NCBI GenBank assembly: GCA_903897335.1
Contig: CAIUAY010000165.1
Location: 1 to 46,466, forward strand
Length of the DNA stretch: 46,466 nucleotides
Reading direction: 5' to 3'
Source: an uncultured Chromatium sp.
GTDB taxonomy: Bacteria; Pseudomonadota; Gammaproteobacteria; Chromatiales; Chromatiaceae
The position numbers and the translations under genes were made by a program. A model generated the notes under the pieces. The model ran no database searches. It saw only the letters and a list, made by a program, of their open reading frames with translations, and was not told where the DNA came from. Within the stretch, counting starts at the first letter, position 1; the number at the start of each line of letters is the position of its first letter. This document shows positions 1 through 46,466 of this stretch, piece after piece.

Positions 1-55
1 AAAAAATTCAATGTTGATTTCCCCGGATCCCTGGGAAGTTTTCCATGTTGATTAA

Positions 56-241
56 CAAGCCGGAATCGGAATCGAACGGGTCTCGTCCTTGCTCCGACAT
101 GGCGATGTCGCCATCACCGCACGGGTTTATGCCCATTTGCGACCGAGTGATTTAGCCGATGCGGTCGCCATTCTCGACCAACCAGCAAGAGTACGATCAG
201 CGGTGCATGTGCACACTGATTCGCACACTGGCAACAGATGA
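56..241 (+). pseudogene. Tyrosine recombinase (phage/island integrase), C-terminal remnant
   Basis: An open frame from just after a stop at 53-55 to TGA at 239-241 has no start codon and encodes only the end of a tyrosine recombinase. The residues LLRHGDVAITARVYAHL match the family's last conserved block: the His of the 'LGH' motif (here LRH) and the nucleophilic Tyr in 'VYAHL'. The N-terminal and core catalytic parts are missing or lie outside the window. The gene's 3' end points at the 3' end of the tRNA-Val gene 54 bp away, the usual arrangement for an integrase beside its attachment site. This is a dead fragment of an integrated element; the fold assignment is fairly firm, the element type is unknown. 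Confidence 0.7.
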
Positions 242-255
242 ACTCGCTAGACATG

Positions 256-277
256 AAAAAGCCGCAATGAAGCGGCT
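256..277 (-). terminator. Rho-independent terminator after tRNA-Val
   Basis: On the minus strand a 6-bp stem AGCCGC/GCGGCT with a 6-nt loop is followed directly by five T residues. It lies about 20 bp downstream of the tRNA-Val 3' end and fits a simple intrinsic terminator for that transcript. Confidence 0.65.
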
Positions 278-295
278 GATTTTAATCGGGTTATT

Positions 296-370
296 TGGTG
301 GGCGCAGGTGGGATCGAACCACCGACCCCTGCCGTGTGAAGGCAGTGCTCTCCCGCTGAGCTATGCGCCC
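296..370 (-). tRNA. tRNA-Val (anticodon CAC)
   Basis: The minus strand folds into a full cloverleaf. The 7-bp acceptor stem is GGGCGCA/TGCGCCC (364-370 with 300-306), with discriminator A and an encoded CCA (296-298). The anticodon stem CTGCC/GGCAG encloses the 7-nt loop TTCACAC, giving anticodon CAC, which reads GTG valine codons. The T arm carries the usual GGTTCGATCC. It is followed by an intrinsic terminator, and an integrase remnant points at its 3' end, which suggests this tRNA served as an attachment site. Confidence 0.93.
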
Positions 371-479
371 GGATTAGACTGCGGATGATACTGGGAGTGC
401 ATGATGGGGTCAACCAACACGACAGGTGTTAATCTCAACCCAGCACAGTCAACATGTCAACCCCAACCCAGCGAACACA

Positions 480-1922
480 TCAGCCGCAGCCTTTTCCTGA
501 TTCCAGGTCGAGGATCTCCATGCGATAGTTGCCACATGGGTTTTCGCTGGTTGGCCCTTGAGTGAGCAGCACCAGACCCGTATTGATGCCGCGTTCACTG
601 AGCCAGTGGCGGGCGAAGCGCGACCAGTCCGGGCGGTCGGCATCGACCTGAACAGCATGAATGCCATAGGAAAACTGGAGTGACTGGCAGGTGGCGGGGT
701 TGGGGCTAAAGGCGAGAATCCACACTGATGGACGGAAGCGAGCGACGTTGCGCGGAGTGCTACCCGACTGGGTCGGGACGATCACGGCACGCGGGGTGCT
801 GTTTTTGATGGTGTGATAGACGCTGGCGGCGATCAGATCCACTGCCCGCATGTTTTCGCTGCCATTGAAACCGTCCATGGCGCGCACGAAGGGTTGCTTG
901 CTGCGTTCCGGTTCAACATGAGTGGCGATGCTGGCGAGCATGGCAACGGCTTCCACCGGATAGCGACCCATCGCGGATTCAGCAGAGAGCATGACGCAGT
1001 CGGTGCCTCCGAGAATGGCGTTGGCAACGTCGGTGGCTTCGGCGCGGGTCGGGCGGCGATAGATCACCATGGATTCAAGCATCTGCGTGGCGGTGATCAC
1101 GGGTTTGCCAAAGTGATTGGCTAGTTCAGTAATCTGCTTCTGCACTACCGCGATGCGCTCGATCGGAATCTCGACCCCAAGATCACCACGCGCCACCATG
1201 ATGCCATCGGCGGCGGCCAGGATGTCTTTCAGATTATCCAGCGCTCCAGCGCGTTCGATCTTGGCGATGATAAAGGGCGCGAAGTCCATCGCGGCGGCGG
1301 CCTGACGCACGGCCAGGATGTCATCAGCCGTGGCGACAAAGGATTGACTGACGGCATCCAGCCGATGCGCGGCAGCAAAGCGTAGCCACTCGTGATCGTT
1401 ATTAGTGAAGGCGCTGATGCCAAGATCGATACCGGGCAGGTTCAAGCCTTTGCGTGAGCGCAGTTCGCCGCCGACGCGCACGCTGCAATGGATGTCGTTG
1501 CCCTGAACTTCAATGACCTTAAGCAGGATAAAGCCGTCATTGAGATACAGTCGATCGCCGGGCTGCACGGCATCAAGCAGATTCGGGAAGCTGATGCTGA
1601 CCCGGTGTTTGTCGCCCAGCATCTCGTCCGTGGTCAGGATCAGGCGGTCATCGCGCAGCAGGTCGATCGGTTCTTCGCGCAGATCGCCGATGCGCATCTT
1701 AGGACCCGGCAGGTCGCCCATGATGGCGACGCGGCGATTGGTCGTAGCGGCGGCCTCGCGGATACGGGCGATGACGGCAGCATGATATTCGGGATGGCCG
1801 TGCGAAAAATTCAGTCGAGCCACATTCATTCCCGCCTCGATCAGTCGGGTCAGCATTTCCAGACTGTCCGAGGCTGGGCCAATCGTGGCGACGATTTTGG
1901 TTTTATGATCAGGTAACTGCAT
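480..1922 (-). CDS. pyk: Pyruvate kinase
   Basis: The last step of glycolysis: transfer of phosphate from phosphoenolpyruvate to ADP, in the cytoplasm. The 480-residue length is normal for the family. Visible motifs are the N-terminal KIVATIGPAS (9-18), RLNFSHG (36-42) with the substrate and cation ligands, the catalytic Lys in AKIERAG (K221, with Mg ligand E223), ARGDLG (244-249) and the family signature ITATQMLESM (276-285). The C-terminal regulatory domain is present. It stands alone on the minus strand, about 110 bp upstream of the tRNA-Val gene; hoxW ends 71 bp before its start, so it may be the last gene of a hox transcript or have its own promoter. No anomaly seen. Confidence 0.96.
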   Translation of the reverse strand: MQLPDHKTKIVATIGPASDSLEMLTRLIEAGMNVARLNFSHGHPEYHAAVIARIREAAATTNRRVAIMGDLPGPKMRIGDLREEPIDLLRDDRLILTTDEMLGDKHRVSISFPNLLDAVQPGDRLYLNDGFILLKVIEVQGNDIHCSVRVGGELRSRKGLNLPGIDLGISAFTNNDHEWLRFAAAHRLDAVSQSFVATADDILAVRQAAAAMDFAPFIIAKIERAGALDNLKDILAAADGIMVARGDLGVEIPIERIAVVQKQITELANHFGKPVITATQMLESMVIYRRPTRAEATDVANAILGGTDCVMLSAESAMGRYPVEAVAMLASIATHVEPERSKQPFVRAMDGFNGSENMRAVDLIAASVYHTIKNSTPRAVIVPTQSGSTPRNVARFRPSVWILAFSPNPATCQSLQFSYGIHAVQVDADRPDWSRFARHWLSERGINTGLVLLTQGPTSENPCGNYRMEILDLESGKGCG

Positions 1923-1993
1923 GGTGATTTCTCGTGAAGGGTGCTGGAGTCCGCGATAGCCGTCTGTCCGGTCGATGTCGCGGGTGGCAAGTA

Positions 1994-2479
1994 TTACAGG
2001 ATAGCGCCTGAGCGTGACAACGCGACGTGGGCATGGATGAGCCGTCGTGCCTGCGCAAGCATCGCCGTTAGCGTCATCTCGCCTCCGGGCGATAGCCGAT
2101 AGTCAGCATAATCAAACGATGCACCGCCGCCAGTGATCAGAACGCTGTCTGGCGCGTGACCATAAAGCGCCGCGCACCACCCAAGCAGCTCACGCGGATC
2201 AAGAAAATGCGCCATGCTAGATGCCGGACTGGTCGTGGGGATGAGCGGCTGACAGCGCACCGCGCCGGGTTCGAGATCAACCGCCGCATCGAGAAAGATC
2301 GCTTGGTCGACGACCGCGAGATCGGCGACCAGTTCGGCGGTCAGGATGTGGCGGGCGATCACGGCGACATCCGCTGGAACGCCGTCCTGTTCCAGCCGAT
2401 CCGCTACCAGCGGGCCGAGCGCGTCATCGCCCCGGATCGGACTGCCGTAACCGATGATCAGGATCTTCACCGGTGACAC
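1994..2479 (-). CDS. hoxW: [NiFe]-hydrogenase maturation endopeptidase (HoxW-like)
   Basis: A 161-residue protein of the HyaD/HupD/HoxW peptidase family, which removes the C-terminal extension of the large hydrogenase subunit once the NiFe(CN)2CO site is assembled. The N-terminal motif GYGSPIRGDD (10-19) is the family glycine-rich loop with the acidic nickel ligand. The gene overlaps the 3' end of hoxH by 13 nt, so the two are almost certainly co-translated, and hoxH encodes an intact cleavable tail. The specific HoxW name rests on this linkage and the match of its neighbour to HoxH; the peptidase family itself is clear. Confidence 0.88.
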   Translation of the reverse strand: MSPVKILIIGYGSPIRGDDALGPLVADRLEQDGVPADVAVIARHILTAELVADLAVVDQAIFLDAAVDLEPGAVRCQPLIPTTSPASSMAHFLDPRELLGWCAALYGHAPDSVLITGGGASFDYADYRLSPGGEMTLTAMLAQARRLIHAHVALSRSGAIL

Positions 2480-3909
2480 TCGGTGGAACGGGTGAGGGTA
2501 TCAATCACCTGTCCGCTGGCGTTTTTGAGTTCAATCCATAGCGGCATCTGACCAAAAGCATGTGATGCGCAGGACAGACAGGGATCAAAGCAGCGGATGA
2601 CCGCCTCGACCCGGTTGAGCATTCCCTCTTGCAGATGTTTCCCGTCCACGTAAGCCTCCGCGACCTGCCGGATCGCCTGATTCATGGCGAGATTGTTGTG
2701 TCCGGTGGCGATGATCAGATTGACCCAGGTGATGAGTCCCTCGTCGTCGATCCGATAGTGATGGATCAGCGTTCCGCGTGGCGCTTCCGAGACGCCGATG
2801 CCTTCGGCGCGATTACTACGGGCGCGGGCGCGGACGCGAGTGTCCAGAATCGTCGGGTCTTTCAGCAGACGTTCCATCATTTCGATGGCATAGATGATTT
2901 CGACCAGCCGTGCGTAGTGATAATGGAAGCTGCTGGCAATCGGCCCGGACTCTTGCAGCATATGAAACTCAGCCAGCGCGACATCGGCATAGGGCGTCCC
3001 GCAGGCTTGCGCGTTATTGAGCCGCGCCAATGGACCAACCCGATAGATACCCTTGGGATAACCCTGCGGCTTGTAATAGGGGAACTTCATGTAGCTGAAG
3101 TCTTCGACGGCCTCGCCGATGATCCGCTCGTAGTCTTCGGGCGGCACCATGTCCTCGACGATGCGACCCTTGGCATCCTTGATCCGCAATAAACCGTCGT
3201 AATGCTCCAGATTGCCCTGGGGCGTCACCAGACTTAGGAACATGGTCGGCAGCGTTCCGAAATGATCAGCTTCATGTTTGAACTTCGGCACCAGCGTCTT
3301 GAAAAAATCGTAGGTGCGCCGCGCAATTTCCAGCCCCTCCGGGAGCAGTTTGAGCATGGCGTCGCGCTTCTCCAGCGTCAGCGGCTCATTGACGCCGCCG
3401 GGCACCACCCAGGTTGGATGGATCTTCTTGCCGCCGAGCATTTCGATGATGGTCTGGCCGATCTGACGCAGCCGGATACCGTCTTTCGCCAGATCAGGAT
3501 GCTCGCGCATCACGCCGAAGATGTTGCGCGTGGCTGGATCAGCATCCCAGCCGAACAGCAGATCGGGCGAGGACAGATGAAAAAATGACAGCGCGTGTGA
3601 TTGGGTGAACTGCGCCAGATTCATGATCCGGCGCAGATGTTCGCCGGTCGGCGGAATGCTGACCGACAGCAGATGGTCACAGGCTTTATTGGAAGCCAGC
3701 AGGTGACTGACCGGACAGATGCCGCAGGTACGCGCCGTGAGCGCGGGCATTTCACGATAGGGGCGACCTTCGCAGAATTTCTCAAAACCGCGAAACTGGG
3801 TGAGATGAAACCGTGCATCCTCGACCTCGCCCTCATCGCCAAGTTGCAGGCTGATGCGGGCGTGTCCCTCGATGCGGGTGACGGGTTCGATGCTGATGGT
3901 GCGACTCAT
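2467..3909 (-). CDS. hoxH: NAD-linked bidirectional [NiFe]-hydrogenase large subunit HoxH
   Basis: The catalytic subunit of a group 3d (Hox) hydrogenase, which holds the NiFe centre and interconverts H2 with protons and electrons; normally it works with HoxY and the diaphorase HoxFU(E). Both nickel-binding motifs are intact: RTCGICPVSH (60-69; C62, C65) and DPCLSCASH (442-450; C444, C447). Processing by a maturation peptidase is expected after H450, removing the last 30 residues. The 480-aa length is normal. HoxW overlaps downstream by 13 nt. Unusually, no hoxY, hoxU, hoxF or hoxE lies upstream; the next gene is a HicA toxin 44 bp away. Either the operon was split or the partners lie elsewhere. 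Confidence 0.93.
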   Translation of the reverse strand: MSRTISIEPVTRIEGHARISLQLGDEGEVEDARFHLTQFRGFEKFCEGRPYREMPALTARTCGICPVSHLLASNKACDHLLSVSIPPTGEHLRRIMNLAQFTQSHALSFFHLSSPDLLFGWDADPATRNIFGVMREHPDLAKDGIRLRQIGQTIIEMLGGKKIHPTWVVPGGVNEPLTLEKRDAMLKLLPEGLEIARRTYDFFKTLVPKFKHEADHFGTLPTMFLSLVTPQGNLEHYDGLLRIKDAKGRIVEDMVPPEDYERIIGEAVEDFSYMKFPYYKPQGYPKGIYRVGPLARLNNAQACGTPYADVALAEFHMLQESGPIASSFHYHYARLVEIIYAIEMMERLLKDPTILDTRVRARARSNRAEGIGVSEAPRGTLIHHYRIDDEGLITWVNLIIATGHNNLAMNQAIRQVAEAYVDGKHLQEGMLNRVEAVIRCFDPCLSCASHAFGQMPLWIELKNASGQVIDTLTRSTECHR

Positions 3910-3953
3910 GGCGGAGATTCCTGTCGGTTTGGGCTGACAATTGCTGGAGTGGT

Positions 3954-4175
3954 TTAGGTGCGTCGTGCCGTGATGAATTCTTCGAGAGAGGCATCAGCTT
4001 GCTTGAGAATGCCAACAAGGGTTCCGGGCTTGATTTCCCGATGATTTGGAACCAAGCAACCAGATGACTGACGGCGCAACACGATATAGCTGCCACGTTG
4101 ACGCACCACAACGAAACCCAGTTTTTCCAATGCCCGGACTCTCTCCATCCCTAAGGTGATGGGTAGTTTAGGCAT
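3954..4175 (-). CDS. hicA: HicA-family toxin with altered active-site motif
   Basis: A small YcfA/HicA-type double-stranded-RNA-binding-fold protein, normally an mRNA interferase that cuts transcripts independently of ribosomes. The family pattern is clear: ALEKLGFVVVRQRGS, VPNHREIKPGTL and ILKQA. I place the start at the internal ATG beginning MPKLP (73 aa), which overlaps the hicB stop by 8 nt (ATGCCTAA) and matches the usual family N-terminus; an ATG five codons upstream is possible. The catalytic His of the GSH motif is Tyr here (codon TAT, Y30 from this start), one transition from His, so the nuclease may be weak or dead. It lies directly upstream of hoxH. Confidence 0.82.
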   Translation of the reverse strand: MPKLPITLGMERVRALEKLGFVVVRQRGSYIVLRRQSSGCLVPNHREIKPGTLVGILKQADASLEEFITARRT

Positions 4176-4374
4176 ATTCGCCAATCTCAAAGGTCGTGAG
4201 TAGCGGGCGAGCGACGACCTTCAACGGAAATTCTTCGAGAGACAGCGCGGTTGCTTCGCGCAAATTCGCCAAGGCGTCCTCAACGGTTTCGCCTTGCGTG
4301 GTTGTCCCTGTTTCAGGATTGAAGGCAATATATCCGCCTTCAGGCGCGGGGGTTAGGATTGCAGAAAGTTCCAT
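4168..4374 (-). CDS. hicB: HicB-family antitoxin
   Basis: A 68-residue HicB-type antitoxin with the family partial RNase H-like fold: an N-terminal strand, a GGYIAFNPE segment, then TTQGETVEDALANLREA, which matches the typical antitoxin core. It lacks a C-terminal DNA-binding extension, as short HicB proteins do, so repression of its own promoter would need another factor. Gene order is antitoxin first, toxin second, with an 8-nt overlap. No strong ribosome-binding site is visible before the ATG. Confidence 0.85.
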   Translation of the reverse strand: MELSAILTPAPEGGYIAFNPETGTTTQGETVEDALANLREATALSLEEFPLKVVARPLLTTFEIGEYA

Positions 4375-4620
4375 GTGTGTTGATCTGTCGTGAGAAGCGA
4401 TACCGAATGCGGACTGATGAGCATCTCAATTGCATCATGTCTGCGTTATTCAAACAGGCGTGGCTGTTTCAGGAGATCGCCTCCAGATGGGTTAGCGCGG
4501 CGGCTTCGGAGTCTTCAATGGCGATTTCAACGGCGCGTTTAGCACGAGGTTGGGTTGCCGCTGTTGGCAACCCAACTTCGGCGGTCTGACAGTCCTCAAA
4601 TGCGATGGATCATGCATTAA
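4375..4620. other. Spacer between hicB and dprA with an inverted repeat and a possible ORF remnant
   Basis: No complete gene is convincing here. An 11-bp perfect inverted repeat, GTTGGGTTGCC/GGCAACCCAAC with a 6-nt loop (4549-4576), lies just downstream of the dprA stop on the minus strand; it has no T tract but may act as a processing or weak termination hairpin. A minus-strand open frame without ATG (4469-4609) ends in EIAIEDSEAAALTHLEAIS and reads like the tail of a small degraded protein gene; I cannot name it. Confidence 0.35.
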
Positions 4621-5871
4621 TCAAAACAGTTGTGACTGCTTAAGAATATAACCAGCCGGTTTTTTTGGCTTTTCAATCATGCCCTCGGTGACGAGGCGCT
4701 CTAGCCAGAGTTTGGCCTGGGCGGGCGATACCGCAAGCGCGGTGGCAATCTCTGCGTCTTTTAGCGGCGAGCGTATTTGCAGCAGTTGCTGCGTGAGCTG
4801 ACGTACGCTCTCAAACAGCGCCTCGGCGGGTGTTGATTCCGATTGTGCAGACTGATGATCCATTGTTAGTGCGACCGGAACCTGCGGTTCAGGCAGCGGT
4901 TTTTCTGGTTCATCGGCGAGCGGATCGGCAGGCGTCACATCGAACAATTTAACAAACGCATCCACATCCTCGGGATTCGGCCACAGTCGCGCACCCTTAT
5001 CGCGTAACGCCGCGAGTCCGTCGGAAAACGTCCCAGTTGAACGCACATAAACGGGTACCAGCCGGAGCTTATCCAACTGCTCCTTGGCACCAGCCCAGGT
5101 GCCGCCTTTATCGAGATCGGAACTCATCACCAGCGCGACATCCGCCAGCGCATAGATTAGCTTGTTGCGCTGCATGGCATGACCGACATTAAATCCGGCG
5201 CTGGGATCGTAGGGCGACACCAGAACCAACTGCTCATTCATGATGAGCTGGCGGTGTTCGCGGTTAAGCGTGGTCTTGGCGAGGCTGTCTGCCACGATCC
5301 CGACCGACCGACCGCCTGCATCGAGTGCACCACGCATCGCCGCCTGATCGATGCCCTTCGCGCCGCCTGAGATCAGGGTTTTGCCCGCCCGCGCCGCGAG
5401 TTTACCCACATCCAGCGTCTCGTCGATTAGTCGGTCATCGACATGCCGCGAGCCGACTACCGCCAGACCGCCACTTTCCAACAGGCCGCGCTCGCCACAG
5501 CCATAAAGCACGGCAGGCGCATCCTCTTTCAGGCGCAGTTTCAGACGGGCGGGATAATCGGCATCCGCACGACTGAGGATCCAGATTGCTCGCGTCTGCC
5601 AGTGTTCGATGGCCTGACTCAACAGCAGGCCACGCTCCAGCAAACGCTTCAGACGATCCGCCGCGATGATCGGCTGGCAGGTCTCCAACAATTCTGCCGC
5701 CGTGGGTGACAACAGATCTGCGGGCTGGCGTTCGAGGTCGCGCAGATGAAGGGCAAGGCGCTTGTATTCGCCAGGCGTCAGCAGCTCGGTGGATGCCACA
5801 CTGCGTCCCACGATTAGGGGCGCGGTGAGGAGCAGGATCGCCTGTGTGTTGCGTGAAAGGTCTGGCATCAT
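4621..5871 (-). CDS. DprA-family protein (SLOG/Rossmann) paired with RecQ-PRTase
   Basis: A 416-residue DprA/Smf-like protein. The central Rossmann fold shows [11 protein letters not shown], then [19 protein letters not shown], matching DprA's VGSR and SGxAxGID motifs, though the usual His after GIDxxA is Met. The C-terminal about 60 residues ([17 protein letters not shown] onward) form a winged-helix-like domain, as in many DprA proteins. Classical DprA loads RecA on single-stranded DNA during transformation. This copy starts directly after the stop of a RecQ-like helicase/phosphoribosyltransferase gene (TGA/TAA-ATG junction at 5871/5872), so the two form a dedicated operon. That pairing suggests a DNA-handling or defence role rather than, or as well as, competence; this is inference. 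Nothing else in the operon follows it. Confidence 0.82.
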
Positions 5872-7953
5872 TTAAGCGTGTCCTGTTTGTGCAAGCGCCA
5901 CTGGAAAAACCTCGCCGCTGCGTTGCTGGCGCAACAGCCAGGCGGCAACCGTGAATGTCCAACGTGAATCCACCATGTCATCGATCAAAAAGACCGACCC
6001 ACGGCGCGGCAGGCGTTCAGCGCAAAACGCCAGCGAACCGTCGAGGTTACGCGCCTGTTGAGTGCTGTTGGCCATCGTTTTCTGTTCGGGGCGATGATCG
6101 GATTTGGCAAGTACAACATGAAAGGGCAAGTCGAGCGCGGTAGCGAGACGCTGCGCGAAATCAGGAACCAGATCGGGATGACGCAGCGATGGGACGCAGG
6201 TCAACCAGGTTGGCGCAGGCTGCGGGTTCCACTCCCGAATCATGGTGACGCAAGCCGCGACCAGCACATCAGAAAATCGTCCGTCCTGATACTTGCCCTG
6301 CCTCACGAAACCGCCCCAGCCGGCATCACCCCAAACCGATAATGCGCGACCGGGTTGCGCCTGATGCGCAGTAGTAATCGCGCTATTGATCCCGTAACGC
6401 GGCAGTCCGCCCGGGGGCCATTTCCGGCGCGGTTCGATCAGGAGGCTGGTGCGGCGCAAAAAGGCCACGGCCTCCTGCATCAGGACCGCATCGACCGTCG
6501 TTGACAACGGCGGCAGGCGCGGCGGAGCCAGTTTGTCGGGGTCACCATCCAGCGCCTGAATCAAAAATCGCATCTGCTCGCCAAACGGCAAATCGAGATA
6601 GGCCTGCATCTGTTGCTGTTCAAGACGACGCAAGTCGGTGAGCCGTTCCGCTCGCGCCCAGAATTCGGCGCTCAGGCGCGCCGTGGTCAACTGCCAGCGG
6701 CTGCCCTGTTTGGCAATGGGGGCGGGCGATTCGAGCGACAGCAGATCGAGGGTCTTTTCGATCCGTCCTTTGCTCAAATTGATACAGCCCATCAGGTCAT
6801 ACAGCGACAGTCCGCTGCGGTGCCGTTCCAGGGCCTCCAGCACCTCCGCGACCTGTTGGCGCGTCGGAAAGGCGTTGTCGATAAACCAGTCTGTAATCGT
6901 GGTATCTTCCGTGCCGCTCAATAACACGCCATAAGCCGTTTCGAGTGCCCGTCCTGCCCGTCCCACCTGCTGGTAGTAGGCGACGACCGAGCCGGGCATC
7001 TGGTAATGGATCACGAATGCCAGATCAGGCTTGTCATAACCCATGCCCAGCGCGGTGGTGGCAACTAGCGCCTTGACCCGGTTATGCAGCAAATCCTGCT
7101 CCAATGCGATCCGGCGTTCTGCCGCAATGTCACTGGTGTATGCCGCAACCGCAAAGCCGTGTGTTGTCAGCCAGTCGGCAACCTGATTGGCGTCACGCAC
7201 CGTCAGGGCATAGATAATGCCGTGTCCGTGCAGGGTGGCGATTTGCGCGGCCAGCCACGCCAACCGCTCGGCCTGATCGGGCAGGCGGATGGTTTGCAGG
7301 GTCAGTGACGGGCGATTCAGATCGCCGCGAGAGATGTCCAGCGGCGACCCCAGCACGGACTTGAGATCAGCCATCACCCGATCATTGGCGGTTGCCGTTG
7401 TCGCCAGTAGCCGCAGATTGGGCGGCAAACGGCGCACCACGCGCTCCAGCAGTCGGTAGTGCGGACGAAAATCGTGACCCCAATCGGAAATGCAGTGCGC
7501 TTCATCGATCACGAGCAGCGCAATTTGCGCCGCGACAGGTGCTAAAACCTGCGCGTTAAAATGCTGATTGGCAAAGCGTTCTGGCGTGACGAGCAGAATA
7601 TCGACCTGATGACGCAGGAATCGCGCTTCAATGTCGGCGTGATCGTCGGGATTGTCGGAATGCATGGCTTCGGCGCACAACCCCATGCGGCGGGCAGCAT
7701 CGAGCTGATTGCGCATCAGCGCAAGCAATGGCGAGACCAGCAGCGCCGGGCCGCTTCCAGCTTCGCGCAGCAGTTTGGTGGCGATGAAATAGACGAAACT
7801 CTTGCCCCAGCCGGTTTTCTGCACCACCAACAAGCGGCCATGACCTGCGACGAGGTGACGAATCGCGGCCTCCTGACCGTCACGAAAGATTGCATCCGCT
7901 CGCCCGGAGCCTTGCCTGAGCAATTCTAATGCGCGCATTTGTTGGTAGATCAT
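5872..7953 (-). CDS. RecQ-like DEAH helicase fused to a C-terminal phosphoribosyltransferase domain
   Basis: A 693-residue two-part protein. Residues 20-350 form a superfamily 2 helicase of RecQ type: Walker A QKTGWGKS (45-52), DEAH box with the RecQ-specific extension IDEAHCISDWGHDFRP (149-164), motif III TATAN, and motif VI YQQVGRAGR. A helical segment resembling the RecQ zinc-domain region follows (about 430-490), but the zinc-binding cysteines are absent. Residues about 530-690 form a type I phosphoribosyltransferase-like domain ending in VFLIDDMVDSRWT (about 654-666), the PRPP-loop motif with a diacidic pair. It probably translocates on or unwinds DNA; the substrate of the PRTase part is unknown. 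A DprA-family gene follows with no gap. This architecture is not the housekeeping RecQ and recalls helicase/PRTase genes of mobile or defence loci. Confidence 0.88.
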   Translation of the reverse strand: MIYQQMRALELLRQGSGRADAIFRDGQEAAIRHLVAGHGRLLVVQKTGWGKSFVYFIATKLLREAGSGPALLVSPLLALMRNQLDAARRMGLCAEAMHSDNPDDHADIEARFLRHQVDILLVTPERFANQHFNAQVLAPVAAQIALLVIDEAHCISDWGHDFRPHYRLLERVVRRLPPNLRLLATTATANDRVMADLKSVLGSPLDISRGDLNRPSLTLQTIRLPDQAERLAWLAAQIATLHGHGIIYALTVRDANQVADWLTTHGFAVAAYTSDIAAERRIALEQDLLHNRVKALVATTALGMGYDKPDLAFVIHYQMPGSVVAYYQQVGRAGRALETAYGVLLSGTEDTTITDWFIDNAFPTRQQVAEVLEALERHRSGLSLYDLMGCINLSKGRIEKTLDLLSLESPAPIAKQGSRWQLTTARLSAEFWARAERLTDLRRLEQQQMQAYLDLPFGEQMRFLIQALDGDPDKLAPPRLPPLSTTVDAVLMQEAVAFLRRTSLLIEPRRKWPPGGLPRYGINSAITTAHQAQPGRALSVWGDAGWGGFVRQGKYQDGRFSDVLVAACVTMIREWNPQPAPTWLTCVPSLRHPDLVPDFAQRLATALDLPFHVVLAKSDHRPEQKTMANSTQQARNLDGSLAFCAERLPRRGSVFLIDDMVDSRWTFTVAAWLLRQQRSGEVFPVALAQTGHA

Positions 7954-8261
7954 CTAGTTCTGCTGCCGATTCCTGGTAGTACTTGTGATAGTCCGCCAGC
8001 GTTGGCGTTGTGGCGGTTCGATCAGCACCGGATGTTGCGCTTTAGCAAAGCTAACGGGATCTTCAGTCCGATGCTGGCGCAGAAAAGACCAGAAGCCAAC
8101 AACGACCGATCCCGTCGCTGACGGTCTGTGCCGTTTTCTGCAAATAGTAAGGAAAATTTGTAGAAAAATCGCGTTTATGGCCGGAACAAGGCGCTTTATC
8201 GAGGGAAAAGCCTCTTGATGGCTTCTTTCAGCCAATCTGGACGCTCAAGTCCGACGGGCTG
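7954..8261. other. Intergenic region between recQ-PRTase and cydC
   Basis: About 310 bp, more AT-rich than its flanks. A minus-strand open frame (7954-8235) ends exactly at the RecQ-PRTase start codon, but its composition is arginine-rich and low in secondary-structure signal, and I recognise no domain, so I do not call it. The promoter of the RecQ-PRTase/DprA operon most likely lies here; I see no strong consensus elements. Confidence 0.4.
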
Positions 8262-9998
8262 TTAACCCGCATCCAGCGCCGGATTGACTGCAAGCAACTC
8301 GGACTGGGTGGCCTGGGGCACGACTGAGATATCGCCGTGTGCCAGCTCGCGTCCCTGATCCAGCACCAGCACCTGATCAACCCAGTCCAGTCCGGCGGGG
8401 CGGTGGGTGATCAACAGCACCGTGCGCCCGACCATCAGCCGATCAAGCGCCTGCATCAGATCGCGCTCGGTGGTGGCGTCCAGACCTTCGGTTGGTTCAT
8501 CGAGCAGCAGGATGGGCGCATCCTTGAGCAGCGCACGGGCGACCGCAATGCGTCGCCCCTGACCGCCGGACAAACGTACGCCGGTTTCGCCGACCCAGGT
8601 GTCATACCCCTCCGGGAATTCGGCGATGACATCATGAATCTGCGCGACCCGGCAGGCGTCTTCCAGCGCGGACTGCGAGGCATCCGGGTTGGCGATCAGC
8701 AGGTTTTCGCGGATGCTGGCGTCAAACAGATGGGTATGCTGGCTGACGACGGCGATGTGTCGGCGCAAATCTTCGCCATGAAACGCTGCGATGTCATGCC
8801 CGCCGATGCGAATCGTTCCCGCATCAGCAGCCCAGAACCGCAGCAGCAGATTGAACAGCGTGCTTTTGCCGGAGCCGGTCGCGCCGATCACGGCGGCGCG
8901 GCTGCCTTGCGGGATGTGCAGACTGATATCTGAGACCGCAAGACGTGCGGCGTTCGGATAACGAAAACTGATCTGCTCGAAAGCAATGTCGAAGCAGGCA
9001 GGTTGGGGCGAAAGGCCGACCGGTTCGGTCACTGCCGGCACCGCATCGACGATCTCGAACAGCCGATGGGCGGCGGCCAGGCTCCGTCCGAGGAATTGAA
9101 AAGCCTGCGGCAGCGAGGCGACGGACTCGAAGCTGGCCAGCGTAAACAGCGCCAGCATGGCTAGATGGGGCGGCATGAGCTGGCCTTCGCGCACCATTGG
9201 TATCGCCAGCCACAGCAGCACCCAGAGACTGAGCCCGGCACACAGGCCGACTGCTGCCAGAGTCAAGCCGTGATCGCTGCTCAGACGCGACTGATCAGCG
9301 ATCAGACGTCGGCTCAGATGGTCGATGTGTTGCGCCTGCTGTTCAGTCATGCCGTAAACGGTGAGTTCAGCCATACCCTGCACCCCGTCAATGACGGCGG
9401 TACGCAATGCGCTTTCATCGCCGGTGATCCGCTGTCCCGGTGCCTGTCCGCGCCGCCGTGACCAGATGGGCAGCGCAACTCCGGCAAGCAGCAGAAAAAA
9501 CAGCCCGGCGAGCGCGAGGATCGGCGCATAAACGGACAGAAAGACCGTGAACAGCAGGACGCTGATCCCGGCGACGATGACCGGAACCAGCACCCGGACA
9601 TAGAGGTTGTCGAGTGCGTCGATGTCAGCGCGGATGCGACTGAGCAGGTCGCCGCTGTGATACTGCTGGAGCCGTGCTGGGGCGAGTGGTTCCAAATGGC
9701 TGTAAAACCAGACCCGCAGACTGGCAATCATGCGGAAGGTGGCCTCGTGATTGATCAGACGCTCGCCATAGCGTCCCGCAGTGCGCAAGATCGCGCTACC
9801 CCGGATCAGTGCCGCCGGGGTGAAATAGTTGATGGAGAGACTGGCCATGCCAGCCGTTGCCATCGCGGCCAGAAACCAGCCGGAAGCGGCCATGAGCATG
9901 ACATTGGCCAGTAGCGTGAGGAACGCCGCCAACGTGCCGAACAGCATCCAGATCCGGTAAGGCCGCAGCAGCGGCCACAGACGCAGCAGTGCTTTCAT
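8262..9998 (-). CDS. cydC: CydC-like ABC exporter (thiol reductant exporter subunit)
   Basis: A 578-residue half-transporter: an N-terminal six-helix ABC exporter membrane domain (about 15-310) and a C-terminal ATPase domain (about 335-560). The NBD has an intact Walker A (GATGSGKST), signature LSGGQGRRIAVARAL, and Walker B LLLDEPTEGLD. The segment GERLINHEATFRM and LEPLAPARLQ are typical of CydC. CydC normally pairs with CydD to export cysteine and glutathione to the periplasm, which is needed for cytochrome bd assembly. cydD is not next to it: the upstream gene is an OmpA-like lipoprotein, with only a small possible ORF between. The protein may pair with a distant CydD or work as a homodimer. 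CydC is my best family call; another exporter of the same clade is possible. Confidence 0.85.
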   Translation of the reverse strand: MKALLRLWPLLRPYRIWMLFGTLAAFLTLLANVMLMAASGWFLAAMATAGMASLSINYFTPAALIRGSAILRTAGRYGERLINHEATFRMIASLRVWFYSHLEPLAPARLQQYHSGDLLSRIRADIDALDNLYVRVLVPVIVAGISVLLFTVFLSVYAPILALAGLFFLLLAGVALPIWSRRRGQAPGQRITGDESALRTAVIDGVQGMAELTVYGMTEQQAQHIDHLSRRLIADQSRLSSDHGLTLAAVGLCAGLSLWVLLWLAIPMVREGQLMPPHLAMLALFTLASFESVASLPQAFQFLGRSLAAAHRLFEIVDAVPAVTEPVGLSPQPACFDIAFEQISFRYPNAARLAVSDISLHIPQGSRAAVIGATGSGKSTLFNLLLRFWAADAGTIRIGGHDIAAFHGEDLRRHIAVVSQHTHLFDASIRENLLIANPDASQSALEDACRVAQIHDVIAEFPEGYDTWVGETGVRLSGGQGRRIAVARALLKDAPILLLDEPTEGLDATTERDLMQALDRLMVGRTVLLITHRPAGLDWVDQVLVLDQGRELAHGDISVVPQATQSELLAVNPALDAG

Positions 9999-10171
9999 CC
10001 GTTCCTCCGCGAGAAACGCCGCCCGCAGTCACAGTGAGGGCGGAGAAAATGCGCTTGCGACAGCACAGGCGTCGTTCCCGGAAGCGGACAGCCCTTGCTG
10101 GCCACGTCATGCTGAACGACCACAAGGTCGCTGTGAGAAATGTTTTGAATCACTGGGGTCTCCATCTGCAT
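9995..10171 (-). CDS. Possible small protein translationally coupled to cydC
   Basis: A 58-codon frame whose TGA overlaps the cydC ATG in the ATGA arrangement typical of coupled genes. The start is chosen at an ATG with AGG about 7 nt upstream. The product carries three Cys residues near its end (CPLPG, then HCDCGRR) and no membrane segment. I do not recognise it. It could be a real small protein, a leader peptide that sets cydC translation, or chance. In an ordinary cydDC operon the equivalent overlap belongs to cydD, so this may be what remains after cydD was lost, though the residues do not resemble a CydD tail. Confidence 0.35.
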   Translation of the reverse strand: MQMETPVIQNISHSDLVVVQHDVASKGCPLPGTTPVLSQAHFLRPHCDCGRRFSRRNG

Positions 10172-10239
10172 GTCAACCTGCCCTGTTCCCTGCAAAAGCG
10201 GGACAACCCTGGGCAGCGCCTCAATTAAACAGCGGCCAT

Positions 10240-10920
10240 TTAGCCGGTTTTCGTCACGGGGAGGATGACGATGTCGACCCGACGGTTCAGACGCCGGCCG
10301 ACGTCCGTCTCATTGCTTGCAATTGGCTGGTTCTTACCAAAACCTGCGGTGCTGATGCGCTCCTGATGAACGCCAGCGCCCGTGAGATAACGATCGACCG
10401 CCAGCGCACGGCGCTCCGACAGATCCTGATTGTGTTCCGCCGATCCGGTGTTGTCCGTATGTCCCGCAACCGACAGTTCGGTCTTGCCATAGCGGTTCAC
10501 GATGTCTGCGATCTTACCCATGGTGCTGTAGAAACCGGGTTTGATCCGGTCTGAATCCACCTCGAAGGTGGTTTCACCCGTCATGCCGACCAGCAGCGTA
10601 TCGTTGGGTAGCTTCTGAATTCGGATCATGCCGCTGGCGATCTCGTCAGCCAGCGCCTTTTCAAAGTCCTGTCGTTGCTGCTCCATATAGGCTCCAGCCA
10701 TCCCGCCCGCCAGTGCGCCACCGATGGCACCGATCAGTGCGCCGCGCCCGGCGTTACCGCCCAGCGATCCGATCAGGGCACCCGCGACCGCTCCGGTTGC
10801 GGTGCCAATCGCCGCACTACGTCCGGTGTCGGTCATCCCCGTGCCCTCGGTGGCACAGCCGACGGTCAGCGCCGCCAGCATGGCGACCACGACCAGACGC
10901 TGAAAAAAATATTTTGTCAT
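10240..10920 (-). CDS. OmpA-family lipoprotein with glycine-zipper segment
   Basis: A 226-residue outer-membrane lipoprotein. A signal peptide ends in a lipobox (LTVGC, lipidated C22). Residues 35-80 are glycine/alanine-rich, a glycine-zipper (two hydrophobic GxxxG runs). The C-terminal half (about 115-220) is an OmpA peptidoglycan-binding domain with the family pattern VAGHTDNTGSAEHNQDLSERRA and NRRVDIVI. It resembles YiaD-type proteins that tie the outer membrane to the cell wall. It stands alone, with no obvious operon partner. Confidence 0.88.
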   Translation of the reverse strand: MTKYFFQRLVVVAMLAALTVGCATEGTGMTDTGRSAAIGTATGAVAGALIGSLGGNAGRGALIGAIGGALAGGMAGAYMEQQRQDFEKALADEIASGMIRIQKLPNDTLLVGMTGETTFEVDSDRIKPGFYSTMGKIADIVNRYGKTELSVAGHTDNTGSAEHNQDLSERRALAVDRYLTGAGVHQERISTAGFGKNQPIASNETDVGRRLNRRVDIVILPVTKTG

Positions 10921-10967
10921 TTCAAGCTCCCAGGCACATCAGATGAAGTGGATCGGACAAAGGTCGA

Positions 10968-12515
10968 TCAGTCAGGACGCGGTTTCTGCGTCCGATGGAT
11001 GAGAATATTGAGCATCCGCATCGTTGCTGCAATCGCTGCAAAGACCTGGTTGGCATGAACGCCACGGGTGCGCAGTTCGCCCTGTTCGGTTTTCCAGGTG
11101 ATGCTGCACTCGGTGAGCGCATCGGTGCGACCGCCTTTCGGGATCCGCACCTCGTAGTTGAGCAGTGATGGCAGGCTCAGATCGTGCCGCTTCACGACCT
11201 TGGCCAGCGCATTGACAAAGGCATCGAAGCCGCCGTTCCCGGAGCCAACCGCCGTATGGATGTCGTCATCGATTCGCAGCCGGATGCTGGCAGTCGATTC
11301 CAGATCCATCGAGGACGCGACCGAACAGGCGAGCAGCTCGGCGTGGTTGTGATCTTTGCTCTCCAGCACCTCGGCAATGATGAACGGCAAATCTTCAAGG
11401 GTAATGGTCTTTTTGGAATCACCCAGCTCGATGATGCGCTGAAGCACTTTGCGCTGATTGTCGTCAGACAGATCAATGTCGAGCCGCTCCAGATTTTTGG
11501 CGAGTGACGCCTTGCCTGCGAGCTTGCCGAGTGCGTAATTGCGCCGCCGCGCAAAGCGTTCGGGCGTGAGACGGCTGTGATAAAGACTGCCCTTGCGGTC
11601 GCCGTCGGCATGAATGCCAGCCGTTTGCGTAAAGACATCAGCACCGACGATCGGTGCATTGTCAGCGATGCGCTTGCCGGAGAAATATTCAACCAGCTCG
11701 CTGACCCGCGCCAGATGGGTCTCGTCGATCCCGATCTCACAGGCCAGCTGATCGCGTAGATTAACCGCAACCTCGGCCAGCGAGGCATTCCCGGCACGTT
11801 CTCCCAGACAGTTGACCGTACAGTGAACCGCCGCCGCGCCAGCACGCACGGCAGCCAGCACGTTCGCAGTCGCCAGACCGTAGTCATTGTGTGGATGGAA
11901 GTCAAACTGGAGACCGGGAAAGCGTCCCACCATGTCCGCAAAGGCCGCATAGACCCGTTCCGGGGTCATGACGCCCAGCGTGTCAGGCAGCATGAAATGA
12001 CCGATGCCGCAATCGGCGAGCTGCTCGATCAATCCGAAGACATAGTTCGGGTGATCACGGTAGCCATTCGACCAGTCCTCCAGATAAAGATTGACCGCCA
12101 GACCACGCGCCTGCGCGATGGCGATGGTCTCGCGCACATCGATCACATGTTGATCGAGCGTCTTGCCAAGCTGACCGTGACAGTGTTTCTCGCTACCCTT
12201 GGCCAGCAGGTTGATCACTCGCCCGCCCGCGCCATGAATCCAGTCCACGCTCAGACCATGATCGACGAAACCCAATACCTCGACACGCTCTGCCATGCCA
12301 CGTTCAGCCGCCCAGCCGATGATCCGCGACACCGCATCCGCCTCGCCGGAAGACACGCGCGCCGAGGCGACCTCGATGCGGTCAACCCGTACCAGTTCCA
12401 GAAGCGCCTTGGCGATGTTGACCTTTTCATCCGGTGAAAACGACACGCCCTGGGTCTGCTCGCCGTCGCGCAGCGTGGTGTCGAGGATGCGCACGGCGCG
12501 ACCTGGTTCAATCAT
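10968..12515 (-). CDS. 2-isopropylmalate synthase / (R)-citramalate synthase family enzyme
   Basis: A 515-residue acetyl-CoA-dependent acyltransferase of the LeuA/CimA family. The N-terminal TIM barrel has LDTTLRDGEQ (metal Asp and catalytic Arg), FHPHNDYGLA with the HxH metal ligands, and CLGERAGNAS. The C-terminal region (about 380-515) is a LeuA-type allosteric dimer domain, ending in the VHANQVFAAI segment. Possible products are 2-isopropylmalate for leucine or citramalate for isoleucine; family members with this layout (RVDRIEVAS, GFVDHGLSVDW) are often annotated as citramalate-type, but residues do not settle it. It is about 75 bp downstream of the restriction-modification cassette, which seems to have landed between it and thrC. 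Confidence 0.85.
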   Translation of the reverse strand: MIEPGRAVRILDTTLRDGEQTQGVSFSPDEKVNIAKALLELVRVDRIEVASARVSSGEADAVSRIIGWAAERGMAERVEVLGFVDHGLSVDWIHGAGGRVINLLAKGSEKHCHGQLGKTLDQHVIDVRETIAIAQARGLAVNLYLEDWSNGYRDHPNYVFGLIEQLADCGIGHFMLPDTLGVMTPERVYAAFADMVGRFPGLQFDFHPHNDYGLATANVLAAVRAGAAAVHCTVNCLGERAGNASLAEVAVNLRDQLACEIGIDETHLARVSELVEYFSGKRIADNAPIVGADVFTQTAGIHADGDRKGSLYHSRLTPERFARRRNYALGKLAGKASLAKNLERLDIDLSDDNQRKVLQRIIELGDSKKTITLEDLPFIIAEVLESKDHNHAELLACSVASSMDLESTASIRLRIDDDIHTAVGSGNGGFDAFVNALAKVVKRHDLSLPSLLNYEVRIPKGGRTDALTECSITWKTEQGELRTRGVHANQVFAAIAATMRMLNILIHRTQKPRPD

Positions 12516-12589
12516 CGTGTTGATCCCTTGTCAGGAAGCATTTGGTCAGCTACGACTCTAGCGCCAGATATTCTTGATGACGACAGCAT

Positions 12590-13957
12590 TTACTGTACCG
12601 TTTGCCGGATGGCATCCGTGTTCTGGAGCGGATGGACAGACTCGGAAATGGTTTCAGAAAATACGTTCATTTGATATGGCTCGTTTTTAACACCTGGATC
12701 AGGGCTGACTTGCTCAAAAGCTGGCTTCAATTCGATGCTGTTAAGAAGTGCGATCAAACTTTTGCCAACGGCCAGCGCGAGATTGACCGGAACGGCATTC
12801 CCGATTTGTTTGTACTGGCTCGATATTGACCCGGAAAACTGCCAGTCATCGGGGAAAGTCTGAATTCTGGCATATTCCCTGACCGTGAGCGGACGGCTTT
12901 CATCTGGGTGACAGCGTTCTGTCTGCTTTTGCGCGGGGCTGCACGTCAATGTCAGGCTTGGCGCATCCCATGAGAGCCGACGCGCCATGCCCGTTTTTCC
13001 GCCGCCAAGGAAATAACTTCCCTGCATGTATTCTCGCTGCAAGTGGTCGGGCAAATCGCGCCAATATCCACCCGGCGGCACGAGATCAAGTATTGCCTCC
13101 TTCTTTTTTGGATAGTTTTGCCCTGATGATTCGGGAACATCATCAGGATACAGTTCGCCTGTTTTCAGCGCGTCTTTTAAAACAAAAATATTGCCGCATG
13201 GAGATGGCCACTGGAATTTTGAATGTTTCACCAAGTCGTTTCTGATTCCGACAAGCATCAAACGCTCACGTTTTTGAGGCACTCTGTAAAATAGTGCTTT
13301 TAAGATCTTTGGTTCAATTAGCGTATACCCAAGATCCGCAATCACTGACTTAATCACGCTGATTGTTCGTCCATGATCATGCTCCAGCAATCCTCTGACA
13401 TTTTCACCAAGGAAAACGCTTGGCTGGGTTTCTTTGATCGCACGGGAAAATTCAAAGAACAGTGTCCCACGGGTATCCTCGAAACCAAGCTGATTTCCAG
13501 CATAAGAAAATGCCTGACAGGGAAATCCCCCAGAAAGAAAATCAACGCCACTGAATTCCGCGAAGTCAATATTTCTGATGTCACTCTCAATGACATTCCA
13601 ATTTTTCCTGTTTGCTCTAAGCGTATTACAGGCATGTTTATCTATTTCATTAAGCGCAACGGCTTCAAAACCCGCTTTTTCAAGCCCAATCGCTAACCCG
13701 CCAGCACCTGCAAAAAGTTCAATCGACGAGAATTTCCTTAACGGCCTGACAGTTTGTTCCAAATCCCATGTGGATGATAGAATCTCACGGATTTCTTTAA
13801 ATTCTGTCAGTTGTTCAAGCCTGTATTTTTTTCCTGTTTCGCATTGGAGTGGGGTGATCTTTCCGTTTTTTTCCCACTTGATTAATGTTGCTTTTGATAC
13901 CGAAACAATATCGGCAAGCAGTTCAGAATCAATCAGATCGTTATATGTTGAAACCAT
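12590..13957 (-). CDS. C5-cytosine DNA methyltransferase with N-terminal HTH (Eco47II-type partner)
   Basis: A 455-residue m5C methyltransferase. The core begins with motif I LFAGAGG (81-87), then motif IV GGFPCQAF (nucleophile C147), motif VI ENV (185-187), motif VIII QKRERL, and motif X IGNAVPVNLA. Residues about 10-55 form a MerR/helix-turn-helix-like DNA-binding segment (VSVSKATLIKWEKNGKI), as seen in MTases that repress their own operon. It overlaps the upstream nuclease gene by 17 nt. Its partner's family recognises GGNCC, so that is the likely target (inference). The gene is far more AT-rich than its neighbours and uses A/T-ending codons, a sign of horizontal transfer. Confidence 0.94.
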   Translation of the reverse strand: MVSTYNDLIDSELLADIVSVSKATLIKWEKNGKITPLQCETGKKYRLEQLTEFKEIREILSSTWDLEQTVRPLRKFSSIELFAGAGGLAIGLEKAGFEAVALNEIDKHACNTLRANRKNWNVIESDIRNIDFAEFSGVDFLSGGFPCQAFSYAGNQLGFEDTRGTLFFEFSRAIKETQPSVFLGENVRGLLEHDHGRTISVIKSVIADLGYTLIEPKILKALFYRVPQKRERLMLVGIRNDLVKHSKFQWPSPCGNIFVLKDALKTGELYPDDVPESSGQNYPKKKEAILDLVPPGGYWRDLPDHLQREYMQGSYFLGGGKTGMARRLSWDAPSLTLTCSPAQKQTERCHPDESRPLTVREYARIQTFPDDWQFSGSISSQYKQIGNAVPVNLALAVGKSLIALLNSIELKPAFEQVSPDPGVKNEPYQMNVFSETISESVHPLQNTDAIRQTVQ

Positions 13958-14699
13958 GAAATCCTTCGTATGTTTTGAATGACAAAAGATAGATGCTTTT
14001 TAAGAGATTTTTATCTATTGCCTTAAGCTCACTTAAAACCGTGTTAGATTTTTCAGGCAGACTGACGCTGGCGACAACATCTTCAATGATTCCAGGAAGT
14101 GATTCACACAAATTCTTGAAAGCGCATCTGTCGCCAGTTACCATTTCATAAAATTTATCGACTGACACACGACGTATTTTTTCGTGGCAAACCTTGTTTT
14201 TGTCAATACAGAATGACCATGGTATATCTTGGCTTTTTGAGGCAATTACCTCTACCAACAAGCAGGTTGCAAGCGGATCTTTAATCAGCGTATCCTGCAT
14301 TCGCAGGTAGGTATTTCTTGAAGAGGATGAATTCATTGTATTATGCTTGTTTTTCATCTCAACATAAATTTTTCTGGATTGATTGACAATATCGTAACCT
14401 GTATTTGGAACCGTCCATCCTCGACCGATAAACCTGAAGATATTTTGATGGAAATAGCCAATATGATTAGTATTGCTTTTATCAAGCTGCCGAATCACCT
14501 CACTTTCTATGACATCCTCAACATCTTTTTTATAAACAATTGAATCAAATGTTAGTTTGACTGGATCAATTAAGTTGCCGTTAAAGTCATTCAGGTCAAT
14601 CTGGAACCGGTATTTCATTACTGTGTTTTTGACATGCTCAAAAATGTCTTCATCACTGATGAATCCCAAACTGTATTTTTTCATGGTTAATTCAGCCAA
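13941..14699 (-). CDS. Eco47II-family type II restriction endonuclease
   Basis: A 252-residue nuclease of the PD-(D/E)xK type. The hallmark stretch is GYDIVNQSRKIYVEMKNKHN, with D103, E114 and K116 as predicted catalytic residues, followed by TMNSSSS, characteristic of Eco47II/Sau96I-like enzymes that cut GGNCC. Strongly AT-rich, unlike thrC upstream. It is the first gene of a two-gene operon with the methyltransferase downstream (17-nt overlap), so the nuclease is transcribed first; protective methylation must then rely on internal promoters or translational timing. The start at 14699 follows the first Met; M6 is an alternative. Confidence 0.88.
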   Translation of the reverse strand: MAELTMKKYSLGFISDEDIFEHVKNTVMKYRFQIDLNDFNGNLIDPVKLTFDSIVYKKDVEDVIESEVIRQLDKSNTNHIGYFHQNIFRFIGRGWTVPNTGYDIVNQSRKIYVEMKNKHNTMNSSSSRNTYLRMQDTLIKDPLATCLLVEVIASKSQDIPWSFCIDKNKVCHEKIRRVSVDKFYEMVTGDRCAFKNLCESLPGIIEDVVASVSLPEKSNTVLSELKAIDKNLLKSIYLLSFKTYEGFHGFNI

Positions 14700-14710
14700 T
14701 ACATTTAGCT

Positions 14711-14737
14711 GGCCAAACGGATATGAGCCGTCTGGCC
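14711..14737 (-). terminator. Hairpin downstream of thrC
   Basis: A 10-bp stem with one mismatch, GGCCAAACGG/CCGTCTGGCC, and a 7-nt loop lies 19-45 bp beyond the thrC stop, just before the AT-rich restriction genes. No strong T tract follows, so termination is plausible but not certain. It also marks the edge of the restriction-modification insert. Confidence 0.4.
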
Positions 14738-14755
14738 TGACGCAAACGCGCTCGG

Positions 14756-16150
14756 TCAGCGCACGACAGGTGACAGGACTGCCGTGAGATGCGTTTTCAC
14801 AGCCTCAGCCGTTGCGTCCAGCTCAACGCAGCGCGTTTCTTCTTCCATCAATCCCTGAAGTGACGGTGGCGGCGGTGCTTCCCGCCCTATCGCTGCGCAC
14901 ACGGTGTCATTGAATTTGGCCGGGTGCGCAGTCGCCAGATACACGCAATCTGCCTGACCCTGCGCGGCATGAACCCCAACCGCAGTATGCGGACAGAGAA
15001 TATAGCCACTTGCTGCTGCCGTAGCCTGAATCTGCGTCAGGGTCTCAGCGTCGCTTGCCGCTGTCGCATCAAAGTCTGCCCGCACCCGTTCATGATGCGC
15101 CGTATCGACGGTGAGCTCCCCGCTAGCTTGCAGATCCGCGAGCAGGGCGCGGATCTGCACGGTGTCGCCATCATGGAGAAAATACAGATACCGCTCAAAA
15201 TTCGAGGCAATCTGGATGTCCATCGCCGGACTCAGGGTCTGATGAACCGCATCCTCGACAGCATAGATGCCGGTCTGCACAAAGCGCGTGAGGATGTCGT
15301 TGCGGTTGGTGGCGATGACCAGCCGGTCAATCGGTAGCCCCATGCGTTTGGCGAGATAACCGGCGAAGACATCGCCAAAGTTGCCGGTCGGAACCGCAAA
15401 ACTGATGCGCCGCGCCAGATCGCCGCCGCTAACGCGACCCCAGGCATAAAAGTAGTAAACCGTCTGTGCCAGAATCCGCGCCCAGTTAATCGAGTTGACC
15501 GCGCCGAGATGATACGCGGACTTGAAGGACAAATCGTTGAACAGCGTTTTGACGATGTTCTGAGCATCGTCGAAGGTGCCACGCACGGCGATATTGTGGA
15601 CATTGGCGTCCAGTACCGTGGTCATCTGGCGTTCCTGGATTGGCGAGACCCGTCCTTTAGGATGCAGGATGAAGATCTGAATGCGTTCCTTGCCACGCCC
15701 GCCCGCAATGGCCGCCGAGCCGGTATCGCCTGAAGTTGCGCCAACGATATTGAGCTGACCGCCGTCACGCGCCAGCAGATACTCGAACAGATTGCCCAGA
15801 AACTGTAGCGCCACATCCTTGAAGGCGGCGGTTGGGCCATGGAAGAGTTCGAGAATCCGTAGTCCGGCAGTCTCGACCAACGGCGTCACCTCAGGGTGCG
15901 TGAAGGTCGCGTAGGAACGCTCGATCAGTGTGCGCAGATCCTCGCGAGGAATGGTGTCGCCAACATAGGGCGTCATCACTTCCAGCGCCAAATCCTGAAA
16001 GCGCAGGCGTGACCAGGTGCGCAGCGTGTCAGCATCGATTTGGGGAATGGTGGCAGGCACCAGCAGGCCGCCATCGGTGGCCAGCCCCATCATGACTGCG
16101 TCCGTGAAGCCGATGGGTTCGATAGTGCCGCGTGTGCTGAGATAATGCAT
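14756..16150 (-). CDS. thrC: Threonine synthase
   Basis: A 464-residue PLP enzyme that converts O-phosphohomoserine to threonine, the last step of threonine synthesis. The N-terminus (STRGTIEPIGFTDAVMMGLATDGGL) is typical of the ThrC-type class. The PLP Lys is K111 in HGPTAAFKDVALQF, and the phosphate-binding glycine loop is GATSGDTGSAA. It is transcribed on the minus strand; its promoter must lie within the 190-bp region shared with the divergent GGDEF-EAL gene. In other gammaproteobacteria it follows homoserine dehydrogenase; here no hom gene is adjacent. Confidence 0.95.
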   Translation of the reverse strand: MHYLSTRGTIEPIGFTDAVMMGLATDGGLLVPATIPQIDADTLRTWSRLRFQDLALEVMTPYVGDTIPREDLRTLIERSYATFTHPEVTPLVETAGLRILELFHGPTAAFKDVALQFLGNLFEYLLARDGGQLNIVGATSGDTGSAAIAGGRGKERIQIFILHPKGRVSPIQERQMTTVLDANVHNIAVRGTFDDAQNIVKTLFNDLSFKSAYHLGAVNSINWARILAQTVYYFYAWGRVSGGDLARRISFAVPTGNFGDVFAGYLAKRMGLPIDRLVIATNRNDILTRFVQTGIYAVEDAVHQTLSPAMDIQIASNFERYLYFLHDGDTVQIRALLADLQASGELTVDTAHHERVRADFDATAASDAETLTQIQATAAASGYILCPHTAVGVHAAQGQADCVYLATAHPAKFNDTVCAAIGREAPPPPSLQGLMEEETRCVELDATAEAVKTHLTAVLSPVVR

Positions 16151-16319
16151 GTGATGCCTGTGCTATCAAATAATAATGGGGCTGACCTTGCGCTGCCGCC
16201 TGGTCTCTGCATGAGGTGCCTGTCAGGGTAAAAAAATCTGACGCCAGTTGGCAACCGCTGTCTGCATCCAATAATCGTATACTTGCCAAGTCAACGATTA
16301 CGTCAGTATGCGGCAAGGG

Positions 16320-16325
16320 TATACT
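16320..16325 (+). promoter_or_regulatory. Candidate -10 element upstream of the GGDEF-EAL gene
   Basis: TATACT, an almost perfect -10 hexamer, lies about 20-100 bp before the possible starts of the diguanylate cyclase/phosphodiesterase gene, in the divergent region with thrC. The -35 region 17 bp upstream (ATTACG) is poor, so this is tentative. Confidence 0.35.
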
Positions 16326-16342
16326 GAATTAAATTTTCAACC

Positions 16343-19120
16343 GTGCTCGTGATGCAAACTGGATGGCACGGTGGTGAGTCACTTCATATCGGCAGCTTTT
16401 CACCCGCTGACGCAACGATAGAGTCAATGAAGATCAACAAAAACCCAGCGGAAGCGAACCGACTGCGCGAGCAGGCACGGCAGATTCTGCGCGACCATTC
16501 CTTTGGGAGCGCGCTTGCTGACTTCAAGCAGGGGAATTTCAATCTCGATACGCTTCTTGAAGAACTGCACATCTATCATGCCGAGCTGCTGATCCAGCAG
16601 GATGCATTGCGCGAAAGCCAGGAATCCAATGAACTGGCGCTGGCGCGTTTTGTCAGGCTCTATTACGAACTGCCACTGCCGACATTACTGGTGTCCTGGC
16701 AGGGGCGCGTCAAAGAAACCAATGCCGCCGCCGTGGAACTGCTGGCGCTCAACCGCCAGTTGTTTACGCATCTTGCCAATCCGCAGCACGTTGCCATCTT
16801 GGAGAAGGCGTTCGAGCAGGCGCGCAACACGGGCAAGGCCAAATGTTTCGAAATTTCGCTGCGTGGCGCCAACCAGACCTCGCTCGTCGCGGATCTGACA
16901 TTGATTCGTCTGCCGGGGTCGGCTACGGTCGAAGCCGAATTCATCTGTACTATCGTCGACCAGACCGAACGCATCGCGCAGGAATCACGTTACCACCAGC
17001 TCACGGCGATCATGAGCGATGTCGCCTTTTCGGGTCTCGAAACCACAAACAACGACTTCGAGATCGACTGGATCACGGGTTCGATCGAGCGTCTGACAGG
17101 CTATCAGTCAGATGAAATTCTGGCGCAGCGTGGCTGGCGTTTTCTCCTGACGCCAAACGATTTGAAAGCATTCAATGACAGACTGGCGCGGATCAAAATT
17201 GGCGAGACGTTCACCAGCGAACTCTGTCTGATCCACAAAGACGGCTCGCTGCGTTGGATTCGCGCCACGACAGAATGCCTGCTGGATTCCGGGCACTCGA
17301 CGTTGCGCCGACTCCATGGCGGTCTGGTGAACATCACTGAACAGAAGGTGCATGAATCAGAGATTCAGCGTCTGGCGCTGGTCGTCGAGCAGAGTCCAAG
17401 CATTGTCCTGGTCACCGATCTGATGGGGCGGATCGAATACGCCAACCAGCGTTTTTGCGACGTGACCGGCTACAGCAAAATGGAAGTCTGCGGTCAATCG
17501 GTCGATCTCATCACGACTAATAAAACGCCTAAGTCAACCATCACTGAGATGTGGGAGGCACTGCGGCAGGGTCAGTCCTGGCGCGGCGAATTTCAGAACC
17601 GCAAAAAATCGGGCGAGATGTACTGGGAACAGGCGCAGATCACCCCCTTGAAAAACGAGCAGGGCAGCATCTCGCATTACGTCAAACTCGCCGAGGATGT
17701 CAGCGAGAAACGGATGCTGTCAGAACAGCTCAGCTATGTGACTCACTATGACCCGCTGACTGGGCTGCCTAACCGGATGCTGCTGCGCGAACGCATTGAT
17801 TTCGCGCTCACCAGGGCACAGCGCGAGGGGCATGGGGTCGCCATCCTCTCGATTGACCTGGATCGGCTCAAATTCATCAACGATTCCATGGGGCACCATG
17901 TTGGCGACCGGATTCTACAGATCATCGCGCAACGTTTGCGTACACTACTCGGCGAAGATGACACGCTTGCCCGCTTTGGCGGCGACAATTTTATCCTGCT
18001 GCTTGGCCAGTTGCGCCTGGTACAGGAGGCAACGGCGCTTGCTAAGCGTCTCCAGACAATACTGGACGCGCCGATCAGTCTTGAGGATGGCATCGCTCGC
18101 ATCACAGCCAGCGTTGGGATTGCGTTGTATCCAGAAGACGCGCAGACCACCGACGAGCTGATCAGCCATGCCGACGCCGCGCTGCATATTGCCAAAGCCG
18201 ATGGACGCAAGACCTACCGCTTCTATACGCCCGTACTGAACCAGCAGCTCGTCGAACAGTTCCAGCTTGAACAGGCGCTGCGTCTTGCGCTCGAACGCAA
18301 TGAGCTGATCCTGCACTATCAACCACGGGTTGAGATCAACACCGGCCAGATCATGAGTCTGGAGGCGCTGGTGCGCTGGCAGCATCCAGATCGGGGACTG
18401 GTGCCGCCAGATCGGTTCATCCCAATTGCCGAAGCGACCGGGATGATTCTCCAGATCGGGCCGCTCGTCTTGCGCCAGACCTGCCAGCAGATTTTGGAAT
18501 GGCGCGCCAGCGGAGTGCCTGTGGTGCCGGTTGCGGTGAATCTGTCTGCCAACGAGCTCTATCAGGAAGGTCTGGCGCAACAGATCGAAAATATCGTGGA
18601 TGCCTACGGAATTGCCCCCAACCAACTGGAATTCGAGATTACCGAAAGCGCCGCCATGCGCTCGATCCGGCAGGCGGTGGTCATTCTCTCGAAACTCCGG
18701 TCGCGTGGTTTTTCAATCTCGGTCGATGATTTCGGAACCGGCTACGCCTCGCTCAGCTATCTGAACCGCCTGCCGATCCAGGCACTTAAAATTGATCGTT
18801 CGTTCCTGGCCGACATCGGTGATGATCCAGTCTCCCAGACACAGAGCGCCGCCATCATCAAAGCGATCATCGGGCTAGGCTCCAATCTTGGTCTGCACAT
18901 CATCGCTGAAGGCGTGGAAACACAGGCTCAGCGTATTTTTCTGCGCGATCATCACTGTCAGGTTGCCCAGGGCTATCTCTTCGCCCGACCACTTCCGGCT
19001 GACGCTATCGAACCCTTGTTACGGGCGGGCAAGGTTGCTGTTGATGTCCCGGATCAGTTAACCGACGGGAGCGATAGCCCCGGCGTGGTCAATGACCGCT
19101 CATCGCGTCGATCTGGCTGA
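16343..19120 (+). CDS. PAS-GGDEF-EAL protein with degenerate GGDEF site (probable c-di-GMP phosphodiesterase)
   Basis: A 925-residue cytoplasmic signalling protein. The order is an N-terminal helical segment, three PAS-like regions (about 95-210, 220-340 and 345-460), GGDEF domain (about 470-625) and EAL domain (about 640-890). The GGDEF signature is GGDNF: the catalytic Glu is Asn (N549), which normally abolishes cyclase activity while GTP binding may remain as an allosteric input. The EAL domain looks intact: SLEALVRWQHP (E674), DDFGTGYASL and AEGVET. It should therefore hydrolyse c-di-GMP. The listed start is GTG; the ATG at 16427 (MKINKNP) is a strong alternative. Its 3' end overlaps the convergent DUF4124 gene by 67 bp. 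Confidence 0.93.
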   Translation: MLVMQTGWHGGESLHIGSFSPADATIESMKINKNPAEANRLREQARQILRDHSFGSALADFKQGNFNLDTLLEELHIYHAELLIQQDALRESQESNELALARFVRLYYELPLPTLLVSWQGRVKETNAAAVELLALNRQLFTHLANPQHVAILEKAFEQARNTGKAKCFEISLRGANQTSLVADLTLIRLPGSATVEAEFICTIVDQTERIAQESRYHQLTAIMSDVAFSGLETTNNDFEIDWITGSIERLTGYQSDEILAQRGWRFLLTPNDLKAFNDRLARIKIGETFTSELCLIHKDGSLRWIRATTECLLDSGHSTLRRLHGGLVNITEQKVHESEIQRLALVVEQSPSIVLVTDLMGRIEYANQRFCDVTGYSKMEVCGQSVDLITTNKTPKSTITEMWEALRQGQSWRGEFQNRKKSGEMYWEQAQITPLKNEQGSISHYVKLAEDVSEKRMLSEQLSYVTHYDPLTGLPNRMLLRERIDFALTRAQREGHGVAILSIDLDRLKFINDSMGHHVGDRILQIIAQRLRTLLGEDDTLARFGGDNFILLLGQLRLVQEATALAKRLQTILDAPISLEDGIARITASVGIALYPEDAQTTDELISHADAALHIAKADGRKTYRFYTPVLNQQLVEQFQLEQALRLALERNELILHYQPRVEINTGQIMSLEALVRWQHPDRGLVPPDRFIPIAEATGMILQIGPLVLRQTCQQILEWRASGVPVVPVAVNLSANELYQEGLAQQIENIVDAYGIAPNQLEFEITESAAMRSIRQAVVILSKLRSRGFSISVDDFGTGYASLSYLNRLPIQALKIDRSFLADIGDDPVSQTQSAAIIKAIIGLGSNLGLHIIAEGVETQAQRIFLRDHHCQVAQGYLFARPLPADAIEPLLRAGKVAVDVPDQLTDGSDSPGVVNDRSSRRSG

Positions 19121-19587
19121 TGATCTTTCCTGGGTGGCGGGGCTGGCGGCTCATCTTCCCGATGGCGTGGATGTCGGTGAAACCCTGGATAAACGAAATA
19201 AACAGGTTGACGCGCCCGTTCGGCTTGCATTTCTGCCTGTCTGGCCTGCGCCTCAGCTGCGTCAATGTCAGCAAGACGCCGCGCCTCTTCCAGGCGCTGC
19301 AACTGTTCTGCACGGCGCGCCGCCTCGCGCTGTTCGCGTTCCGCTTGCAGGCGCTTGACCTGGTTCATCACTGAATACGGCATCTCGTCCGGCTGGCTTG
19401 CAGGCGCGGTTGACGGCATTGGCTGCACCTGGACTGAAACACTGGGACTGGACGGAGGCTGATCGCTGAAATGCACGTTTCCCTGGTCATCCACCCAGCG
19501 ATAAATCTGTCCGGCAGCCATCGGGGAGGCCATCGGGATGATTAGCGCCAGCCGCATCAGTAGAGACATCAAATTTACCGGGTGCAT
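19054..19587 (-). CDS. DUF4124 domain-containing exported protein
   Basis: About 177 residues. I set the start at the ATG beginning MHPVNLMSL (an upstream frame extension to 19656 lacks a signal-like N-terminus) because a hydrophobic signal peptide follows, ending at MAAG. The next residues QIYRWVDDQGNVHFSDQPP form the DUF4124 motif, a small periplasmic domain often found before other modules. The middle (about 85-140) is a charged Glu/Arg/Ala-rich coiled coil, and the tail is Pro/Arg-rich. Function unknown. Its 3' end overlaps the convergent GGDEF-EAL gene by 67 bp. Confidence 0.78.
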   Translation of the reverse strand: MHPVNLMSLLMRLALIIPMASPMAAGQIYRWVDDQGNVHFSDQPPSSPSVSVQVQPMPSTAPASQPDEMPYSVMNQVKRLQAEREQREAARRAEQLQRLEEARRLADIDAAEAQARQAEMQAERARQPVYFVYPGFHRHPRHREDEPPAPPPRKDHQPDRRDERSLTTPGLSLPSVN

Positions 19588-19670
19588 TGAAAATCGTCGC
19601 GGCCGCGTCACAACCTGAAACCCAATCCATTGGTGGTTCGACACGCTCGCAACCAACGGATTAGATTGAT

Positions 19671-20990
19671 CTAAAGCACCAGATTGATCGCTGAAACCAG
19701 CAATCCCGGCAATAAAACGCTATCAGTGGAGCGCCCATCATAGGTTTGCGCCGACAGAATCAGCTCGCGCTCACTGGTCAGTCCTTCAAGACGGTCGCCC
19801 AGCAGATGATAGAGACTGTCGTCAAAGCGCATGACTTTCACCGGAGAGACGATCTCGCCGCCTTCCACCCAATAGGTGCCAAAACGGGTCATGCCCGTCA
19901 CGCGACAGTCATTTGGATCTGACCAGTTGCAGTACCAGAGATTGCCGATATAGAGACCGGTGCCGAGTTGGGCGAGCACCTTGGCGCGTGGCAGCTCGCC
20001 GGCATCCAGCGCGAGTGCTTCAGGTGCATCGCCTGCCGCGTTCACCATCTGGCCGTATTCCTTGCCACTGCGCGCATCGACCAGACACTGACCGAAGCGA
20101 CCCTGTTCGATCAGGGTCACGGCATCTGGTTTGACAAAGCCCTCAGCAGTAAAGCCCGCAGCCAGACCGCGGACATGTTCCTCGCGGATGGTGATGCGCG
20201 GATCGAAAGACCGCTCGCCTTGTGTCATCAAGAGCAACGGCGTCTGCTGTGTCCGGTGACTCCTGAGATCGAATCCACCCCAGGCCAGCATGTCTGTCAG
20301 TTCATTGACTGCCGCCGGTGCCAGATAAGCGCGATAGCGCCCAGGTTCGAGCGTGCGGGCAGGCCGCGCCATAATCCTTAGACCCTCGCGCATCGCGTTA
20401 AGCGCGTGATGCAGCGCGTCAGCATCCCAGTAGAAACCGCCGAGTCTGGCCTTGACGGCCTTGTCTGCCTCCAGATAACCGCTCCAGTCGAGATTGAAAC
20501 TCAGGCTCTGGTGCCAGTGACTGTGGCCGAGAGAACTGGCCAATCCTTCGGTGATCTCGCCACTCGCCCAGATGCCAACCAGATCCAGGCCATTGGCTGC
20601 CGTGATCAGTTCATCAACCGCCACCTCGGCAGGCAGCGCCTGTTCGCCAATCTGGCGCTGGCTGGCGCTGATCTCGGTCGCATAGTTGAGATAGGGGTCA
20701 TCCGGGACATCGGCGAGACGTTCGCGCAGCCGGGCGAGCAGCCAGCGCAGCCGCGCCAGATCCGGTCTGGCATCGCCACTGAGGGTGCAGCGACCTGCGA
20801 CCTGTCGTGTCCCAGCGATCAGTGTGAGTTCCATTGAAACGGATCGCACATGACCGGCCTGACGGATACGGTTACGGTTAATGCGTGCGAAGTCCGATGC
20901 CTCGCCGTCCAGATGGCAGAAGAGGATCTCGGCGCCGGTCAGTCCCGTCTGTAGCCGCTCGGTCAGCGCGAAAAAGGCATCCTGATTCAC
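19671..20990 (-). CDS. tldE: TldE/PmbA-family protease subunit
   Basis: A 439-residue member of the TldD/PmbA family, the non-metal-binding partner of TldD. The TldD-TldE heterodimer degrades unfolded peptides and matures some peptide products such as microcins; TldE lacks the HExxxH site, as here. Late-family features such as NLWYCNWSDPNDCRVTGMTRFGTYWVEGGEI are visible. The start overlaps the tldD stop by 4 nt (ATGA), so they are co-translated. It reads shorter-range variants of the family well, though divergent from E. coli PmbA. Confidence 0.85.
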   Translation of the reverse strand: MNQDAFFALTERLQTGLTGAEILFCHLDGEASDFARINRNRIRQAGHVRSVSMELTLIAGTRQVAGRCTLSGDARPDLARLRWLLARLRERLADVPDDPYLNYATEISASQRQIGEQALPAEVAVDELITAANGLDLVGIWASGEITEGLASSLGHSHWHQSLSFNLDWSGYLEADKAVKARLGGFYWDADALHHALNAMREGLRIMARPARTLEPGRYRAYLAPAAVNELTDMLAWGGFDLRSHRTQQTPLLLMTQGERSFDPRITIREEHVRGLAAGFTAEGFVKPDAVTLIEQGRFGQCLVDARSGKEYGQMVNAAGDAPEALALDAGELPRAKVLAQLGTGLYIGNLWYCNWSDPNDCRVTGMTRFGTYWVEGGEIVSPVKVMRFDDSLYHLLGDRLEGLTSERELILSAQTYDGRSTDSVLLPGLLVSAINLVL

Positions 20991-22429
20991 TCGCCACCTC
21001 CGAAAACTGTCACGTCACGGAACAGACAGGGCGGCGAGGCATGGCCGACATAGACCGACTGGTTGGGCTCGCCCTTACCGCAGTTCGTCACGCCGCGAAT
21101 TTCCAGGGTTTCGGGGCCACCGACGCCATCGAGACTGCGCCAGAATTCGGCTGAAATGCCACGATAGCCTGGATTGCGCACCAGTCCCTTGAGTTCACCG
21201 TTTTCGATCAATCGTCCCAGCTCACAGCCAAACTGGAATTTGTTGCGACTGTCGTCAATCGACCAGGAGCGGTTGGTATCCATCAGAATGCCACGCTCTA
21301 CCCGTGCGATGAGATCGGCAAGACTGCCCTCGACAGGCTCCAGATTGATGTTGCCCATGCGATCAATCGGTGGACGATCCCAACTGCTGGCGCGGGTATT
21401 GGCCGTGCCTGGCAGTCCGGCGCGCGCCTGAGACAGCGGACCGCCGAGCGGACGTTCCAGGATGCCGCGACGGATCAGATATTCACGTCTGGCCGGAATG
21501 CCTAGGTCATCGGCAACCATCGACGCCAGTTCGCCGGGAATCGTTGGATCAAAGGTGACATCAAGCAGCTCGGAACCATAGCGATAGCGACCGAACATGC
21601 CTGGGGTGACAAAGCTGGTGCCGGCATAGTTACGCTCGTCGCCAAGAATGCGGTCGAGTTCCAGCGGATGGCCGATGCTCTCGTGAATCTGGAGCGCCAT
21701 CTGGCTTGGCAACAGGATCAGGTCGCGGGTGTCATCAGGACAGTCTGGCGCGTCCAGCAGCGCGAGCGCCTCTTCTGCAAGACGGCGCGCGTCGTCTTGC
21801 AGATGCACCGCCGCGAGGCGTTCCAGACCACCCTGCTGCGGCCAGTCTGACCCGCCACCATGACGGTGCTGGGTCTGGTTTCCAGCATTGGCGACAGCGA
21901 GCAATCCCGGATGAACAGAATCAAAGATCTGAGACACCCGTCCACCATCACTGGTGACGAGCAACTGCGCGACCCGACGCTGCGTCAGCCAGGCTGACCA
22001 GTCGACGATACGCGGATCAATTGCCAGCGCCTGATTCAACTCATGAAGCAGTGCCAGTTTACTGGTGACAGACATCCCACCCCAGGGTTCCAGAACCGGA
22101 GAGTGATAGTCCATCCGTGTCGTGGTACGCGGATAGATGCCCGCATCAAAAAGGCCGAGTCGGGCATGGACACGCGCCCACTGCGCGGCGCGTTCAGCAG
22201 CAGCGCGCAGACCCGCCAGACTCAGGTCGCTGGTCGCGCCGTAACCGATGCCGCCACCTTTGACGACCGTGACCATTGCGCCCAGCGAGACAACGAGTGC
22301 GCCGGGTTCAACAACGCCCTGACGCACTTCCAGATGATCGGAGTCTTCTTCGACCAGGCGCAGGCTCCAGTCGTCACAGGCGGGAGCCTCAGACAAAAAA
22401 CGCTCAGCAAGCTCAACGAGTTGTTCCAT
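20987..22429 (-). CDS. tldD: TldD-family metalloprotease
   Basis: A 480-residue zinc metallopeptidase. The HExxxH motif is present (IHESIGH), and the family segments LLPSQMALQIHESIGHPLELDR and the C-terminal NPGYRG are clear. It cooperates with TldE, encoded directly downstream with a 4-nt overlap, in an evolutionarily conserved cytoplasmic protease. No accessory peptide gene is visible nearby, so a housekeeping role in peptide turnover is the simplest reading. Confidence 0.93.
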   Translation of the reverse strand: MEQLVELAERFLSEAPACDDWSLRLVEEDSDHLEVRQGVVEPGALVVSLGAMVTVVKGGGIGYGATSDLSLAGLRAAAERAAQWARVHARLGLFDAGIYPRTTTRMDYHSPVLEPWGGMSVTSKLALLHELNQALAIDPRIVDWSAWLTQRRVAQLLVTSDGGRVSQIFDSVHPGLLAVANAGNQTQHRHGGGSDWPQQGGLERLAAVHLQDDARRLAEEALALLDAPDCPDDTRDLILLPSQMALQIHESIGHPLELDRILGDERNYAGTSFVTPGMFGRYRYGSELLDVTFDPTIPGELASMVADDLGIPARREYLIRRGILERPLGGPLSQARAGLPGTANTRASSWDRPPIDRMGNINLEPVEGSLADLIARVERGILMDTNRSWSIDDSRNKFQFGCELGRLIENGELKGLVRNPGYRGISAEFWRSLDGVGGPETLEIRGVTNCGKGEPNQSVYVGHASPPCLFRDVTVFGGGE

Positions 22430-22502
22430 AAGAAATGAAATCAGGTCAGGTTAGATGTCATCTGACCACTGTTGTCAGAGCCAGTTTCAGTGTCAACCAC
22501 GA

Positions 22503-23570
22503 TCAGTCGGTCATGCATCCCGTCTCCCAGCGGATCAGCTCCCGCAGCACGGCTGTGGCATAGGCTCCAGCAGGCAGGTTAAAAGTGAGCGCCAACCCAT
22601 CGTCAACCATCTGGCAAACCAGACCACTAACCGGCACTCGCAGTGCCCGCCGCTCCTGCGCCAGTCCGTGAGCGGCCAAACCTTCAGGCCAACCCGGGAA
22701 ATCGGCGGCAACCTGCTCTTCAAGTGAGCGGGTCGCCGTCTGTGTCGGCAGTTCGCCCATGCCCCAGAGCGGGCCGGTCGGATGCAGATCCATCTGTGCG
22801 CAACGCTCGATCAGCGTGGCGTCAATGTCTGTGGCGAGAAAATGCGAATGGCTGCCGTCGAGTTGCAGACAGTCACCCGACTGAGGTTGATCCCAGTGAG
22901 CACGACGCACCCGTTCAGCTAAAACGGCATTGAAGATCTGGGAACGCGCCGCAGACAGCCAGAGACTACGCTGATGGCGTGGCACCCGCCCGGCCGTGCC
23001 GCTGAATAACGCCTGGGCGCGGATCAGATTGCCATCGGCATGGCCAAAACGCTGTTCACCAAAATAGTTTGGAACGCCTTGTGTCCGGATCACCGCAAGC
23101 CGTGCGTCGAGCGCCGTTGCGGACAGATTCAAATCGCGCACCAGAATCCGAAAGCGGTTGCCGACCAGTGCGCCACGGCGCAGCTTGCGCCGGTGTGGAT
23201 GCGCCTCCAGTACCTCGATCCCGTCTGACATCAGCATTGACCAGTTAGGTTGATCGCCACGCGGTCGCGGCAGCGAAAACCATTGTGTCGTGATGGCATG
23301 GCGATCCTTGAGACCAGCATAACCAACCGTGGAAACGGGAGTGCCTGCGACAGATGCCAGACGTCGTGCGACCCATTCGGTATTTGCGCCGGTTTTGCGC
23401 ACCCACAGCAGCAGATGGTCGCCCTCCCCGTCTGGCGTGAAGCCAAGCTGTTCTTCAACCTGGAAATCAGCCGGAGTGACCCGCAACCGCCCGTAACCGA
23501 GCGGCTCGCCATGCGTTTGTGGCAGATCGGCGCATGTCGTCCAGTGCGGTATTGCTGTTTCGGTGGTCAT
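22503..23570 (-). CDS. truD: tRNA pseudouridine(13) synthase
   Basis: A 355-residue TruD enzyme, which isomerises U13 of tRNA-Glu. The catalytic Asp is in YAGLKDRHA, the TruD motif; other conserved stretches are [14 protein letters not shown] and HFLATDID. It overlaps ispF by 4 nt, in the usual gammaproteobacterial ispD-ispF-truD order (minus strand). No anomaly. Confidence 0.95.
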
Positions 23571-24043
23571 GCGTCCTCTATCAGGAGTACCGCAGCGGAT
23601 GCCGCAATCCCCTCGCCACGTCCGGTAAAGCCCATGTGTTCCATGGTGGTCGCCTTGACATTGACCCGCGCTGGATCGCAGCCAAGATCGGCGGCGAGAA
23701 TCTCGCGCATCGCCGGAATATGCGGTGCGAGCTTTGGTTGCTGGGCGATGATGGTCATGTCGGCGTTATGGACGCTCAGACCACGCTCACTCAGACTCGC
23801 TATGACTTGCCGTAACAGGATGCGGCTGTCGATTCCGGCATAGGCATCGTCGGTGTCCGGGAAGTGATTCCCGATATCACCCAGCCCGGCGGCACCGAGC
23901 AACGCATCGCAGAGCGCATGAATGAGCACGTCGCCATCCGAATGGGCGATCAGACCCAGATCGTGCGGGATCTCCAGACCGCCGAGCACCAGTCGGCGAC
24001 CCGGCGCAAAACGATGAGCATCGAAGCCCTGACCAATCAGCAT
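23567..24043 (-). CDS. ispF: 2-C-methyl-D-erythritol 2,4-cyclodiphosphate synthase
   Basis: A 158-residue enzyme of the MEP isoprenoid pathway, making the cyclodiphosphate from CDP-methylerythritol 2-phosphate. Metal ligands D and H are visible in GFDAHRF (D8, H10), with the GRGEGIAA motif near the end. It lies between ispD (22 nt upstream) and truD (4-nt overlap), as in many gammaproteobacteria. Confidence 0.96.
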
Positions 24044-24065
24044 AGTTCAGCCTCCAGGCATGGAA

Positions 24066-24770
24066 TCAACGTGCCCGCCTCTGTTGCTCCAGGTAGAAGC
24101 GAGCCAGCGGCAGATCCTCGGCGCGGGTGATCTTGAGATTGTCCGCGTGACCTTCGATCAGACGTGGAGCATGACCCAGACGCTCGATGGCCGAGGCATC
24201 ATCAGTGACCAGATCATTTGCCGCCAGCGCGTCATGTAGCGCCTGGCGCAGCAGACCGAGACGGAACATCTGTGGGGTGTAGGCGTGCCAGAGACTGGAG
24301 CGATCCACTGTGGAAGCAATCCGTCCCGCGTCATCGTCGCGCTTCATGGTGTCGCGTACTGGAATCCCGAGCAGACCGCCGACTGGATCATCCAGCAACG
24401 TCTCGATCAGTCGGTCAAGATCCGCCGCTCGCAGGCAGGGACGGGCGGCGTCATGCACCAGTACCCAGTCTTGTTCGTCTGCGCGTTCAGCCAGTAAGGC
24501 GAGTGCATTGAGGACGGAATGACAGCGCTCCGCGCCACCTGCCGCTCGCGTGACTTTGGGATGATCGGCATAAGCCGTGGCGTCCCAGTAACCGTCAACC
24601 GGATCGAGCGCGACCACGATACCGGCAATCCGTGCATCGGCAACGAACAAATCCAGCGCATAATCGATCACCGCCCGACCAGCAAGATCGAGATATTGTT
24701 TAGGGATGGCGCTGCCCATGCGCCGACCCACGCCTGCCGCTGGCAGGATGACCCAGAGTGGAAGCGTCAT
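24066..24770 (-). CDS. ispD: 2-C-methyl-D-erythritol 4-phosphate cytidylyltransferase
   Basis: A 234-residue nucleotidyltransferase of the MEP pathway that makes CDP-methylerythritol. The N-terminal PAAGVGRRMGSAIPKQYL is the family CTP-binding signature, and VHDAARPCL carries the metal Asp. It overlaps ftsB by 4 nt and is followed by ispF. No anomaly. Confidence 0.95.
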   Translation of the reverse strand: MTLPLWVILPAAGVGRRMGSAIPKQYLDLAGRAVIDYALDLFVADARIAGIVVALDPVDGYWDATAYADHPKVTRAAGGAERCHSVLNALALLAERADEQDWVLVHDAARPCLRAADLDRLIETLLDDPVGGLLGIPVRDTMKRDDDAGRIASTVDRSSLWHAYTPQMFRLGLLRQALHDALAANDLVTDDASAIERLGHAPRLIEGHADNLKITRAEDLPLARFYLEQQRRAR

Positions 24771-25066
24771 GGCGTGGTTTCCCGAGGTGGTTTGGGGGGT
24801 TCGATGACCTGGATGAAGATCTCGCCCGGCTTGATCATGCCCAGCTCGCTGCGGGCACGTTCTTCGATGGCTTCCAGACCGTTGCTGAGATCCGCGACTT
24901 CAGCCTGAAGCGCCTGATTTCGAGCCATCAGACGCGCCACCTCGTCCTCCTGGAGCGCGCGCTCACGCTTCAGCGCATAGAGTTCCGCAAAGCTGCCCTG
25001 ACCGACCCACAGCCGGTACTGGAGCGCCACCAAAAGGACGATCAGCAGGACAATCAGCCAGCGCAT
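24767..25066 (-). CDS. ftsB: Cell division protein FtsB
   Basis: A 99-residue divisome protein: a short cytoplasmic end, one transmembrane segment (about 3-18), then a periplasmic coiled coil rich in Leu/Glu/Ala (about 28-70) that pairs with FtsL in the FtsQBL complex. It sits between eno and ispD, as in other gammaproteobacteria. The Pro-rich end is slightly longer than in E. coli. Confidence 0.9.
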   Translation of the reverse strand: MRWLIVLLIVLLVALQYRLWVGQGSFAELYALKRERALQEDEVARLMARNQALQAEVADLSNGLEAIEERARSELGMIKPGEIFIQVIEPPKPPRETTP

Positions 25067-25112
25067 CGTAAAGACCTGTCAGTCGTGGCCATCCAGGCCG
25101 GATGCCGCACTG

Positions 25113-26411
<1,299 letters not shown>

Positions 26412-26502
26412 TTAAAAATAGATTAGTGATGAGGAAGGACGGGCTATTTTAACCTAAGATTGAGAGTCTGACGTTTGGGCAGACTTCAAAGAGGAATAAA
26501 AC

Positions 26503-27078
26503 ATGTCATTTTTTAAAATGCTTCTGGCATTCTCCCCCTGGCTTTCATTTCTGATCATTGCACGCGACAGCCTGTTGCGTCTCAAGATCGGATTGGTGGT
26601 TGCACTGGTGTTAAGCCTGATCATGGGGCTGACACGAATGCACCGGGGCGTGATTTTATGGGTAGGTCTGCTGTTTTTTGGCTATGCCACCAGCGCCGTG
26701 CTGGTCTTCAATGATCTGTCGACGGTCAAATACATGGGCGTCATGGCCAATGGCGCACTGGCGTTTGCCGCCTGGTTCAGCATCGCCATCAGAAAACCGT
26801 TCACGATGGATTACGCCCGCGCACATACCGATCCGTCGCTATGGAATCATCCGCTATTCATCCGTACTAACCGGATGCTGACCTCAGTCTGGGGCGTGGT
26901 CTTCACAATCAATACCCTGCTTGCATGGGGCAAGATGGAACATGTCATTTTCTCTGATCTAACTTACGAGCTGATCAGCTATGCCTTCCTGATCAGTACG
27001 ATGGCGTTTACAAGCTGGTATCCCAACCATGCCAAACGCCAGCATGAAGACTCACTGAACGCATCCGCTCCAATCTGA
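26503..27078 (+). CDS. Polytopic membrane protein of unknown function
   Basis: A 191-residue protein with roughly five or six hydrophobic helices across its length (about 8-25, 26-45, 48-65, 75-95, 125-140, 152-172) and short polar loops, so it should lie in the inner membrane. A good ribosome-binding site (GAGGAA, about 6 nt before ATG) supports the start. I do not recognise a family; the spacing of charged loops argues for a small carrier or structural protein. It is transcribed divergently from eno and ends convergently with the DUF2333 gene, separated by a hairpin. Confidence 0.85.
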   Translation: MSFFKMLLAFSPWLSFLIIARDSLLRLKIGLVVALVLSLIMGLTRMHRGVILWVGLLFFGYATSAVLVFNDLSTVKYMGVMANGALAFAAWFSIAIRKPFTMDYARAHTDPSLWNHPLFIRTNRMLTSVWGVVFTINTLLAWGKMEHVIFSDLTYELISYAFLISTMAFTSWYPNHAKRQHEDSLNASAPI

Positions 27079-27082
27079 CAGA

Positions 27083-27114
27083 CAGGGCGCAGGCAGAACA
27101 CTCGCCGCGCCCTG
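27083..27114. terminator. Hairpin between convergent genes
   Basis: An 8-bp perfect stem CAGGGCGC/GCGCCCTG plus an inner GGC/GCC pair and a 9-nt loop lies between the 3' ends of the membrane-protein gene and the DUF2333 gene. No strong T tract is visible on either side, but position and strength suggest a bidirectional terminator. Confidence 0.5.
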
Positions 27115-27123
27115 CATAGATGA

Positions 27124-28197
27124 CTAACCCTGCTGCAATAGTGCCCGCAGATCGCCAATTGCGGCATTAGCTCGCGAGATATAGGACGCCATCACCAACG
27201 AGTGATTCGCCATCGGACCGAATCCGGTGCCATTGAGGATCATCGGACTCCAAATGGTGTCCTGAGTACTCTGCAATTCGCGCACGATCTGCTGGAGTGA
27301 CACCACGGCGTTTTTGTCCTTCAACACGGCGTCAAAATCGCTTTGGATTGACTCCAGGGTATGCAACAGCGCCCAGGTATAGCCACGCGCATCGAAAAAC
27401 ACGTCGTCGATCTTGAACCAGGGTGTCTTGGCATGGGATTGCATCGGCACCGGCGTTGACTGACGGGCGTTGGGATCGCCAGCCAGATCGGTATTCAGAC
27501 GCTCCTGACCCACCGCATAGGAGAGTCGCTGAGCCAGGTTGCCGAGACGTTTTTCGACCACCAGGAGATAGGCCGTCAGATTGTCGGCGCGGGCAAAGAA
27601 CTGTCCATCGAACGCCTGCTGATCAGAGAGCCGATTGAGATAACGCTTGAGCGCGACAATCCCCTTACGATACTCCGACTCGGTTGATGGCAAAATCCAG
27701 GATTCCGAGTCGTAATTGAACTGCGGCTGCGCGATCTGTAGGTCTTTGTCCTCGACCGACTGGGACTGGGCGCGACTGAAGTCATTGCGCAGCGAATTTG
27801 ACAGGTCGCGCAGTTCAGTCAGTGCGCCAAATTCCCAGTTCGGGATGTTGTCCAGATAGACGCCGGGTGGAGTCACGTCATTGCTGAGATAGCCGCCCGG
27901 CTTGTCCAGCAGGGTCTCGGCGATCCGAATCGCGGTGGCGGTCGTATAAACCCCTGTCACCAGTTTGTTCTGATCGTTGCCGACCATCTCCAGCGCGTTT
28001 TCGCGCACGTCGAACATGGGTGGCGAGCGTGACCAGATGATGCCCAGGATCACTACGACGACCGCATAGGTGACCAGAAACAGGCCGACGGTCCACCACA
28101 GTCCTTTTTCCTTCCAGGTATGAGGATGGTAGAGGGCGACGACCTGCGTGACTTTTGCAGTCAGCACAGGCTTCTTTGAGGGCGCGAAGACATCCAT
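27124..28197 (-). CDS. DUF2333 family membrane protein
   Basis: A 357-residue protein with one N-terminal transmembrane helix (about 33-57) and a large periplasmic or membrane-associated remainder, matching the DUF2333 family. The order of conserved blocks (VTGVYTTATAIRIAETL, GGYLSNDVTPPGVYLDNIPNWEFGAL, then ADNLTAYLLVVEKRLG) is characteristic. Function is not known; family members are common in gammaproteobacteria. It lies alone, with about 90 bp between it and the GH57 gene upstream, both on the minus strand. Confidence 0.87.
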   Translation of the reverse strand: MDVFAPSKKPVLTAKVTQVVALYHPHTWKEKGLWWTVGLFLVTYAVVVVILGIIWSRSPPMFDVRENALEMVGNDQNKLVTGVYTTATAIRIAETLLDKPGGYLSNDVTPPGVYLDNIPNWEFGALTELRDLSNSLRNDFSRAQSQSVEDKDLQIAQPQFNYDSESWILPSTESEYRKGIVALKRYLNRLSDQQAFDGQFFARADNLTAYLLVVEKRLGNLAQRLSYAVGQERLNTDLAGDPNARQSTPVPMQSHAKTPWFKIDDVFFDARGYTWALLHTLESIQSDFDAVLKDKNAVVSLQQIVRELQSTQDTIWSPMILNGTGFGPMANHSLVMASYISRANAAIGDLRALLQQG

Positions 28198-28288
28198 CTA
28201 ATTTCTCCTTTGTGCTTTTCGTGAGTGGGACGGATTCGCCTCCGATTCAGCCACCAAATCGGGACGAATCACTGGATTCCTACCAGAC

Positions 28289-29755
28289 TCAAGCGAAATC
28301 GTGATGAATGATGTCAATGACCCGCTGGCAGATCTCGCGCCCGTAATCCGTCCACTGCCCCTGTCCCCAGTAGCGATAGCAACTGGTTTGCGAGGCCATC
28401 AGATGAAACAGCGCGTTGCGATAGCTGGGATGATCGGTCGAGATGCCGGGACGCAAGACCTTTTCGTTGAATAGTGAACTCGCCGCTTCCATCGGCCCCA
28501 GCAAATTGTCGTAGCCCTTGACCCAGGACAGGTCATTCGTCCAGCTCCCGCCTTCCATGTGAAAGCGCCCGTCTTCCTGCTTGAGTTCCTCGATCACCTT
28601 AGCCAGTTTGTCTGGCCCGTCACCGGGCTGCATCCGCGACCAGATGCGATCATGAAAGATCGGCTGAATCGCCGGGAAATCGCTCTCTTTGATCCCCATC
28701 GCAAACAGATGTTCCAGATATTCGCTGGCATTCATCATCGGGCTGTCTGAATGACTGGACAGCGCGGCAACTTCCATGAACTTGCCGGGAAACTCATTCA
28801 TCATCACGCCGCCGTTCTCGCCGTCGGCGATCTGCGTCACCAGTGGCGGAATCGACTGACCAGCCAGCTCGACCCGGTTCAGACCCTGTGCCTCGTACCA
28901 GGGCTGCATCTGGGCGACCAGCTTGGTATCTGAGCCTTGCGTTTTGATGATGGCAATGATGCTCGCCGTCTCGCCCTTTGAATTGGTACAGACCAGACGG
29001 TGCGGAATGTGCGGACGTTCAGGGTGATGGCCATTGCTGACCTGCTGCACCGAGTGCTCCTGAATCAGCACCCACTGAAAGCCGCAATCAACCAAGGTCT
29101 TGACGAATTCATAGGCGACATCGGGATGATTCGGCAAGGCCATTTCGGAGGGCGAAAACCCGCGAACCCGTTCCAGCGCCTCCCAACCGAAGATCGCCGC
29201 AAAGTGATGTTGAAATGCCCGCACATGCAGCCGGTAATCCTGCACTGGCGTGGACGGCGCGACCGCATGACCCCAGGGCATTCCCAGCCATTCAGCCGCC
29301 CAGTTGTAATCCGGGTTGCAGGTGATGGTTTTCAGCGCATCGATGACGTGATTCTCGCCCATCTTGCGCAGACCGTGTAGCAGGGTGCCGGAATATTCCA
29401 GCATACAGCGTGGCGACTTGCCCTCGCCAATCAGTTGCGGAATGAACTCGCCCATCCGCTTGTAACACCAGACGAAAGCAGGCGCATTGTAATTATCGCC
29501 AATGTGCTGATTATGCATCATGTACTGGAGGTTGCTGATCAACGCGGCAGAGCGCAGATCATCGCCGCCTGCTGGAATCAGCGGCTGATGCTGATGCAGC
29601 GCGATCGCGGTCGCCGAGCGGATGGCGCCAAAATCGATCCCGCCGCGATCCGCGAACAGGGCACGCTGACGCCCCTGTGCGACGACCTGCTCCAGCTCGG
29701 TTTCATGACCGGAAAGATTTGGGACGTCATCAATATATTCTTGCAATGAATTCAA
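28289..29755 (-). CDS. Glycoside hydrolase family 57 protein
   Basis: A 488-residue protein whose N-terminal region (about 48-60, IALHQHQPLIPAG) has the GH57 HQHQP motif; GFSPSEMALPNH (about 205) fits the family's GxxPSE block containing the nucleophile Glu. GH57 enzymes act on alpha-glucans as amylases, branching or debranching enzymes, and are common in organisms that store glycogen. No signal peptide, so a cytoplasmic role in glycogen turnover is likely. No glycogen gene lies next to it; DUF2333 follows and tcuB lies about 180 bp upstream. Confidence 0.88.
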   Translation of the reverse strand: MNSLQEYIDDVPNLSGHETELEQVVAQGRQRALFADRGGIDFGAIRSATAIALHQHQPLIPAGGDDLRSAALISNLQYMMHNQHIGDNYNAPAFVWCYKRMGEFIPQLIGEGKSPRCMLEYSGTLLHGLRKMGENHVIDALKTITCNPDYNWAAEWLGMPWGHAVAPSTPVQDYRLHVRAFQHHFAAIFGWEALERVRGFSPSEMALPNHPDVAYEFVKTLVDCGFQWVLIQEHSVQQVSNGHHPERPHIPHRLVCTNSKGETASIIAIIKTQGSDTKLVAQMQPWYEAQGLNRVELAGQSIPPLVTQIADGENGGVMMNEFPGKFMEVAALSSHSDSPMMNASEYLEHLFAMGIKESDFPAIQPIFHDRIWSRMQPGDGPDKLAKVIEELKQEDGRFHMEGGSWTNDLSWVKGYDNLLGPMEAASSLFNEKVLRPGISTDHPSYRNALFHLMASQTSCYRYWGQGQWTDYGREICQRVIDIIHHDFA

Positions 29756-29933
29756 GACAGGCTCCTGGGTGGGTTAAATCGAGGTGATTGATCCGCGAAT
29801 TGTAGAGTGTGATTGCCGTCAGCAACAATGACAGTCTGGAGACTACGCCATGTTCAGAACAGAGTCGGCTCAGGAAAGTCGGACAATCGGCTAATTGATA
29901 AGCCTTGCTTTCAAAAAATCCAAATCGGGGGGG

Positions 29934-31049
29934 CTATGCCTGGCGCGACTGCTCCAGCGCCTCGATGACCAGCGCGATGGCGCGATAACCAGCATGGATG
30001 GGTTTGCTGTAGGGCAGCAGCAGAAACAGGGCGAGGACGCCCCCCAGATGCACCACCAGCAGCAGACCCATTGCAGCGGTGTCGCGCCAGACGAGCAAGC
30101 TCAGGCCGCTGACTGCGACCACTGACAGCAGCAACAGACTGGCGTGATCGAACTGACGTGCGGCGCGGGTCGTTGGTATCCGGTCTTCGCGCCATGTCAG
30201 CCACAGCAGTCCGGCACTGGCAACCGCCATGCTGATTCCGCCGAGGGTGCCGGTCAGCACTGGCAGACTGAGAACTGGATAGGGTGCCTCCCAGCCAAGT
30301 GCATGGTGATAGATAGTGGCGGCCAGGGTTGCCGCGAAACTCAGCAGCAGACCGGTTAGCAACGTCTGATGCAAACGTCGGCGCTGATGCGAAAGCCGGT
30401 GGTCGAAATCGTTGCAGCCAGCGCCACCACCGCGCAGATTGCGCAAAATCAGGATGTCATATAGCGCAGCACCGAGGACAGCGAGCGTCACCGGCGACGA
30501 ATCCGGTCGTGTGACGCGCCAGTAGCGGCGCAGACCGATCCCGATGGCGAGGCTCGACCAGGCGAGTGGCAGTGCGCCCAGCAGCACCATCGTGTCCCAG
30601 GGCAGGATGCGATAGAAGGCACCCAGTCCCTGCTGTGGCCTAACCAGCATCGCTGCCGGGACGTTCAGCAGCGCCAGTCCAAGGACGCAGGCGATGGCCG
30701 CGAAGATGACGATGACGGTGCTCAGACCGCTGTGCTGGAACACGCCCGCCAGCGCCGTTGGCCAGATGCCACGGCGATAGACATGCTGACGCATTGCAGT
30801 CAGGGTGCGCGGAAGATTAACGGCAAGCGCATGTGGCGGTGCGTACTGACAGGCGTAGAGACAGTTTCGGCAGCCGTGACAAAGATTGGCGAGATGCGCC
30901 AGATCCGCATCATGCAACGCCGGACGCCGTCGGGCAGCATCGAAAACATCGCAGAAGCCATTGCAATAGCCGCAAACATTGCAGATCTGTAACACGCGCC
31001 GGACTTCCGGCAGCCATTCAGCCGTTTCCAGCCGGTCATCGGCGAGCAT
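29934..31049 (-). CDS. tcuB: Tricarballylate utilisation protein TcuB (CitB-like Fe-S membrane protein)
   Basis: A 371-residue membrane electron carrier. The N-terminal soluble part has two 4Fe-4S type motifs: CNVCGYCNGFCDVF and CHGCRNCLYACQY. The rest forms about six membrane helices like a b-type cytochrome domain. TcuB oxidises the FAD of TcuA, passing electrons to the quinone pool during oxidation of tricarballylate to cis-aconitate. Its start overlaps tcuA by 14 nt. The gene order tcuA-tcuB matches the known operon; the transporter gene tcuC and regulator tcuR are not in view. Confidence 0.88.
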   Translation of the reverse strand: MLADDRLETAEWLPEVRRVLQICNVCGYCNGFCDVFDAARRRPALHDADLAHLANLCHGCRNCLYACQYAPPHALAVNLPRTLTAMRQHVYRRGIWPTALAGVFQHSGLSTVIVIFAAIACVLGLALLNVPAAMLVRPQQGLGAFYRILPWDTMVLLGALPLAWSSLAIGIGLRRYWRVTRPDSSPVTLAVLGAALYDILILRNLRGGGAGCNDFDHRLSHQRRRLHQTLLTGLLLSFAATLAATIYHHALGWEAPYPVLSLPVLTGTLGGISMAVASAGLLWLTWREDRIPTTRAARQFDHASLLLLSVVAVSGLSLLVWRDTAAMGLLLVVHLGGVLALFLLLPYSKPIHAGYRAIALVIEALEQSRQA

Positions 31050-32442
31050 AATCTGCCGCCCCGGTTCCTGCCAGACATCCGAAGACGATGCCGATGGTCA
31101 TCGCCAGACCCGACAGATAGCCTGATGGAAGAAGATTCGGCGCCATGATCATGCCTGCTGCAAAGAGGTTGTCGATGTGGCCACCATCCTGACGCTGTAC
31201 CCGCAACCGGGCATCGACAGCAACACCATGATACGTCCAGGTGATGCCGGGGCGCATCGGGTAGGCAGCAAAGGGTGGTTCGGTGATCGGGCGGGCATCA
31301 CGCGATTTCGGTGGTTGCAGTCTCTCGGTGCGCCAGGTTTCGGGGGCATCTCCTGCACTGATGATGGCGGTATTGTAGCGTTCAAGGGTGGCGGCGAGTG
31401 CGGCGTATGGGATCTGTAGCCGCATGGCAAGCGCGTCCAGGCTGTCGGCCAGCAGCGGCGGATAGAGTGATGGCGGCGCATCGCGCATCCCAGCTGCATC
31501 AAGGATCAGATAGCCGGTCTGCCTCGGCCAGGTAGCCAGCCGCTGACCCCAGAGCGCGTAACGGGTGGATGCGGTGTCGCCGCTTTCATCGTGGCGGCGT
31601 TGCCCGGTCGCATCGACGACGATGCCCAGCGGCATGCACCGAATCCGCGTGACGATCCCGCCGTCAGCGTTTGGATAACGCGCATCGACCGCGACCAGAT
31701 ACGCCGCTCCGGGATCGCCGGTCAGCATGATGCCCTGACGCGGCATGGATGCGAGGAGCGTTGCTTTCGCAAAAGGCGTACCGCGATTGATAAAGCCCCT
31801 GGCCGCCGCGCCCCAACTGCGTTCCAGCCATGCCTGATCGGCCTGGGCACCGCCACTACAGAGGATCGCCGTGCGTGGACGCAGTACCTCCTGACCAACC
31901 CACGCCTGCTCCAGATGCCTATCACTGAATCGCAGCGCCGTGACCCCGGCGTCATAACGGATGATTACGCCCAGCCGTGCCGCCGTGTCATAGAGCGCAT
32001 TCAGCATGAACATCCCGCCACCGAGCAGAAACACCGTCTTGCGCGAGACCGGCAGAACGCCGCTGGTGGTTGGCTGGAGTCTCACGCCTGCCGCCAGCAG
32101 CCACTCCGGGATTGCGGCTGACGCCTGAACGAGCTGCTGTGTTAGCGCCGGATCGCCTCGACCGCCAGTCGCCCGTAACAGGTCGGCTTCGAATTCTGCG
32201 GCAGAATAGGTTCCTGCTGAAAACGCCGTGCTCATCTCATGCACCACCCGCAGGTTGCGCGAGTGCCGGGTATTGCCACCGCGCTGCATCCGGGGTGCCT
32301 GTTCCAGCAGGACGACTGACGCCCCGGCGCGACGTGCCGAGATCGCTGCGCAAAGTGCCGCCGTGCCGCCACCGACGACCAGGACATCGGGCGCGGCAGG
32401 CGGCTGGGCGGACGTGGATAACTTCATCGGGGTATACTGCAA
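31036..32442 (-). CDS. tcuA: FAD-dependent tricarballylate dehydrogenase TcuA
   Basis: A 468-residue flavoprotein of the fumarate reductase/succinate dehydrogenase superfamily. The N-terminal Rossmann motif VVGGGTAALCAAISARRAG and the GLAMTIGIVFGCLAGTGAA end are typical. It oxidises tricarballylate to cis-aconitate, with TcuB (14-nt overlap downstream) as electron acceptor. The Chromatiales-like host and lack of tcuC make the exact substrate less sure, but the pair is specific enough for the name. Confidence 0.9.
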   Translation of the reverse strand: MQYTPMKLSTSAQPPAAPDVLVVGGGTAALCAAISARRAGASVVLLEQAPRMQRGGNTRHSRNLRVVHEMSTAFSAGTYSAAEFEADLLRATGGRGDPALTQQLVQASAAIPEWLLAAGVRLQPTTSGVLPVSRKTVFLLGGGMFMLNALYDTAARLGVIIRYDAGVTALRFSDRHLEQAWVGQEVLRPRTAILCSGGAQADQAWLERSWGAAARGFINRGTPFAKATLLASMPRQGIMLTGDPGAAYLVAVDARYPNADGGIVTRIRCMPLGIVVDATGQRRHDESGDTASTRYALWGQRLATWPRQTGYLILDAAGMRDAPPSLYPPLLADSLDALAMRLQIPYAALAATLERYNTAIISAGDAPETWRTERLQPPKSRDARPITEPPFAAYPMRPGITWTYHGVAVDARLRVQRQDGGHIDNLFAAGMIMAPNLLPSGYLSGLAMTIGIVFGCLAGTGAADYARR

Positions 32443-32478
32443 TCCTGGTCAGATCCTAATCACTGAGCTGAATTCAAG

Positions 32479-33240
32479 ATGAACGCCGTCTCCGAGACTA
32501 CTCCATTCAGCTTTGGCATGATCATCATCGGCGATGAGGTGCTCAACGGCGATCGCGTTGATCGCCATTTAGCTGCCTTCAAGCCATTGATCCATGAACG
32601 TGGTCATGAACTGGCCTGGCACTGGTTGCTACCTGATGATCCTGACGTGCTGACCGCGCATCTGCGCTTCTCTATGGGGCGACCCGATCCGGTTTTTGTC
32701 TGTGGCGGCATCGGCGCGACCCCGGATGATCATACCCGAGCCTGTGCCGCTGCTGCCGCCCATGTTCCATTGGTGTGCCATCCCGACGCGGCACGTCTGA
32801 TTGAAGACCGCTTTGGTGCTGACGCCTATCCGCACCGTATCCTGATGGCACATCTGCCGGAAGGGGCTGACCTGATCCCGAATCCGGTCAATCAGGTGCC
32901 TGGTTTTACGCTCTGTCGGCACTGGTTTCTGCCTGGATTCCCAAAAATGGCCTGGCCAATGGCAGAATGGGTTCTGGAGCACCAGTTTGGCCGCTGTGCC
33001 GTGTTGCAGGAGGTGGCGGTGGACGTGCGCGGCGTCACCGAGAGTCGGCTGATTCCATTGATGCAACGTCTGGCACAACAGTTTGCAGACAGCAACCCCG
33101 CCGGATCTGAACCCAAACTGTTCAGCCTGCCGCACATGGGTGAAGACCCGCATATCCGTCTGGGCATCCGGGGACGCGCCGGACTGCATGAGGCGCTGCT
33201 GGCGTTACGTCAGGCGCTGGAGCATGACGCAATCCAGTAG
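32479..33240 (+). CDS. MoaB/CinA-N-terminal-like molybdopterin-binding protein
   Basis: A 253-residue protein with the MoCF-biosynthesis fold of MoaB/Mog and the CinA N-terminus: IIGDEVLNGDRVDRHL at 15-30 and CGGIGATPDDHTRACAAAA (about 75-93). It lacks the CinA C-terminal nicotinamide-nucleotide amidase domain, so it is not a full CinA. Possible roles are ADP-ribose pyrophosphatase (COG1058 type) or molybdopterin handling. It is transcribed divergently from tcuA with 36 bp between start codons. Confidence 0.8.
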   Translation: MNAVSETTPFSFGMIIIGDEVLNGDRVDRHLAAFKPLIHERGHELAWHWLLPDDPDVLTAHLRFSMGRPDPVFVCGGIGATPDDHTRACAAAAAHVPLVCHPDAARLIEDRFGADAYPHRILMAHLPEGADLIPNPVNQVPGFTLCRHWFLPGFPKMAWPMAEWVLEHQFGRCAVLQEVAVDVRGVTESRLIPLMQRLAQQFADSNPAGSEPKLFSLPHMGEDPHIRLGIRGRAGLHEALLALRQALEHDAIQ

Positions 33241-33339
33241 AGACGTAACACCCAGACCGACGCGGTCTGCGCTAGATGACCCTGAGAGCAGACACGATAT
33301 CAATGGATGTTTCGCCCATTCTCGACCCACTTAATGCCG
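33241..33339. other. Spacer with hairpin after the CinA-like gene
   Basis: A 7-bp stem CAGACCG/CGGTCTG with a 3-nt loop at 33253-33269 sits just after the CinA-like stop; it may terminate the gene, though no T run follows. Confidence 0.35.
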
Positions 33340-33477
33340 CCTAGCGCGAGGCTGTTTCGGCAGCCCTGGTGTATCGAGGTGTTCTATAACAGCAAGCGCC
33401 TACACTCCACCCTCGACTACACCTCCCCGGTTCAGTTCCTGAAAAACCAGATCAGACCAATGCAGGAAGAGCAATAA
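33340..33477 (+). pseudogene. IS3-family transposase (OrfB) C-terminal remnant
   Basis: The frame ending at TAA 33475-33477 encodes CIEVFYNSKRLHSTLDYTSPVQF, the conserved end of an IS3-type integrase (DDE) transposase. The upstream codons agree with the family (REAV before the break) only after a frameshift near 33370, and the rest of the gene is missing. A dead, truncated insertion sequence upstream of the SPOR gene. Confidence 0.8.
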
Positions 33478-33878
33478 ATTGCATGACCGCACTCCCTTGG
33501 AAGACAAAAACCGAGGGAACCTCACAGTGACGTGATTTCTTGAACATTCAGTGACAGGGTATACTCATCCGCTGCCGGCTATGGAGAGTGAAGAGTGGCA
33601 AAGGGACGGAGTCCCGACGCCGCGAAGGCGAGATGCAACGCGCATCCGACACGCCGTCGAGTCATTCGCGCAGGGGGCATGGCGAAGGCGCCGAAGCCGT
33701 GACCCCCGGAGTGGGACGAGCCCGAGTCAAAATGTGGTCACGTCGTGAGGGCGACTCGGCGTCCCGTCACGCATCCTGAGCGGCGTTGACACCCCGGGTC
33801 TTGATGAAACTGGTTTCAGCTATCGTCTTCATTGCCTGCTTCTTTCACTGGAAGCGATTGGTATCAGGGTGAATCTCT
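33478..33878. other. GC-rich non-coding spacer before the SPOR gene
   Basis: About 400 bp between the IS3 remnant and the SPOR gene. From about 33590 to 33780 it is very G/C-rich with many short CG-containing words and small inverted repeats; short frames there have no protein-like pattern. It may be IS-derived or a structured transcript; nothing is recognisable as a gene. The SPOR/cvpA promoter is probably in the last 100 bp. Confidence 0.45.
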
Positions 33879-34532
33879 ATGCGAGAAGGAGCCAAAAGAC
33901 GCCTGACGGGCGCAGTTGCGATTGTCGCGCTGGCGGTGATTTTTGTACCCATGCTGTTTGAAAAGGAATCATCGGCACCGCCGCCGGTGTTGAGTTCGCC
34001 TGCGGATGAACCCAAGGTTGAGGACGTCTTTGGAACCGATTCTGCAACCAACCCGCAGAAAGAGTTGACGCCAGCTCGAATCTCTGAAGAGGCCCCGGTC
34101 GACCTGCCGATTGCCGGCGAATCTTTACCACCACCAGCCTTCACTGCAACGGATGTTAGCGATGCGAATATGGCATCGCCTGCTCACAGCAAGCCTGCAT
34201 CCAGACGACCTGAAAAAACCGTCAAGTCCCAGCCCCCTCCCCCTGCAAAAGCCATTGTCAAAAACCCGCCAAAGCCTAAAGAAGCGACGGACGGGAAATC
34301 GTCCTGGACGATTCAGGTCGCGAGTCTGGGAACCGCTGAGGCTGCCGCAGGACTTGAGAAAAAACTGCGGAATGCAGGGTTTACCGCTTATGTGCAAAAA
34401 GCGGAGGTCGGAGGCAAGCAATACTATCGTGTGCGCGTTGGTCCTGAAACGGATCAAGCGAGCGCCAGCCGGACAGCGAATAAACTCCGTCAGCAGCAGA
34501 AGCTAGATGCCTTCATCCAACGCCAACGGTGA
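33879..34532 (+). CDS. SPOR-domain protein (DedD-like)
   Basis: A 217-residue single-pass protein: N-terminal transmembrane helix (about 10-27), a Pro-rich, disordered periplasmic linker (about 30-135), and a C-terminal SPOR domain (about 140-215; WTIQVASLGTAEAAAGLEKKLR and YYRVRVGP) that binds denuded septal peptidoglycan. This matches DedD, a divisome-associated protein whose gene normally precedes cvpA. cvpA follows 30 bp downstream, so the usual pair is intact. Confidence 0.85.
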   Translation: MREGAKRRLTGAVAIVALAVIFVPMLFEKESSAPPPVLSSPADEPKVEDVFGTDSATNPQKELTPARISEEAPVDLPIAGESLPPPAFTATDVSDANMASPAHSKPASRRPEKTVKSQPPPPAKAIVKNPPKPKEATDGKSSWTIQVASLGTAEAAAGLEKKLRNAGFTAYVQKAEVGGKQYYRVRVGPETDQASASRTANKLRQQQKLDAFIQRQR

Positions 34533-34562
34533 GCTTAGGATCACGACGACTGGGGAAAGAAA

Positions 34563-35054
34563 ATGAGCTGGGTTGATTTGACAATTGTCGGCGTCGTCAT
34601 GCTTTCCGCATTGATCGGATTGGCACGCGGCATCATCCGTGAACTGTTATCTCTCGGTGTCTGGATTGCCGCTTTGGCCGTCGCCTGGCTTTTTCACCAG
34701 GAGGTTGCTGATCTGCTCGTCGCGCAGTTCTCGCAGCCATCGCTGCGGATCGCAGTTGCCTTCATTGCTTTAGTGTTTGTCACGCTGATGCTGGGTGCGA
34801 TCCTTGGTGCCGTGTTGACCCGTCTGGTCGAAAAAACCGGTCTGACTGGGCTTGACCGCTTACTTGGCCTGGTTTTTGGTGCAAGTCGTGGCATGGTGAT
34901 TGTGGCGATGGTAGTTTTCCTGGCTGCTCTAACGCCACTGCCAGACAACCCCTGGTGGCAGAGTTCACGCCTGATTGGCCACTTTCAGGAAATGGCAAAC
35001 TGGATTATTGCCCAAGTGCCAGAAAACATTCAGGTGCAGATGAAGCAGCTCTGA
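34563..35054 (+). CDS. cvpA: CvpA family membrane protein
   Basis: A 163-residue inner-membrane protein of four predicted helices, named for its need in colicin V production and linked in some bacteria to purine synthesis through the downstream gene purF. The family start, WVDLTIVGVVMLSALIGLARG, is clear. It follows the SPOR gene by 30 bp. purF should follow in most gammaproteobacteria but here the 3' end runs into an IS481 remnant 17 bp after the stop. Confidence 0.92.
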   Translation: MSWVDLTIVGVVMLSALIGLARGIIRELLSLGVWIAALAVAWLFHQEVADLLVAQFSQPSLRIAVAFIALVFVTLMLGAILGAVLTRLVEKTGLTGLDRLLGLVFGASRGMVIVAMVVFLAALTPLPDNPWWQSSRLIGHFQEMANWIIAQVPENIQVQMKQL

Positions 35055-35071
35055 CCGGTGTTCAGATTAAG

Positions 35072-35665
35072 CGTCAAGTCCCGTGAGATTGCATACCAGC
35101 TTTTTGAAGCGTTCGGGGGATTTCTGTTGTCAGTCCTTCAGTGCCTGAATCGGCGTGAGGTGTCCAAACGCCTTCTGTGGGATCTGGTGATTGCCTCACT
35201 GGACGTCACCGGTGAGGGTATCCGCCAGGTTCTGCGCGGAGTCAAAGCGGATGGTGGCAAGAGCACCTCGGCAAGGTGTCCCTTGAAGCGCTCGACCATG
35301 CCATGGGTCTGAGGGTGGCGGGTGGCGATGAGCCGGTGTTTGTTCGATGCCATGACAGTCGAAGCGATGGCGTTCGGTCGGTTTGCGCTCGCCGGTGGCG
35401 CAGAAGCGGTCGGTGAATACCTTGCCGTGATCGGTGAGGATCGTCTGGATGGTGAACGGGGCGTTCTTGACCAGACGATGCAGAACATCGCGGACGTTGG
35501 CGGCCGTTTTCTCCGGCAGGATGTCGATATCGACCCAACGTGAGGCGCGATCAATGGCGACGAAAAGATACTGATGCACCGCCTCGTTAACATCTATGGC
35601 AGGTATTTGAGGCATGGACAAACCCTGGCGTATCTTCCTTGAATTAACTATAAAAAACAGTTACT
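35072..35665 (-). pseudogene. IS481-family element, truncated and frameshifted
   Basis: The minus strand encodes the DDE transposase of an IS481 element. Visible stretches are YLFVAIDRASRWV, TDHGKVFTDRFCA, RHPQTHGMVERFKG and NHQIPQKAFGHLTPIQALKD. The frame shifts at least twice and a stop replaces the usual Trp after QALKD, so it is dead. The outer end (CGTCAAGTCCCGTGAGATT at 35072-35090) matches the left end of the IS481 element at 46241. The N-terminal half of the gene is missing, cut by the first IS982 copy at 35666. Confidence 0.85.
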
Positions 35666-36660
35666 TAACTTCAGTTCTGGATAAGGCAGAAGGCAGCAGC
35701 CCTTGGAGTAGAACCGGCTCAGGTTCTTAGGAGGCCAATCCCATTGCTCCAGGAGCCGCCACCATGAGTCTAGACGAGCTGTTCTGTGACGTGGATGATT
35801 GTTGCCGGGCGTGTCTTCCGGCTTGGCATCGCCAACTGCTCACCAGCGGCCAACGTCGGCGTCAACGTTCCTGTCGCGTGGTGCTCAGTGAGATCCTGAC
35901 GATCCTGATTGCTTTCCATCAGGCAGGCTACCGCACCTTCAAGTGGTGTTATCTTTCGCATCTGTGCCAGCATGCCCGTGGCGAATGTCCCAACCTGTGT
36001 TGAGTGATCGTCGCTTTGTGGCGCTAGTCCCGACCGCACTGATGCCGCTATGCGTCGACCTCAACACCCGCCACGGAGCCGACACCGGCGTGGCCGTCAT
36101 CGATCGACCTCCCTGGTGGTTTGCCACAACCGCCGGTTCCACAGCCACCACGTGTTCAAGCCGATCGCTCGCCGGGGGAAGACCGCCATGGGGTGGTTCG
36201 ATGGCTTCACATTGCACCGGATGGTCAACGATCGCAGCGAACTCCTCGCCTTTCGCCTCACGCCGGGCAATGTCGATGATCGCCAACCCGTCGCGTTGCT
36301 GACCGACGGCCTGACGGGCAAGCGGATCGCGGGTCGCTCTCCCAGCGCCGCTTCCAGGCGCTTTGGGAGCGGGGGTTGCACCTGATCACGACAATTCGCA
36401 AGACTATGAAGAACAAGCTGATGACATGGATCGATAAGCTCTTATCGCGCAAGTGCGCCATCATTGAAACCATCAACGACCCGCTCAAGACCATCCAGCA
36501 GGTTGAGCACAGCCGTCATCGGAGCGTGATCAACGCCATGGTCAACATCCTCGACGCACTGGCCGCCTAGACCCATCAGCCCCGCAAGCCGTCCCTCAAC
36601 ATCCACAGACGTCAGATCAATGCGCTGATTTGTATCGAGTCATAGACAGAACTCACGTTA
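35666..36660 (+). mobile_element. IS982-family insertion sequence, copy 1 (inactive)
   Basis: About 995 bp, bounded by a degenerate left end TAACTTCAGTTCTGG (35666) and a right end whose inverse is TAACGTGAGTTCTG (36660). The transposase runs forward from ATG 35764: MSLDELFCDVDDCCRAC, LSEILTILIAFHQ, then after a frameshift VCHNRRFHSHHVFKPIARRGK and LTPGNVDDRQPV, and finally MKNKLMTWIDKLLSRK. At least three frameshifts break it, and internal stops occur, so it is a fossil. It abuts copy 2 tail to tail with only GT between them. Confidence 0.85.
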
Positions 36661-36675
36661 GTTAACGTGAGTTCT
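36648..36675. repeat. Abutting terminal inverted repeats of the two IS982 copies
   Basis: AGAACTCACGTTA (36648-36660) and TAACGTGAGTTCT (36663-36675) form a near-perfect palindrome separated by GT. The same 13-mer recurs at 37643-37655, the other end of copy 2, so these are the element's terminal repeats. Confidence 0.85.
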
Positions 36676-37655
36676 GTTTAAGAATCTTTTTAATTCAATA
36701 TGATAAGCTGGTTTTTAGTGAGATTGAGGGAGGGCTTGCAGGGCTGGTACGTGTCAGCAACCAAGGCAGCCAGGACATTGACCACCGCGTTGATGACGCT
36801 GCGGTGGCGCATATGCTCGATCTGCTGGATGGTCTTGAGCGGGTCGTTGATGCGTTCGATGATCGCACGCTTGCGTAACAAGAGCTTGTCTATCAACGGC
36901 CTGAGCGTGTTCTGCATGTGCTTGCGGATCGTGGTGATCAGATGCAGGCCGCACGCCCAGCGTTCGTTGAAGAGGCGTTGGGAGATGTCGCCCCGATCCG
37001 CGATGATCTAGCCGGTCAAGCACTGGGTCAAGTCGGGGACGGGCTGGCGATCATCGACGTTGCCGGGTGTGATCCGAAACGCGAGTCACTCGCCACGGTC
37101 GTTGACGACGAGATGGAGCGTGAATCCGAAAAACCAGCCCATGGCGTTTTTACCGCGTCGGGCGATCGGCTTGCACACCTGGTGGCTGTGGATGCCGCGG
37201 TTGTGACAGACGATCCAGGTGGTCGAATCGGTGAAGGCGATGCCGGTCTGGGTGCCGTGACGGGCATTGAGAGACACACATCGCGGCATCAACGCACGGG
37301 GACTCAAGGCCAAAAACCGCGTGTCGCTCAACAGGTCGTGAAATTTACGACGGGCGTGCTGGCTCAGGGACACCAGGTAAAACGCCTTGACGGTGCGGTA
37401 TTGGGAGTGATGGAAAACGATTAAAATCGTCAGCATTTCGCTGAGGGTCAACCGGCTGGCGCGCTGTCGGCGCCGCTCGCCGCTGCTCAGGAGTTGGCGT
37501 TGCCAAGCCGGCAGAAACACCTGGCAGACATCATCGACATCACAGAACACGGCTTCAAAATCGATCATGGCGGCTCCGGGGGATCAGGATGGTCTCCTGA
37601 AACCTTAGCGGATTTCGCCCCAAAGAGCCGCCGCCCTGATCCAGAACTCACGTTA
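36663..37655 (-). mobile_element. IS982-family insertion sequence, copy 2 (inactive)
   Basis: 993 bp with matching 13- to 14-bp ends TAACGTGAGTTCTG (36663 and, inverted, 37655). The transposase starts at ATG 37568 on the minus strand: MIDFEAVFCDVDDVCQVF, LSEMLTILIVFHH, VCHNRGIHSHQVCKPIARR, and continues to about 37086, where the frame shifts; an in-frame stop follows near 37010, and the C-terminal part (MQNTLRPLIDKLLLRKRAI, ending at 36690) is in a different frame. Better preserved than copy 1 but also dead. Confidence 0.87.
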
Positions 37656-37697
37656 TTCAGCTTTCTGGACACGATTATCAAACATCAGGTTTTACGG

Positions 37698-39044
37698 TTA
37701 GACGATCCCGTTGGTGCGGATGATCTCCCGATAGCAGCGGGCGCTGGCCTTGAGTGTTCTGGCCTGAGTTAGCGGATCGACGTGGATCAAACCGAAGCGT
37801 TTGGCATAGCCCTGAGCCCATTCAAAGTTATCAAGCAGTGACCAGAAAAAATAGCCGCGCAGATTGACGCCCTGTTCGATGGCGGTATGGGCGGCGAGCA
37901 GATGCGTACGCAGATAATCCACCCGATCCAGATCTGACACCTGGCCGTCCAGCGGCGGCGGGTCGTCGCAGGCGGCACCGTTTTCGGTGAGATAGAGCGG
38001 CAGATTGCCGTAGCGATCCGTCAGCCAGAGCAAGGTCTCGGTGAGTCCTGCCGGATAGATTTCCCAGCCCATGCTCGTGCAGCGGGCGTCAGTTGGCGTG
38101 ACCCGAATCGCGCCAAGTGGCCACGCGCCGGGAACTGACTGCACCAATCCTCTGGAGTAGTAGTTCACGCCAATGAAATCGGTTCCGGCGGTGTGGATAC
38201 GCGCCAGATCGCTATCGCTCCATGTTGGCCAGGCGTCTGCGAAGATGCATGCAAGCTCTGCCGGATAGCGACCCAGAAACAGTGGATCAAGAAACCAGCG
38301 GTTGATAAAGGCGTCGCGGCGCACGGCAGCGGCCTGGTTTTCAGGCGTGTCTGATGCCGGGTGCTGAGGTTCCAGATTGACCGCCAGACCGATCTGCTGG
38401 CGACCCATGGCGCGATAGGCGACCACTGCTTCAGCATGGGCGAGCAGCAGATGATGCGCGACCCGTGGTGCCTCGAAGGGATCGCGATGACCGGGAGCCA
38501 TCTCGCCGTCCAGATAGCCCGGAACTGTCACCACCCAGGGCTCATTGAGCGTGATCCAGCGTGGCACCCGGTCATCCATTGCGCGGAATAGTACCTGGGC
38601 ATACTCAGCAAACCAGGCAGGACTGTCTGGATTCAGCCAGCCACCACGATCATGCAGCGCCGTCGGCAGATCCCAGTGATAGAGCGTGACCATGGGCTGG
38701 ATGTCGTGCTTTAGCAGGCGATCCACCAGCCGCTGGTAGAAATCGAGCCCCTTCTGATTGACGCGCCCGCGACCTTCTGGAAGCACCCGTCCCCAGGCGA
38801 CGCTAAAGCGATAGGCAGTGAGCCCCAGTTCCACCATGACGGCGATGTCTTCTTCCCAGCGTCGATAATGATCACAGGCCAGATCGCCGGTCTCTCCGTT
38901 GGCGATGCGCCCCGGGGTATGGGTGAAGCGGTGCCAGATGCTTGGGCCGGCACCATCGGCGAGCGGTTGGCCTTCGATCTGATAGGCGGAGGTTGCCGCA
39001 CCCCAGAGAAAGCCCTGCGGAAAGGGTCTGGTCACGACTGACAC
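37698..39044 (-). CDS. GH1 beta-glucosidase
   Basis: A 448-residue family 1 glycoside hydrolase. Both catalytic acids are in place: TLNEPW (acid/base E168) and YLTENGA (nucleophile E354). The start is typical (FPQGFLWGAATSAYQIEG). Family 1 enzymes hydrolyse beta-linked glucosides; no signal peptide, so the substrate must be internal or imported. Its start overlaps the upstream ABC transporter gene by 13 nt, so the two are one operon, and a glycosidase-like protein is transcribed divergently beyond it. The carbohydrate is unknown; beta-glucan or a glucoside of the host's own storage or envelope is possible. Confidence 0.93.
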   Translation of the reverse strand: MSVVTRPFPQGFLWGAATSAYQIEGQPLADGAGPSIWHRFTHTPGRIANGETGDLACDHYRRWEEDIAVMVELGLTAYRFSVAWGRVLPEGRGRVNQKGLDFYQRLVDRLLKHDIQPMVTLYHWDLPTALHDRGGWLNPDSPAWFAEYAQVLFRAMDDRVPRWITLNEPWVVTVPGYLDGEMAPGHRDPFEAPRVAHHLLLAHAEAVVAYRAMGRQQIGLAVNLEPQHPASDTPENQAAAVRRDAFINRWFLDPLFLGRYPAELACIFADAWPTWSDSDLARIHTAGTDFIGVNYYSRGLVQSVPGAWPLGAIRVTPTDARCTSMGWEIYPAGLTETLLWLTDRYGNLPLYLTENGAACDDPPPLDGQVSDLDRVDYLRTHLLAAHTAIEQGVNLRGYFFWSLLDNFEWAQGYAKRFGLIHVDPLTQARTLKASARCYREIIRTNGIV

Positions 39045-40822
39045 ACCTGAGACGTAGACTGGATTGGCGGCGTCTCGGATTTTGATCGCTGTGTCCGACG
39101 GTCGCCCGGTGGACGTAACTGCCAGGTGCCATCATCGGCAATGTCCAGCAGGCGATCATAAAAACGCGGGTCATCCGCTGCATCGCCCAGCGTCAGATAC
39201 GTGATGCCCTGAAGACGCAGCAGATTGAGCAGGTCGCCGACCACGCATTCGCTGAGTGCCCGGCTTGGGTGGTCGAGGAAGACAAACTGCGGTGCGGCCA
39301 GCAGCATCCGGGTAAAGGCGAGCCGCTGCTGTTCACCCAGCGAGAGGATGTCAGCCCACTTCTGTTCCACATCAAGCCCGCCAGCCTTGGCCAGCGCATC
39401 GCCGAGATTGAGACTCTTGAGACTGGCACTGATCCGCCAGTCCGGGATTTCGTTTTCTTGTCCGGTGCGCAGCAGCACGTCGCGCAGCGTTCCCGGTGGC
39501 AGATAGGGGCGTTCTGGGAGGAAGAAGATTTCATCATGGCCGGGGTGCAGGATTGACCCTTCACCCTGATACCAGAGGTCTGCGGTCGCTCGGAACAGTG
39601 CCTTTTTCGCTGATTCGTTGGTGGATCGCACCAGCAGACAGACGCCAGCCGGAATCGAGAGCGTGAGATCCCTGACGAGAACCGCTCCATCGCGGGGTGC
39701 GTAAAGTGTCAGCCGCTCGAAGGCAACGCTGCCGCAGGCTTCACTGAAGACGACGCTGGGTGACTGAGCCGGTCGCTCTTCGATCATGGCATCGCGCAGT
39801 GCATTGAGTCGCACCACCACCGCCGTATAGGCGGAGATCGACTGAAACTGGGTGATGATCAGTGAAAACGCACCAAGCAGATGCGTAAAGGCGACCGCTG
39901 ACTGGGTAATGACGCCAAAATCGGTATGGCCGTGGATGAAAATCGGGGCGACGATCAGTGCTGGAATAATCTGGATCAGATAGTTATAGCCCGTCGTGAA
40001 AAAACCGAGATTGCGGTTAATCAGAATGATGCGCTGAAAATTAGCGGTGAGACCATTTAGCCGGTCGAGCAGACGCGCCTTGAGCCGTCCTTCGCGGCGT
40101 AGCAGTGCAACCGATTCAGCGTTTTCGCGCACATGCACCAGGCGTGAGCGGAAATTTGCCTCGTGATCGAGCTGATCATAATTGAGCTTGACGAGTGGCT
40201 TGCCGAGAAAAATCGCCAGCAGCGAGCCGAAGATGGAGTAGGCAATGGCCACCATAAAGAGCAACGGGCTGATGCTCCAGAGGACGCCTGAAAAGGCCAC
40301 GACGGTAAAGGTCGCGTTCAGCAACATCAGGGTAAAGGACAGCGTGGTGGCGGTGAGCGCGCGGATATCTTCGGAGATTCGCTGGTCTGGGTTCGATAGC
40401 TCATCCCTGACGTACAGACTGAAATAGGTACGGTTATCGAGATAACGCTCAATCGTCTGCTGCGTGAGCCATTTGCGCCACAAAAGTCCCAGGCTTTCTT
40501 CGGCGTAGCGATAGAAGACAGCGACGATCGTTGCAATCCCGATCACAAAGATATAAGCGAGCGCATAGAACATGAATCCATGCATGTTCTGATGTTCAAT
40601 CGCGGTCATGAAATCGCGGTTGATATAACTGTTTAAGACATTCAGCCCGTTGATCGTAAACATCAGCAGAATCAGGCTGATGGCCAGGATGCGGGCGTTT
40701 CTGCCAACCTCCGAGCGGCCAAGATCGCGCAACATCTGCATGAAGCGCATCCAGATCGCGTGGGTGATCGGCACGCCGAGTTGGTTAAGAAGCGACCAGA
40801 TGGTAGGCATCACAGGAATCAA
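39032..40822 (-). CDS. SbmA/YddA-type ABC exporter with degenerate ATPase site
   Basis: A 596-residue half-transporter of the YddA/SbmA-BacA type: membrane domain (about 20-330; six helices, the SbmA-like segment LWRKWLTQQTIERYL) and NBD (about 370-570). The NBD signature ILSLGEQQRLAFTRMLL is intact, but Walker A is VRSTNESAKKALF (398-410), lacking all glycines of GxxGxGKS and keeping only K406, and Walker B reads FLDHPSRAL, with the catalytic Glu replaced by His (H518). ATP hydrolysis is thus likely impaired. It might couple to another energy source, as SbmA does with protons, or work with a second NBD. Overlaps the GH1 gene by 13 nt. Confidence 0.87.
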   Translation of the reverse strand: MIPVMPTIWSLLNQLGVPITHAIWMRFMQMLRDLGRSEVGRNARILAISLILLMFTINGLNVLNSYINRDFMTAIEHQNMHGFMFYALAYIFVIGIATIVAVFYRYAEESLGLLWRKWLTQQTIERYLDNRTYFSLYVRDELSNPDQRISEDIRALTATTLSFTLMLLNATFTVVAFSGVLWSISPLLFMVAIAYSIFGSLLAIFLGKPLVKLNYDQLDHEANFRSRLVHVRENAESVALLRREGRLKARLLDRLNGLTANFQRIILINRNLGFFTTGYNYLIQIIPALIVAPIFIHGHTDFGVITQSAVAFTHLLGAFSLIITQFQSISAYTAVVVRLNALRDAMIEERPAQSPSVVFSEACGSVAFERLTLYAPRDGAVLVRDLTLSIPAGVCLLVRSTNESAKKALFRATADLWYQGEGSILHPGHDEIFFLPERPYLPPGTLRDVLLRTGQENEIPDWRISASLKSLNLGDALAKAGGLDVEQKWADILSLGEQQRLAFTRMLLAAPQFVFLDHPSRALSECVVGDLLNLLRLQGITYLTLGDAADDPRFYDRLLDIADDGTWQLRPPGDRRTQRSKSETPPIQSTSQVCQS

Positions 40823-40960
40823 TGACTGTTAAATAAAGCGTGGTGACTTTGAAATCGAGCCAGTATAGCTTAGCGCCTGTTTGCCGTGTGGCATCTGCCA
40901 TTCCCTTTCGTGGCTGGTCTCGTGCCGCATCAGTCTTCGCGCAATCCTTTTCCGAGAACC

Positions 40961-43900
40961 ATGATGCACACTCGAACCCTGGACGATTTTACGGATCTCT
41001 CAGATTGGTCTTCCATCGCGTCAGGACAGGCGAGGCTGGATCTGGCGTGCGATACGGCACCCACTGGTTCATGCTTGCGTCTGGATTTCGATTTCGCAGG
41101 CGGCGGCGGATTCGTGGTGGCTCGCCGTCGGTTGCCGCTGATTCTGCCGGAGAGCTATGCGCTGCTACTGGCGGTGCGCGCCGAAGCTCCGGCCAATGCT
41201 TTTGAGTTCAAGCTGATCGATCCGAGCGGCGCCAATGTCTGGCGCTTTCGTGATGATGCTTTCGATTTCAGGTCAGATTGGCGCACCCTGCGCATTCCTG
41301 GCCGCGCCATCAATTTTGGTTGGGGCCCTGCTGGAGGTGGCGTGGCGCATGAAGTGGGAGCAATCGAAATCGTGGTGGCTGCCGGAGTTGGTGGCAAGGG
41401 GCGTCTGTGGATCGCCGCACTGCGACTGGAAGACCGCACCCCTGCGCATCTGCCGCTGATTCGTGCTTCAAGCGCACAGTCCGGTCATCCCGCTGACAAC
41501 GTGCTGGATGGCGCGGCCAACACCTGCTGGCGTCCTGAGTGCCTGCCCGCCTGGCTGGAACTCGATTTTCGGGAAGAACGCGATTACGGTGGATTGTTGC
41601 TGCGCTGGGAGGCGTCTGATGCCCGACGTTTTCAGGTACAGTCAAGCGACGACGGGATGCGCTGGCGGGATCTCTATACGGCACCGCGTGCGGCGGGTCG
41701 AGACAATCCAGTCTATCTGCACGATGGCTGCTCGCGTTTTCTGCGGCTTAGTCTCGACGGCAACGTTCCGATCCACGGTCTAGTGGTGTTTGAGGTGCAG
41801 CCCGAATCATTCGCCCGTTCCATCAATGACTTCTTCCATCATTTAGCCGCGACCGCGCCGCGAGGACGTTATCCCCGCTGGCTATTCCGTGAGCAGACCT
41901 ATTGGACGCCGGTGGACGTGCCAGACGGCACGATTCCCGCGCTGTTCAATGAAGAAGGCATGGTTGAAATTTCTCGTGCCGGTTGTTCTGTCGAACCCGC
42001 CCTCATCATTGATGGCGCACGAGTCACCTGGGCGGATTGCACGATCCGTCAGGGACTGGCGCAACCACCTCTGCCGATTCCCGAATCCATCTGGGTCTGG
42101 GGCGCGATCAGGCTCACTGTCACCGCGTTTGCATCTGGCGCGCCGGGTCAGGTCTGGCTCTCTCTGCGCTACCGGCTTGAAAACACCGGCGCTGTTCGTC
42201 ATGCGATCAGCCTTCATATCGCCTTGCGTCCATTTCAGGTGTCGCCTCCCTGGCAGTGCTGGCGCGACATTGGTGGGGTCAGCCCGATCCGTGAGCTGAC
42301 CTATCGGGATGGCGCGGTCTGGGTGAATGGCCAACTGACGCTGGTGCCACTGACCGTGCCGACCGATTTTGGCGCGGCGGCCTTTGATGAAGGCGTCATT
42401 GGCGACGATATGGCGGTCGACTCACGCCCCGATGCCGTGAGCGACCCATTCGGCTATGCATCAGGCGTCCTGGCTTTCGATCTGGAACTTGAACCAGGTG
42501 CGGTCAACGAGATTGATCTGGCCGCGCCACTCGGCGTGATGCACGCCGCTGATCCGGTTGCGATGCCGGATGCCACGGCTGGAGCAGACCAATTCACGCT
42601 TGCGCTTGATCAATGGTCGCAGGTGCTGGGGCTGGCACGGGGTCGCGCATGCCACTCGCCACCAGGAAGGGATGCTTCAGCAGATGTCGAAAAGCCGGTG
42701 ACATTCAGGCTACCAGCCGTGGCACAGAGCTATCTGGACAGTTACCTGGGTTCGCTTGCCCACATCCTGATCAACCGCGACGGTCCGGCACTGCAACCCG
42801 GTTCGCGTCGTTACACGCGCTCCTGGATCCGTGACGGAGCGGGCATGGCCGCCGCGCTGCTACGTTTTGGACGCGCCCATGACGCGGAGGATTTCATCCG
42901 CTGGTATGTCATCTATCAGGCGACAGACGGCAACGTGCCCTGCTGCGTGGACAATCAGGGCGCTGACTGGCTACCGGAACATGACAGTCACGGTCAGTTC
43001 ATCTTCGTGGTGGCAGAGTATTACCACTTCACCGGCGACCACCGGCTGGTCGCCGATCTCTGGCCTGCAGTGCAGAAGGCTGTTGGCTATATCGAGAGGT
43101 TACGCGCTCAACGGCTGACGGATGACTACCGTTCGGGCGAAAAACGCGCTTGTTTTGGACTGCTGCCTGAATCGGTCAGCCATGAAGGCTATCTGGCGCA
43201 TCCGGTGCATTCTTACTGGGATGACTTCTGGGCGCTGCGCGGGCTGAAAGATGCCGTCGGGCTGGCGGAGGTGATGGGCGATGACGATGAAGCTGCAAGG
43301 CTTGCTGATCTGCGCGACGATTTCCGTGCCACGCTTCACGCCTCCATCGCTTGCACCATGCAGGATCGGCATATCGATTTCCTGCCCGGCTCCGTGGAAT
43401 GGGCTGACCCCGATCCCACGGCGACCGCCAATGCGCTGACCCTGATCGATGAAAGCCATCATCTACCGGCAGATGCACTGCATCGCAGCTTTGATCTCTT
43501 TATGGAGCGGTTTCGCGCCATGCACGGAGAGCATCCGGTACACTGGATCAACTACACGCCCTATGAAATCCGCATTATTGGCGCGTTGGTGCGTCTGGGA
43601 CGGCGCGACGATGCCCATGAACTGGCGCGTTTTTTTCTGTCCGAGCGTCGCCCTATCGTCTGGAACCAATGGCCGGAAATCGCTTGGCGCGACCCGCGCT
43701 CGCCCGGTCATCAGGGCGACTTGCCACACGCCTGGATCGGTGCTGAATACTGTCTGGCCTTCCGTGACATGTTTGCCTATGAACGCGAATCCGACCATTC
43801 GCTGGTGGTCGGCGCGGGGATTCCGGCAGCATGGCTGACAGCTGGAGAGGTCGCGGTCAGTGGCCTGCTGACCTGGTACGGACGGATCGATCTATTGTTT

Positions 43901-44131
43901 CAGCGGACAGCAACGGGGGCGGTGGTCGTACAGATCGCAGGCAGTCTGACGTTGCCGCCGGGCGGTATCCGGCTGGCACTGCCCGGTTCGGGTTCATGGC
44001 AGGAGGTGTGGATCAATGGCGTGAAAATGGATGACGTGACGTCCACTGAGATAGCAATCATCGCACTTCCCGTCGAGGTGATGCTGGTGTTTGCAGATGA
44101 CGCCGACAATCGCTTTCCTGATAAGCGGTAG
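40961..44131 (+). CDS. Large discoidin-domain / six-hairpin glycosidase-like protein
   Basis: About 1,056 residues from ATG 40961 (MMHTRTLDDF); an in-frame GTG at 40886 would add 25 residues without signal-peptide character, so I prefer the later start. Residues 1-160 form a carbohydrate-binding-like sandwich, about 165-280 a discoidin/F5-8 type C-like module (HPADNVLDGAANTCW, LRLSLDGN), the middle a beta-rich domain, and about 600-950 an (alpha/alpha)6 six-hairpin glycosidase-like domain (RSWIRDGAGMAAALLRFGR, DGNVPCCVDNQGADWLPEHD). No export signal is seen. It is transcribed divergently from the degenerate ABC exporter and GH1 operon, probably with a related carbohydrate role; substrate unknown. 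Confidence 0.83.
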   Translation: MMHTRTLDDFTDLSDWSSIASGQARLDLACDTAPTGSCLRLDFDFAGGGGFVVARRRLPLILPESYALLLAVRAEAPANAFEFKLIDPSGANVWRFRDDAFDFRSDWRTLRIPGRAINFGWGPAGGGVAHEVGAIEIVVAAGVGGKGRLWIAALRLEDRTPAHLPLIRASSAQSGHPADNVLDGAANTCWRPECLPAWLELDFREERDYGGLLLRWEASDARRFQVQSSDDGMRWRDLYTAPRAAGRDNPVYLHDGCSRFLRLSLDGNVPIHGLVVFEVQPESFARSINDFFHHLAATAPRGRYPRWLFREQTYWTPVDVPDGTIPALFNEEGMVEISRAGCSVEPALIIDGARVTWADCTIRQGLAQPPLPIPESIWVWGAIRLTVTAFASGAPGQVWLSLRYRLENTGAVRHAISLHIALRPFQVSPPWQCWRDIGGVSPIRELTYRDGAVWVNGQLTLVPLTVPTDFGAAAFDEGVIGDDMAVDSRPDAVSDPFGYASGVLAFDLELEPGAVNEIDLAAPLGVMHAADPVAMPDATAGADQFTLALDQWSQVLGLARGRACHSPPGRDASADVEKPVTFRLPAVAQSYLDSYLGSLAHILINRDGPALQPGSRRYTRSWIRDGAGMAAALLRFGRAHDAEDFIRWYVIYQATDGNVPCCVDNQGADWLPEHDSHGQFIFVVAEYYHFTGDHRLVADLWPAVQKAVGYIERLRAQRLTDDYRSGEKRACFGLLPESVSHEGYLAHPVHSYWDDFWALRGLKDAVGLAEVMGDDDEAARLADLRDDFRATLHASIACTMQDRHIDFLPGSVEWADPDPTATANALTLIDESHHLPADALHRSFDLFMERFRAMHGEHPVHWINYTPYEIRIIGALVRLGRRDDAHELARFFLSERRPIVWNQWPEIAWRDPRSPGHQGDLPHAWIGAEYCLAFRDMFAYERESDHSLVVGAGIPAAWLTAGEVAVSGLLTWYGRIDLLFQRTATGAVVVQIAGSLTLPPGGIRLALPGSGSWQEVWINGVKMDDVTSTEIAIIALPVEVMLVFADDADNRFPDKR

Positions 44132-44342
44132 CGGTCATGACACGGCCTGATCGCCATCCGTCAAGATATTGACGACCCAATGGATCGTTCGTGTTATCGA
44201 ATGATCGGTGATGCCGGTTTGCAACGATCTTCCTGCCGTCCGCCTGATCCAACGTCATTGGCCTAGATCCTGCTTCTGCCTGATGCAAGCGCCCCGGACA
44301 GTCTGTGGGTGCATTCTGTCACCCCACCAGCGGTAGCGTGTC
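44132..44342. other. Spacer between the glycosidase gene and the ZorAB-like pair
   Basis: About 210 bp with no recognisable gene. It probably holds the promoter of the ZorAB-like operon; no strong consensus elements stand out to me. Confidence 0.4.
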
Positions 44343-45437
44343 ATGATCGAATCGATTGCAAGCGGTCTACTGGGTATCCTGAGTGATCTGGACAACGCCA
44401 TGATGGTCATTGGCGTCTTCGGCATCCTGCTCCTGGGTCTGTTCACGAGCGCCCTGATTCTGATTGCACTGCGTCGCGCCCCGGCCTTTTACCGCAGCGT
44501 GCCGACATTGCTGACCACCTTCGGCATCCTCGGTACCTTTCTCGGAATCTCCACCGGCTTGCTGCACTTCGATGTCGCTAATGTCGAGGCCAGCATCCCG
44601 ATGTTGCTCGATGGGCTCAAGCTCGCCTTCATCACCAGCATCAGCGGGATTCTGCTGGCCGTCTGTCTGCGTCTTGTACTGGTACTTGGCGTCGACGCCA
44701 AAAGTGGTTCACGCGCATCGTCAAACGCCAGCGTACAGGATAGCGCCATTCCCGCCGTGTTTCTCCAACAGCAGACGCAGACCGCCGAAGCACAACTTGC
44801 AGCGACGCAGCAACTGCTCAGTCACATCACGCAGCTTGACAGTCGCTTGATCGACACACTGGAACGCCAACATGCGCAGCAGCTTGACGCACTCAACCAC
44901 TTTGCCGCGCAACTCAGTGAGCTGGGTTCACGCCAGTTGATCACAGCACTGGAATCCGTGATCCGCGACTTCAACCGCAACCTAGGTGAGCAGTTCGGCG
45001 AAAATTTCCGCAGACTCGATGGCTCGGTCGCAAAACTGCTGCACTGGCAGGATCAGTACCGCGAACACATGGAGACGCTAGGTCAGCAGCTCGATCATGC
45101 CACCGCAGGTGTCGCGCAGTCCGAAGCCAGCCTCCAGGCGTTGACCCAGCAGGCACGTCAGATCTCAGGCTATATCGAGGATCAGCAGGACACCATGACT
45201 GGTCTGCGGCGCGAAAGTATCGAACTGGAATCACTGCTTGGCAGCATCGCCGACCTGCGCGACCGGGCGCAGGCCGCCTTCCCGGCCATCGACAGCCGTT
45301 TGAAAGTTATGCTGGAAAGCATTGAAAACGCCATGCTCTCGGCATTGAGCGCACAACAGCGAATCAGCCAGCATGGCGTGATCGAACGGCCGCGTGAAGT
45401 CACACATCCTGAACTTTCAGTGGTGGCACGCTCATGA
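44343..45437 (+). CDS. ZorA-like MotA/TolQ/ExbB proton channel subunit
   Basis: A 364-residue inner-membrane protein. The first 120 residues hold three transmembrane helices with the MotA/ExbB core; TTFGILGTFLGISTGLLHFD, then SIPMLLDGLKLAFITSISG, match the ZorA channel family of Zorya defence. A long hydrophilic tail (about 125-335), rich in Gln/Leu/Glu/Ala, is predicted to be a cytoplasmic coiled coil, as in ZorA, but it is shorter than that of the well-studied type I ZorA. It overlaps the downstream ZorB-like gene by 4 nt (ATGA). The pair should form an H+ (or Na+) driven rotary or tension device in the inner membrane. Whether it is a complete defence system is not settled here. Confidence 0.8.
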   Translation: MIESIASGLLGILSDLDNAMMVIGVFGILLLGLFTSALILIALRRAPAFYRSVPTLLTTFGILGTFLGISTGLLHFDVANVEASIPMLLDGLKLAFITSISGILLAVCLRLVLVLGVDAKSGSRASSNASVQDSAIPAVFLQQQTQTAEAQLAATQQLLSHITQLDSRLIDTLERQHAQQLDALNHFAAQLSELGSRQLITALESVIRDFNRNLGEQFGENFRRLDGSVAKLLHWQDQYREHMETLGQQLDHATAGVAQSEASLQALTQQARQISGYIEDQQDTMTGLRRESIELESLLGSIADLRDRAQAAFPAIDSRLKVMLESIENAMLSALSAQQRISQHGVIERPREVTHPELSVVARS

Positions 45438-46189
45438 ACCGCAACGCAACGACACCCGATTCAGAAGATGATTTTCACTGGATCGCACTCTCCGACCTGA
45501 TGTCCTCGCTGATGATGATTTTTCTGTTTCTGGCGCTGCTGCACATGATTCAGGTCGAACGCGCCCATGCCGTCGAGTCCGAGGTGCGGCTGACGGCCGT
45601 CGAATCCCGCCAGGCCATTTACCGGGCGCTCGACCACGAATTCAGGGAGGATCTCAAACGCTGGAACGCTGAATTCGACCAGCCCACGCTCACCCTGCGC
45701 TTCCGCGAGCCAGACGTGCTTTTCGACCGTAATTCGGCGCGCATCAAGCCCGAATTCGAGGCCATCCTGCGTGATTTTTTGCCACGTTATGTCGCCCAGC
45801 TCCGCGCCTTCCGCGACGTGATCCGCGAGATCCGCATCGAAGGCCATACTTCCAGCGAATGGAATCCCAACACCAGTGCGCTCGACGCCTATTTCGCCAA
45901 CATGGAACTGAGCCAGCAGCGTACTCAGGCTGTCTTGCGGTTTGCGTATGGTCTGGACAGCCTGCAATCGGAACAGTGGTTCCGTCAGCGCATCGCCGCC
46001 GTCGGTCTCTCTTCCTCGCGCCCGGTGCGCGACGCCAGTGGACAGGAAAATCCAAAGGCATCCCGGCGCGTCGAGTTTAGCGTCCTGACCGATTTCGAAG
46101 CCCGTCTGCTGGAGCCAATCAAGCTGGAAGGCGCGGCGTTGCCGGTTGATAAAAGCGGGCGGCAAGCCCAGCACGAAAACCGTGAGTAA
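45434..46189 (+). CDS. ZorB-like MotB/OmpA stator partner
   Basis: A 251-residue protein with one N-terminal membrane helix (about 17-40) carrying the ion-path Asp (D21 in ALSDLMSSLMMIFLFLALL), a periplasmic linker, and an OmpA-type peptidoglycan-binding domain (about 105-225; IRIEGHTSSEWN, then SRRVEFSV). This is the MotB/ZorB plan: the helix completes the channel with ZorA, and the OmpA domain anchors it to the wall. Start overlaps zorA-like stop by 4 nt. Type I Zorya has zorC and zorD, and type II zorE, after zorB; here an IS481 element begins 51 bp past the stop, so the effector genes are absent or beyond the window. Confidence 0.82.
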   Translation: MNRNATTPDSEDDFHWIALSDLMSSLMMIFLFLALLHMIQVERAHAVESEVRLTAVESRQAIYRALDHEFREDLKRWNAEFDQPTLTLRFREPDVLFDRNSARIKPEFEAILRDFLPRYVAQLRAFRDVIREIRIEGHTSSEWNPNTSALDAYFANMELSQQRTQAVLRFAYGLDSLQSEQWFRQRIAAVGLSSSRPVRDASGQENPKASRRVEFSVLTDFEARLLEPIKLEGAALPVDKSGRQAQHENRE

Positions 46190-46240
46190 TCAGTGACAAT
46201 TTCGGGGACTGCTGGCTCGCATCTGGATCACGCATAGGTC

Positions 46241-46466
46241 TGTCAAGACCCGTGTAATTATATCCCGAGAAGGAGCTATCCTTTGTTCCAGGCCCGCGAG
46301 GCGCTGCGCACACTCCGCGATGAGATGAGAGTGACTAAGCGCCCCCAGTCAACGACGCCTTCATCGATCTGACGGGACCCCTGACCATGAATCTGAACCT
46401 GCATCGCAACGCTCGCACCACCCCCGCGATTCGTCAGGAATTGCGCGCCTCGACGAAATCGGAGCG
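46241..46466 (+). mobile_element. IS481-family element, left end with transposase start (continues past the window)
   Basis: The element starts with TGTCAAGACCCGTGTAATTA, matching in 16 of 19 positions the outer end of the IS481 remnant at 35072. A transposase frame opens at ATG 46387 and reads MNLNLHRNARTTPAIRQEL, the typical N-terminus of IS481 transposases (RNARxTPxxRxEL), and runs off the window. About 150 bp of untranslated leader separates the end from the start. It lies 51 bp beyond the zorB-like stop and is oriented opposite to the remnant at 35072, so the two IS481 copies flank the glycosidase/ZorAB segment. Confidence 0.82.

Follow-up and report, generated by a model that had tools for sequence, protein, structure and literature searches.

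What is a RecQ-type helicase doing in one protein with a phosphoribosyltransferase (PRTase)-like domain, directly in front of a DprA-family gene, and does such a pair serve the housekeeping of its host or a mobile-DNA or defence function? The question was raised by a 46,466-nucleotide stretch of DNA (contig CAIUAY010000165.1, below called the window) from an uncultured Chromatium sp. of the Chromatiaceae. An earlier note, made from the sequence alone, had described the helicase as lacking its zinc cysteines, the PRTase-like domain as fused to it, and the DprA gene as following without a gap. All three descriptions agree with the analysis reported here. The TAA stop codon of the first gene is followed at the very next base by the ATG of the second (...GCTTAAATGATG).

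Identity and architecture of the gene pair

The PADLOC profile PsyrT matched the helicase-PRTase protein with an E-value of 4.2e-266 (882.6 bits) over residues 3-692 (profile positions 3-686 of 689), and the profile PsyrA matched its partner with an E-value of 2e-131 (436.8 bits) over residues 2-410 (profile positions 2-396 of 398). Two full-length PADLOC matches in adjoining genes are far beyond chance. On the strength of these near-full-length matches, we identify the pair by its sequence as PsyrTA, alias RqlHI in E. coli, and the earlier note's mention of similar pairs in defence-island surveys was sound. The system is already catalogued, and the window pair is a further copy and no new kind. 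Several PADLOC models for DpdF, including the short C-terminal models PDLC02866 and PDLC02869, also match the PRTase region of PsyrT, so that DpdF calls from such models may in fact be PsyrT.

Table 1. Features of the window discussed in the text, with positions in the window or residues of the encoded protein.
Feature	Position	Strand	Remarks
psyrT (rqlH-like)	5872..7953	(-)	693 aa; predicted toxin
RecQ-type helicase part of PsyrT	about aa 1-430		Pfam DEAD, Helicase_C
PRTase domain of PsyrT, C-terminal	about aa 505-693		weak Pribosyltran match
PRPP-loop core DDMVD of PsyrT	5968..5982	(-)	aa 658-662, in DDMVDSRWT (658-666); from alignment with relatives
psyrA (rqlI-like)	4621..5871	(-)	416 aa; DprA/SLOG family, C-terminal winged helix; predicted antitoxin
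Upstream region of psyrT	7954..8261	(-)	presumed promoter
HicA-type toxin gene and small upstream HicB-like partner	3954-4374	(-)	directly downstream of psyrA
Nickel-dependent hydrogenase large subunit	2467-3909	(-)	downstream of the HicA-type gene
cydC	8262-9998	(-)	upstream neighbour of psyrT
Type II restriction-modification pair	12590-14699	(-)	Eco47II-like endonuclease and C5 methyltransferase

PsyrTA/RqlHI has been described experimentally as a toxin-antitoxin-like operon (PMC4670107), and annotation tools count PsyrTA as anti-phage defence. The PsyrTA system of Pseudomonas syringae (PADLOC PDLC03928/PDLC03927; Sberro et al. 2013, as cited in PMC8790059 and PMC4670107) consists of the same two proteins in the same order and with the same domains as in the window, but the window PsyrT comes from a lineage without RecQ zinc cysteines. 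P. syringae PsyrT has been described as an ortholog of RqlH (PMC4670107). In uropathogenic E. coli F11, too, rqlH lies upstream of rqlI in one operon and encodes a helicase-PRTase fusion with a DprA-like partner. RqlH and RqlI were studied experimentally in E. coli, as a genotoxin and the protein that restrains it; the window copy, a predicted pair of this type, lies in a different, Chromatiaceae-like host.

Pfam searches placed DEAD (4.7e-24) and Helicase_C (8.5e-16) in PsyrT, and RecQ among the solved structures matched it by profile as well as by fold. The Walker A motif GWGKS (residues 48-52) and the DEAH box (150-153) are intact in the alignment with relatives; their counterparts in RqlH, K49 and D148, have been investigated there. 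The Pribosyltran match to the full protein (4.5e-4, 20.0 bits) was below the cut-off of 26.3. The isolated C-terminal domains of 19 of 23 aligned homologues matched this family, the best with 7e-11. A profile of the domain gave weak matches to solved structures (E about 0.01 to 0.4), which were PRPP synthetases and PRTases and aligned around the PRPP loop. The AlphaFold models of the two proteins were of moderate quality (mean pLDDT 71.7 and 70.4), and fold searches with the whole PsyrT model returned RecQ cores, with helicases filling the match list. The PRPP-loop core is intact and corresponds to the DIVD motif of RqlH (DMVD here), mutation of which abolishes growth inhibition and SOS induction (PMC4670107). 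The catalytic motifs are kept in nearly all of about 100 PsyrT homologues.

PsyrA matched the Pfam families DNA_processg_A (3.4e-34) and FaeA and has a C-terminal winged helix. Foldseek with the PsyrA model found DprA (3uqz) and ShosA (8zva), and the PADLOC ShosA profile also matched the protein (3.9e-25). At 416 residues, PsyrA of the window is shorter than the about 460 residues of most relatives. The window pair resembles ShosTA/DprA-PRTase in combining a predicted PRTase toxin with a DprA-like antitoxin. However, ShosTA consists of a DprA-like protein and a PRTase protein (PMC9122126), whereas in the window a RecQ helicase precedes the PRTase in the same polypeptide; a stand-alone PRTase toxin, by which ShosTA is recognized, was not found, the PRTase being the C-terminal part of the 693-aa helicase.

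Loss of the zinc site in one PsyrT lineage

The window PsyrT contains six cysteines, which are scattered over the protein (positions 93, 154, 390, 568, 586 and 644). A zinc cysteine cluster is absent, and in the alignment the zinc segment is free of any cysteine. A more distant type of PsyrT, represented by a copy on an E. coli plasmid (47.5% identical), keeps four RecQ-type cysteines. A tree of 99 sequences grouped all 87 zinc-less proteins in one clade with a support of 0.97, and each of the 12 proteins outside it had the four cysteines. Judged from this tree, the zinc site was lost once, as a derived change, since the zinc-less proteins share one supported clade and those outside retain the cysteines. 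This loss is the only trait of the window pair that is out of the ordinary.

The residue after DS in the PRPP loop is R in most of the zinc-less clade. The window loop reads SRW, while the other type mostly has SGW. A link between zinc loss and this G-to-R change was considered and rejected, because wider sampling found R together with an intact zinc site in Nostoc, Arthrobacter and Halanaeroarchaeum, which leaves the loss of zinc as the sole marker of the clade. One might speculate that zinc-less PsyrT is functionally distinct, engaging DNA or being triggered in a manner unlike RqlH, with PsyrA or a WYL regulator possibly taking over part of the sensing. We regard this idea as possible, though doubtful.

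Distribution and genomic neighbourhood

Of 210 host-family genomes, 17 matched full-length PsyrT at E <= 1e-150. Within the genus, the window genome was the only one of seven to carry it; the other six had matches to the helicase region only. Relatives sharing about 67-74% identity come from Betaproteobacteria, Gammaproteobacteria, Chlorobiaceae, Nitrospirae, Acidobacteria and others. The presence of such close relatives in several phyla points to horizontal transfer of psyrTA. A search of the phage collection yielded no full-length PsyrT. An empty-site comparison within the genus did not succeed: the relatives share only cydC with the window, and the sequence beyond it differs. In one genome (G001), the match extends past cydC by about 120 bp on its downstream side, to near the contig end, and hence no insertion boundary could be set.

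The genomic context was compared for 80 related loci. These are non-independent samples, and the pairing, co-variation and neighbour numbers describe this set. In these 80 loci, psyrA follows psyrT wherever the contig continues (it ends at L082 and L089). The pairwise distances of PsyrT and PsyrA co-vary (Mantel r 0.76, 0 of 2000 permutations). In three Chlorobiaceae loci (L062, L068 and L069, just after position 8070), psyrA has decayed next to an open psyrT, so PsyrT appears not to be lethal without PsyrA in every host, being tolerated in these three.

The nearest neighbours of the pair in relatives are enriched in defence genes. Among the 80 loci, 14 had a type I methyltransferase, 5 BrxF and 3 BrxA as nearest neighbour (family matches at E <= 1e-20), giving a total of at least 22. 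None of 70 control genes matched these families, and the control hits that did occur were ABC-transporter and MotAB-like; Fisher's test of 22/80 versus 2/70 gave p of about 3e-5. On an E. coli plasmid, psyrTA is surrounded by a type I restriction-modification cluster, on an Acinetobacter plasmid it follows the BREX gene pglX, and a chromosomal copy in E. coli adjoins conjugation genes and an ABC-three-component system in an ICE-like region. In about 22 of the 80 loci (e.g. L021:5088-5993), the gene immediately before psyrT encodes a conserved WYL-domain regulator, of a kind that co-localizes with defence systems (PMC9122601); in six others (L026, L027, L030, L031, L033 and L040) it is reduced to its 3' end.

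In the window itself, neither a WYL gene nor a remnant of one was detected by tblastn with the WYL protein of relatives, which does match other loci, and the region upstream of psyrT yielded no sigma-70 promoter-like site on the minus strand. The surroundings are only mildly defence-like, with the HicA-type toxin gene next door (Pfam HicA_toxin 7e-15; its HicB-like partner matches DUF7387, below the cut-off) and the type II pair 4.6 kb from psyrTA. The GC content of the Eco47II-like pair is 36-46%, compared to 58% for the window, and so the pair was probably acquired recently. For the hydrogenase gene, the best NCBIfam match was the F420-non-reducing hydrogenase VhuA, below the cut-off. The cydC gene stands alone in the window, with the best cydD match on another contig (C256), whereas a cydD-type ABC-exporter gene adjoins cydC in a genus relative (L116), which suggests a rearrangement at this locus.

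Proposed function and competing explanations

We consider it highly probable that the pair is a horizontally acquired PsyrTA operon with a PRTase toxin that is restrained by PsyrA, released upon DNA or phage disturbance, and used in an abortive-infection-type defence. PsyrT would be a DNA-tracking RecQ-type helicase whose toxicity resides in the fused PRTase domain. PsyrA, which is translated immediately after PsyrT, would bind to it and restrain the PRTase as long as the cell grows normally. Phage replication or DNA damage would alter the state of DNA or of DNA-protein complexes sensed by the helicase or by PsyrA, and restraint would be lifted. The freed PRPP-dependent activity would then damage nucleotide pools or DNA, and the cell would stop. 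For the activity of the window copy, its trigger and its chemistry, we infer from experiments on the homologues RqlHI and ShosTA. RqlH without RqlI is toxic and induces SOS in a manner that requires the PRTase DIVD motif, the two proteins interact physically, and the partner rescues toxicity (PMC4670107). Pairs of a DprA-like antitoxin and a PRTase confer protection from T7 and lambda (PMC9122126). According to a review, ShosT acts both as a phosphoribosyl transferase and as a pyrophosphatase and thereby upsets purine metabolism, T7 Gp0.7 being its trigger (PMC12593503). The nucleotide-derived signalling that the earlier note had considered finds no support in these precedents, which involve PRTase-dependent genotoxicity restrained by a DprA-like partner for RqlH and, according to the review, disturbed purine metabolism for ShosT. 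Its broader guess of a mobile-DNA or defence function was largely right, given a PsyrTA system that is patchy, spread over many phyla and often placed by restriction-modification or BREX genes. The favoured explanation also draws on the profile matches, the adjacency of the two genes, their co-variation and the conserved catalytic motifs. Speaking against it are the Pribosyltran score under the Pfam cut-off, the SRW of the loop, a native-host study in which E. coli PsyrTA did not detectably protect from phages (PMC12409345), the only mildly defence-like surroundings in the window, and the Chlorobiaceae loci with an open psyrT beside a decayed psyrA.

That the locus merely combines a housekeeping RecQ helicase with the housekeeping dprA competence gene is extremely improbable. 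Both proteins are similar to these families (TIGR01389, 4e-76; TIGR00732, 4.7e-27), and PsyrT shares with RecQ the helicase core, the DEAH box, the motif-VI arrangement and the fold. Unlike housekeeping RecQ, however, PsyrT lacks the zinc site and carries an added PRTase domain, and both proteins fall well short of the equivalog cut-offs (256.7 versus 640.2 bits for RecQ, 94.6 versus 191.15 bits for DprA). A separate dprA is present elsewhere in the genome (contig C112, 265.6 bits), and the PsyrT-like matches in genus relatives are confined to the helicase region. The patchy occurrence in family and genus is likewise unlike a housekeeping set that nearly every relative keeps in the same place, the finding that would have spoken against the earlier note.

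Two further explanations concern the role of the pair. Russell and Mulvey preferred a DNA-repair or recombination pair that benefits the host and is toxic only when unbalanced, and a cooperative DNA function was proposed by the RqlHI authors (PMC4670107). The intact helicase motifs of PsyrT suit this explanation, as do Gram-positive RqlH proteins found without a partner (PMC4670107) and the archaeal and Arthrobacter copies examined, which have no annotated DprA gene adjacent. We still judge it unlikely, since the patchy spread, the neighbours rich in restriction-modification and BREX genes, and the plasmid and ICE-like copies fit defence or selfish cargo better, and since deletion of both rqlHI genes had no measured fitness cost (PMC4670107). 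The other explanation is a selfish addiction module of no use in defence, which would persist because a cell that loses psyrA is left open to attack by PsyrT. Toxin-antitoxin behaviour of RqlHI (PMC4670107) and of PsyrTA (Sberro et al. 2013, as cited there) is in line with such a module, as is the lack of phage protection by PsyrTA in the native-host study (PMC12409345). The recurrent location within type I restriction-modification and BREX clusters, and the frequent presence of a defence-island type WYL regulator in front of psyrT (PMC9122601), argue against pure addiction, which we regard as quite unlikely.

Under the favoured explanation of a PsyrA-restrained toxin in abortive-infection-type defence, the window copy by itself is one more example of PsyrTA. 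Useful clues on PsyrT/RqlH come from a zinc site that a large lineage lost just once, from the frequent gene order WYL-psyrT-psyrA, and from the location in type I restriction-modification and BREX clusters.
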